Shown here: positions 1 to 64,000 of the stretch, piece after piece
Layout: every line of letters begins with the position of its first letter
Position numbering within the stretch: position 1 is the first letter of the stretch
NCBI RefSeq assembly: GCF_000002985.6
Contig: NC_003280.10
Coordinates: forward strand, 11,838,501 to 11,902,500
Source: Caenorhabditis elegans
Lineage: Eukaryota; Nematoda; Chromadorea; Rhabditida; Rhabditidae
DNA: 64,000 bases
Direction: 5' to 3'
Program-made: the position numbers and the translations under genes
The notes under the pieces: model-generated
The model's database searches: none
Told to the model about the DNA's origin: nothing
The model's input: the letters and a program-made list of their open reading frames with translations, nothing else

Positions 1-2018
1 GTCAATCTTTCGCAGGGTAAATTTGAAGCCAAGATCACCCGACTTTTGATTGATAGAAGCCCAAAGTCAAGAAATACATATATTGGTCGGAAGTCGAACT
101 TCTGACGTCGTCGTTATCATATCTCTTTTTTTAGATGAATCATTTTTATTACGGTTTATAGGGTGAGAGAGAAAAAACTCGTGGAATCTTTGGCCCGACT
201 ATATTGTGTTTACTTTAGTTTGTAGTTTTTTTTGGAAACTCGAAATTTAAAAAAATATAAGAAAATTTAAAATCTCACAAAATTTTGGTTTTTCAATAAT
301 CCGATTGTCAAGAGTTTCTTTTTTCAAAAATTGAGTTGAAATTTTGTCCCATTATATTGTCGCGAAAATCACAAACTCGGCCACCTGGTGACAGAGTTTT
401 CTACATTTTAGCCATGTAGTAGAAGACAAGTCAACGTTTAGGTAAATCTAAATTCTATAAATCGGCTACACAAAACTGTGAAGATTCCTTTTTGTAAATC
501 GGCGACCGAGTTGTTTCTCGGTCACGTTGCAGAACCTGAGTTCAACTTCCCTTTCAGCATGCGCTAGTTCATTTTGGAGCATCGTTTTTTTCAATATTTT
601 CGGAACAAAAAAAAAACTGTAAAAACAAAAAAAATTGGAAAAAAAATCTCAAAACCAAATATTTGTCTATCATTTGTGTTCCATGACTTCCGCCAGCTGT
701 GTGTTGCCTACCGTAATCTGTGACACAGACGTGTGAAAATGTGAAAAACTAAGAGAGAAAACAACACATCAGATCACAAGGTTCTGCAAATAGACGTCCT
801 TCTTCATCTCGGCGTTGCCCCGCGTTTATTCTTAAATTTATAGATTTGGCCTTCGGTTATTTTAGATTCACCTCCTACTTCTGCACACATTAATGCCCAT
901 CGGAAACCACAAATTTCACTGATCATCGGTTCAGAAGATCGGATTTTTGGGAATTTTTATCACCTCTCACGTGGTGTAAAAGTTTCCGGTAGATAGGCAG
1001 AGAATTTGTGTTTTGCACTTTTTCTTGAATTTCAGGTATTACGGTAGTCGCATTTTGTATTTCACCGCATTCAAGGTGACCTATGTTTGACTACCAATTT
1101 CCTGAAAATTCAAAATGCGACTGCTTCAGTCGATAATTTTTTGATCTCTCTATTCGTCATAGAGATCTGACAGTCTAAAGTACGGAGAACGCCGTATTCC
1201 GTAGAACAAAGATCAGAGAATACATGCGTGACATCACAGTTCGGCCGCCAAGGAAACTAGGCCACCTGTGGAGAATTGTAACAAACATTTTAAAAATCGG
1301 AACCTTCTAGATCCAGACCTCATAAAATCGTCATTTCCTCGACACTAAATTTCTGTACAAAAATAGATGTGTACATTCCATAAAACAATAGTCTTGTGTA
1401 TTGATAATAAATCAATTCGTTCATTTATTTCTTCGTAACAGTAGTAGTTGTTATAATCTTCAATGATCATCATCTTTGTCTACTGCTTTTCTTCGTCTTC
1501 TTATTTGCCATCGGATTGCATGTGAAAATCACATTTTTCTCTAAATACCTATTAATTTTTGTTTTTAATAAATTCCTTCATATTTCTTCATATCACGTTT
1601 CAGGTGGAACTTCTACACTGGCATTGGTTCATAATGAAATTTCTGAAGAAAGTTCGAAGCGCCGTTTGAAATTCGATATATATATGCAACGATACTCCGG
1701 CGTTTTTGCGTGCGTCTTTAAATCGAGGGGTACTGTAGCTCAGATATTGTTAGGACATGCTCCTTTAAGGATGTCTCTCACAAGAATCAGAGTTACATAC
1801 CTTGGAAAATGTCATGAATTTTTGATGAAACTCACGTCATACATATAAAGAATAAAAATAAAATAAAATGTTATTAAATTACAGTACACCCGGTTTAAAG
1901 GCACAGGAAATAAAAAATTTGTAAAGTTGTACATGATAGGCAGGCATATTTCGCAAGTGTCTACTGGAGGCCTGACTGCCTACGTGCCTACATCTTGCCT
2001 GCCTCCTATATGTAATCA
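1..2018. other. Region without a recognised gene
   Basis: No open frame here has credible splice structure or family similarity. There is a short inverted repeat near 1046-1123 (arms AGTCGCATTTTG and its complement), and GTAGGCAGG-type repeat sequence begins near 1935. The 110-codon open frame at 1516-1848 has no recognisable motif. Confidence 0.5.
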
Positions 2019-2130
2019 ACGTCAGGCTCTCGTGTATCTCGCATATGTCATTTCCACGATTACAAGTTAAGTAGGCATGAGTAGACAGGCAGAAAGGAGG
2101 CGTAGGCTACCTTGAAGGCAAGCAGGCTTT
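1935..2130. repeat. GTAGGCAGGC-type dispersed repeat
   Basis: Clusters of TAGGCAGGC, GTGCCTAC, GCCTGCCT and related words occur here. The same word family recurs near 12868-12925, 13050-13085, 18485-18545, 19890-20010, 48870-48930, 49590-49740, 54525-54780, 57200-57230, 57890-57960 and 58230-58350. Confidence 0.8.
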
Positions 2131-2400
2131 TATTTTGTGCTCGCACCTGGAAACTGAAATACCGGAGTGTCGTTGCGTGTTTATAATTGCTTTGATTCAA
2201 TTACTTGTACGTCAGGCTCTCGTGTATCTCGCATATGTCATTTCCACGATTACAAGTTAAGTAGGCATGAGTAGACAGGCAGAAAGGAGGCGTAGGCTAC
2301 CTTGAAGGCAAGCAGGCTTTTATTTTGTGCTCGCACCTGGAAACTGAAATACCGGAGTGTCGTTGCGTGTTTATAATTGCTTTGATTCAATTACTTGTAT
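2021..2400. repeat. 190-base direct tandem duplication
   Basis: The stretch 2021-2210 is repeated head to tail at 2211-2400. Reading the copies side by side, they match at every base except the last (C versus T). The unit contains a piece of the dispersed GTAGGCAGGC family. Near-identity implies a very recent duplication, or an assembly duplication. Confidence 0.95.
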
Positions 2401-4396
2401 ACATATTTTCCAAAATAAACTCGCTCATCTCATTTTTACCGTCAAAAACTCATCAAACATTCGCCAGTTTTCTGTCACAATGTCCCCATATCTAGTTTTC
2501 TCTCCATCATGGATCAGTGGGCATGCCACTCCGTTCAAGATTTTTGACCTTCTGGTCAAACAATCCGATGAAAACTTGAATTGTGGAGAGAAATTTGAAT
2601 TTCAATTTGAAATTTGTGCCTTTTTTAGGTATGGGACGCCCGATTCTTTGAAGAACATAATCTGTTTATTCGGGGGAGTGCATTTGGATTACTGAACTTG
2701 TGATACAATAAAGTGATAGAAGTTCTGCATTTTCAAAAATCACGATGAGGTGATTCTGTTACAGATATTCAGGTCAAAGTGAAGCTGAAGTAGGAAAAAT
2801 CATTTGTCGAAGCGCCCGACTTTTCCGGGCTCTGCAACTTGCTGTGTTTTTTCATGATGAGTGATGGAACCCGGCAGGCGTCGGGCGCTGAAACTCAAGT
2901 TTTTAAAGAGATACTTTAACAGGAATTCAGAAAAAAAGACCGTTGCTTCAATTAGTTCCAATATTTTATGCTCATTGAGCTACATTAATCATCATAGACT
3001 CACGTATTTAGTCTCTTAAAGTAATATCCCGTGTGTCCAGGAAATTGGTACAAAAAAACTCATGATAATAATAAGACAGCGGGCAATAATAACAATAATA
3101 ACAAAAAGTGACAATTTTCGTACCCCTTTTTGTTCAACAGGACTATCTTATGATAAGAGGTGTGATTATGTTCTTCCATTGTTTTTATGTTTCCATAAAT
3201 TGAAGTATGAAGGATCAACAATTCGTGATTGGAAAATGACGTCATTTTCTCGGTTTCCATGTTCGTCAAAATTGATATTTCTTCGATTGATCACATAATA
3301 AACTTTTTTTACTGTTTTTCACGTGGATAAACTTGTCACGTGGAAAGGGCATGCAGCCGACACCTGACAGCTTCCGGAGAAAGTACAAAGTACAGTTGGT
3401 CCCGTGAAGTGTCGGCCGCACGAGCTGCTAAGCCAAATTGTATCGGTTGCTACCAGGGCAGCAGCCGACTTCCGCTGGGCTATTCGACTCACTTATTGAT
3501 ATTTAAAACATGACAATAAACCCGTCATGATCTATAAATAAAATGATATTTTTGAAGATCGCCTCCCTCGATATCTCCGCCGCTGCTGCGGTTTACGACG
3601 CACACTGTCACAAATCATCGGGGGGTTTCCTCTAATCTGGTCATCAAACGATATTGACTTTCAATATCCGCTTGATCTCAAGAAAGACTAATTAAATGGT
3701 CAATAAGTGCGCTCTACTGGACGTGTCAGTTTGAATCATTTTTGAAAAGCTGAAAGGTACGAGGAAAACTTGAACTTGAATCGTAGTCTCATGTAGTTAT
3801 AGAGTGTGAAGTTCTAGACTAAAACTAAAATTTGATGTGGTCTAGAATTATTTTTATTCAAAATCTTAACTTCTGCAATAATAAGTTATCAAAAACCAAA
3901 AAGTTTCAATTTCCCCCCATCTGATCATTGCCCCGATGCAATACAGCTTATCAGTATTAAATCATCATCAATACACAAAAATCTCTCCTCAAGAAACTCC
4001 GCCCAGATTCTCAACCTCGAGAGAATTACAGTTATCACTGTATCAACCCTTTATCAACTGCGTCTCGTCCTCTCTCATTTTCCGCCTTTTCCAGCGCCGC
4101 CTACTTTTTTGGGGTGGACACACACACACGCTCACACAAACGTCTCCTGTATATATAAATATAAAGAGAAACTCGTCTTCTCTGGAAATTCAGTTTACTT
4201 TTTCCTCAACAAAATGGAACATCGACCCTCTAGAAGGTACTTCTATGTGCTACTTTTTTTTTACTTTTTAGAATAGTTTATTTTGTTAATTTTTTGTTAA
4301 TGTGTTGTAAATTTGTAAAAGTTTGGAATAGAGCATTATCATTTCATTTTTTAGTTTTTTAGACTTATTCTTAACTTTAGATATTTGTTTCAAAAA
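2401..4396. other. Region without a recognised gene
   Basis: No supported gene. The stretch 3350-3490 holds copies of the GTGTCGGCTGC repeat in mixed orientation. The rest is AT-rich with short spurious open frames. Confidence 0.5.
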
Positions 4397-4535
4397 GTGT
4401 CAGCTGCTAGCAACTCTGACCCGTATAATGTCGGCTGCTAACAATACTTGCCCATAAGGTGTCGGCTGCTAGAGGATTCGACTCGTAATGCGTCGGCTGC
4501 AAACAATCCTGAACCAGTAAATTGTCAGCTGCTAA
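4397..4535 (+). repeat. GTGTCGGCTGC tandem repeat array
   Basis: Four to five imperfect units of about 35 bases carry the core GTGTCGGCTGCTA, with spacers of the type TTCTGACCCGTAA. Further copies lie near 3350-3490, 5612-5640, 6113-6205 and 7570-7710. A reverse-complement array lies at 15650-15975. Confidence 0.85.
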
Positions 4536-4758
4536 CTTTTTTTTTCAGTTGTAACTTAATATATTGGACCACACATCAGAAGTCCTATTACATATTAAAG
4601 GATTTTTTGAGGTATCTCCTTTGTCCGCCGCCTACTAGTTCATTTGTTCACTCTCCTAATACACAGTTCTCCCCATTGTTCTCTCTTTTCACACTTCTCA
4701 GTTATCATCATCCTCCTTCTCCTCCCCGTGATCATCGTCACCATCCATTTTCAGAAGC

Positions 4759-7275
4759 ATGGCCGACGCCGTGTTCCCTACACAGGCAACCGCCCAAACT
4801 CGCTACATCAGCCTGTTCGGCACGAGAACGCGATTCGTGATTATGGTGCTGATCTTGTTGTGTTTGACGAGTATTTGGTACGTTTTTTTTTGGTAGTTTT
4901 CCAAAGTTTGACAAAAAGTTTCCAAAGTTCGGCAGAAAGATGTCTTCCAAATTGACGATAAAATATCAGTAGCTAAACTTTCTGTACTTATAATCAAATA
5001 TAAATCTTCCAGGTCCAATATTCTCGCCTTCAACTTTGCAGTGGTATGTATGGATGATGATGATTCAGAGATGGGTGCATCGCTCAACGGTACCGCACGA
5101 AAAACGCACTTTACAAGCAGTAAGTCCCCTTTCTAAAGTACATATCTTCTTCTTCTTCTCCAATTTCATAAGGTCGGGGGCCTATCAGCCATATGACCCC
5201 AGCCAATGTTATCAAAGATCTCATAAACACCTCCATCAATCACCTTCTTCCTTTCAGCGCAAAATTCGCTGGCGATGGCGATCGTGGCGATCGCCGCGTT
5301 GCTGGGCAACTTCCCGATTGTACAACTCGTCGGAATGGTCGGCATTCGGACGGTGTTCGCCGGTCTTGGAATTCTGTCGGCTGTGTCGACTCTTTTGATT
5401 CCATTGTCCATTCGGGTATGGTTTTTTTTGTTGAAAAAAAAAGTTTTGAGGTGAAAAAAGAGTGGGAAAATGAACAAGAAAAGTACAATGGAGTTGGAAG
5501 TTGAATAGGGTAAAGAAGTAGAAAAAACAATTTTTGGAAAGTTCTAGATTCTATTTGTATTTGAGAATAGGGGAAAATGTTTGGAAAAAAAACTTCTTGA
5601 AATTCTTTTCCCGTAATATGTCGCCTGCTAGCAATTCTTTTTCATACCTTTCCCATAAACCTCCAACTCATTTCAGATGGGCTTCTACTACTTCCTGGCA
5701 GTCCGCTTCCTTCAGGGATTCGCATTCGCCGCCAACTTCCCAGTCATTGGCTCGTTCTGTGCCAAATGGTCATATTTCAAGCAAAACGGGCTCTTCGTCT
5801 CCTCACTGGTCGCCTACGTTCAACTATCTCCAGCCATCACTATGCCAGCCTCCGGTGCTCTTTGCTCGGCGTTCAAGTAAGTAGGAAAAAATTGTTATTC
5901 GGGTTGTTTTTGAACTATCACCACTGTCCGACGACCCACCGACTTATCACAAAGAACTGTAATCCTCTTAACACTTGTAGGTGGAAAATGTATAAATAGG
6001 TACTCTGACAACATGTATACTGAAAATCAAACGTTCAAAAGGAAGCATTTAGCACAAAATTTTCAAATTTCTTGCATTATTATTAGTTTATCTTGTTTTG
6101 GCTGTGAACAGTGATATGTCGACTGCTAAAAATTCTGGCCCGTAAGATGTCGGGTGGTAGCAGTTCTGACCATGAAGTGTCGGCTGCTTGCAGTTTCGAT
6201 CCTTAAAATTTTTTCAAGCAATTCCAGCAATGTCGAGGACACTTGATTTATAACACTTGATTTACAACGCAATAAATTTCCAGATGGCCATCAATCTTCT
6301 ATGCTCACGGAGCCGTCTCTCTCCTTCTCTTCGTTACGTACGCTCTCTTCTACCGTAACTCCCCACAAAAACATCCATTCGTGGGAAATGTCGAGTTGAA
6401 GAAGATCTCGATCGGAAAGATTGCCGCTGTTGAGTAAGTATTATATAGACTTTAGCAAATCCTAATTCCTTCTTTTTCAGCAAGCGAGCTCTCAAAAAAG
6501 TCCCATACGGGCCTATCCTCAAGACCCCTGCCATCTGGGCCGTCTGGGTGGCCGCCATCGGAAACTTCACCTGCGTCAACATGATGTTCCTCTTCTCCCC
6601 AATCTATCTCTCCAAGGTGCTTGGATTCCCAGTTCACAGCACCGGAATCACCGCCGCCATCCCTCCATTCCTTCAATTCTCCTCCAAGCTCATCTGCGGA
6701 GCTGCCTCCGATCGCTTGACCTGCCTCTCGGAAGGTGTCAAATTCAGACTGTTCAACACATTGGCTTTTGTCGGATCCGCTGGCTTCCTTTGCGTCCTTG
6801 CATTCATGGGAGATGAGCACAAGCGAAATAATATGATTGTCCTGGGATGCGCCGCTGCAATGCTCGGAGCCACCACAGGAGGATTCTTCAAAGCAGGACC
6901 AGTGCTTTCCAAGCAGTACAGTCACTTTGTCACCGGAAATATATCCCTCGGAATTACGATTACTATGCTCATTGTTCCATTCTTTGTGAATGCTTTGACT
7001 CCAAACAATACCCAGGAAGAATGGAAATATGTTTTCTTAATTACCGGAGCAGTGATGGTGGGTTCAGAACGAACTTTTAAAAATTCTAAATTTCTATTTT
7101 CCAGGTTATCACCAACATCTTCTTTGTCATTTTCGTCCGAGGTGACCCTTGCGAGTGGACTTCCGATAGCTTCCACCGAGCTAGCTCCGTCGCTGACTTC
7201 GAGCAACACCACATCAGAAACACCGGAATCTCCACGATTTCTCACAACGTTGAAGACGTTCCGGAGAAGTTGTAG
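4759..7275 (+). CDS. SLC17-type major facilitator transporter
   Basis: Predicted 493-residue solute carrier of the SLC17 (sodium/phosphate and organic anion) group of the major facilitator superfamily, with about 12 membrane spans; the substrate cannot be told from sequence. Exons 4759-4877, 5013-5119, 5258-5415, 5677-5876, 6284-6433, 6481-7057 and 7105-7275 keep phase throughout. The first span begins near residue 25. N65-G-T in the first large loop is a possible glycosylation site. The segment RFLQGFAFAANFPVIGSF (from R138) matches the conserved SLC17 RF.QG motif. The start lies 5 bases after a TTTTCAG trans-splice acceptor. The last intron has a weak GTGGGT donor. An AATAAA lies at 7512-7517. 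GTGTCGGCTGC repeats sit in two introns. From memory this is T27D12.1, the neighbour of clh-1. Confidence 0.9.
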
Positions 7276-8358
7276 ATGGAAAATTTCACCTAAAAAAAAC
7301 TTGTACAAATCTTTGCTAATAATCAAGAATTACTAGATTGCTCTGTTGTATAGGGCAAAATTATAGTAACTTTATCTGAAAAGTCAATTTCAGTTCTTTA
7401 TCCTCCTCTCTCATGTTGTTGATCTCTTACGTTTTTGTTGTTTTTTGTTTTATTCTTTTTCGCTTTTTCATTTTTGAAAATCGGTGCATAAAATTGAGAA
7501 TTGTAAAATGTAATAAACAAATTTTCAAAAAAAAAGAAGGATGTAGCTTGCGAGAGTTCAGGAGTTATCAAAATATAGCCTGACCCGTACAGTGTCGGCT
7601 GCCCGCAATTCAAGCCCGTGAGGTGTCGGCTACTTGCAGTTTTAACCCGTAGTGGGTCGGCTGCAAGCAATTTTTGACCCATAAGGTGTAGGCTGCTTTA
7701 AATTCTGACTCTGAATTTAGAGTTTTGTAGCTTTTTTGGCACAAGAGGTTCCAAAAATTATTGTCAACCAACACATTATAAGAAACTTTATATCGAAAAT
7801 ATTACTGTAGACGACTTTCTAATATCCATAAAAAATGTGAAAACATGGTGCATCGGCCGAACTGACTATGATTTTCCAAAGAAATTACAAGCGAAAGTTT
7901 CGTAGAAGATTCCTAGCTCATTATAGCTACGAAAATTGTGTTAATTCAAAATAATTATGTCAATTTCTATGAAATATCCAACATCGGGAGCTTCCAAACT
8001 AATACAATTAGGTAGTTAAAACTTTTATTCACTGTCGAAAGAAGAACAATGTTTCACGGGAAACTCATCAGGAGAAATTATGAAATTATGACTGCTATAT
8101 ACAAATCGGGATTTTTCAATGAATGAATTATGTATTCGGTTTTAATTTTAATTTTAATTTTAATTTTTCCCACAATTCCTTAGGAACGTCTGGGGAATTG
8201 GGAACAACTCGTTGTTTTGTTTTTTTGGAGAGAAGAACTACTTACAGAAACTGGGAGAGAAAGAGGAAACAACCGGGGGGGACGCTTTAAAATAATAATA
8301 ATAATGGAAGGAATGATTGACTGTTTGGTTGACTAGAATTTGAAATTTTTCACAAAAT
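7276..8358. other. Convergent 3' intergenic region
   Basis: This lies between the 3' ends of the transporter (+) and clh-1 (-). It contains a GTGTCGGCTGC array at 7570-7710 and a TTTAA-type pentamer run at about 8139-8168. No gene seen. Confidence 0.6.
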
Positions 8359-11300
8359 TTAGCGGGTTTCGTCATCCGTCTTTGCGTTTTCAGGAACATC
8401 GATTGTGACACGTGGTTGTCTGATTGGGGCGCCGTTTGGCTCCGCTGTATGGCCGTTTTGGAGCTCACGGTCAACTGAAACTTTTGATTTGTTAATTCTG
8501 AATTTCCTAGAAATCCTAGAAAAAACTCACGATCTTGTTCTGGATTGAGTCGGAATGTGGATGTTCGGATTCTCTGTTTCGGGACGACAGCTCCTCTACT
8601 GTAGATGTTACTGAGCGCCTCACGAAGTTCCTTCACGGCAACTACACCACAAAGACGACCTTTTTCAGTAACATAGGCATGGTTGAGAGCAAGAAGGGAG
8701 AACAGGGTGTGGACCTGTAATTGTTTTTTAAAATTAATTTTTTCGTCAAAACTTCGATCAATTTTCAATATTCTAACCTTGTAAAGAGAGGTGCCTCTAA
8801 CCAACTGGAACGGTGCCGGATCGATTGCCACTTCTTCCATGTCCAATTTCTTTGATAGAATTTCAGCTCTCTTTGCCAAAGAGTGCTGAAAATGTATTTT
8901 GGAAAAGGTCTGAAAAAGGTAAGCTAACCACAATCGGCTCGTGTTGATTAGTCTGAGCGTACAGAAGTGGGGCCAATGGACTGCGATCTCCCTGAAAATG
9001 GAAAATTGAAGGTTTTGGATCAGAAAACTTGAAAGTATTTTTAGAATACTGTAGGGGTACTGTAAAAGTCCTGTACGAGTTCTGTAGCAGTAGTGTAGGG
9101 CACTTTGAGCTTACTGTAGAAGTAATGTATGATTACTATAGGGTTGGAAGTAATGCAGTAGTATTGTAGTATTACTGTGGGGGAACTGTAGGACTACAAA
9201 TAAATAGTTTCAAATTAATACCTGATCTTCATGAAGTGGAGATTGTGGAAGAAGAGTGTTTCCGGAGATATTCCTGTCAGTCATCAACGCATTTCCAGAC
9301 GACATGTGAGCACCATTCGCAGCGAGCGAGCCACGTCTAGAATACTTTCTGAATGGAAACGGGTTTAAAGACGTGCAACACTAAGAGCGAGGGGGAAGTG
9401 GTGGTTGTTTAAGAGTTGCGGGAAAGGATGTGCATGCTCTATACAGGAAGAACTCGTGCAATCAAACCACAATAGACACACCTTAGATTGTTGATCGTGC
9501 TGAAGATTTCCGATGCCGTGCGACTTCTGAAAGATTTTGGATAGGATAGAGGAATAGGAGAAGAAAAATAAGAAAAGAAGTATGTAGTGCAGAAAGAAGT
9601 TAGAGGGCGTTGAAAAATGCTAAGAACTTTATTGATGTATCACAAAATTTACTTTTAAAAATTATGAATTTTGAATTTAAGGTACCATTTTCAAATTATT
9701 TTTTATGATTTTTTGTTGTTAAAAGCTGTGCAAAAGTGAGCACATTACTAATAGAACTGATGCAACCGAAATGACTACATCTAGCCGCACACTTCACAGA
9801 GAAGAAGAAGAAGAAGAAGCTTTAATTCTTTTCACTTACACAATTTTCGATTTGAGAGCCGGCGCTCTATAGCTGTAGAAAACACCCGGTTAAAAAAATA
9901 GCCCTTTCTCTCCCAAACTAACCTTCTACGATGTCCGAAGAGCTCTGGCTCGGGTCCGAGTTTACGTTGAATAAGGTACAGAAGATACTTGCGGGCGACG
10001 GAGCCGAGAAGTGTCATCGAGCGGGAATCGGTGACAAATGGGTAGGAGCGAAGGGTTGGACTCTCGAGGAGCATCTCGCGGAGCTCACGGTAGGTGGTCT
10101 CGCGGGTGATGTAGAAGATGTCCTTGACCATGATACGTTCGACTTTCATTTGATGCACACTGGAAATTTGGGATTATATTGGTCGTAAGATGTTAAAAAT
10201 ATTATATTCTTACCTCATACGAGATGGAGGCAAATCTGCAAGGTATGGGTATCCATTAATCTTAATAATAGAATCATAAATGGAAGGTTGCAGGAAAGCA
10301 CAGATAGCATTTGAGATCATAAGGGCAATGAGCACAGGTAGCAGAGCACACAGCTGTCCAGTTGTTTCACAAACGATTAGAGCAATGGACAAGGAGTGAG
10401 TGACGGATCCGGTGAATGACGCAGCTCCAACCACGGCATAAAGTCCAGGGTAGATCTGTGGCTGACCGAGACCACGGAGTCCATACGGCCAAATCATTGA
10501 TATAATTTCTCCGAAAATTCTTCCACCACAGGCACCAATGACGAAGCATGGAACGAAGATTCCTGATGGAATGTACAAGGTAATACAAATTGGAACGATG
10601 ATAAAATAGAAAAGGAAGTAGATCAAAAGAGAGTTGATAGGCATCATATCTCCTTCTGGACCCGACCAATGCTCCAACATATGGGGTGGACATCCTTCAG
10701 ACCCATTCGTTTGCTTCCAGAGGGTACAGTTGGAGAGGAAATCGACGAGGGTTTCACGGAAAGTGTATTTTCCGGCCACGTAGCTTCCTAAACCATTGGG
10801 GTAGACGAGAACGGCGAAAATTGCAGCACAACAGGCAGTGAACAGGATTGGGCTGAAATAAGGTGTAATTTGACTCCACAGACTTGCCATATCCCTACTT
10901 CCAAAAATAAACATAATGTTTGAAACTGTACATATTACTTCAGCTACAGTACTACTCAATTAATAAGATTTATCACTTGTCAGTGATCAGAACACACTTT
11001 AGCAAAACATCGAAACGTAGAAACCAATGTTCAACCTTTTTCAACATTTTGATCTCAAAGAAACCAATTCTTCTCTATTTTTATCACCTATTGCTCAATA
11101 ATCACACAGCCATATCATTTATCTTTTTTTTTAATTTCCAAAAACGGAAGCATCAATTTTGCAGAACCTAATCTATTGTCTATCATTTCCCCCTATTTCT
11201 ACAATCTGATGATCGATCGATTGACATAACACATTCCAAATGATGATACACACCGTCGTCTTATCAGAAAAGAGAGAAGCCTCATCTGATATCAAACTTC

Positions 11301-14300
11301 CTATTTGATTTTAATTTATGGTAAGGTCATATTGAAGTTTTTGTATTCTGATCTTTGCCTACCTTTTTCCGAATAGGGCCTGGAAGATGCGATTTTTTCG
11401 TTTGAAGAACGCGATTCTTCGGTGATAATAGACGAAGAGAGCTCCGAGAAGACCAGTCATAACTCTGAAAATATGGATTTTGCCTGGAACATATGCAATT
11501 CTATCTAGAGACTGACATGAGTTAAGCTTAAGCCTAAGCCTAAGCCTGAGTCTAAGCCTATGACTAAGCACAGCCTTAACAAAAATCTATCCTTAAGTTA
11601 GCTCACCCCAAACCAATGAAAAATGGCAATTCCTCGACAACAAACACCTCATTTGGGAAATAAGTTTGATAATAGGCAGTAATGGTTCCGGCAATATGTT
11701 GTGGCACAAAGAACGCAATGGCAAAACGGAAAAGCATGGCAGAGCAGGTAGTGGCAAAGAATGATCTCCAATAGTTTTTCACAGCAAAATATTTGGAAGT
11801 TGACTCGATACCGTACAGTACAGCTGGAAATAAGATGTTAGAATGTTTTTAAGGGTTAAGCCCTACCTCCCATAGGCGCCGAGAATGTGCAAGCGATTCC
11901 GACGGCACAACCGATGCTCAACATTTCCATGGCACGACCTTCGTTGGAGAAAAATGCGTTGTATTGGCAAGCGGCGGTGACTTTGTTGAGGAGTGAGGCG
12001 ACAATAGCTCCGATATGTACAAATGGTCCCTGGAATTTTTAAAGGTCCGATGTGTTAGATTCGTTATCGTCGAATCAAAACAGTAGACACAAGGCAGGCG
12101 TGCCTACGTAAAACCCCAAACCCAAAATCCTTTACCTCTTTACCAACTGGAAGACCTGATCCAATAGTAAGCGTAAGTCCAATCATCTTCGCGATCAAGG
12201 TTTTCCCAGATAAATAATTTTTCAGTTGGAAGCCGTGAATGATAACTTTGACTTCGGGAATTCCGGATCCTGAATTTAAATTTTTCGATGTGGCTTTTTT
12301 TTAAAATAAAACCACTAACCAACAGCCTGTTTTCCAAATCCATAGCACACCAACGCGGCGAGATACACAAGTCCAGTAATATAAAACACCCATCCACAAA
12401 ACGCCGCGTAGTTGTTGAATTGCTCCAGAGACTCTAGCATGAAGTTTCGGACTGCAAAATTGAGAGTTGAAGATTTTAATTAAAACAAAAGACTCACAAT
12501 GAATCAGATACTCAATTCCCATATCGATGAAAATCGAAAAGATTGCCGTGATGAATCCAAGTGCGGCCGAGATGAACCAGTCCTCGACAAAGAAATGCAC
12601 AATATTTTGGAATTGACCTAGAAATTTAGTGTTTTACGAGTTTTTGGGATTTTGGAACTTACGCGTCAAAAATTCTTTCGTTGTTTCCCGTCTGGTGGAT
12701 TTTGAATCAGTATAATAATCCTCGTACTCTTCATCCAGATCATTCTGATCTTCTGTGTCACTCGACTCGTCATCTCCTAGCAATTCCATTTGATCCGCAT
12801 TTTCTTGAACCCTGGAATCATAAAATTGTTAACTACTTGACTATTTTGATTATTGCGGTTGCCTAGGCCTTTCGCATAGGCGCACACGTACCTGCCTCTT
12901 TACTAGGCGACCTACGCCTGCCTACTTTTTTAATTAATTAATAGGATAATTCACTTATATATAATAAATTTTTTTATGTCAATTTATATTTGGTCACAAC
13001 AACTCTAAATTAATAAGTTCCAATAAAACCTCCGAGTTTCCTGCTTAAAAATAGGTAGGCACGCTAGCCTGAAAACGTGCCTACTGTTCAAGTTCAAACC
13101 GGTAACTCGGCCCTACAGCAAAACAAAAAAGTCTAAAAACGAACCATCGAAATTGTCCGATAAACTGTGTCATATCAAGACGAAATCTGACGGGAGGATA
13201 TAGGTCTAACGACCTGCGAAACAACCAACGCAGCTTCTTCTTGAATACACAACACAACAGTATGAAAGGGAGAGAATCGATCTTTCAAAGACTAGAATGA
13301 CGTCATCTGATCACTGAGAACCGTGATGATGAAATAGTGTGGTAGAGGAAGTGGCGGAGGAAATTGTTGGCGTAATTTGGGAGGTGCTGAGGGAAAATTT
13401 ACAGTAATTTGATTTAAACACGACTGGAAGTCTAGTAAATTCCTATTTTCTATTTTTCAGTACAAGGGCAATCCGGTATTATATAAAAATACTTTACTAT
13501 TTCCCCTCTACTTTGACAGCTCAAAACTCACTTGCCTTTGGATTTATCAAAATATTGTCAACTGAAAAAATACGTGCAAAATGTGTCTCTATATTTTGAT
13601 AAATGAAAAATTTTTGATAACAATTAAGACAGCCGAGCTATAAGCCGTAGAAGCATTCCATCTTCCAATTGCATATTCTGGCGTGAGCTCAAGTAAGTTC
13701 CTTTCTTTTCAGCCCTAGCGGCATCTAATTTTTTATTTTCCAATTTCTACGAAAAAAAACTTATCAAGTCACAAAAAAGGGAAGAAAAAAGTGAGAATCA
13801 GAGAAAAAGTTCATAGTCCAACAACCAGTTCACCCCAGGTGAAATAGTGTATTGCGGATAGGAGACGGAATCGATTTGGACGGTGTCTCGGTGAAGAAGA
13901 AGATGAAAAGACAATGTATGTTCTATGGAAGTTGAAAGACCGATCAGAGAGATGACACCGCAAAGCGGAAACTGTTTGGAATTTCAATTTATCTCTCTCG
14001 AGATAGTCTTTGGCTTTTTGTCGTGGAAATTAACTGCGATTTTTCAATTTATTTTTCATGTTTGATAAAATTCCAGCTAGTTTTTGCAAATTAGGAGCAG
14101 TTGGAGGACATCAAAACATTGGAAAAAGAAATTGGAAAATCAATGTTCTCACTAACTTAAATGGAGTTTAATACTTTTCACAATTTTGAATACCTATCGC
14201 AAGTGGCTAAAATCAACAAAAAACTCCCTATTGTAAAATTGTGCGAGCAAACAAAAAGTTGCCTATTTGGTAAACGTGAGACCTTAAAAATAAGTATGTA

Positions 14301-17300
14301 AGTGGAATTCATTATCCAGCTTTAGATGGAAACAAAACGTATTTACCAGAGGTGTGCGGCAAATTTGCCGAATTTGCCGATGCATTTTCACAGCTCATAT
14401 CTCGGCTAGTTTTAGCTTTGCAGAAAAAATGCCAACTAACAAATTACGTAGGCAAACGATGTTTTCCGGCAGATCGGCAAATCGTCAAATTGCCGGAATT
14501 TAAATTTCCGGGAAATCGGCAATTTGCCGGAATTGAAAATTTCTGTCAAATTGTAGTTTTGCACTTTTTTTTTTTGAAATTTAAGGATTTCAATTTCAAA
14601 TGGAAAAATTAAACAAATCCTATAAATGTTCCTACATCTATTTTGAAAAATAAAAAAATTCTATGAGAATATCTAGAAAAAACGGAAATAATTAAAATGA
14701 CACAGTTAAGTGTTTCCGTCTTGTAAAAAAATCCCTCAAAACGTTTCCGGCAAACGACAAATCGGCAAACCGGCAAATTTCCGGAATTGAAAATTTCCGG
14801 CAAATTGGCAAACCGGCAATTTGCCGATTTGCTGAATTTGTCGACAAATCAATTTGCCGAACGGCATTTGCCGCTCACCCCTGATTTATACCGAGGACTC
14901 AAAATTTTTGTTAATATTAATTCTCCATTACCCAAAATCCCCATAACCCCTCTAATCACCTGGTCTACATTTCTCAAATCAATAACTTCCAATGTCCTTT
15001 TCTCTTCCTCAATTAATTGTCTTATTTGATTCGTGTGATGGCCGGAAGCGTGTCCACTAAGGAAACAAGTCTATTTTCGGTGGCGTCCCCCAATTCTTTC
15101 TTCCCCCATAAGTGATAAAGAAACACCATTTACTCATAGGGTTGTGTATCTTTGAACTGATTCAACAAAAGCTTTCAGATTTGGATGGTTATTTGGGGAA
15201 ATGCTAAATGGGGTATTCACATGAAAAGCCTGCCAGACCCCTTGGTCATGTTTCTATTTCCGTTTCTTTTCATGATAAGAATGGTATTCGTATTCGCCTG
15301 CAAGAACTGTGGTATGATCAGTTTTCGCCCATATATGAACGATAATGATGATGATGATCGAGACTCACGAGATGATGAATCGAATTAGAAATTGAACAAA
15401 TTGATAGTTTTTCTTTTTCTGACACTTTGGACTTCTATTTTTGGTACTTTTGGACAAAAAAGGCTTCAGGTCACAGGGGATGACTACAAAATATGTTTAC
15501 TAGGGATAATTTGTGAGTAAAAACATAGAAAAACTTTTAAAAAAAAGCCACCGACATCTGACGGGTAACAAAATTTTTTTGTTTTTTTTATTTCAATTTA
15601 ATTTATTAAATTCCCTGTTACTATGTCTGGATAAATTTTGTCAAAAAGTTATAGCAGCCGACAGCTCGCTGGACCAAACTGCATCGGTTTGGGGTAACTT
15701 ATTGAAAGCAGCCGACACTTCACGGGCTGTCTTGGTAAAGTTTTGACTAGTTTTTTTTTTCAAAGCAGCCGACGCCTAGCTGGACCAGAGTTTCAAAGCT
15801 TGGCTCAGCTATTAAAAGCAGCCGACCCCTTGCGAGGCCACATAGGATAAGGTTTTTTAAGCAGCGGGCATCTTGCGGGACCATTGGGAAAGCTCAACCT
15901 TTAAAGCAGCCGACACTTTGCAGGTCGGCCGGATTTGTATTCTAGGATCAACTTCAAACGCAGCCGACACCTAGCGAGTCCGTTTCATAAAATCCACACA
16001 ACACCACACAAACCTATCACGATATTCATTCCATTCCTTTTCCGTCGGCTCAATCGGGCTGCATTCAACACTGCAAGAAAAAACACACTAACAATCACAC
16101 ACTAAGTTGCTCACTCTTCCATTAACATGTGGGGTCTCGCAGTGAACTGCACAATGTCCGATGGAAGGCTCGACTGGCCCGACGATTGAGTGTCTTCGCC
16201 ACGTCGTCGGTGCTCCTCGTCGACGACGACGGCGTCTTCCATCCTGATGTGCAGAATCAATTAACAATGAAAACTACACGTAAAAAGTAAGAAAAAGGAG
16301 GCGAACTGTTAGGTGATGACACTGGGGGCAGAAACACAATCGAGATGAGAAAGACGATACAATATCAATAATTCAAAATATTCTTCGTTTTTCTTCTTTT
16401 CTCCGTTTCCTTTCTCCCCTTCTATCTCTATTCCTCTCCAATCACACAGGTGTCTTGATCGATGGTGACAAGAAGTTAAGAGTGGGTGGAGCCTCCTTCA
16501 CAGACATTTTTCACAGACATGCGCATGCGCAATGGATGATCAAGGGGAAGGTGAATGATACAAAAGGGGGTATAGAGAAGCTGCAATATACTCCACACAA
16601 AGCTTATCAATTGACTACTTGTTTACTTTTCGACTATTTTTAGCTGTGATAATTTTTGGGTTTTCACTTCTGCTTCAGACTGTATGGCTGGTTAATTTTT
16701 TTTGAGTTTTCAGAATTAAAAAAAAACATGCTCTTTTTTAAATTTACATTTTGACATCAAATTGTTGTTTATATGTGTTTTAATTCTGAGGGGCAATTTT
16801 CCGGCAAGTTGGCACATTGCCGGAATTGAACATTTTCGGCAAATCGGTAAACCGGCAAATTGACGATTCCCCGGATTTGCCGGAAAAATGGCAATTACCG
16901 AATTTTTCCGGCAAGTTGGCGGAATTTAAAATTTTTGGCAAATCGGCAAATTGTCGGATTTGAACTTTCCGGCAAATCGGAAACTTGTCGGAATTGAAAA
17001 TTTCCGGCAAATCGGCAAATTGCCGGAATTTAAAGTTTCCGGGAAATCGGCAAATTGCCGGAATTGAAAAATTTTCGGCAAATTGATATACCGGCAAATT
17101 TACGATTTTCCGGATTTGCCGGAAAATTGCCGAAATTTCGAAATTTTCTGGCAAGTTGGCAAACTTTCGAAATTAAACTTTCCGGCAAATCGGCAAATTG
17201 CTGGAATTGAACTTTTCGGGAAAGCGGCAAGTTTGGTCTTGCACGTTTTTTTGGAAATTTCAGAATACAAATGTCAATCGGCAAAATTGTACGCATCCTA

Positions 17301-17961
17301 TGAATGCTCCTACATCTATTTTGAAAAGTAAGAAAATTCTATTCTAGAGAAAACGGGAACGAAATTTCAAAAGGGCACAGTTTTTTCCGTCTTATAAAAA
17401 ATCCCTTTAAACATTTCCGGCAAATTGACAAATCGCCAATTTGCAGAAAATAAAAATTTCCGGCAAATTTACAAACCGGCAATTTGTCGATTTGCCGAGT
17501 TTGTCGACAAAAAAATTGCCGCCCACCCCTGATTTGAATATACCTATGTATGCATTAAATATTGATGACTCATGTTTGATACCCAAATAAACAAGTTCAA
17601 TTATTTTTTGAAACTTTTCCAAACTGTGAACCTTTTTGAAATCCGGTTTTGAACTCTTAACAGAGCTAGAATTTGGTGCTCATCTGTTTTTAAGACTTAT
17701 AATTGCCAGATTTATTAAAGTTGACAATTTTAAATTTTCCCAGTGCTCCAGTGAAACTCACTTCAAAATGCTCCCATCCTCTGCAATACTCTCCAACCTC
17801 CTCGATGTCAAATCAGTGGTCGTTGTGCCCGAAGTGTCAGCGGATGATGTGGTTGCCTGATTATTGTAGTTCTCATAAGGAAGTGTCATGAGCAATGGAA
17901 ATGCTCCTTTATCCGGATTCACCGCGAACAAGATGGTTGCTCGCGGCGAGTTCCGTCGCAT
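8359..17961 (-). CDS. clh-1: ClC-family voltage-gated chloride channel CLH-1
   Basis: Plasma-membrane chloride channel of the ClC family. With the first exon at 16115-16242 the model has 18 exons and 934 residues. The next exons are 16014-16070, 13145-13186, 12663-12811, 12498-12617, 12320-12451, 12136-12269, 11867-12029, 11607-11823, 11363-11464, 10214-10894, 9923-10159, 9482-9526, 9222-9348, 8929-8991, 8778-8885, 8531-8714 and 8359-8474. The three selectivity motifs are intact: GSGIP (210-214), GKEGP with gating glutamate E254, and GIFVP (526-530). The helix-R tyrosine motif PSIYDS is present, and two CBS domains follow in the cytosolic tail. A second first exon at 17762-17961 encodes another N-terminus in matching phase. 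Small exons (9482-9526) could be alternatively spliced. Introns carry several repeat families and a telomere-like array. Confidence 0.95.
9040..9205. repeat. Degenerate ACTGTAG-rich repeat in a clh-1 intron
   Basis: About ten loosely spaced copies of ACTGTAG or TACTGTA variants lie in the intron between the exons at 9222 and 8991. It looks like a decayed minisatellite. Confidence 0.6.
11525..11572 (-). repeat. Interstitial telomere-like hexamer array
   Basis: Seven consecutive hexamers related to GCCTAA, two of them perfect, lie within a clh-1 intron (between the exons at 11607 and 11464). The minus strand reads TTAGGC, the nematode telomere unit. Confidence 0.8.
14347..14885. mobile_element. 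CGGCAAAT inverted-repeat element, copy 1
   Basis: The ends are AGAGGTGTGCGGCAAA and its approximate complement TTTGCCGCTCACCCCTG. Inside are many CGGCAAAT/ATTTGCCG words around a core with CTACATCTATTTTGAAAA and CCGTCTTGTAAAAAAATCCC. It lies in a clh-1 intron. No coding capacity; probably a non-autonomous DNA element. Confidence 0.75.
15650..15975 (-). repeat. GTGTCGGCTGC array in a clh-1 intron
   Basis: At least six imperfect units containing CAGCCGACAC are the reverse complement of the arrays near 4.4, 6.1 and 7.6 kb. Because clh-1 is on the minus strand, the array has the same orientation relative to transcription as the copies in the neighbouring transporter gene. Confidence 0.85.
16790..17533. 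mobile_element. CGGCAAAT inverted-repeat element, copy 2
   Basis: This is a long copy with many CGGCAAATTGCCGGAA words, the conserved core (CTACATCTATTTTGAAAA near 17310 and TCCGTCTTATAAAAAATC near 17387), and a right end TTGCCGCCCACCCCTGA. The left end is worn. It lies between the two alternative first exons of clh-1. The open frames on it are products of the repeat. Confidence 0.8.
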
Positions 17962-17965
17962 TCTC

Positions 17966-17974
17966 CTGAAGAAA
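17966..17974 (-). promoter_or_regulatory. clh-1: Trans-splice acceptor for the distal clh-1 start
   Basis: On the minus strand TTTCTTCAG stands four bases before the ATG at 17961. This is the usual placement of a spliced-leader acceptor in Caenorhabditis and supports the distal exon as a real 5' end. Confidence 0.6.
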
Positions 17975-18096
17975 TCCACTTTCGATCTGGAAGGCTTGAA
18001 GTTTTAAAGAAATTCCCGTGGATTTCACGTGACTGATAGTGAAAAGTAATAAAAAAAAGAAAAGAACGGAAATGTAAGACAAAGGATGTTAATCAT

Positions 18097-18145
18097 ACAT
18101 GTACATACATGTATGTACATGTACATACATGTATGTACATGTATG
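18097..18145. repeat. ACATGTATGTACATGT palindromic tandem run
   Basis: Alternating ACATGTAC and ATGTACAT words form a run that is self-complementary at many registers, so it could form cruciforms or hairpins. It lies just upstream of the distal clh-1 first exon. Confidence 0.8.
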
Positions 18146-21100
18146 AATGATAAAAAACAATAAAACCTTAGAATATATCTAGTCATATAACTTTTAAAAA
18201 TTCTGAGAAATTCTATAAATGTTTTTAACAATTCATCGTTAAATTGAAAGCTGAAAAAGTCAGAGAAAATCCCGGAAAAATAAGAGGCAAATAACGAGTT
18301 GTCGTGGTATAAGAAAGACTTCAAAATATTTGGTTTTGTATTGTCTGCTTTTCCAGCCAGTGGCAGTCACGGCGATTTGGAGCAGCCCACGCATACTCTG
18401 ACGTGGGGTTTTCAGTTATAGAGATTTTAAGAAAAGCCAAAGCCTAGAAAGGACAGATTTCAATAAAAAAAAAGCACATGCCCTCAAGCCTGCCTATGCG
18501 CCTACAAGGCAGATAGGCACAGCTTGCCTCGTCAGGTATTTTTGCACATACATTAAAGTCTGGCTCATTATCCTAAAGATGTCTATGAAAATTCAAATTT
18601 GCCGGTACTTGGGCCAATGGACAGAACATATTCATTTTCTCTAATCCCGATTCGTTCATGTTTTTGACTTGCATGATATCAGTGAACTTACCTGGCTAAA
18701 ATATTCTAAGCGAATATTTTAAGCTCCTCAATTTTCGGCACACACTTCTATCTTAGCTTCCTCATTTATATTTTGGTTATATGTAGAATAGAAAATAGCT
18801 TGATTGGGTAGATGTGAACAAAATTAAAATGGATTCAAATTGTAAAGGTGGTGTAGTCCAATCTTTTTAATTGATTTATTAGACTCGAAATCGTCTGAAA
18901 ACACCGAATTTCAAAATGAATCTTCTTGAAAACTTCTCAAAAAAAAGTTATGGCGGCTCAAAAAATGACCTAAAATTAGTTTTTGGTTGTCATAATCTCC
19001 AACTTAATCCTCATCTGTGGGACTGAAAGTCATTGGAGCAAAAAAGTGAAAAGGAGTTTTTTTTTTCAAATTACGAGTTACATAAGATAATCCACCACGT
19101 TTAATCCAATTTTGCTGAGAAAAGTTCAAGCGCGTGTCTATTCAAACAGGACTTTGTTCAAAACATCAAAGCTTCCAGACAAGTTTTTCTAACAATTGAG
19201 CGAGAAAAAAAACACGGAGCCAATTTTCACAAGAAATCCAAAATTGGTTCTAAAGAAGATATTGTGTTGAAGAATACTTGAAAAATCCGCAATGACGGGG
19301 GGGAGGGGTGTTTACCGACGGCGCCAGAGAGTCAGTTAGAGCTTTTGAGATTAGTCGTCAAAAAAACATAGGGATTCCCGAAAAAAGACTGGAAGAAGGA
19401 AGCCTCTGAATGAAATTCGAGACCATCGTGTTATGGTCGATGACCTTAGATTACGTGGCACCTGCGAATTAACAGGGAGAAGAAGCCACTAATTTCAGTA
19501 CTATGAGCAATTGGAATTAGGATGTCATAATTGTTGGTGTCTCGGTGTGGTGAAACAACATTTGAAAAGGAAATTAACTTTTGCTGAGAATTCTGAAATT
19601 TTACTGATAAGAAGAAGAAAAAAAGAAAAAGAAGGAGGAGAAGAAGAAGGAGAAGTGAAAACAAAACTGACTCATTCTGTCTTCAATTGGAGCCAGATTT
19701 TTTAATTTTTCTGACGAATTTCCAGACTACAACAATTTTGAGAACTCTGAAAAATACAAGTAATTTGATAAGAGAATCTCGAATTTTTAATATTTGATAA
19801 CACAGATTTTTATGAGAAAATGTATACAAGTCGTTAAATGAGTATTCAAAATATGGGTCACAATGATGCCACACTTTAAGTTTACAATCTAGGCACAAAA
19901 TGCCTACCTAGATGCCTACAAGTCAGGTGTTACTTGCCAAGAAGGTGATCGACGTTTTCACGCCTAAGTAGGTAGGCATAGGTCGCCTTCAAGGCAAACT
20001 CTATAGGCAGGCGGGTATGCATTTTTGCTACAACTGCCATTAAAGTCAGGAACGTTCTAGAATCGTGGCCGCGAAAACAAAATTGGTGGCCGAGCTTTTC
20101 TAATTTTTTGTGTCTTTACAATTCAAAACTGATTTTCGATCACTTCCTTTTACTCCAAAAAGCCCCAAAAAATCCCAAAAAAAAACCAAAAATTACAACT
20201 TTTATTGTTTTCGTTTCCGGGTAAATGTGCGCGGAAATAAAGGCCATTTCCGAAAATACAACTTTTTTTTCGAAAAAAAATTGTCTACCGCAATTATGTG
20301 TGCAATTTTAGAACACAGCAGACACACAAAATAAGGCACATTTTTTTCGTGGAAAAAATCTGGTGGCGACCAAAAACCGAACGGAAAAAGCTGGCAAAGG
20401 AAGGAAGTCGCTTCAAATTTCAAAGGTTTTCGTGGAATTTTGGATTTTTTGATTTAGATGGGGGAGGCTGGAGAGAGGGTTTTATTCATTTTTGATGAGG
20501 GTCCGGGTTCAAATGGGGTGGAGAATGTGAAGGATTTGAAAATTGGTAGAAGGCGGAATAATTGTTGGTTTTGTTGGTAAAGAGCAATAAAAATTTATAA
20601 TTTCTAGGTTTTCGATATATACATATGAGGAACACATTTTTGAAAATTTAGCTAGAAGATTAAAGACGCATAGCAAGTTTTGGCGCAATCTGTGGAGGTC
20701 AAACTGAGTTTCAAAGAACAGAACTCTAATGTTACAAAAAACAAAGCAATTATCTGCATAATGATACGTTTTCTTGAAATTTTGTAGCTGAAATTCTAGA
20801 AATTTAGGAAATCTGGCAAAAATAACTTTGAGCTTTGGTTCAAAGCAACGATTTGCAGACCTTTTTCCTAAAACTAATTGTAAAAAAAACGGAAGAAAAT
20901 ATCCTAGATATAGGCCATTTGTCGATTTACGCAGCTCGTGTAGTCCTCGAGGAAAAATTGGCATTCAAGAATTTCACAGTTTTGGACTAAATTGCATGGT
21001 TTCGGTTCATTTATGCAAAGTTCTTTTACAGCATTAAATTTCACAAAAAACTTATATGGTGACGCAAAAAATGAGTCGTCTGAGATCGAAGTCCAATGGC

Positions 21101-22520
21101 GCTCCACGGTTAAACCAAAACGCTCCGCCCCCATACTCTGGGTCTCGTTAGGAACTGGCGGTAATTTCAAAGGGATTCAATGATTTGTTGTGTTTTTTTT
21201 TGTAATTTTTAATGATTTTTATGCCGAAATTTGTGAAAAAAGTTTATAATCTTCACATGAGGTCGCAAAACACTCTGAAATTTTATCTTATAAAATTGAA
21301 TTCTTCTGCGTATTTTCACTGTTGCGCGTAAGGTTTGACGTAAATAACACATCACACTTCACGCGCAAAATCTTCCAAATTTTAGGCTCGAAAATCTACT
21401 GATCTCATAAAAAAATAAGAAATTTGATGTTGATGCAGGGAGAAACTGATCGTTTATCTCCCAAAAACTTTATTAACGGAAATGACACATCCGTTGATAA
21501 GGTAGTATGATAAGGCCGGAAATTCTATTTATTCAACGAGAAATTCGTAAAATCAGGTGACAAGGTACTGGACAAAACATCATATTTTCAAAATTCAAGA
21601 CTAAATTTAAAAATGTTTGTTTTTTCCTTATCAGTTGAAAAAAATTGATAAAAGCATTAAATGGTGGGTGTCCCAGCTGAAAAACAGCAGATTTTTGAAA
21701 GAGTGAATTAAAAATTGATTGCGAGCTCAGGAACAGAATATCATAATATATATATAATATATATCAGAATCAAAGAGATTATCCGTTTGAAGCCATCACA
21801 ATAGGATGAAGAGATTAGAGATGTAGATTAGAGGAAACGCAGAGATATATGTGTGTGTCAAAAGTATGCACACACACAAAACTTTGTAACAATTCGAGAA
21901 ATCAGTGGAACGGATAAATAATCAACTTCATTTGAATGATGTGAGTTAGAATCGCTCCAATTTGATTGATAATCTTCGTGTTAAACTTCTCTTCAACAGG
22001 TGGGTGTAGTGAACGACGGATACCTGGAGACCAAAAAGAAAAAATCTGAAATATTTGCAATATATACTCTTGTGAATGAAAATCTACACTTTTTCACCTT
22101 TTCCTAAAGGAAAATTGTTGAGATTAATTTGAAAATTAATTAAATTTAAAAAAAAACAAAAAACACTGTGCGTCGAATAAAATGCACTACGCAAGTTTGC
22201 TGCGTACTTCACCAACTACAGTATCCTTTCCAATAATTTTTTTGATCACCGCGGTGCACCGCTTTATGAACTGGAATGTGTTGTTTAATCTGAAGATTTT
22301 TTTTATTAAATCATTAAAGAAATCCGGTAATATTTGCCAATTTATTTTTTTTTTCTATTTTAAATTATATCAATGAATTAATTTGAACTCTGAACGATTG
22401 TCCAAAAACACTACACCAGTGATGGCCGCGTGGTTGCTCGGCCACCCGTTGTGTACTCTTTTTGGAGAACTGACAGAACTTCATATTTATTTTTTTCACG
22501 ATAAATCCTATTTTTCTGTT

Positions 22521-22528
22521 TTTTTCAG
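22521..22528 (+). promoter_or_regulatory. Trans-splice acceptor before the RNase H-like gene
   Basis: TTTTTCAG ends ten bases before the ATG at 22538, with no upstream exon needed. This fits SL1 trans-splicing and fixes the start codon. Confidence 0.65.
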
Positions 22529-22537
22529 TTATTCATC

Positions 22538-24802
22538 ATGGAGCAAAGCATTTTTCGAGACGAAAAAGGAGATTGTCCAATTGTCTACCTAGCTGGCACG
22601 CTAATATCAATTGGCTCGAAACCCAGTGCGCGATACGGAGTTTGTTGGGGAGCCGGTAAGAAGTTTTCTCCGGCGAATTCATTGAATTTTTTCTATTTTC
22701 AGGGCATGCCAAAAACGAAGGTGGACCAGTTGCCGGAAGTCAAACCTCTTTGCGAGCTGAACTCACTGCTCTCAGAAGAACTTTGGAGATTGTAAGAGTA
22801 CAAAATAATTTTGCTAACTTATTAAACGTTTAAGACGTACGTTTTTAGGCACTCGCAGAAGACATCACAAAGCTGATAATAGTATTTCCATCGAAAATGC
22901 TCGGCGAGCAACTTGAGGTGTGGGAAAGGCGTCCAGAACAGCACGCTAGCTTCGAAAATAGTGACATTTTGTACAGAGTCGAGCAGCTTTTCGGAGAAGC
23001 TGAAGCGCGGGTAATACTTTCACATAAATAAATCAATTTTTATTATAATACAATTTTCAGATGTACTTCTCAATTGATTTGCCGACGCCTCCTGATCCAC
23101 GAGCTCACGGATACACAAAAGCACTTCAGTTAGCTAGGACGATGCTTGTTGCGTCCAGGATTTCAAGAAATTCCCAGATTACAACTGTTGCGATCTTTGC
23201 AATTTGCGAAAAAGAAGGAAAGTGCGATGCACTTGCAAAATATGGAGTTTACTGGGGCCAAGACGATCATCGAAACGAGGCCGGTCTCGTAGAAGATGGA
23301 CAAACGAGTTTGAGAGCAATCATGTGTGCCGTACGCTCAGCATTGAGAACTGCGGCAATGCACGGATTGAAACGCGTTCATTTCCTCACTCGCAGAATTG
23401 ACATTATCAACATTATCAAGAAATTAGCTAAAGGAGAAGAAGAAGATAGCCCTGGAAAACGAAATGGAGCAATTTTCAGCGACTGCAGCCGCCTGCGCAG
23501 TGAGCTCTTGGATATCAGTGTTAAACTCGTTCAAAAGGATGTCCCCTGTGTTGAGTTAGACAGAGCCGAAGCCATTACTCGAGGAGCTACGAAGAAACTA
23601 AAGAAGCGGGACAATGAATATGAACGGCTAGATCGACAATTACTCATGATTGAATCGTCTTCTTCAGCATCAAGTCCCGAATCGCAGCCGAAAATCGAAA
23701 ATATTGGAGACAAGTGCCCAACTGCTGTCATTCTTAATCTTCTTGTTAGACCAAAATTCGGCCATAGTAAGGTCTCATATGCGGTATACTGGGGAGAAAA
23801 CGATGAAAAGAATGAACGTGGACCTGTGAACATGCGTGCACATGCTTTTCAAGCTGACTTGTATGCAGCTATGTGCGCACTGAAAAAGGTAATATAATAA
23901 TTATTCCTATTTTATTTGTTAAAATCAATTTTTTACAGGCAAGGAGCAAAAATATTCGGAAACTTCATCTGCTGACCACATCCGAATATTTCAAAAACTG
24001 GATGGAAAATGTTCAGAAGAAAAACGAGCTGATTAATGATAGATATGATGTAATGATGGAATTTCAACTTCTTCTGCAAAATTTCGAATCAGTGACAATA
24101 GAAGTTGTAAACTCGAGCACTCAAGGTGCACGAAGAAAGATGTACGAAGATGCTCAAACCTTTTTCGCGGGAAGAAATGAATCTATCCAGAAGCAGCGTT
24201 CCATTGAAGACATCCAGCTCGAAGATCCCATAGAGAACAACATAGTTGAAGCGGAATCTGTTAATCCAGAATCCAGCAATCAAATTCAAGTTGTCTATGT
24301 TGGAGGTGCATGCCGAGGAAGAGGATATGCGAACGCTTTAGCTGTATACTCCGTCGTTTGGCCAATAGGTATTTGAATCTCTTTTCTTTTTTTAAAATTA
24401 AATTAATTTAAAAATTTTTATTTATTTTTTCAGGTGAATATGGATGCTCCCAAGGCCCGGTCACTGGCATTGTCAACAACATTCGTGCAAAGCTGGCTGC
24501 CGTGAAAAGTGCGCTGCAACAGGCTGAACAATTGGGAATCGCCTCGCTCATCATCAGGACAAACGATCAAATGGTCCACGACACCTTGATTCTTCAGAAT
24601 TCCCCAATTGGAAACATTGATTTGATGGATGACATTGAAAGTTACAAATCTCGAATGAGGGTAAGCTGAAGCCTGAGGATTTAATTTGAAAAAATTAATA
24701 AATTTACAGTTCGTTGCATACCAGCTAACCACCGGAGACTATGCAAGAGGCAACGTCGTGGCTGATAGATTGGCCGAAGTTATCGTTGAGAGCATATTCT
24801 GA
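22538..24802 (+). CDS. Protein with four degenerate RNase H-like domains
   Basis: Predicted 648 residues; exons 22538-22655, 22703-22791, 22849-23010, 23061-23888, 23939-24368, 24434-24660 and 24710-24802, all in phase. Four segments each resemble RNase HI: an ARYGVCWG or KYGVYWG-type strand, a QTSLRAEL-type helix, a short strand, and in places a VADRLAE-type end. Active RNase HI needs D-E-D-D. Domain 1 has A19, E59 and P83 at the first three sites; domain 2 has A, I and R; domain 3 lacks the first, has D for E and T for the third; domain 4 has G, K and N but keeps the last aspartate. No domain can be a normal nuclease. It may bind RNA:DNA hybrid or nucleic acid, or act as a scaffold; function is unknown. 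The nearest 3' neighbour is convergent. Confidence 0.85.
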
Positions 24803-24912
24803 TGTCAATTCTTCATCATTACCATGTAAATGCGATCGTGTAGCTAATAAGAATTGCATATGAATTTCTTTATCTTTTCCCCCTGTTACAGTCTGCAATC
24901 CTACATTTTTCG

Positions 24913-24931
24913 CCCCCCCCCCCCCCCCCCC
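24913..24931. repeat. Run of 19 cytosines
   Basis: Nineteen consecutive C on the plus strand (G on the minus) lie between the convergent 3' ends of the RNase H-like gene and the gene at 25.0 kb. Such G tracts can form G-quadruplexes. In C. elegans they are deleted in dog-1 (FANCJ helicase) mutants. Confidence 0.95.
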
Positions 24932-25024
24932 AATGTCCCTTTTTACATGTTTTATGCGTTCTGAATCCGAATTTTTTTTGTATTATTTATCAATTCATAG
25001 TTAACAAAGATTCAATTTTCAAGT

Positions 25025-26993
25025 TCAGATTATCATCACAGAAGTTAGCGGCTTGTTGAACTTCTTTGCACAATCTCCCTCGCCAGGATGTCTGAACTCG
25101 AAGCCGCCTGTCGCATTTTTTGCCGATGGGTCTGGATTCTTTTTCATGTACTCACTGTAAAAGCTAGTTGAAGGTTGATGAGCGATATTCAGATTGAACT
25201 TACAAGATCTTCTTCCGATGTCCTTTTCCAACGGATCCACCATAATTTCCGTAGATCGCATTCTCGCCTACAACTAGCTCAGTGACCTTCGTATTGACTC
25301 TGCAAAATTAAACAATTCTATTAGGTTACTTCAGATTGCAGAAAATTCCAACCAACCGCTTCAGATTATCCATAATCTCTGCCAGATCTAGTCCAAAGTC
25401 TCGAATCGTGGAAGTTATCATCTGCTCACGCATCCAAGGAAGCATAAATGCCTGAAATTTGATCATTTTTGACTGAAAACCTGGAAAATAGTACAATTCC
25501 AATGAAACTTTTGCTTTCAAATTCTTTGCGGACATCATTGATGGGATTTTCCATGAAAATATAGTCAAACGAGAAACAATATTCATCTCGGAGATTTCCA
25601 GCAGCCGCCAGGAGAATGCTGAAAAATGAAATTTAGATAAACGCGATTTTTTGAATTTTGGCAAACCGCGACCAATAAACGATTCGCTCCTCCCACTTTT
25701 CAACCAATCAGGTGGAGTGGACGGAGTTCGAAGACGCTGATTGGTCGTGCAGATTGGATTTATTAAGCGAACGGCTTAGGCTTCAAGCTTTTCCCACTCA
25801 CTTGGCTGCAATTCCTTTACCAAACGCTGAAATTTTAGCCTTCCTCGTCATTTGCCTAACGTAATGATAGCAGATTTCAGCGATGTCCATGTATTCCTTA
25901 AACGTCAGTTTCGGTCCGTTTTGGGCTGAAAACACGGGCTCTACTCGGCTTAAAAATTCAATTTTCTTACAATACGGGCGGCACAACAAGACATTATCCT
26001 GAAAATCGTCGAAACCACAATCATCGATCACTAGCAGCACACGCTCGAGCTCATCCAGTGACAATTTTTTGTTCTTCACGTAGAATCTGGAGGAATTTTT
26101 ACGATTTTTACGATACACAAAAATAATGTTTCCGGGTCTCGACGCGAACGAAATTTCACAGCTACAATATCGGGTACTGTAGCTGCAAAGTTTTGGTCGT
26201 CTCGAGACCTCTCTTCCATACTTTATATTAACTTCCGAACCGCCCGTAGAAAGATTCGTGGCCCAAGCCAAATTTTTCGAGTTCTGAACTTGGTTCGGAT
26301 GGGCACATTTCCATTCTGAAATTCTTTTTTGAAAAAGCCATTCTAAAAATTCTCAAAGTCAGCAAGCGCGCTCCATTGCGAACACTCACCAAGGCTGGCA
26401 TTAAACGGAACGATAATATTTGGGTACATGAAAGCGATCAACGAAGGTCCCAACACGAAACACGTGGCGAGGAATAGCACAAAAATAAGAGATTCTCCGA
26501 CATTTCTAGAATATTGATTTTAAAATATTTTTGATTTTCCGATATTACATATTCGCGAAATTTTGTGATTTTCGCGCCAATAATATGGTTCCTGGTCTCG
26601 ACAAGAAATGTTAAATGTGAAAAAGCTTTTGAAGAGTACTGTAGTTCAAAATTTTAATCAATGAAATTTTGAAACTACAGTACTCTTCAAAGGCGCACAC
26701 ATTTTCGCAGTAGGCAAAAACATATCGTTTCGAGACCTGCTACCGCATTTTTGGCGCAAAAACCTCATTTTAATAATATAACCTACACACTTAATAATAT
26801 AACTCACTAACCTACAAACCGAGACATATAATTCTGAATGCCATCGAACCCTGGGATGCTTGTCCGGTGCGATCACCTCCCGACGGAATGGGGTGTCCTT
26901 TACCGATTTTTGAGAAGACAGTTGCAATTGTTGCAAAGAGTTTTGAATTTCATTCATAACGAGAATTGTTTTGCTAACTTTTTTCTTGGTCAA
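25025..26993 (-). CDS. Unrecognised single-pass membrane protein
   Basis: I do not recognise this protein. The model has eight exons and 373 residues: 26812-26993, 26390-26505, 26222-26315, 26086-25802, 25618-25495, 25451-25357, 25299-25204 and 25154-25025. After about 60 polar residues a hydrophobic stretch (SLIFVLFLATCFVLGPSLIA, about residues 65-84) forms one membrane span. The remaining C-terminal part is soluble, with several cysteines (LCRPYCKK, EICYHYV), an acidic stretch (VIDDCGFDDFQD) and a glycine-rich, basic segment (YGNYGGSVGKGHRKK). The basic N-terminus and single span suggest a type II membrane protein, but the topology is inferred. The intron 26087-26221 could also be read through, because its palindromic repeat sequence is open in the same frame; I treat it as an intron because it has a GTATGG donor and CTCCAG acceptor. 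Confidence 0.7.
26568..26763. repeat. GTCTCGA foldback element in intron 1
   Basis: The arms run from TTTTCGCGCCAA inward through CTGGTCTCGA and GAAGAGTACTGTAG, then back through CTACAGTACTCTTC, TCGAGACC and TTGGCGCAAAA. A related shorter foldback at about 26137-26211 fills another intron of the same gene. Confidence 0.8.
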
Positions 26994-27187
26994 AAATTGT
27001 GCGAAATGATTTTTTTAAAAATTTTCTTTTTCACGTTTTAGTTGGGAAGAAAATTGTTCATGGTAGAGACAGAAAGAAAACAGACAACAAAATGAGTGTG
27101 TGTGCGTGATGTGGCGGGAAATCACGAAGAAAATAAATTTAAAATTTTACAAACAAGGAAGAATAAAATTTAAAAAAAAACAGGGAA

Positions 27188-30100
27188 TTAGACCGGTTGA
27201 AGAGTGGAATAGAGTTGACGAGGAGCGCCAAACGTTGATCCTTTATTGATAAACTGTCGTCGAGCATTCGATTTGACAGTTTTCGAGTCTTCCGCGAGCT
27301 TCAGTTGACGGAGAACTTGATCGCCATCGATAATTCCGATTAGTGCTTCGTCTGGAAATATTAATTTTAAATTTTATATTAATTTTAAAATTTGAATAAT
27401 ATATACCATTAATAGATATTTCATAAACCAATGCTTTCGCTGTTTCCAGACAATCACATTCAATTTCAGCACGCATCAATTGCTGGAAAACCTCTCCGAG
27501 ACGTTGTACAAAAGCGAGCACTTTCAGCGACTGCTTCTTCCATTTTGTTTTCGTGCACATTTGCTTACAGAAGTGAAGTCCCAGATCCAAAGCATTTGCA
27601 TAAGCGTGGGCAGAGGTTCCCTTTCTGAAAAAATACTTGATTAGTACTTTAGGATTACTGTAGCTTTGCGGAAAAAATCCTCAAATAATGGGTCTCGTTA
27701 GGTGAATATTTGGCGGCAAAATTGTAAATTTGAATTTTTTCGTGTTTTGCCAATTCTCATGAATTTTCTCATGAAAATCATGAAAAACTTTCAGTCGTTT
27801 TTATTGATTTTTATGCCGAAAATCGTGTAGAAATGAAGAAACGCATTTTAAAAACATAATTTCTGCATAAAAAACTATAGCAATTTGTTAAAACCAACAT
27901 AAAAAAACGAAAAATACTCAAAACTTGGCAAAACTAACTGAAAACATTTGAATTTACAATTTTGCCGCCAAATACCTAACGAGACCCATGGTTCGAAGGC
28001 GAAGCGTTTTCACCTCACAAGTGAAACTTACACTTTAACAGTTTCGGGTTTCAAAAAGAGCTCTTTCGGTGGTTCAATGAACGGAGGCATCTCGGCAAGG
28101 ATCTCCGAAACAGCAAGCTCGGCAAGAACGTGCCATCCAGATTCTGAAGTTCCGTAGCGCGTCAGGAATGTCTAAAAATGGAGGATTTAGTAATAAATTT
28201 TCAATTAAAACAAACAAAAAAAAACTTACTAAAATCGAGATGAACAAGTTGTAATTAGAAATGTGCTCCGCTTGATTAACCCCAGCAACACCTCCACCAC
28301 CTTCCTTCCTTGCAGCTGTCACAATATTCCAGTCGAAATCGATGTGCAACAGCTCCTCGCACAAAATCCGCGGCACTCCACTCTTCGAAAAGTGATTGCA
28401 AATCTTCTTGTTGCCCTTCAAATCCTCATGAATCAAATCGTTGGCCAGCATTATCCCAGCGGCCTTCCTATGCTTCGGTAGATCGGCAATACTTCCCTCC
28501 AGATGTCGTGCTATCTCGTCGGCCATCTTATCCACAATATTGACAATTTCATCCGATGATGGGGTCTCCAGTGGTGCGATGAGTCCGTCGAGAAGCCATT
28601 CTTCAGCTTCATTTACTGTCTGAAAAATTGATTTTTGAAATTTAGAGTTGAAGCTGATTGTGAATAAAAAGAAATTGCTCACGTCAATGCTATTCTTCTC
28701 AAACAATGTTCGTAGGATGAAGCGCATCGTTTTGTAGAGTTGAACCTGAAATCAAGAAATTTTGTATTTTACTTATTAAATATGAAGTGGCATGAATGAA
28801 AAGGTTTTGGTTTCAAATCTTAAAAATTTCTGAAATTCAGAAAAAAAAAAGCAGGAGCAATTATTTTCGGCAATTTTACATAACTACCTATTGCACCATG
28901 TTTTTCCATCACTTTTCATTGAGAAGTGGTGTCAAAATATAGAAAATAACTTGATTTATCTCAAAATAACATTTATTCCAGCTGAAACATGATAAAATAG
29001 TTAAAAAAATGTCCTGAAATCTCTCAAGCCTTGTATTTCTGCAATTGACAACTTTCAGATCATTCTGAGCATTTTTTCCAAATATTTCTGCTCAGATGAA
29101 TGTTATTTTCAAATAAATTAAGTGGTTTTCCATATTTTGGCACTTATTACGGAAACACATAGTTCTGAGATTGCGTATTGAGCAACATATTTGACGCGCA
29201 AGATATCTCGTAGCGAAAACTACAGTAATTCTTCAAATGACTAATGTAGCTCTTGTGTCGATTTACGGGTTCTCGATTTTCGAAATTAATTTATTTTCGA
29301 AAGCTACAGGGATTCTCAATTTTCTTTAGTTTTTCGTTTTTTTTCAAAGTGAAAGAAAGTTTTTCTAAATCAACACAAGCGCTACCGTAGTAATTTAAGG
29401 ATTACTGTAGTTTTCGCTACGAGATATTTTGCCCGTCAAATATGTTGCTCAATACGCATTCTCAGAATTTCGTGTACCCGTAATAAATAAATACATCCCT
29501 GTTTTAACCAAAAATGAAACAGTTAGTTTTCAAAAGTTTCATTTTTCACTTTTTTTTTCGTTTTTCTTTCTTGACATTCCTGAATTTAAGCCAGTTTTTT
29601 TTTTGGGTATTTTAAAGAACAAAAATCCCATTAACCCTTACTTTTGCATCAACACACTTCTCTCCAGGCTGTAGAAACAGGTCGATCATACTTTTGAACA
29701 GTGGTGCAAAGAATTCGCGAAGATCGAGAAGCTGCAAAAAATCAAATTATTTTTTTCTCCATTTCCAATAACTTGTCATCACCATATAATATCAATCAAA
29801 GTTACTTGTTTTGTTCACAAATATCCCCCTCATTATCTCTTTTTATTCGGTTACCCCATCACAACATCAATCTTCTGTGCGCCTAAACGAGTTCCACCCT
29901 TATCATATCACGGAGAGAAGCTTCAAGTACTGGTTATGGATAAGAAGTATTGTATAAAAGAAGCACTGATTGGGTCGTAAAACTACGATATTTTAGACTG
30001 TTTTTCATATTCATATTAATTATTTTATCTTTTTAGAACCAAGTATGCAAGTGCATACAGCCACCTTCGTCGCTTCTTCCTTGTCGGGCATTGCCCTTTT

Positions 30101-33100
30101 GTGCTCTCTTCTGGCTCTCGGCCAGATTTTCAATAATGTTCAAGACTATTGGACTGAGCTTGACACTGAGATTACAAGCTTCAGAGTGAGAATTGTCTAG
30201 ATTTTTTTTAGATTTTTAAAGCGAATTTTTCTAGCAAGAAACCGACGCAATGTGGAAGGATTTGGTTCAAATTGGCACCAACGCCGCCACCAACCGACGT
30301 GGACGTCGTGACTCTGGATACTCTGAGGGAGGATATGCCGCTTCTGGAAACACCGGTGGAAGCTATCACCCAGGAGCCGCTCCAGCTCATGACTTTGGAG
30401 CACAGGCTCCAGCTGGACCAGCTCCAACAGGAGGATCTTGCCAGTGTCAATCAGCTGCTGAGAACAAGTGCCACGCTGGACCACCAGGACCAAAGGGATC
30501 TCCAGGATCTCCGGGACCAAACGGAGTGCCAGGAGTCGACGGAAAGCCAGGACACGATTCTTTGGACGTCACCCCAGAACCACAAGACACTGGACTCTGC
30601 TACTATTGCCCAGGTGGACCACCAGGAGCTCCAGGGCCAAACGGAAGACCAGGACTTCGTGGAATGAAGGGAGCCGATGGAGGACTCGGTCGCACCGGAC
30701 ACGATGGAAATCCAGGACATCCAGGAGAGATGGGAGCTCCAGGACCACAAGGAAAGCAAGGACCAGATGGTCGCCAAGGAGAGAAGGGAGCCGACGGACG
30801 CAAGCCAATCGGACGTCCAGGACCAAAGGGACAACGTGGACCACAAGGAGAACAAGGACCAGTCGGAGACAACGGAAGAAACGGACCAGTTGGAGGAGCT
30901 GGACCAGCTGGACCACAAGGAGGATCCGGAGGACCAGGAGAGAAGGGACTCGATGGAGGACCAGGATCCGAAGGAAAGGTCGGAAGACCAGGAAAGGATG
31001 CGTGAGTTTGAGTGGAAGATTTGGCGTGATTTTATAGTTGAACTTTCAGCGAATACTGCCCATGCCCAGCTCGTGAATCCCACGGTGGAACCGGAGGACG
31101 CGGAGGATCAGGTGGAGCAGGCGACCACTACCAAAAAGCTTAAATTCTCAAAATTTGAATTTTTCAATAAAAATTATTCACACACAAATTCTAAACTTAC
31201 TCGAGGATATTCAACTTGAGCCAACTTGGTGAGTGTCAGTACGAGTCGGTGGAACGTCTGACAGGCTGTCACCAAGGAGCTTCCTCCAACTCCTGATGCC
31301 ATTTCGATAAGCACATAGCAGGCATCGCGGAATATGACAATTCTGAAAATTTATGGCTCGTGAGGTTCAGAAATTAAGAAAAAATAATATTTGTAATGCT
31401 TACTGCATTTTGTTGGAGAAAAAGTTGACGGGGGCGAAAACGGAGAAGACGTTGAGTAGCGCAGTACATCCAGACACAATTCGCTCACTGGCGCTTTCCG
31501 ATAAGAGACTTGCGTTAATTTCAGCACAATATTCAAGGACTCCTTCCATCTCTTTTTGTACATATTTCATCTCGCCTGATTCCGTATAGACTGTCTCAAT
31601 CTCTCGTCGTAATAGTCGGTTCAAGTAGAGAACGTCATATTGTGCAACGCCGTAGATGTTCACTGTAAGGCATGCGTCAAAGAGTTCGTGAAGTTTTGCC
31701 ACATCGAAATGCACGAGATTCGGGTAAAGTAACTCGTTCTTTCGTGGCACTGTGGCTCGTCGGATCAACGAGAATAGCAAATTCGCCTTGTCATTGCTTC
31801 CGGAAGCTACTGGAGCCATATCTTCATCATCGTCGTCTTCTTCCATTTGAGTATATTCAGCAACAAGAGATGATGATTCCAAGAGTGCACGATAAAGCTT
31901 CTCAGGTCGAGAAAAGTGGCCAGTAGTGAGCATTGCCGAAATTTCGACGGCGGCGAAGTGAAGAATGTAACCAACAATCATACGACGAACAGCGAATACA
32001 CCTTGAGCATATGTATTGTCGCGGGCACTTTCCAGAGTGAGAGCCGAACAGATGAATGGAGATGTTGTCAATTTCTCGATAATATTTGAAGATCGCATGA
32101 AGCAGAGCACTGGTTTAGAGAATGGGCACGTGATCGAGACAAGTCTTTGCTGAAATAATTTTATAATTTTTTATTGAATACATTTAGAAACAGACCATCA
32201 GCCGGAATGCAGGCTCTAGTAGCGCTGAGAAAGGTAAATCGAATGGTTTCTTCGACATCACAAATTGCTCGATAATATACAGAACATAGTGAAGACCGGT
32301 GAGCACGTCGTCCGCTTGATACAGCTCCTTGGTATGGGCTTTTGATGGTCGGAATGCGAGAAGGTAGTAGCAAATATTGTTGGTATCAGTCAGACGATTT
32401 CCGGTTCTTGTTACTTGGCAATCGATGGCGTCCGAAAGAGTTTCGATGAGAATTCGAGCGGTTTCTCCTCTCGCGAAATGTGGATTATCTGTGTCTTCTT
32501 CTGAAATATAGATAATAATTTAAAATTCAAGATTATTTATATATATTATTTAAAATTTCAAACCTTTCGCCAATGAATCATCAATCGTATACTGAATCGA
32601 CGTAGCGCAGATCGCCGCTCGAACCGCCCGAACATGAGATGCAGCCGAGTTTCTGGATCTTAACAACTCGAGCATCTTCACCTCGGCAGCTCCACGTGTA
32701 GCCATCACGTCTCGAAGAATTCTGGCAGCGTAGAGAGAGTGTACCGGGTAGTCATCAGTCATATGAAGGTAATGGAAGACGAGATCAAGAGGTGTGCAAG
32801 CGGAGGCTGAGATGATTGGTGAGAAGACGAGGGATGGAATGGAAGCGATCATAATATCACTGGATGAGACACGGGCACACGCACGAAGAGCCGGATGCAG
32901 AATTATTGCTCCTGGAAAAAAAATAATTAGGCCTGAATATTATTACATGTAATGTTACAGCATTTGAAGACGGTGTACAGGCTAAAAATGCCAAAATTTA
33001 GGGAAACATTCGATAATTCTAGCTAAAATCTTCAGTTTTGACTTATTTTCCGTGCTGCAGGAATCGAAAACAGACATTTACTCGATTATTGTCTTATTTT

Positions 33101-36100
33101 TACGCACTTGATGCGTTTTACTCACGCTTTTAGTTGATTTAAAGCTTCAAATCAACGAGAAAGTGTAAGATAAACGGCAAAAATAAGCAAAATAGAACAC
33201 TCATTGAATAAAAATAAGTATCAAAATTGTGGATTTTAGCTGAAATTACGCCATTTTTCAACATTTTGAATCGCAATAAAAAAATTTCGAGCCATTTTTT
33301 TAAAGTTCCATCATGAAATTCGATATATTTGAGGCCTGAAACTCACGTGATAAAATTCGCAGTGCAATCAAAGCTGCATCGGATGATGGAGACTGCCGTG
33401 TGACGTACGGATCATTGTGAGCTTGACAATCCTCCATAATAACCCGCGTGATCTGAAATTCGATTTTTTTTTTTAAATAAAATTCAATAAATTCTGTGAC
33501 TTACAGCTCTGTACATCGGCGTATCATTGAGGCACTGCGTCAAAATGGCAATATGAACTTCGTTCGATGCCACGGCTCTCGGCTCGACGATTCCGTGCTC
33601 GAGAAGTGCGTTGGTGGCTCGGAGCGACCACTCGGCGAGCTCCCACATTTGAACAACGCTATTATAGCTGCGTGTGGAGAAATGTGCCAAAATACTTCTG
33701 GTGACGAATTGGATGAATGGTGTAGCGTATTCCGGTAGAGATCTGTGCATCAGAAGGGTCGTCATCAATTTCACAAAAGCTAACGACACATCATATTGCT
33801 TCGCGACACATTCTCGTTCCTCGAGCTCCTGCTGGATTCCCATTAGTGTTCCACCATCCGAAGAATAGCACAATTGATTCAGATGAATTGCTTGCCAAAT
33901 TCTCGGTGCGGATCCTTTGAGCCGTGCCACTGCCGTCAGCAAATCAAGCATCGATGCTTTCATAGATAGCGGTACTGGAGAAGTGGAGAGCGATGCGACA
34001 ACAGAACACAACGTCCATGAAGGATCATCCGAGAATCGCATAGCGGCTCGTTCATTCAATTGAGCAACTTTTGTAGCCATATGGATCCAGGCTACTAGTC
34101 CGCTGAGCTCTTGAGCTGGGATGGTGATTTTGTCGCCTGGACGAAGTGTGAGATTGAGGCTTTGTTGTTGGTGGAAGCTGGTGCTCATACTCATTGTCTG
34201 ACTTTGATTGTGACGAGAATTCGACGCATACTTCTGCTCCCGGTACAAACGATCGTAGCCTTTGAGTGCTGAAGCCAGAGATTCCCATCCATATGAATCT
34301 GGTCCACAATGTTCTTTGGAGAAGATGTCATAAAGTAGAGCAGCTGTGTTCTCATTTTTGCATACAGCAGCGCACATTTCCAGATAAGCAACTGAATGAA
34401 CAACATGATGGTTTGGAAGACGAGCACGTTCCAGGAGCCGGCAGAGCTCAATCGATCTCTCCGTACTAAAAGCCATGCTGTTCTCTTCGATTTGCTCCTG
34501 AAGCTCTCGTTCGCGTGCTGTTCTCGCATTCTTCTGATGTGCATAGTCGGTCACTTGCATCTCGTATAAATCCACAAAGCATCGAAGGAAGTTCTCATAT
34601 TGTGATAGAGCCGAATCATAGTTGTTCGATGGATCTGTAGAGCTCAGTTGAGCTGTAACTTTGTCCGTTATGTGGACTGTTTGGCTTTTCGGATCCGGTT
34701 TTTGAGTCGTTGATTGTTCCTTTTTCTGATCATCCAGGAAGTTCAGCTCGTCTGTAGAATTTCTTTCAGTCTCCATAAGCTTCGCGGGGAAATATGAAAT
34801 CAGCTGTTTCAGAAGCTCATCAATAATCATAAACTGATGGGCATAACGGAAGTGTTCCGACTTGATGATCGCTTGTCGCAAGTAATGAAAAGCCATATTC
34901 CGGATAGATCGATCGATGACTCTTTCCACGTCCACCTTGATATTCTCGATCCCTAGATGATCTGATGGCGATGAGGCAATCGATTTCAGAGCAACAGCGC
35001 ATGCTAGCTGTAGAGTTCCGCACATTGCTTGATCCGACCAGTCTGTTTCATTCCGAATGTGGGCGATCATGTTTGTGAGCACTTGTTGAGCATCGTGAAC
35101 TGTAAACTCTCAAACAGATTTGTAACTGGATTTTTGGGTATAGGCATGAAGATGGAGTAGCGAGAATTGCTTTAGAAAATCGAAAATATTCTCGAATACA
35201 GAAAAACCACAAAAGAAAAACAGAAAAATCGCTACTCCATCTTCAAATATTACCTTGAGACAACACTTCACTCGATGTGATTTTAACGAGAGAAATCCAG
35301 GCTGTCAAGCTACTACAACTGAGCTTCTCCGGTGGAACTGCCTTTACAATTTGGAATAAATGATTTGAAATCGAAACTGCGTTTCCTCCCGGAATCTCAC
35401 AGATCATCGAAATGCAACCAATTACTTCACTTCGAATCTCCTCAATGGCATTTCTGACCTGAAATTAATTTTATGAAAGAATTCCAAAATTATAATCAAT
35501 TCGGTACCAATTTCTGATGTTTAGAGCCTCCTAAACCGTTGACATCTGGAGATTGAAGTCGTGCAAATTCTGATTGAACGGTGAAATTGATTAGTTGTTC
35601 TGAAAATTGGAAAAAAAAATTAGTAATATTTATGATAATATAATTTTTTGAAAACCCACGAAAAAGGTTTTTGATCACGTCCTCGTTGATGAATGTGCTA
35701 TTGAGGAACTTGCTGATACGTTGAGGAATATCCTCTCGGTCCCATTTTAGCATTTGGCGCATTGTTGCGATTAGGAGCCTGTGCGCATCATAGTAGCAAA
35801 CGACAGCGATTAATCCTCTGTTGAGGCCTTCGAAATGTATTTTTTGAGCTTCTCCGGCCAAAATCAAATCCACAGCTTCCAGCTCATTTAATTGAAAGAT
35901 ATCCGACAAAATGAGTGCTTCCGAACAGATTTCCTCGTCTAGCGCAACTTCCACTCCTGCCATTTCCACATTTCCTGGCTTCAGCTTTTCCCGATCTTTA
36001 CCCGTTCGTCTCTTCAATTAGAAAGGTTTATTACACTAACATCAGTCGGAAAACATACCGGATTCAAAAGAATATTGCTCAATCGCCATCTGTATTTCTC

Positions 36101-36193
36101 GATTTCGTTGAACAGCTCGTTTATTTTTCGGTCGTCATCGAAAGCTGTGAAGGAGACGATGAGTTCGTAAAATTTACGAATCTCAATCCACAT
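27188..36193 (-). CDS. npp-3: Nucleoporin NPP-3 (Nup205/Nup192 family)
   Basis: Large scaffold nucleoporin of the inner ring of the nuclear pore. The 16-exon model gives 1696 residues, shorter than vertebrate Nup205 (about 2000). Exons: 36059-36193, 35660-36011, 35508-35599, 35254-35458, 33505-35099, 33347-33452, 32564-32911, 32196-32500, 31404-32149, 31201-31342, 29642-29731, 28683-28745, 28230-28619, 28032-28171, 27407-27624 and 27188-27351, all in phase. The family match is clearest near the N-terminus: EALILSDIFQLNELEAVDLI followed by LAGEAQKIHFEGLNRGLIAV and an ARLQ..GLGGSKHQK segment. The acceptor of exon 2 (CTAATTGAAG) is unusual but is the one that keeps the frame. Introns hold col-84 and several foldback repeats. 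It diverges from top-2. Confidence 0.95.
27689..27988. repeat. Foldback element in an npp-3 intron
   Basis: Inverted arms of about 45 bases, starting TGGGTCTCGTTAGGT and containing TTTGGCGGCAAAATTG, lie 300 bases apart in the intron between the exons at 28032 and 27624. One arm-like copy also occurs near 21140. Confidence 0.85.
29144..29487. repeat. Foldback element in an npp-3 intron
   Basis: Long inverted arms begin TTATTACGG and include TTGAGCAACATATTTGACG and CTCGTAGCGAAAACTACAGT. Their complements lie at about 29410-29487. The element lies between the exons at 29642 and 28745. Confidence 0.85.
30045..31143 (+). CDS. col-84: Cuticle collagen COL-84
   Basis: Secreted cuticle collagen of 333 residues; exons 30045-30185, 30235-31001 and 31050-31143. 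The N-terminus carries the nematode cuticle collagen domain with a hydrophobic stretch (residues about 8-30), followed by a basic RRGRR cleavage site for a furin-like protease. Short Gly-X-Y blocks are separated by cysteine clusters (SCQCQ...C; LCYYC; EYCPC), the layout used for disulphide-linked trimers. Most of exon 2 is Gly-X-Y repeats. The gene lies wholly inside npp-3 intron 29732-31200 on the opposite strand. An AATAAA near 31165 ends it before the next npp-3 exon. The symbol is from recall of the gene nested in npp-3. Confidence 0.93.
35148..35244. repeat. Short inverted repeat in an npp-3 intron
   Basis: GAAGATGGAGTAGCGA is followed about 65 bases later by its exact complement, in the intron between the exons at 35254 and 35099. 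Confidence 0.85.
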
Positions 36194-36656
36194 TTTGAGC
36201 TCTCTAAAATAAATAAAACATTATTTAGAACAAAAAGTTACTTTTTTTGAATTTTTTCGCAAAAAAATTACACAACTTCTATCTCGCAATGCATTTCCGT
36301 AAGAGACGCAGACACAAAAACTAAATTTCGTATTTCGAGGCTACAACTACGGTAACACTCGTTTCAGCTGTGTATTTTTCGCGCGTTCGCTGCGAGACCC
36401 GACGCTCTTAGGCCGCCAATTTCGAATCGGACGCTCATTTTGGCGCGCTCAGTTGTTTTTTTGTGCGCTCTCTAGCCGGCTGTCTTGCATCGATTCAGTG
36501 TTCAGTGTCCAGTGATGTCCACTGGTGTGCTAGTTCTTTTTCTCTTCACTCATTTTTCTTCGCATCCTCAAGTTTATTGAATATTCACCGCGTTTCTTTC
36601 TCTCTTTCTCCCGATCGTCCTAAAATTAAATGTCATCTTTTTCCAGATCTCTAACA
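36194..36656. promoter_or_regulatory. Divergent npp-3/top-2 promoter region
   Basis: Only 463 bases separate the start codons of npp-3 (-) and top-2 (+). The middle is GC-rich relative to its surroundings and carries two E2F-like sites, TTTTCGCGCG (36376-36385) and TTTTGGCGCG (36438-36447). The top-2 start follows a TTTTTCCAG acceptor at about 36638-36646, which could be a trans-splice site or a 5' UTR intron end. Confidence 0.65.
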
Positions 36657-39600
36657 ATGAGCGACTCTGATAGTGAATTCTCTATCGAAGATTCACCCAA
36701 GAAGAAAACCGCACCAAAGAAGGAGAAGGCGTCACCGAAGAAAAAGAAAGATGATGGTTGGTTAATTTGTAGAGTTTCTTGAATCTAATTTGCTTCTTTT
36801 CAGCCAACGAGTCGATGGTTATGACTGAAGAGGACCGCAATGTGTTCACGTCGATCGACAAAAAAGGTGGTGGCTCGAAACAAATGGCGATCGAGGATAT
36901 CTACCAAAAGAAGTCCCAACTCGAGCACATTCTTCTTCGCCCGGACACCTACATCGGTTCGGTCGAGCATACCGAGAAGACGCCGATGTGGGTCTACAAC
37001 ATGGAGGAGAGCAAGCTGGAGCAGCGTGACATCTCATACGTGCCGGGACTCTACAAGATTTATGATGAAATTCTTGTGAATGCCGCTGACAACAAACAGA
37101 GAGATCCGAAGATGAACACAATCAAGATCACCATCAATAAGTAAGTTTAGACCGTAGCATAAAGGAATTTAATTTAATTTTGCTTTCTTTCAGGGAGAAA
37201 AATGAGATCTCTGTCTACAACAATGGCAAAGGAATCCCAGTCACTCAGCACAAAGTGGAGAAAGTCTACGTCCCAGAGCTGATTTTTGGAACTCTTCTAA
37301 CATCTTCTAACTACAATGACGATGAGAAGAAAGTGACGGGAGGACGCAACGGATATGGAGCAAAGCTTTGCAACATCTTCTCCACAAAATTCACTCTGGA
37401 GACGTCTTCACGGGATTACAAAAGTGCATTCAAGCAAACGTGGATCAAAAACATGACGCGTGATGAGGAGCCGAAGATTGTTAAGAGCACCGACGAAGAC
37501 TTCACGAAGATCACATTCTCGCCGGATCTGGCAAAGTTCAAGATGAAGGAGCTGGACGATGACATCTGCCATTTGATGGCTCGGCGTGCGTATGATGTGG
37601 CTGGATCCAGTAAAGGAGTCGCCGTGTTCCTCAATGGAAAACGAATTCCAATCAAAGGATTCGAGGACTACGTCCAAATGTACACTTCGCAGTTCAACAA
37701 TGAAGGAGAACCCCTCAAGATCGCATACGAGCAAGTTGGAGATCGTTGGCAAGTCGCCTTGGCTCTTTCGGAAAAAGGCTTCCAACAAGTGTCATTTGTC
37801 AACAGTATTGCTACCACAAAAGGAGGACGGCACGTGGACTACGTGGCTGATCAGATGGTCGCCAAGTTCATCGACTCGATCAAGCGGAAGCTCACAAAGA
37901 CGTCGATGAATATCAAGCCATTCCAGGTAAATTTCGTCGAATTTAAAATATTTACCGCCAATGATGACTCAAAATAGCTATATGAACTCTTTGGTGACTC
38001 GATAATAAGAGAAATCTGAAAATTTTCAAGGTTTTTCTAGAGATTTCACCGATTCTTTTGAAGTATCGGTGCACCAAGTGAAAAATAAAATTGCGACGCT
38101 TTAGTGACGCTGGAGAAAGTTTTTATCCAGTGTCTAAAGGCGCGGCGCAACATTTTTAAACTTTCCGATGATTTGTGATTACTAAAAGGCGAATCTGAGG
38201 CGAGGAATTGCTAATGCGAATTCAAATCTAATAAATTTTCCAAATATTCAATTTTATATCAAAATTTTCAGATCAAAAATCACATGTGGGTTTTTGTGAA
38301 TTGCTTGATCGAAAATCCGACATTCGACTCCCAGACGAAAGAGACTATGACCCTGCAGCAGAAGCAGTTCGGATCGACCTGCGTCCTCAGCGAGAAGTTC
38401 TCCAAAGCGGCTTCAAGTGTTGGAATCACCGATGCTGTTATGAGTTGGGTTCGCTTCAAACAAATGGACGACCTCAACAAAAAGTGCTCCAAGACGAAGA
38501 CTTCCAAGCTGAAGGTAACAATTCATCTAATTCGTGGCCTTGTTTTAATTAATATTTATTTCAGGGCATTCCAAAGCTTGAAGATGCCAACGACGCTGGA
38601 ACCAAAAATTCCCAACAATGCACATTAATTCTGACGGAGGGAGACTCGGCCAAAACGCTTGCTGTTTCGGGACTTTCAGTCGTTGGACGCGACAAATATG
38701 GAGTATTCCCACTTCGAGGAAAATTGCTAAATGTCCGAGAAGGAAATATGAAACAAATCGCCGATAATGCTGAGGTCAATGCCATGATCAAAATTCTGGG
38801 ACTCCAATACAAGAAGAAGTACGAGACAGAAGATGACTTCAAGACTCTTCGATACGGTAAACTGATGGTCATGGCTGATCAGGATCAAGACGGTTCACAC
38901 ATCAAAGGACTCGTGATCAATTTCATCCATCACTTCTGGCCTTCTCTCATTCAGCGGAACTTCGTAGAAGAATTCATCACTCCAATTGTCAAAGCCACCA
39001 AAGGAAAAGAAGAAGTTTCCTTCTATTCGCTCCCAGAATATTCTGAGTGGAGAATGAATACGGATAACTGGAAGTCGTACAAGATCAAGTACTACAAGGG
39101 ATTGGGTACATCGACTTCTAAGGAAGCTAAGGAATACTTCTTGGACATGGTTCGTCATCGTATCCGCTTCAAGTACAATGGAGCTGATGATGATAACGCT
39201 GTCGACATGGCTTTCTCGAAGAAGAAGATTGAAGAGAGAAAAGACTGGCTCTCGAAGTGGATGCGGGAGAAGAAGGACCGAAAGCAGCAGGGACTTGCTG
39301 AAGAATATCTCTACAACAAGGACACTCGATTCGTCACCTTCAAAGATTTCGTCAATCGTGAATTGGTCCTCTTCTCGAATCTCGACAACGAGCGTTCAAT
39401 TCCATGCCTTGTGGATGGTTTCAAGCCAGGACAGCGGAAGGTTCTCTTCGCGTGCTTCAAGAGAGCAGACAAGCGTGAAGTCAAAGTAGCTCAATTGGCT
39501 GGAGCTGTCGCTGAAATTTCTGCTTACCATCACGGAGAACAGTCGCTTATGGGAACAATTGTGAATCTCGCTCAAGATTACGTTGGCTCCAACAACATCA

Positions 39601-41803
39601 ACCTGCTTCTTCCAATCGGACAGTTTGGTACTCGTCTCCAAGGTGGAAAGGACAGTGCTTCAGCTCGTTACATCTTCACTCAACTGTCGCCAGTCACTCG
39701 TACACTCTTCCCGGCTCACGATGACAATGTCCTTCGTTTCCTTTATGAAGAAAATCAGCGTATTGAGCCAGAATGGTATTGCCCGATTATTCCAATGGTA
39801 CTCGTCAATGGAGCTCAAGGCATCGGTACTGGATGGTCCACGAACATTCCTAATTACAATCCACGTGAACTGGTCAAGAACATCAAGCGTCTTATCGCCG
39901 GCGAGCCACAGAAAGCCTTAGCTCCATGGTACAAGAACTTCCGCGGAAAGATCATTCAAATCGACCCGAGTCGATTTGCATGCTATGGTGAAGTTGCTGT
40001 GCTGGATGACAACACCATTGAGATCACCGAGTTGCCAATCAAACAGTGGACTCAAGACTACAAAGAGAAGGTTTTGGAAGGATTGATGGAGAGCTCGGAC
40101 AAGAAATCGCCTGTTATCGTCGACTACAAAGAGTATCACACAGATACAACTGTCAAGTTCGTCGTGAAGCTCTCGCCGGGAAAACTTCGTGAATTGGAGC
40201 GCGGTCAGGATCTTCATCAAGTCTTCAAGCTCCAAGCTGTCATCAACACTACGTGCATGGTACTTTTCGATGCTGCCGGATGTCTTCGTACATACACTTC
40301 GCCAGAAGCGATTACTCAAGAGTTCTACGATAGTCGCCAAGAGAAGTACGTACAGAGAAAGGAGTACCTTCTCGGAGTTCTTCAGGCTCAGAGCAAGCGT
40401 CTCACTAACCAGGCTCGTTTCATCCTCGCCAAGATCAACAACGAGATTGTTCTCGAGAACAAGAAGAAGGCGGCGATTGTCGATGTTTTGATCAAGATGA
40501 AGTTCGATGCTGATCCAGTGAAGAAGTGGAAGGAGGAGCAAAAACTCAAAGAGCTTCGTGAATCTGGAGAGATCGAGCTGGACGAAGATGATCTAGCTGC
40601 TGTCGCCGTCGAAGAGGACGAAGCCATTTCCTCTGCTGCGAAGGCCGTTGAAACCAAGCTATCAGACTACGATTACCTTGTCGGAATGGCTCTCATCAAG
40701 CTTTCGGAAGAAGAGAAGAATAAGCTCATCAAGGAATCGGAGGAGAAGATGGCTGAGGTTCGAGTTATCGAGAAGAAGACCTGGCAAGATCTTTGGCATG
40801 AGGATCTGGACAACTTCGTGTCTGAGTTGGACAAACAGGAGGCTCGCGAGAAAGCTGATCAAGATGCCAGCATCAAAAATGCCGCCAAAAAGCTTGCTGC
40901 CGACGCAAAGACCGGACGTGGACCCAAGAAGAATGTGTGCACGGAAGTCCTTCCATCCAAAGATGGACAGCGCATTGAGCCGATGTTGGATGCTGCAACC
41001 AAGGCCAAATATGAGAAGATGTCTCAGCCAAAGAAGGAACGCGTCAAGAAAGAGCCAAAGGAGCCGAAAGAACCAAAGAAGGTGAAAAAGGAAGGCCAGG
41101 ACATTAAAAAGTTCATGTCTCCAGCTGCTCCGAAGACTGCGAAGAAGGAGAAAAGCGACGGCTTCAACTCTGACATGTCAGAGGAAAGTGACGTGGAGTT
41201 CGATGTAAGATTTCCTCTGTAATTTCTTCAACTTCTAAAATATTTTTTGCAGGAAGGAATCGATTTCGATTCGGACGATGACGGTGTGGAGCGTGAGGAT
41301 GTCGTCTCAAAGCCAAAACCTCGTACTGGAAAAGGAGCTGCGAAAGCGGAAGTTATCGATTTGTCAGATGATGATGAAGTTCCTGCAAAGAAGCCTGCTC
41401 CAGCGAAGAAAGCTGCTCCGAAGAAGAAAAAGAGCGAGTTCAGCGATCTGTCTGGCGGCGACAGTGATGAAGAAGCTGAGAAGAAGCCGTCCACCAGCAA
41501 AAAGCCGTCTCCAAAGAAGGCTGCTCCGAAGACGGCCGAGCCCAAGTCGAAGGCGGTGACCGATTTCTTTGGTGCTTCAAAGAAGAACGGAAAGAAGGCC
41601 GCTGGTTCCGATGATGAAGACGACGAAAGCTTCGTTGTGGCTCCAAGAGAGAAGAGGTTAGTTTGAAAATTATTTTTAAAAAATGTAATTATTTCAGCGG
41701 AAGAGCTCGCAAGGCGCCACCAACTTACGACGTGGATTCAGGATCCGATTCGGATCAGCCAAAGAAGAAGAGGGGACGCGTCGTCGACTCCGACTCGGAT
41801 TAA
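36657..41803 (+). CDS. top-2: DNA topoisomerase II
   Basis: Nuclear type IIA topoisomerase that passes one duplex through another; needed for chromosome segregation. Exons 36657-36756, 36804-37140, 37194-37926, 38272-38514, 38565-41204, 41253-41656 and 41698-41803 give 1520 residues, a full-length eukaryotic enzyme. The GHKL ATPase domain shows NNGKGIPV, GGRNGYGAKLCN and the ATTKGGRH (QTK-loop) motif. The TOPRIM domain has EGDSAKT (E496) and ADQDQDGSH. The strand-breaking tyrosine lies in SARYIFT, about Y840. The acidic, lysine-rich C-terminal tail with serine-aspartate clusters ends in a PKKKRGR nuclear-localisation-like segment and is likely to be phosphorylated. The symbol follows the length and the npp-3 neighbour. 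Confidence 0.98.
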
Positions 41804-42454
41804 ATTAATTTGTTTCCCACCTTCCTTAAGTGTTTCTAATTTATTTTCTTTCCAATCATTTTAAAATCGTTTTAACGATCTCAACCATCCCCATCCTCCC
41901 CCAAATCATCCCGTATATTAAGTTTGTATTTTTACATGAGGGAAACTGCTGTAATATAATTATCGCCCTTATGCCTAAATTATTTACCCCTACCTAATTT
42001 CACTGTTTTTAAAAGTTATTTTTCTATTTATGTGAGTCTCAAGAATTATTGAGAAGAGTCTTCTTGCAATGAAAATGCCTATATTTCCAAAGCTTCCAAC
42101 CTATATGCAGGTCTTCATCGTTTGTGTCGCTTGAGAAATGACGATGACAAGTCGTAAACGGTCTGTGTCCTTCTTCGTTGCATCCAACGTCTTGTTCCTA
42201 CTGTTTTCTATTCCCCTATCGATCACACACTGTGTGTGCGTGTCCTTGGGCCTCTACCGTTTTTGAGGTCGAACATTTTAGACATTCAGGCGAACAATGA
42301 GATTTAGAGAGACACATGGAATCGCCTCCCCGGGAGAACTGGAGACTCGAGATGATTTGGTAGTCAGATAAGAAGAATCAATTGTATATTGAAGAAAAAT
42401 GTAGAAATTAGGGAAACTTTTAAAGATAAAATTTAAAAATAAAATGCATTCGGC
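41804..42454. other. 3' region of top-2
   Basis: Pyrimidine-rich 3' untranslated and intergenic sequence between top-2 and mir-45. No other feature seen. Confidence 0.5.
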
Positions 42455-42531
42455 GCCAAGCTGAATGTGTCTCTAGTCATAGTCCTTGCTTTGTGGAGGA
42501 TATTATGACTAACGAGCACATCCAGCGTGGC
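42455..42531 (-). ncRNA. mir-45: microRNA precursor mir-45
   Basis: On the minus strand the segment folds into a near-perfect hairpin: a 5' arm starting GCTGGATGTGCTCG and a 3' arm ending GACACATTCAGC around a loop of about 18 bases. The 3' arm at 42459-42479 begins TGACTAGAGACACATT, the sequence I recall for the identical mature miR-44 and miR-45. I call this copy mir-45 because it stands alone beside top-2, while the other copy sits with mir-42 and mir-43. The seed GACUAGA defines the family. Confidence 0.9.
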
Positions 42532-43075
42532 ACATGGTGCATGAGCAGCTGAATACTGGAACGAAATTTGAATAAGTTGATTCTCAGAAGTTTGGCCGAT
42601 GGCGGTATCGAGTGAAAGGGTCAAAAGGAAATGAATGTCAAGAGAGAGAGAGAGACCGACCTGTTTGAGAGAAGAAGGAGAAACTGGGCGGGGTTTTGGT
42701 AACAGGGGAAAGGATAAGGAAAAAGTTGGAGAGTTTGGGGTGAAGGTGAAAATAGTCGAAAGTTGAGAGGGGCGGGGCATCGTGTCTCGAGAAGCTGGAA
42801 GATTCTGGAAAATCTGAAAAAAACACCTTTTTTAAAAAGGTATTCCGTGATCGTGGCAAGACCTGGGAAATGGGAATTATATTTTAGAAATGTACAAAAA
42901 AATCGTGGCGAGACCCACCAAGGTTTTTACAATATAAAAATATCAACTAACTTTGAATTCGCGGAAAAAGTCAGTTTTCAAAAAAAAAACTACAAATTCT
43001 CGTTTCCATTACTTTTCAGAAATTAGCTATACAGTAGAGAAGGCGCTCACGAAACTTCTCAAACGTAGATCAAAC

Positions 43076-43916
43076 CAGGGGTGGGCGGCGAATGGCGTTC
43101 GGCAAATTGATATGTCGACAAATTCGGCAAATCGACAAATTGCCGGTTTGCCGATTTGCCGGAAATTTTTAATTCCGGCAAATTGTCGGTTTGTCGATTT
43201 TCCGGAAATTTAAATTCCAGCAATTTGCCGATTAGCCGGAAATTTAAATTCCAGCAATTTGCCGATTTGCCGGAAATTTTCCATTCCGGCAAATTGTCGA
43301 TTTGCCGGAAATTTTTATTTTCGGCAAATTGCCGGTTTGCCGTTTGCCGGAAATTTAAATTCCAGCAATTTGCCGATTTGCCAGAAATTTTCCATTCCGG
43401 CAAATTGTCGATTTGCCGGAAATTTTTATTTTCGGCAATTTGCCGATTTGCCGTTTGCCGGATATCTAATTTGCCGGAAATGTTTAGAGGGACTTTTTAT
43501 AAGACAGAAACACTGAAAACTGTGCTTTTTTGAATTTTTTCCCGTTTTTTCTACATATTTTCATAGAATTTGCTTGCTTTTCAAAATAGATGTAAGAGAA
43601 TTCATAGGATGTGTTCAGTTTTGTCATTTGAAATTGGAATTCTGAAGTTTCGAAAAATAAGTGCAAAACCGTATTTGCCGAAAATTTTCGGCAAATCGGC
43701 AATTTGCCGGTTTGCCGGAAATTTTTAATTCCGGCAATTTGCCGATTTGCCGATTTGCCGGTTTGCCGGAAATTTTCAATTCCAGCGATTTGCCGGTTTG
43801 CGGGAAATTTTTAATTCCGCCAATTAGCCGGTTTGCCGATTTGCCGGAAATTTCAATTCCGGCAATTTGCCGATTTGCCGATTTGCCGGAAAAATCGTTT
43901 GCCGCCCACCCCTGGA
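43076..43916. mobile_element. CGGCAAAT inverted-repeat element, copy 3 (most complete)
   Basis: Terminal inverted repeats CCAGGGGTGGGCGGC and its complement are intact at both ends. Dense ATTTGCCGGAAATT words fill both arms around a core at about 43490-43670 that carries the complements of CTACATCTATTTTGAAAA and of the family's CATAGGAT word. No protein is encoded; the open frames are repeat-derived. This is the best reference copy in the window. Confidence 0.85.
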
Positions 43917-44113
43917 TCAAACCGGCATGGGACACTCTGACGCCACGTGTATTTCTGGATTTTTTGAAAAATTTTACCGTTGCTATTATTTATCGGCGTG
44001 TTCCTTAAAAACCTGTATCTAAAAATAAAACACGCAACCACGTAAAAACAAAGCCACGTGGCAGTTGCGATGTTGATTTTTTTGATCACAATCGGCATTA
44101 TTTCTTTCGAAAA

Positions 44114-45088
44114 ATGGACGAACCGGAGTTCGAATCAAATTGGTGCGACTTGCCGCCAGAGTTCAAGCAACAGTGCATTCAAAAAATGCCCATTGTAACT
44201 AGGTATGAGTGGACTATTATCAAATTAAAAAATTTTCTAAAAATTAATTTCAGACTGAGGAAAGAGATCTTGTGGATTTGACTAAATTTCACCTGAGAAA
44301 AGTTGAAATTGATTCGAATAGAATTAAGTTAGAGGAAGCAGGCGATGATTATCTAAACCTGGATATTGAACTGAATTATCGGGATAATCGCATCGAAACT
44401 CACATGATTCCGTTGCTCGATTACATTTTCAAAGGCGGAATCATTAAAAAGTTGCAAATTTCCGACACGAATTTCGACCGAAATAAGGAAACTATCATCA
44501 AAAAGATGACTCCGATGCTGCAAGAACGTGTTCTTCAAGTGAAAAAGATCATTTTAACTTTCACGAATAACGCTCGTTCTCAATTTTTGTTGTCAAAATG
44601 CGATGAGAGATATCTAGAAGTGGTTGAGCTCTTCGATTGGTATGATAGTTTTGGCATCGTCGGACTTCCGATTGTGAGTGAAAATTGGCAGGTTTTAAAC
44701 TGAATTAAATTGTTAAATGTTCATATTGATACTTGTAACCGTGTTGTGGTCTCTAACGTCCGTAGTGATAGATACCCCGTTTAGCCTTCAAATTGAGGTA
44801 CATATTATCTGTTTTCGAATCTAAAATAATGTTTAATTTTCAGAAGTTTATTGCTAATGACGCAGTGATTGGAACAGATTATCGTTTTTATACTTTTGAT
44901 CAAGAAGAAATTGGATCTAGCCCACGAAAAATTCGCAGATCGTGTTGTGTAAGTATTTACAAGCAACAATTCATAATATAATTTCATCTTTGTTCAGATT
45001 GTTCAAGGATAATGAAAAACTGAGAAGGATTGGCCCGGTTGGAATCGTGGTGGAACTGATGGATTCGGATGGTGAGAACTCGACATAA
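44114..45088 (+). CDS. F-box-like gene with uncertain 3' exons
   Basis: Exon 1 (44114-44194) encodes an F-box-like start (NWCDLPPEFKQQCIQKMPI) and joins in phase to 44254-44673 (TEERDLVDLTKFHLRKVEID onward), as in nematode F-box proteins that bring targets to SCF ubiquitin ligases. After 44673 the model is unclear. An open exon 44844-44948 fits phase 0, but the next canonical acceptor (44997) then runs into a stop within five codons. The likely last exon, ending at TAA 45086-45088, is open in another phase or from a non-canonical TTCAAG acceptor at 45007. An AATAAA at 45168-45173 supports a gene end there. Alternatively exon 2 reads through to the TGA at 44701-44703. This may be a decaying family member. 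Confidence 0.55.
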
Positions 45089-45539
45089 GATGATATAGTC
45101 CCGATTAATGGCTGAATAGCAACTTTTGATATGAATTATGTATGTATGAATATGATATGAATTATGTAATAAAGGGCAATTTGACAAATCGGCTGATTTT
45201 TTGAAAGCATTTCACAAATGCTAATTTTTCAAACTTTTGGACTTTTGCACATTACACAAGCATCCTATGACCTCGAAATACGGAAAATTGTATGGTAAAC
45301 ATACAAACTTTTAAGCTTTTGAGAGACGGCAGGCGGCAAAGTTGAAAGATAGGCCCACTTATTCCGAGTACTATGATTGAAACAAGATCTGGGGATACTG
45401 TAATTTGTGTAGAAGAGAACACGAAATCTACGCCACAGTTTACCTTGTGGGTAAATCTTAGGAGCTTGGTAGGCTTCGAATGAAGATCACTGATTTTCTG
45501 GAATAATTCATCATTCCCAATAAAATTTGCAGAGTTTTA

Positions 45540-45790
45540 ATTAGGGCGGTATTTGCCGTTCGGTAAGTTTTTTGTCGACAATTCGGCAAATCAGTAAATT
45601 ACCGGTTCGCCAATTTGCCGGAAATTTTCAATTCCGGCAATTTCCCGGTTTGCCGTTTGCCGTAATAACAAGTTGCGTAAGTTTATAGAAGGATTTTTTT
45701 AAGCAAATGCCTTTTTCAGCAAATGCCGTTTTTCGGCAAATAGCAATTTGCCGGTTTGCCGATTTGCCGGTTTGCCGAAATTTTCAAATT
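45540..45790. mobile_element. CGGCAAAT element fragment, copy 4
   Basis: Begins AGGGCGGTATTTGCCGTTCGG and contains ATTTGCCGGTTTGCCG words, but lacks an intact right end and most of the core. A (TC)n run and a (TTC)n run follow at about 45933-45975. Confidence 0.7.
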
Positions 45791-46267
45791 TCCAATAGAG
45801 TTATGGTGCAGTATATTACTCTTGAACTCCTTATCTCCGTTGCACCATCATGTCCAACCTGACAGCCATTAGCCAAAATTAACTATCTTTGTCTCGCCCT
45901 CTTGCACTTCGCTCTGTACATCTGGTTTTGTTGTCTCTCTCTCTCTACGAGTTCTTCTTCTTCTTCTTCTTCTTTGGGGTACCACCACCAACACTACCAC
46001 CCGCCAGGTTTTTTATTGCTTTTCTTTCTTTGTGCGCGTAAATTTCAAATGCAAACGGGGAGGAAACGGAAAAAGATTTGAATCGGAGACTGACGGTGAT
46101 GGTTGATGATGACACCCTTTAGTGTTGCACTTTCTAGTATGCAACAGGGGAGCTTGAAGGAATGGGCCGTAAGCCTGAGGTTTTAGGCTCAGAGAGGCTT
46201 GTGAAAACTGAATTTGAAAAAAAGAAAACCACTGATCTTTGAAAGTACAGTTTTTGAAAAAAAAATG

Positions 46268-46640
46268 GAGGGGTGGGCGGCAAAAGATTTTTTCCGGCAA
46301 ATCGGCAAATTGCCGGAATTGAACTTTCCGGCAAATCGGAAAATTGTAGGAATTGAAATTTGCGGCAAATCGGCAAATCGGAAAATTGTGGTTTTGCTCT
46401 TTCTTTTTTTTTGAAATTTCAGAAATTCAATTTTTATCGGCAAAATTGTACGCATCCTATGAATATTTCTACATCTATTTTGAAAAGTAAGCAAATTGTA
46501 TAAAATATCTAAAGAAAACGGGAAAAAATTTCAAAAAGGCACAGTTTTGTGTGTGCTTCTGTCTTATCAAAAATCCTTTTAGAATCGTCCGGCAAAAATC
46601 GGAACTTTGCCGAATTTGTAGACAAAAAAATGTGTTTCTT
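46268..46640. mobile_element. CGGCAAAT element, copy 5
   Basis: The left end GGAGGGGTGGGCGGCAAA is clear. The core is present (CTACATCTATTTTGAAAAGT near 46468; CTTATCAAAAATCC near 46562). The right half is truncated. Confidence 0.75.
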
Positions 46641-47087
46641 AATTTTGATATTAAACTTTCAAAGTTTATTGATAAAATATTGTTTTGATGCCCGATGCAC
46701 CATGTTCACAAGGTGAGACAATGCAACTTTGAAGCAGTTTTTGAGCAACTTTTGATTAAAAATATAGCTATTTTCAAAAAGATTTCAATAAATTGTGTAA
46801 ATTGCATTAAAGTTCAATAAATTAAAATTCAAATTCAACTAACAAAAAGTGACAAAAAATAATTCGAATTTTTAAATTCACGCGATGATTGCGTGGAATG
46901 CCAACGTGTGTTTGAAAATCCAACAATTCAATCATTGTACGATTTTCCCGCCGGACAAAAGTGACATCTTAGGATTCAACTCCTTCTGAAGGTAAGGGAT
47001 TTGATAAGGTTCTACATATCAACAAAAAAATCAAATCTTCAGAATCTACATCGAGCGGCTTTATAAGCTCCAAAAGGATTTCGCAAG

Positions 47088-47836
47088 ATGGCCTCGATTT
47101 CTCAAGCTTCTAGTGATGTAAGTAAAAAAAAAGGTTAATAGGCACCAAAACTGTGTGAATTTTGAAAACTCTCTAATGTTTGCTTTACAGTTGCTTGGAA
47201 GCAGTTCCGTACTTTGCGCGCACGTGGTGCCTCAACAGGGAGAGATCGGGAAGAAAGCAATAACTTATGAAATGAGTGAGTTTTTTTTTAAGCTTCTAGC
47301 TCTCAAAACTATTGTTTCGGAATGCCGCTGGAAGGAAAGTGAAGTCGATTCCTTGATGATTGTTGGGAAACTCGGCAAACGGATGAAGAACACAGTCAGG
47401 CTTTCCCAAGCACTTGTGAAACTCACACTTGGACGGACTATTCCAAATATAATTAGATCGGTCAAGGTAGAGTTCGTCTATGATTCCGCTCTCGATGGCC
47501 CCACAGCTGGTCTGTGTACAGCGGTGGCCATATGGGGCGCCATCAAAGGCACACAAATGCCTACCGGTCTGGTTATTATTGGAAAAATTAACTTGTTCGG
47601 GAATGTTGAGGCAGTGAGTTTATATTTTTCATAGAGTCTGGGCCTGAAATTTTAATAATATTATTCAGGTTGAAGATCTGGTGGAGATGGTCCAGGAATG
47701 CATCGAGAAAGGCCATACGGCTGTGATGGTGCCGGGGGTGCAATTTCATCTGATTCCGGATCCTATGAAAGGCCAGATAAGTGTCCACCCAGTCGCGACC
47801 TTCGTACAGGCCATCGAACTTATCCAACATATGTAA
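47088..47836 (+). CDS. Lon-protease-like domain protein, probably inactive
   Basis: Predicted 206 residues from exons 47088-47117, 47191-47613 and 47669-47836. Residues from about 75 onward match the C-terminal proteolytic domain of Lon (family S16): MIVGKLGK corresponds to VTGQLGE, ALDGPTAGLCTAVAIWGA to KDGPSAG..., and VIIGKINLFGNVEAVEDL to [20 protein letters not shown]. The catalytic serine of DGPSAG is threonine, and the catalytic lysine of GGIK is glutamate. The ATPase and N-terminal domains of Lon are absent. It is therefore likely a pseudoprotease of unknown role. AATAAA lies at 48082-48087. A CTTCAG acceptor lies upstream of the start at about 47041. An alternative frame over 47043-47115 is also open but cannot be joined in phase. 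Confidence 0.75.
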
Positions 47837-49961
47837 TTCCTCTACTTGCAAGTTATCCATTCCCGTTTTCAATTTTCACACAAAATCGTGAGTTTTCTAG
47901 TCTTATAAAATATTAAAACTTTCAAACTTTCAGATTTCCTCGTTTGCTGAGCTATCGAGTCATTTTTATGTGCTCTTTTGGTCATTTTTAATACTGTCTT
48001 CAATGAATGCCCTACTTGATGTGATTATCATTCAATATCCTATTGCATCTCGGACTTGAACTAGTTATAATACTTGGAACCAATAAAATGATTTTGCCAA
48101 TATTATTGTTTTTTTACTGTTCTGCGATTTGCCTGTATTCATATAAATTTTAAGGATTTACTGACCAGTAGGACCTGGGAAAAGAAAATTCCAAGGGAAA
48201 AAGGCATAATTATATTATATAAGCATAAAATAGCATAATTAAACACTCCAAAAAAATTCGTAGACTGCAAAATTGTGAAGCACATATTTTGTGAATTACC
48301 ACACTTTAGAAGACTTTCAAATTAATTTTTAATAATCTAGTAGGCTTTAATCCTCAAAATGACTAAGAAACATGCTCGGCATCTTTCGGGCTTTTAGGAT
48401 TTTTTACAATTTTGCAATTTAAATTTTGTCATATTCTAAATGTTTGATTTCCAAAAGTTTTTGGTGTGTTTTGCCACAGAACACCACGTGATGTTTTCTT
48501 TGTACGTAACCTTTCCCAAAACAGAAACATTTGCACTTTCCCAAAAATGCACCATAAAGTGCTCAATCGTATTGTACTATTCAAACAATGCTAATGACGT
48601 GTAAATGGCACAAGAATGTGTGTATGTAAGTGCAAATCCCCCACCATTTTGAATATGAAAGTTGGTAGGTGGGAAAGACAAACAGTTGGTGGCCAATGGG
48701 TTAATGACGTGGATTAGCATTTTTTTTTTCTTCGGGGTTATATTAGAGATTGATCAAGCAGGGACCATTTTCCAGAAAATTAAACTTTAATGCTGATAGA
48801 AACATTTAAATTTGCGTTTTTTGAAAAACATTTCCAAACTTTTCCAGAACATTTTGAGTTGAAGACTTTCAAGGTAGACAGGCAAGGTTTTAACTCTGAT
48901 GCCTGGCAGCCAACGGGTTCGCCTACCGGTAAAGCTGGAGTTTGTACATATTTTTAGATGAAAAAATAGATGGATGAATTTCTATCCAGGAGCATTGGCT
49001 TGAAATTTATAGTAATTGGCTCCTCAGACTCCACAAAGTTCAAGTCCAAATCAGCTGCTTCTGGAAGATATTGTACAAGTTCTGGAAAATGGTCCCGCTA
49101 TGTTAAAATGTTCAGACCTCTATTACAGCATCAATATAACCCACTTGGGACTTCAGTTGTAAGTTGAAATGTCATTTGCATTTCCAGCACCAGGATAAGC
49201 TTCTGAAAAATCCTGAAAAGTCTGAAATTCTAGATAACTGCACGTTCTTTCTTATGGCTCTTTTAAAAGTATTCAAATATTTATTCATGACGTGGCAAAG
49301 AGATCATGATTAATTATGGATGTGCGTAGAGTTATTACCGTACTATTCCACCACAACCATCTGCCAACATTCCGTTGCGCGCATCTTGATGACGTGGATG
49401 GGTGGCGATGGAGCTTAATTATAGGGCACAACAATGGCGGACATTTTTATGTGACAAGATACTGTCGTTTTTTGTTCGTATGAAAATGGAGATTAAGATG
49501 GAAGGAAACAGGTGGTGAGGCAGATGTTTGAAGCAAAATTGACAGGACTCAATGAGCAGTGGTGGGGCGATCTGAAAAATGTGAGTATTAAGGCATTGCG
49601 TGCCTGCCTACGTGCCTACCAGGTAGGCTTGTTTGGTCAAGAGCCTAGAGTAGGCAGTCTTCTAGACTAGCCTGGCAACCTATGGGTCCACAACTCTGGA
49701 AGAATACCTAAAAAGGCCCGTAGGCAGGCGAACCTGACACATTTCTGGATTAACACTTATCTTCTCAAATAATCTTGAGACATCTTGCGCAAAGACGCTG
49801 AGGTACTAGGTACGAGGTACTCACCACCTTCCATAGATCCTCAGTAGATAAGAAACTTTTGACGATCTTGATTTGTGCAGCGGAATCGGGTGATTCACCT
49901 CGGGAAATGAACATGGTTGGGAGAACTGAGAAAGTTGCGAAGATCACAGGAAATTTTTATC

Positions 49962-50553
49962 GGACTTCGTTACGCCACTATATACATTCGATAGAGAATA
50001 GTTACAGATGATCACTCCAAAAAATTTAGCTGCTTCAGAGCAGGTTCGACCAAGTTACGACATTTTGAAAGTGCCAAAATACTCCTTTTTAAAAATTCCA
50101 AAAAATTCAATTTTTTTTTATTCTAAAACTTGATATAAACGTTTTCAAATGGTTGGAAATGATGGAAAAATCATACCATACAAGTTTCAGATCATAATTC
50201 TCAAAAAAAAAACCCTTGAATTGATCTACATGAACATCTATTTTTTGGAATTTTTCTCAAGATGTGTAGATTATTTTAAGGGTTTTTTTGAGAGTGACGG
50301 GCTAAAACTTGTATAATGTTTTATATGTTTTTTACTGTTTTAAATCGATTACAACTATTTTTATCAACTTTCAGAAAAAAAAATTCTTAGTGAAAATTTT
50401 AGATTTTTTTCAAAGGGGGTGCATGAAGGATTTTTTGTCGGCAACTTTAAAGTGTCGTAACTTGGTCGAACCTGCTCTGAAGCAGCTAAATTTTTTGGAG
50501 TGATCATCTGTAACCATTCTCTATCGAATGTATACAGTGGCGTAACGAAGTCC
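49962..50553. mobile_element. 592-base foldback (long inverted-repeat) element
   Basis: Terminal arms of more than 110 bases begin GGACTTCGTTACGCCACT and are nearly identical when one is reverse-complemented; they include CAGGTTCGACCAAGTTACGA. The middle is AT-rich without a long open frame. No clear target-site duplication was seen. It is best read as a non-autonomous DNA transposon. Confidence 0.85.
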
Positions 50554-50566
50554 AGAGCCTTCCCTT

Positions 50567-50620
50567 GTTAGGTTTAGACTTAGGCTTGGGCTTAGGCTTA
50601 AGCTTACATTTGGCTTACAT
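50567..50620 (+). repeat. Interstitial telomere-like TTAGGC array
   Basis: Degenerate TTAGGC hexamers (TTAGACTTAGGCTTGGGCTT, then more) start 14 bases after the foldback element ends. Confidence 0.8.
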
Positions 50621-51315
50621 TAGAATTAAACTTTGGTTTTATTCAATTTTTAACCTGAATGATTGGTGGAAATTTGAAAAAACTGCAAAAAGTTAAATTT
50701 GGAAATTTCCAGTTTTTCTCTGAAGTGATCTGCTGCTCTGATCTCTTAAATGTAGCCCGTCCAAACATTTTTGAGGGTGCTAATTTTTAGTTTTGCGTTC
50801 AGAATATATAATTTTCAAATTTAAGTTCTTCCAGGAGCCCGTTTCTATGGGCTGAAATTGAAATTAGGAGCCTGGAGCTTGCACTTCCAAAACCCGACGA
50901 TCTGAGAAATCCATGCAAAACGTCGTCTCCTGCCTTTTGCATGTCCTTGACTACATCCATCTATTCTCCTCTTCGACGCGACAACCAACACAACGGTCGA
51001 ATCGAAAAAAGCGACCGGGTGCCGGCCATCTGCCCTCCTTCCCTTTCCCTCTATCTTCCACCGTCTGCATCCTCTTCACCTCCCACACTCTCCCGCCCCA
51101 ACCCATGAATCGGGTCACGCACACAGTACCGGTGATGGTCACCGTGTGTATATGTCCTCGATGTAAATACCGCCCCTTTTCTCCTTCTCTACCTCATTCC
51201 TTATTCAGACTATCTTGTGCATGAGCTCAGGGCTCTTCTGGGCTCGCGATGTATTCCTTATTCCTTATTCCTTCAAACTTCTGAAATTCCTCTAAAATCC
51301 CCATAAACCCTTCGC

Positions 51316-51396
51316 GGACCTTTGTGGGTGTTTGCTTTTTCGGTGAAGTTGTCTTCCGTAGCTTCTTCTTCACCGGGTTAACATCTACAGAGGTCC
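51316..51396 (+). ncRNA. mir-42: microRNA precursor mir-42
   Basis: The hairpin is closed by GGACC and AGGTCC ends. The 3' arm at 51370-51391 begins TCACCGGGTTAACATC, which I recall as miR-42 of the miR-35 family (seed CACCGGG). The 5' arm GTGGGTGTTTGC...CGGTGA pairs with it. It is first in a three-gene cluster. Confidence 0.93.
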
Positions 51397-51420
51397 AAAA
51401 AGGGGTAACTATTGGCACTA

Positions 51421-51498
51421 GTCGCCCGTGACATCAAGAAACTAGTGATTATGCCAAACCACAGGGACATATCACAGTTTACTTGCTGTCGCGGGCGG
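51421..51498 (+). ncRNA. mir-43: microRNA precursor mir-43
   Basis: The hairpin has CGCCCG and CGGGCG closing ends. The 3' arm at 51470-51492 begins TATCACAGTTTACTTG, recalled as miR-43, with the miR-2-family seed ATCACAG. It starts 25 bases after mir-42, so the two probably share a primary transcript. Confidence 0.93.
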
Positions 51499-51530
51499 TG
51501 CTGAGTTTAAGGCCTCTGAAAAGAGAAAAT

Positions 51531-51608
51531 GGCCAATCTGGATGTGCTCGTTGGTCATAGACGTCAACACGAACTGTTCATATGACTAGAGACACATTCA
51601 GCTTGGCC
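51531..51608 (+). ncRNA. mir-44: microRNA precursor mir-44
   Basis: The hairpin is closed by GGCC ends. The 3' arm at 51583-51603 begins TGACTAGAGACACATT and is identical to the mature arm of the 42.46 kb copy. The loop differs between the two copies while the stems match. Confidence 0.93.
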
Positions 51609-52545
51609 TGCTTCTCTAGTTTTGAATTTTTCAACAGTAAGTGATTAACTAACAAAACTTAGATGTTTACATATTAAGTATTAAAAATATCTTCGGTTTT
51701 GGAAGGGTAAGTTTTGATAACTTTTAGATCCATAGAGATATGACCGCTCAAGATTCAAAACCATGGAAAAGTAGCTGTTCACTCTGAGCAGCTGTATTTC
51801 CGTTCCTGTAAGGTTTATTAAGAAATTGTTAACTAGCAAATTATAGGCAACAAGTTTTTATACGATTTCTCAGTTCATAATTTTCAAATAGCTTCTAATT
51901 CTACTGAGATATGCTCGTTCAAAGTTAAACTGGGGTTTTTTTTTTAATATTGGGAAGAATGCGGGTAACTTTGAGCCGCTATGTATCAATCTACGCGATA
52001 GCTAGAAAAAAATTGACAACTAATAAATTGTTCAAAATGTTTGAAAAATGAAGTTCCAGTGAACAGTTTTGCGATAGCATCTTTTTTGGCAAATTTTTTG
52101 GCAATATATGTTTACCAAAATTCTGTCGATTTTGCTCCATTTTGCTCAAATCCACGACAGTCTAAGGCTATTCTGTAATTAATGGTTTCCCGCAATACCA
52201 AATCTCACATCAGATACACAGTTTCCAGCTGCGAGCAGATGGATTAAGAACAGTGGGTATTGCAATTGTACGTACTGTATATTGCTGTACTCTCTCTCTC
52301 TCTCTCTCTAAAAGAGCAGATGGCTCAAGGCACGCCACACAACGGAATAAGGAAATACGTCACCTGCTTGCCCTATTTGGCAATGCCCGCGCGCTCTTTG
52401 TTTAGTTGAGGTGGCCCGTTGCGCTGGGAAGAAACGATTTTTTTGGGGTCGGCAGGGCATGAGATGAAAGAGAGAGAGGAAAAGTTGGAACCATTCCAAG
52501 ACACATTTATTGATGGGAATTTTTTTTGAACTGTTCTCTTCTTTG
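51609..52545. other. Downstream of the microRNA cluster
   Basis: No gene seen. A (TC)n run lies at about 52291-52310. The stretch ends at the 3' end of the first ZC4H2-like gene. Confidence 0.5.
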
Positions 52546-54893
52546 TTAAAACATTGACCCTGTTACACCGCCGGAATACACTCTTCTCGACTTCTTCTTT
52601 GGATTCTTGCTCCGTGTCTTCATTTTGCACACAGGACACGTTGGAGCATTTCGGTGGATGTTTGCTCCGCAGTTTTCGCATACCTGAAATATTGGATAGT
52701 TAAATACAGAGCAGCATTTGTTTTGCACCTGACTGGAGAAAATGCTTTTCTACATCATTCAGTACCCCCAAAGGTTATGATATTTCATCAACTTTTGATG
52801 ACCTGTGACCTCACAGACTACAATCTATAAAAACTATAAACTACAACCATGATCTAGCTTTGTGTAATAAAACGTACATATGTATAATTTGTGAAACCGA
52901 TAAAATTTAAATAGTGAATTAAAATTGCAAAATTCAGTGTGTAATAACAATGTAGAATAACACCAATTTAGTAGATTCTTAACATTTTTTAAAAATACAT
53001 AGTGCTAAAACAAATATCATAAGAAAACTTTTAAGAGGTTGTTTTTTTTTAATTTCCAAAAAAGTGGCTCAACTTTAGCTGGTCACAAATGAAAATGCTT
53101 TGTGTTTTAAAAAATGTGATCAAATATAAAATTTCAATGTTTTGGCAATTTACCAAAACTTCAACTAACTTTTTTTTAAATCTAAAAATCTGTGAGAAAA
53201 TTCCCACTGAAATTGCCACTGGAAATTCTCTTACAGAACTGAATCAGTCTATAGTAAACTACACAAAAATGGTGCCTAGACCTACCTTCATCTTGCTCGC
53301 CTCCACAAAACTCGGTGGCATCCGATGTCGATTTATCAAATTCTGTGGAACGTCAACTTGACTTCCCGATGGTTGTTGCATTGCTGCATTGTTGAGAAGA
53401 GTCTGAAGAAATGCTGGAAGATCGGATGGGACACGTGGCACAGAGGGTGTTGGTGGATCCGTAGTTTGTCTGGAATTTACAATTAAATGGCTTTGTGAAA
53501 TTCAACCAAAAGAATGGAAAATACTTGACTTTAAATTGTGTCTCTGAATTAAAGATACAATTTTTTTTGAAATTTGAATAAGGTTTTGAGTGCAAAAATA
53601 AGTTTGTTGAGTTTTTTGCTGAATCGAGCACGGTATGCGGCAAAATTGCCAGACTTGCCGAGCTCGGCAAGCTTTGAAATTTGCCGCACACATGAAAAAT
53701 TTTCAATACAAATTTTGTCCAAAATTAATGGTTTCGATCAGAAACTTAATGAAAGAAAACAAAATTTATTTTTTATTCAAAAAAGTCCCAAAAATTTCAG
53801 CAAAGCCGTGGCTCAAAAAGTTCAATTTTAGTTTTTAGAGTTTATTATGATTTTTTTAAATTTACGAAATTTAGCACAAAAATAGTTAAAGTTTCAAAAA
53901 CGATTGGAAATGTCAGTCTAAATATTATTTTTTTAGAATAATGCTCAAAATTGTTATAAAATTTCTTCTGGTAATTTTAGATTTAGAATCATATTCTGAA
54001 GAATCCATGCTAATTAAGAAAACTTTTATTTATTTATTTATTTACTACAATTTAAAAATCAAAAGCCAACCTGGCACAAGTCACTTTAAACAATTCCTCT
54101 TCTTCCGAAGTCTCCAATTTGTGAATAATATTCATCGACTCGAGATTCTCATTTATAAATCCTCTCATTCTGGCGACTTCTCCCATTGCCACCGAAATCT
54201 TCATTTTCCTTTTTTCCAACTCGGTTTTCGAACTTTTCGTGATATCCTCCAACGTATTAATGTCCTGATTAATCTGCCGTAGCTCTTCCGCGTGGCTCCT
54301 TCTCTCCATATCAAGTTCCCCTTTTATTCCATTACAACTTGTGATATGCTGTTCCAATGCTTTCACACAATCTTCGTCCTTCCGAATTTCGTTTGCCAAT
54401 TTGTGAAATTCATCAATGCCGCTTCTGAAAAAAAATCTAGTTTTTGGTTGTAAAAGCACCTAAAAAATAGTAGAGCACTTTGGAAAAAAAAAGTTTTCGC
54501 ATCCGACACAATGCTACCATGGCCGGCATGCATCCTAAGTACCTAGGGGTTTGCCTACATACTAATATCACGCCGGCATGCCTACGTGCCTACCTCATGT
54601 ATTCACGACATTTGTTTCAGCCTACGTACCTTCGTCTTTCCTGTCTGTCAGAACACCTATTTTATGCTTGCCTACCTACGCGCCTAGATTCATACCTTCC
54701 TCATTCCAACATGCCTAGCCTCATACATTCCCAAAAATGTGCTCACCTCCGTGCCTACCTATCGCCTAGCCGGCTTCATGTGTGAAACTAGTCCAATATG
54801 TTTATTGTTTTGCTCTAGTATTCTAGAAAAAAAATACGGTTACCTCAACTTTCCAATATTCTGTAGATTATTTGAGAAGAGCTCCAGATTCAT
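52546..54893 (-). CDS. ZC4H2-family coiled-coil zinc-finger protein, paralogue A
   Basis: Predicted 241 residues from exons 54844-54893, 54071-54424, 53286-53469 and 52546-52683. Residues 17-135 form a long coiled coil; HAEELRQINQDINTLED aligns with HVEELRLIHADINVMEN of human ZC4H2. A low-complexity proline-rich linker follows. The C-terminus is a C4 zinc finger (CENCGANIHRNAPTCPVC) followed by the basic tail TRSKNPKKKSRR. Human ZC4H2 is nuclear and works with the ubiquitin ligase RNF220 in neural development; whether that role applies here is inference. A longer non-family tail (VYSGGVTGSMF) ends the protein. A paralogue with the same exon phases lies about 4 kb upstream on the same strand. 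GTAGGC repeats lie in the first intron (54525-54780). Confidence 0.85.
53634..53692. repeat. Small TTTGCCGC palindrome in an intron
   Basis: GCGGCAAAATTGCC...GGCAAGC...TTTGCCGC folds back on itself within a 59-base stretch. It may be a relic of the CGGCAAAT family. Confidence 0.6.
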
Positions 54894-57800
54894 TCTGCCC
54901 AAAAAATGAGCCGGGAACAAGAGCTGAAAATCAGAAACAAAAGAGTTGATGTTAGAAGAAAATGAAAAGAAAAAGGACGAGTGATAAAACTATGAGCGCA
55001 CAGCAGCGGCAAAATAATCGGAAAAAAATGATTGGTTTTTGTGAAGGGAAAAGGGAAGCATGGGGGGAAATAAACAACAAAAATCCGCTTTTTCGTTCGT
55101 AATGTGCATTCTCTTCCCACACACTTTGACTCATCGTACTGTAACACACTTAGAGACGGAAAGGACAGGAAGAAGAAGAATAAGAAGGACCTCATCATTT
55201 ATATTACTATTTAATATGTTCACTTTTACTCATTACTCATCTGGTAAAGTGTACTCAAATACGAAAGATTTTGTGCTACTTCTTGAGCAGCACGTTTTCA
55301 TTTGGACCCAAGCCATCAAAAAAGGTGGGCTGTAGGAATATACATACCTCTACTAACTGAGATATAGTAACTGAATATGTAATATCAGAATAATTTGAGG
55401 CAGTTTTTGAACGACCTCTCAAAGAAATTTCAGTTGAAAATAAGGTGACTTTAAAGAAGAATTGGAAAATGTGCCGCCCATCTCTGATTCAAAAGAACTT
55501 GAACGGAAAATAATAACAGGAAAATGACAATTATAAGATGAAATAGCATGCGTTGGGCATAATATAAATCTACAGTACTCCTACATTATTTTTGAAACGT
55601 TTGGTAGACCATGTATACCGCGAAACTCTATCAGAATCTGTAATTATCTATAAAGTCACAATGACACAATATTGTAGTACATAGTTACTACAGTAACCCA
55701 GTAATACGTCTGAAATCATGAGACCATGAATTCAGAGTGAAAAAGGTAAAATACTATATATAGAAATTTTACGAAATTTAAGTTTGAATAATATTTTTAA
55801 AAAAATTCTGATAAAGTTGGCTGCGAGTCAGGGAGTGCGCGGCAAATGATTTTTTCCAGCAAATCGGCAAATTGCCGGAATCGAAAACTTCCGGAAAATT
55901 GGCAAACCGGCACTTTTCGATTTGCCGAATTTGTGCTTGTTTACATTGAAACTACATTAACACACAGTATATCTAAAAATGTTTTTGAAAGAATGTGATG
56001 ACCCAGATTCCACAACAATCCCACTCCCAAGTCCAACTCAAAATCCTCAGCATTCTCCTGCTTCCAGGTGAATGCGCAAATGACAAAACGACAAGTTTCA
56101 TGAAAAGACAAGAAAAAAAATATGAATGAGGATATTGAGATGAACAACGACGTCTTCTGAAGAAAAAGAAAAGACGAAGACCGAGGAATAGGTTGATGGG
56201 CCATGACGACGTGACGAAAGAATTTCATTTACATAGGATAGACCCCCTTCCAAGACTTTTCAAACAAAAAACCGTACAGACGTTTTTTCTTGACATTTAA
56301 GTACAGGATGTTCTATTTATGAGAAGTTGGAACTTGGTGTCATCGTGGGGATTAGCTGAGTAGCGACTCGCCAGATGGCATCCGAATGTACGGCAGGAGT
56401 GGGCGGCAAACGATTTTTCCGGCAAATCGGCAAAACAGCAAATTTCCGGAATTGAAATTTTCCGGAAAATCGGAAAATAGGCAAATTGCCGGAAATGAAA
56501 TTTTCCGGCAAATCGGCAAACCGGCAGATTGCCGGAATTGAAAATTTCTGGCAATCCGGCAAACCGGCAAATTGCTGATTTGCCGAATTTGCATGAAAAA
56601 AAGGCATTTGTCCTTTTTCGGAAATTTCAGAATTTCAATTTCAATCGACAAAATTGTACGTATCATATGAATGCTTTTACATCTATTTTGAAAAGTAAGC
56701 AAATTATATAAAAATGTCTAAAGAAAACGGGAAAAGACTTTCAAATAGGCACAGTTTTAAATGTTTCTGCCTTATAAAAAATCCTTTCAGAATCTTCCGG
56801 CAAATCTGATATCCGGCAAACGGCAAATCGGCAATTTGCGGAAAATAAAAATTTCCGGCAAAGCGGCGAACCGGCTGCCGAACTTACCGAACGGCAATTG
56901 CCGCCCACCCTTGATGTACGGTACTAGTTTTTTGACATTTATAGTGTAAAAAAAAAGTTTCAAGCTCATTGGGAGCATTGAATTTTGATTCAATTTTTTT
57001 AGCAACTTTTCCGAACTTTCAATGAAGACTAAATTTATTTTCAGAAAGGTCAAGTATTTTTCTGTTTATCTACATATATAAATTTTAAAAAAAACCTATA
57101 ATAAGACGGTAATTTCAAATGAAATAGGTAGATGCTGGTCATCTAGTTTTCAAAACTTGGCTCAACTTAGCTCCAAAAAAAGTGTTCTATGTATGATAGG
57201 TAGGCATTTATCATGCCTACCTACAACATATTTTTTACATTTTGGCATTTAATTCAACTCCACTTACACAACAAAAACAGCTGTAGATGGGAAAAAGTTA
57301 ATGAAACCCAGAAAAATCCTGAGCCCGACACAGACATTCTTAATGAAAAATTCTGATTTTTAGTGATTTCCATTACTTTTCTTGGCTAAATGAAAAATCT
57401 AAATATACCAAAATAAAGTGCCACACACACTGGAAAGCGAGAAAAAAAATGGTGATAGAAAAGAAATTTGCATATGACAATAAAATCGCGGTGACCGATA
57501 AAAGACGATTGGCTCATAGAGAGCATTTGCATAAAAATAAGGTGCGTCTTCGTGGACATATTGATGGAGTTATGGAGCCGAGAAATATGTGAGGAAGGTG
57601 TGGATAAGAATTGAAAATGTTCGTTTAGCACCTAAAAACACCTAAAAATCACAGTTGTAATTTATAACTGATAGCTCGGTTTTTGAATTTATTTCACCTA
57701 GAAAACTTGAATAAATTTCAGATTTTGATTGGAAGTAAATTTTTGAAATTAAATAGGAGCCACAAAAAAATAATATGTATATTGTTTGCCAAAAATCAGA

Positions 57801-58952
57801 AAAAAAACAGAAAAACTGGCTAGAGATCTAAATATCGGAGTTTATAGGAGGAGTGAACATCGGAGTTCACAATAAAATCCATTAAGTTGGCGGTAGGCAG
57901 TCACGTAGACCAATAGGAACAGTGCAGGCACCGGTGCCTACAGTGCCTACCTCCAATTGAAATTTGGTTCATTTATCGCTATCAATAAAATAGGGAAATT
58001 TAGCATGAGAACTGAAAAATTGAAAAAAATAGAGACAAGAAATATGGGCTTCCGCTCCACTTTTTTGTTCTATATTTTTTCCCCAATTGTCGATCATCTT
58101 CTGGAAAGGCGCTTGTGTTTTTCATGAGTCAGTTCTTTCAGGAAAAAAAAATGGAAAAACTGTGAATCACGGAAAAAGTTTAAAAACAATTCAAATGTAT
58201 CGGGAAATAATGTAACATGAGATCGGGGATCTCTGCCTACTTACTAGAGTTAAAATTGCTTGCCTGCCTACATATTAACTACGCCTACAATTTTGCAAAG
58301 GCGGCGGTAGGCAGGCACGTAGGCACATAGGCACAGTGCCTGCCTACCATTAAAATTTGGTCAAAGCCGTGTTTTTCAATGGGGGTTTTTTTAAAGTAAG
58401 AAAATGATATAAAAATCATGAATTGAAATTTTTAGAACTTCTCAATTTTCGATGAGTCTAGAACATTTTCAAATTAGGCCATTACTTTTTGAAAATTAAT
58501 TTTGAATAGTTTTTTTAATATTTCGTTTTTAAATATTCCAAAAAATTTCAAAGTAAGAAAAATCTTAAATGTTGTATTTTTTAATATTTCTGGACCCGGT
58601 GGGACCTCAAAAAAAAAGAAGTTTATTTTAAAAAATCTTCTAGACTCAAATTTTTGGAGCAAAATTTTGATCCCATATACACTCCGCAGCTGGAAAACAA
58701 GACACAACTATTGTAGAATGAGTTTCATCATTTTGCAACTCGATTGACATATCTAAAGGACGTGGTACTCAAGGACCTGTCAATTGACATTCTCATCACC
58801 TATTCTATGTTTATATACTCATCATTTAGATGGCTTTCCCAAAACATATCAAAAAATTGGAAATAATGTACATTAATATTCATTTATGTCTTCAGGGAGA
58901 TCACAAAGTAATTGCAAAAAATAATTTTTAAAAAATGGTAGAAAAATAATCT
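54894..58952. other. Gene-free spacer between the two ZC4H2-like genes
   Basis: No supported gene. It holds a CGGCAAAT fragment (55835-55930), a longer copy (56397-56915), and GTAGGCAGG-type repeats at 57200, 57890-57960 and 58230-58350. The promoter of paralogue A should lie at the low-coordinate end. Confidence 0.5.
56397..56915. mobile_element. CGGCAAAT inverted-repeat element, copy 6
   Basis: Ends AGGAGTGGGCGGCAAA and TTGCCGCCCACCCTTGA are recognisable. The core contains ACATCTATTTTGAAAAGTAA and CTTATAAAAAATCCTTTC. A short fragment of the same family lies at 55835-55930. Confidence 0.8.
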
Positions 58953-61900
58953 TCAAGCGTCCTTTCTCTTTGGTTTTTTTGGATTCTTGCTCCGGCTTTT
59001 GCTCTTACACATTGGGCATATTGGAGCATTTCGGTGAATTTGTTGGTAGCAGGATTGGCAAGTCTGAAACGAGAATTTTTGTTGGGGAAAATGTTGGGGA
59101 AAACTATACAGGGTCTGGAGCAATACTACAATAAAGTTGGTTGTACCAAGGGTGAGGGGCAATCTTCGTTCGGCAATTTTTTTTAGACAAATTCGGCAAA
59201 TCGGCAAATTGCCGGTTTGCCGATTTTCCGGATATTTCTCATGCCGTCAATTCGCCGGTTTGCCGATTTGCCGGAAATTTCAATTCCGGCAATTCGCCGA
59301 TTTGCCGGAAAAATCATTTCTCATGTACTACCGTTTTGTCATATGTTTAAAACGTCTCCAGTTGAAATAATTTTGTCTATATATTTGCACAGCAACTTTC
59401 TATAGAATACCTCTTTTTCTACAGTACACGTAGGAACACCCTAATATTTTTATTTTATTTCACATTAACCATAGTTTTTATACATAGTGTATCTCAACTT
59501 CTATAATAACCATTTTTCCAAAATAACTAATATTTTTACAATAATACCAGTTTTTACAATTTCCTAACTACGCAACCTACAGTAACCCAATCTACTACAA
59601 AAAGTTCTTAACTACCTTCATTGGCGGTGACTGGTGATCGGTGACTTTAAGTTGATGATGCTGCATGGCTGCAGCCATATGCGGTGGTGGCCTGAACTGT
59701 GGGGTCGGTGAATTTGTCGAAAAACTGCCAAGCTGTTCAAGTAGCATTGGTTGGAACAAATTTCGGAAGTTGAAGTTTGGAAATGGAGATGGAAGACCGC
59801 CGGATAGAACCGGAGTGACTGGAGCTGCTGGGGGTTCACTGAAATATAATAACATGATTCTTTTAATCTGGTGCCTGTAATACTTTAGAAAAGTTCATAT
59901 TTGAAGTTTTCACTTTACTGTAGAAGAAATTCTGACTCTAGCTCCTCAAGAAAAAAAACCTACATTTTCAAATGAGTCTGTGGTAGATCATCTTGGCTCA
60001 AAGCAATATCACATCCAGTTTCCTTAAGCTTCTCATTTGTGGACTCAATTAATTTCAGCAGTGCTTCGTATCTTTTAACAATTTTGCTCTCTCGATCTTT
60101 TTTCTCCGTCTCTGCCGCAGCAATTTCCCGTTCCAAATCGCTTTTGTCCTGAAAAAGTTGTGTGTTGCACTGTTCTTTGCAGATTTGTTGTAGAGGCGGC
60201 AAAATTTATCTATCAATGCTTAAAAAAATATATTCCTATGAGCTTGTAGATTTTTAGATTTCTAGAAAAAAGTTGACAGCTTGTCAAAGTTTGCAAGCTC
60301 TCAAAAATTATTTTTAAAAAACTATTTCTTACCTGGTTTATCAACTGAATAATCTCCGAATGCTCTTCCTTCTCTTTATTCAACTCGTCAATAGTCTTGG
60401 CAGTTTCCTTGATAAACTTTTCAGTATTCTCCAGCTCGCTGAGCTCCTCGAGCAACTCATTTCGTTTTGCAAAGTAGTCATCGACTTTTGTTCTGGAAAT
60501 CATGCTTTGCTTTACTGTGGAAGCTTAAATTTTTTGAATATATTAATTAGAAATTAACTGTAGAAAAAACCAGATTAAATTTTTTGTCAGTGTAAAATTT
60601 TTCGGAAAAACCGAGGACAACAAGTGCTGGCTTCAATGTTTGAATCAGGGGTGGGCGGCAATTTCCGTTCGGAAATTTTTTTTGTCGACAAATTCAGCAA
60701 ATCGGCAAAAAGCCAGGTTTGCCGATTTGCCGGTTATTAGTTTGCCGGAAATGTTCAGAGGATTTTTTTATAAGACGGAAACACTGCCTTTTTGAAAATT
60801 TCTTCCCGTTTTCTTTAGATATTTTCATAGAATTTTTACTTTTCAAAATAGATGTAGGAACATTCATAGGATACGTACAATTTTGCCGATTAAAATTAAA
60901 ATTCTGAAATTTCAAAAAATGTTGTGCAAAACCACAATTTGCCGAAATTACAATTGGCGAACCTTTTCTAATCTATTTAAATATCGATTTCCAAAAATGT
61001 CACGATAAAATATCGCATTTAAAAAGTTTTCCCAAACCATTTCTGCTACATTCCCATCCCAAGCCCCCTTCACTCAACTCTACACGGTGAATTGAAGCGG
61101 CACAAAATTCGAAATTGAGGCGAGAAGATGGTCATAAAGTCACGCTTGGATAGCAAAAGGACATGATGGAAAGAGAGATGGCTTTTAATCAGGCACACCA
61201 CAACCACACAAACATGACAAACACCGGATGTGAATTGTATGTATGTATGTGTGTGTGTGGGTATCTTCATGTAAGCAAATATTGTATACTAGAAGGTGTT
61301 TGGGGAGTACTGTAGAAGCGTGAATGTTTTAGATACCCCCTTATCATGCTCAAAGTTTTTATTTTTTAAATTAAGAATTTGAAATTTAATTGAAAGAGTC
61401 AGCCAACCAATTAGCGACGCGCAAGGGGTGTAGTCAAAGTTGCTGATTGGTGGGAGCCCGAAGACCCCACTCCCACAATAAAGCTCATCCCCATAATATA
61501 AAACTACTACAAGTAACCTTAAAAAGCCTACCGACACTTGTGTACACCTGGCGGCTCTTTTCTCAAGTGCTACTACCAAATCATCTCAATTTCCTATATT
61601 TTTATGCTAATTCCCTAATTCCTTCTTCTATGTGTGTGGGGGATTACGGTATGATGTTACGCAAAAGGTCGCAACAAATCCAATTAGCCTCTGTGTTTTT
61701 TTTCCTGTAAGGACATTTCCGTGTGGAGGAAGGCGCGAAATCACTTTGAAGTGACCGACTAGTACATACTTAAAAAGTTATGCAAGAAGGGGAGTGACCT
61801 TTGGCGCGGGGAACTTCAAAAAATTGCCGCGCTTACGGGTTACATGATTTTTAGTGAAGCCTAGCCTAAAAGTTGGCTGGAACTTGATGTGCGAGATATC

Positions 61901-62695
61901 GCACTCTTTGCCCTTCCGCCAGGACAGATATTGTTTATTGTCTGATTGATATCGCAATATTGAGCTTTGTTATTATTTAGAATCCTCCCACGACATTCTT
62001 TTGTTATCTTATTGTTTCTCCGCCTACATTTATTGTATTTAAGCCGCTTCCTCTGAGGGATCGGTATGCATCTTATAATAGAGGGCTTCACCCCAGCCAC
62101 CCTCCAATCCGAACATGGTGCAAACTTTGACCAATTTCTCTTAAAGCAAGGTTATCAAGAACCTCAAGCAAATAGCAAAAAGTGTTGTCAAAGTTTTAGT
62201 ACATATATTAAAGGTACATGTGGGTTTTGCAACGAAAAAAAAAAACTACTTTCAAAGTTGATATAATAGTTTTTGATTCAGATTTTAAAAATCCTGGAAA
62301 CCCCTTTTTAATTCAAATATAATTTACCGTATGTCACTGTCGTTCTTTAATACATAACTTTTATCTTGGCTGTTTTTGGTGGTATCAACAATTGTTCAAC
62401 AGATAAAATATAGCGAAAAACTTTAAAACAAATTTATCAGTAGGAACTAACTTGATTAAATAGAAGATTATCGAAATATGCACTGTCCAAGTTGAAAAAT
62501 GATGGCGCAAAACTAATAGAGAAAACACGACGCTGCTGGGCATTTTTACCGTTTTTTTTTAAATCTAGTAGTATTAAATTTTAGTTTGCAGCATTTAAAG
62601 ACTTGAACTCACTTTGCATTTGCAACTTTATGCAGCTCGCTCATCGACAAGATTGATTCGGCGCCCAAAATCGGCGAAACTGTCGTGGCGGTCAT
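58953..62695 (-). CDS. ZC4H2-family zinc-finger protein, paralogue B
   Basis: Predicted 253 residues from exons 62613-62695, 60333-60492, 59964-60148, 59616-59838 and 58953-59063. A coiled coil (about residues 28-140, such as [17 protein letters not shown]) and a proline/phenylalanine-rich linker precede the zinc finger [18 protein letters not shown] and tail [14 protein letters not shown]. That end is almost identical to human ZC4H2 ([18 protein letters not shown]...KPKRK), so this copy is the likelier orthologue. The first exon, 2.1 kb upstream, is inferred: it ends in phase 2, needed by exon 2 and matching paralogue A, and has an in-frame stop just before its ATG. Otherwise translation could start at the ATG at 60503. 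Intron 1 holds a CGGCAAAT element. Confidence 0.85.
59148..59320. mobile_element. CGGCAAAT element fragment, copy 7
   Basis: Contains AATTCGGCAAATCGGCAAAT and ATTTGCCGGAAATTTC words, in an intron of paralogue B. It lacks the core. Confidence 0.75.
60645..60960. mobile_element. CGGCAAAT element, copy 8
   Basis: The left end TCAGGGGTGGGCGGCAATTT is clear and the core is present (TTTTATAAGACGGAAACACT, TTTTCAAAATAGATGTAG). The right arm is truncated. It lies in intron 1 of paralogue B. Confidence 0.8.
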
Positions 62696-64000
62696 CGATG
62701 CGCGTCGAATCTATAAACGGAGATCGTAAAAGTTTTGGAGAAGAAGCACAACGATTGTCAAAAATGGAAGAAAAAAGACAGCAAAAGGAAAGTGTAAAAA
62801 TTGAAGAGGAAGAACGTATGGGAAACGGAGAAGAGCCGGACGGCAACCAATAAGAATGTGGGCGGGGTCGGATATACATGAGGAGGAAGGATGTAGAGGC
62901 TCCTAAATCCATGTAGGAAATGTCAATGGGATTTAAGAATTAACAAGGATTTAGCAAATAACCCCAAAATCATTGTAGAATAGTTCTGTAATCTTATCCA
63001 CTTTCTTAACTATAACATTAACGTTTATAAATTAATAGTGCCAACAAACAAATAGAAAAGATGCGCTGTCATTTATAGATCTAACCTTTTAACCGGTTAC
63101 AGAGACCTTTTATCTTGATTTTGACAGGTAGCAGTGAGTTATTATTTTTATTGCACTAATTGAATACACAAATAATAAAGGTGCTAGTTGATTAAATCAA
63201 TACTCAACATAAATCCTTACTTAGGGACGTAATAATGTTGTTCCTGATATCGCCATGATATCGCCTCTGTCTACCATAGAAGCCCAAGTGACAGATATCA
63301 TATCGTCATTGTAAAACTGTTGTGAGCCCAATACATTGCTCAATAATCATAAATCCATCTAGTAGATGCCACGTGGCAGATCCTCTATATTTTGGTACTT
63401 TTTAGTTTATAAGCAACAGAGCTCAAGGAAGCGGAAAAGCACATGCTAAAAATGGAAAAAATGGCATAGGCTAAAAAAAACTTAGCATCTACAAAACTTA
63501 AAATGTATGAAAATATTCATGAGCTAGAACCAAAACCTATTTAGCTAGCTCAAAGTTAAGCCCAGAACATCTAAAAAGGAAACCTACAGAGTTCCAAAAC
63601 CTTGTTGCTTCTCCCACGTGGCTTTAAGCTTTAAGTTTCAATATCTTATCAACAAGCACTCTCGAAGGATTATGTTACAGTAGGACACATTCGAATCCAA
63701 AACTTTCTCCATCTCGTGTTCCTTATCTAAAAGCAGTGTCCTCAAGGTTGTAACCCTTGAAAAGCGAACATGAATGTGATGAAATGTAAATGTGAATGAA
63801 TTGTGTAAACTCCACCCTCCTTCCGCGAGATATGCAATTAGAGTAAGGCGTCTGCCCTCAAAGTGCTCGTAAATCAATCTAGGCCCATTCCTTCGGACCA
63901 CTATCAAAACACATCTTATTTCCTCTTCTTACAAGAAGAAGAAATAATCGATCAAATGTTGCGGAGAAGACACTTTTTGTGGGGTGGCGGTATGTGCGTC
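62696..64000. other. Upstream of paralogue B; no further gene seen
   Basis: A GC-rich patch (GGGCGGGGTCGG, about 62859) lies upstream of the inferred first exon. The stretch 63638-63907 is open on the minus strand for 89 codons but has no recognisable motif and may be repeat-derived. Confidence 0.45.

Follow-up and report, generated by a model that had tools for sequence, protein, structure and literature searches.

RNase H folds without the usual catalytic set occur in the RNase H-like domain of Prp8, in many worm WAGO Argonautes and in Maelstrom, and dead enzymes that have been retained as scaffolds are known. The connection domain of retroviral reverse transcriptase is an RNase H domain that has lost catalysis and turned structural (PMC11363490). 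RNase H1, the active enzyme, grips its substrate by contacting 2'-OH groups, by a pocket for DNA phosphate and by a channel beside a basic protrusion (PMC4132731 and PMC8387031); the Trp-rich protrusion itself is described in PMC8387031.

The window considered here, a 64,000-nucleotide stretch of Caenorhabditis elegans chromosome II (11,838,501-11,902,500 of contig C2), contains a gene for a protein with four RNase H-type domains in tandem (D1 to D4; Table 1). The protein resembles the catalytic domain of eukaryotic RNase H1 (human RNase H1, PDB 2QK9; C. elegans RNH-1.0) in its fold profile, its helix A region and its intron sites, and its beta-2 strand ends in W-G or W-P. Unlike that enzyme, it has four copies of the domain, lacks the D-E-D-D set, has lost most of the RNA contacts and of the basic protrusion, and shows no N-terminal hybrid-binding domain in a Pfam scan up to E 10, which returns only RVT_3 and RNase_H. 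Like the connection domain of retroviral enzymes, it has lost RNase H catalysis and, putatively, taken on a structural role; however, no polymerase domain is among its Pfam matches, and its descent points to cellular RNase H1. Whereas Prp8, the WAGO Argonautes and Maelstrom each carry one such domain in unrelated architectures, the present protein is a tandem array.

The joined exons amount to 1947 nt, encoding 648 residues and a stop, and the six introns, 47-65 nt each, all have GT-AG ends. The coordinates, protein length and clean splicing claimed in the earlier note are therefore borne out, and no broken frame or splice site was found in the gene. The acceptor-like element upstream of the ATG is likely a trans-splice leader acceptor. 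With codon use in two long ORFs of the window as reference, frame 0 of the spliced gene comes out at 0.106 bits per codon and the two remaining frames at -0.304 and -0.620, so that coding-like codon use is confined to frame 0.

Table 1. Features of the four-domain gene. Positions are those of the window; catalytic residues are given in the order of the D-E-D-D columns, as read from three MAFFT modes; R10, R12 and R13 are canonical C. elegans RNase H genes that serve as rows of the domain alignment.
Feature	Positions	Strand	Residues	Remarks
TTTTTTTCAG acceptor	22519..22528	+		Read from sequence; end 9 nt upstream of ATG
Whole gene	22538..24802	+	648	Seven exons; stop 24800-24802; spliced frame open
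Exons 1 to 7	22538-22655, 22703-22791, 22849-23010, 23061-23888, 23939-24368, 24434-24660, 24710-24802	+
Domain 1 (D1)	22571..23162	+	12-157	Introns 1-3 inside; HMM 27-117; A19, E59 (kept), P83, L145
Domain 2 (D2)	23169..23645	+	160-318	Intron-free; HMM 178-236; F169 or gap, I210, R234, fourth unstable between alignments
Domain 3 (D3)	23718..24181	+	343-480	Intron 4 inside; HMM 360-423; L348 or gap, D389, T413, fourth unstable between alignments
Acidic linker D3-D4	24182..24280	+	481-513	Net charge -6; last two residues shared with domain 4
Domain 4 (D4)	24275..24799	+	512-648	Introns 5 and 6 inside; HMM 517-645; G521, K562, N586, D637 (kept)
Intron 1, site (i)	22656..22702	+		Phase 1; two residues past beta-2 Trp; column and phase as in intron 5, R12 and R13; exact, three aligners
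Intron 2, site (ii)	22792..22848	+		Phase 0; end of helix A; column and phase as in D3, paralogue domain B, R10, R12 and R13; exact, three aligners
Intron 3, site (iii)	23011..23060	+		Phase 0; before beta 5; same phase, 1-3 columns off that of R13 and 2-13 off that of R10, depending on aligner
Intron 4 (D3), site (ii)	23889..23938	+		Phase 0; exact, three aligners
Intron 5 (D4), site (i)	24369..24433	+		Phase 1; exact, three aligners
Intron 6 (D4), site (iii)	24661..24709	+		Phase 0; exact match to R10, three aligners

These features bear on the question of whether the gene is decaying or already a pseudogene. D1 to D4 are only 17-25% identical to each other in pairwise comparison, as might be expected of such decay, and in a between-domain dN/dS comparison synonymous sites are saturated in three of four domain pairs, which yield no estimate of selection (dS is 2.4 in the fourth). 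Nevertheless, a 648-codon frame remains open over seven exons with consensus splice sites, the codon score is positive in frame 0 only, and the frame of a paralogue (see below) is open as well. Decay is disfavoured by the open frame and codon use, and we regard it as very unlikely; the gene has presumably been retained by selection.

The domain assignment was examined with an HMM of canonical RNase HI, whose rows are 17 prokaryotic or viral loci and a worm RNase H domain that we take to be that of RNH-1.0. This model reports four domains in the 648-residue protein, with boundaries reproduced within one residue on rebuild. Scored singly, D1 to D4 reach 20.4-20.5, 13.0-13.1, 17.2-17.3 and 27.2 bits (D2 taken as residues 160-330 and D3 as 343-500), and these four, together with the three domains of the paralogue, all exceed the best of 7000 shuffles (9.7-9.8 bits). 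Single-sequence hhalign agrees, with probabilities of 67.6, 38.2, 81.7 and 95.1% for D1 to D4, compared to 9.6% for the best of 210 shuffles, and D1 matches human RNase H1 over positions 10-85 (E 8.1e-8). With Pfam, the whole protein matches RVT_3 (E 7.1e-16) in four stretches and RNase_H (E 3.2e-10) in three, both at a loose threshold of 10; the PHROGs profiles give one weak RNase match (E 0.006). Taken quarter by quarter, a check that had been proposed earlier, the protein gives weak Pfam matches in three of the quarters, the curated cut-off being passed by the third only (RVT_3), but none for the second quarter alone. D2 is thus the weakest domain singly by Pfam, hhalign and HMM score. Taken together, the profile comparisons establish four RNase H-type domains in tandem, as the earlier note had held, and each of them is predicted to adopt the RNase H fold.

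The catalytic columns were read from alignments of two row sets, each in three MAFFT modes. Only two of the 16 D-E-D-D acids are kept (E59 and D637), with at most one per domain in any mode, so that by its catalytic residues the protein does not qualify as an RNase H1 enzyme; D389 is a conservative E-to-D change. The three modes concur on columns 2 and 3 in all four domains and on column 1 in D1 and D4. The residues listed in the earlier note agree wherever the columns can be placed, but column 1 of D2 (given there as A) and of D3, and column 4 of both, have no firm position. The possibility that misalignment masks a full set was rejected, since no mode on either row set restores D-E-D-D in any domain. 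Accordingly, the claim that no domain has a complete set stands, and the alignments demonstrate that the catalytic set has been lost from all four domains.

Residual or newly acquired nuclease activity would need either a composite site formed across domains or new chemistry. E59 and D637 remain, D389 is also acidic, and Maelstrom's MAEL domain, whose RNase H fold works by different chemistry, offers a precedent. However, no domain of the protein has more than one of the four acids, and the first catalytic Asp is kept in none of the seven domains of the two genes. Such activity is therefore highly improbable, and the four-domain protein would be expected to be inactive in the test tube.

The introns carry information on where the repeat units came from. 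All six sit within domains, and their positions and phases match those of canonical RNase H genes elsewhere in the genome, five exactly and the sixth (intron 3) closely. Under uniform, independent placement and a correct alignment, the chance of at least five exact matches in six on three sites is about 1e-10, and that of all six falling within a tolerance of 15 nt is 1e-4; the former value overstates the case, because intron placements are not independent if they were copied along with the domains. A profile of the seven degenerate domains of the target and paralogue, with canonical rows excluded, has human RNase H1 as its top match among solved structures (E 1.2e-16, over positions 3-120 of 141), followed by further RNase H chains at E 0.0011 and 0.011, and the degenerate-domain profile aligns with canonical RNase HI in hhalign at 98.1% (E 1.3e-13). 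By profile and homology, then, the domains belong to the RNase H1 (RNase HI) superfamily. The common intron sites make a cellular RNase H1 gene with introns the most likely ancestor of the units. The catalytic domain of such a gene would have been duplicated in tandem; the fold would have persisted in the copies, whereas almost every metal-binding acid, the majority of RNA-contact residues and a large part of the basic protrusion would have disappeared. In one of the canonical genes, R13 (contig C1; reverse strand of L022, with reverse-complement positions of about 3258-3880), the frame as spliced ends a short way past the GH motif, which would leave it without the fourth catalytic Asp; a missed splice is possible.

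A tandemly repeated RNase H domain domesticated from a retroelement is suggested by the top Pfam model for the whole protein, RVT_3, which is labelled reverse-transcriptase-like. Against this source, canonical RNase H genes share intron sites with the gene, the Pfam scan of the protein shows no reverse-transcriptase domain apart from RVT_3, and the seven-domain profile reaches reverse transcriptase/ribonuclease H chains only at E 0.37-0.38, amid unrelated matches from 0.025 upward, in contrast to its match to human RNase H1. The introns and profile scores disfavour a retroelement origin, to which we assign almost no weight.

A genome search recovered a further gene, on chromosome II near 10,397,000 (L018 3002-5221), in which three degenerate RNase H domains (pA, pB and pC) stand in tandem. 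As spliced here, it has an open frame of 505 residues whose protein begins MEQ; it matches Pfam RNase_H in three stretches (E 5.8e-15) and the RNase H family of PHROGs (E 2e-13). Three of its 12 catalytic acids are kept (D83, E258 and D431), and one alignment mode adds D489. Like the four-domain protein, it is an array of degenerate RNase H domains, but it has one domain fewer, and its third domain, which has no readable first strand, retains a single acid and the larger part of the Trp-rich protrusion. In a domain tree of 16 rows, with several very long branches and supports under the 95/80 mark, D2 groups with pA (86/79); D1, D2, D3, pA and pB cluster at 92/91, and D4 and pC lie nearer the canonical rows. 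As for introns, D2 and pA have none, and D3 and pB have the helix-A site. This grouping, combined with the intron pattern, suggests that a three-domain array predated the separation of the two genes. Together, the two genes point to cellular RNase H1 as the source of a small family of tandem pseudonucleases.

The extent of this family was gauged in the 100.3-Mb genome (seven contigs) by exon-by-exon scanning in which only the best candidates were considered. Scans with PF00075 list neither the four-domain gene nor its paralogue, which indicates that such scanning is insensitive; the family thus has at least two members, and more are possible. Weak genome matches occur on contigs C5 (E 0.29), C3 (E 1.0) and C6 (E 6.2). 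Upstream of the paralogue lies a gene that, by eye, we take to be GAPDH-like, and a small gene between the two (L018 2297-2739) was rejected as a further RNase H-like candidate: its Pfam RVT_3 match (E 0.036) is below the cut-off, and it fails to exceed 3000 shuffles with either HMM.

Loss of catalysis leaves the question of what the domains might bind. Alignment columns 17, 48 and 49, whose Asn residues are presumably RNA contacts of RNase H1, keep Asn in one, two and none of the seven domains, respectively, in each aligner mode. Columns Asn106 and Thr47, which we take to form its DNA phosphate-binding pocket, are kept in five and three of the seven, again in each mode. The TNN motif ahead of the catalytic Glu, whose residues have a role in the enzyme, is missing and reads TSL, TSL, HAF and NNI in D1 to D4. 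Each of the four has a shortened Trp-rich basic protrusion, with Trp left in D1 and D3 in some alignments, and Tyr replaces the canonical Trp at column 26 in all seven domains in two aligner modes and in six of them in the third. The whole protein has a pI of 6.8, compared to 9.2 for the RNH-1.0 domain; D2 (pI 9.0) and D3 (pI 9.2) are basic, D1 and D4 are slightly acidic with a net negative charge, and the linkers are acidic too. An NLS-like motif, KKLKKR, lies at residues 301-306.

Given the loss of most Asn residues at columns 17, 48 and 49, the shortened protrusion and the charge pattern, canonical RNA:DNA-hybrid binding by the four-domain protein looks weakened. Hybrid binding, one of the roles offered in the earlier note, is consequently not well supported, yet the Asn106 retained in five of seven domains would still permit some nucleic-acid contact, and the basic D2 and D3 could touch a nucleic-acid backbone. 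One alternative, then, is a nucleic-acid reader, whose four dead domains would engage RNA:DNA hybrids or dsRNA simultaneously at multiple positions. Catalytically dead RNase H has reportedly been used in a yeast study as an R-loop probe (PMC12134985), which would be the model for such a reader. The pocket counts for Asn106 and Thr47 sit better with nucleic-acid binding than with a scaffold for proteins alone, and the basic D2 and D3 and the NLS-like motif are in keeping with such binding; the mostly missing RNA-contact Asn residues, the shortened protrusion and the net negative D1 and D4 are not. On balance, we consider a reader of this kind possible but doubtful.

In our estimate, it is improbable that a nematode family of tandem pseudo-RNase H1 proteins rivals active RNase H1 through multivalent reading or protection of RNA:DNA hybrids or small-RNA duplexes. 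If true, these proteins would be a natural counterpart to engineered dead RNase H probes, and hybrid binding by the four-domain protein would bear on R-loop biology and on small-RNA silencing in worms. A model animal with four such domains in a row, of cellular RNase H1 origin, and a sister gene with three would offer a clean genetic test of what the RNase H fold is capable of when it does not cut.

The joint best explanation, to which we assign a probability of roughly 55%, is that the protein arose from a tandemly duplicated cellular RNase H1, lost catalysis, kept the fold and now serves as a non-catalytic scaffold. Protein partners would be held by its four RNase H-type surfaces, which short acidic linkers connect, and the most likely role is a scaffold mainly for such partners. 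The non-catalytic role proposed in the earlier note thus survives as the natural reading, apart from its hybrid-binding component. The three-domain gene, which shows losses of this kind too, strengthens that reading, as does a coding signal in frame 0 only.

Among open-licence papers, none was found that ties expression, partners or mutants to the gene, a weak absence because its WormBase name was not established. The guessed names C07H4.1 (PMC2689271, PMC7555309) and F33H1.4 (PMC8753122) appear, in the accessible portions of these papers, in expression or lifespan lists with no tie to either gene. The corresponding portions of PMC6927752, PMC4975890 and PMC3685541 concern other genes, and that of PMC5603734 contains no description of a four-domain protein.

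Elsewhere in the window, a neighbouring gene occupies 25801-28751 on the minus strand, and three of its ORF pieces are without a Pfam match above the cut-off. Open frames of a repeated motif (FADLPEIFN and similar) at 16783-17172, 43062-44005, 46016-46426 and 56355-56717 seem to be in-frame readings of a short dispersed repeat. Just 3' of the stop of the four-domain gene lies a run of 19 C (24913-24931), the sole run of G or C of at least 12 in the window; G/C tracts of this kind in C. elegans are deletion-prone without DOG-1/FANCJ.
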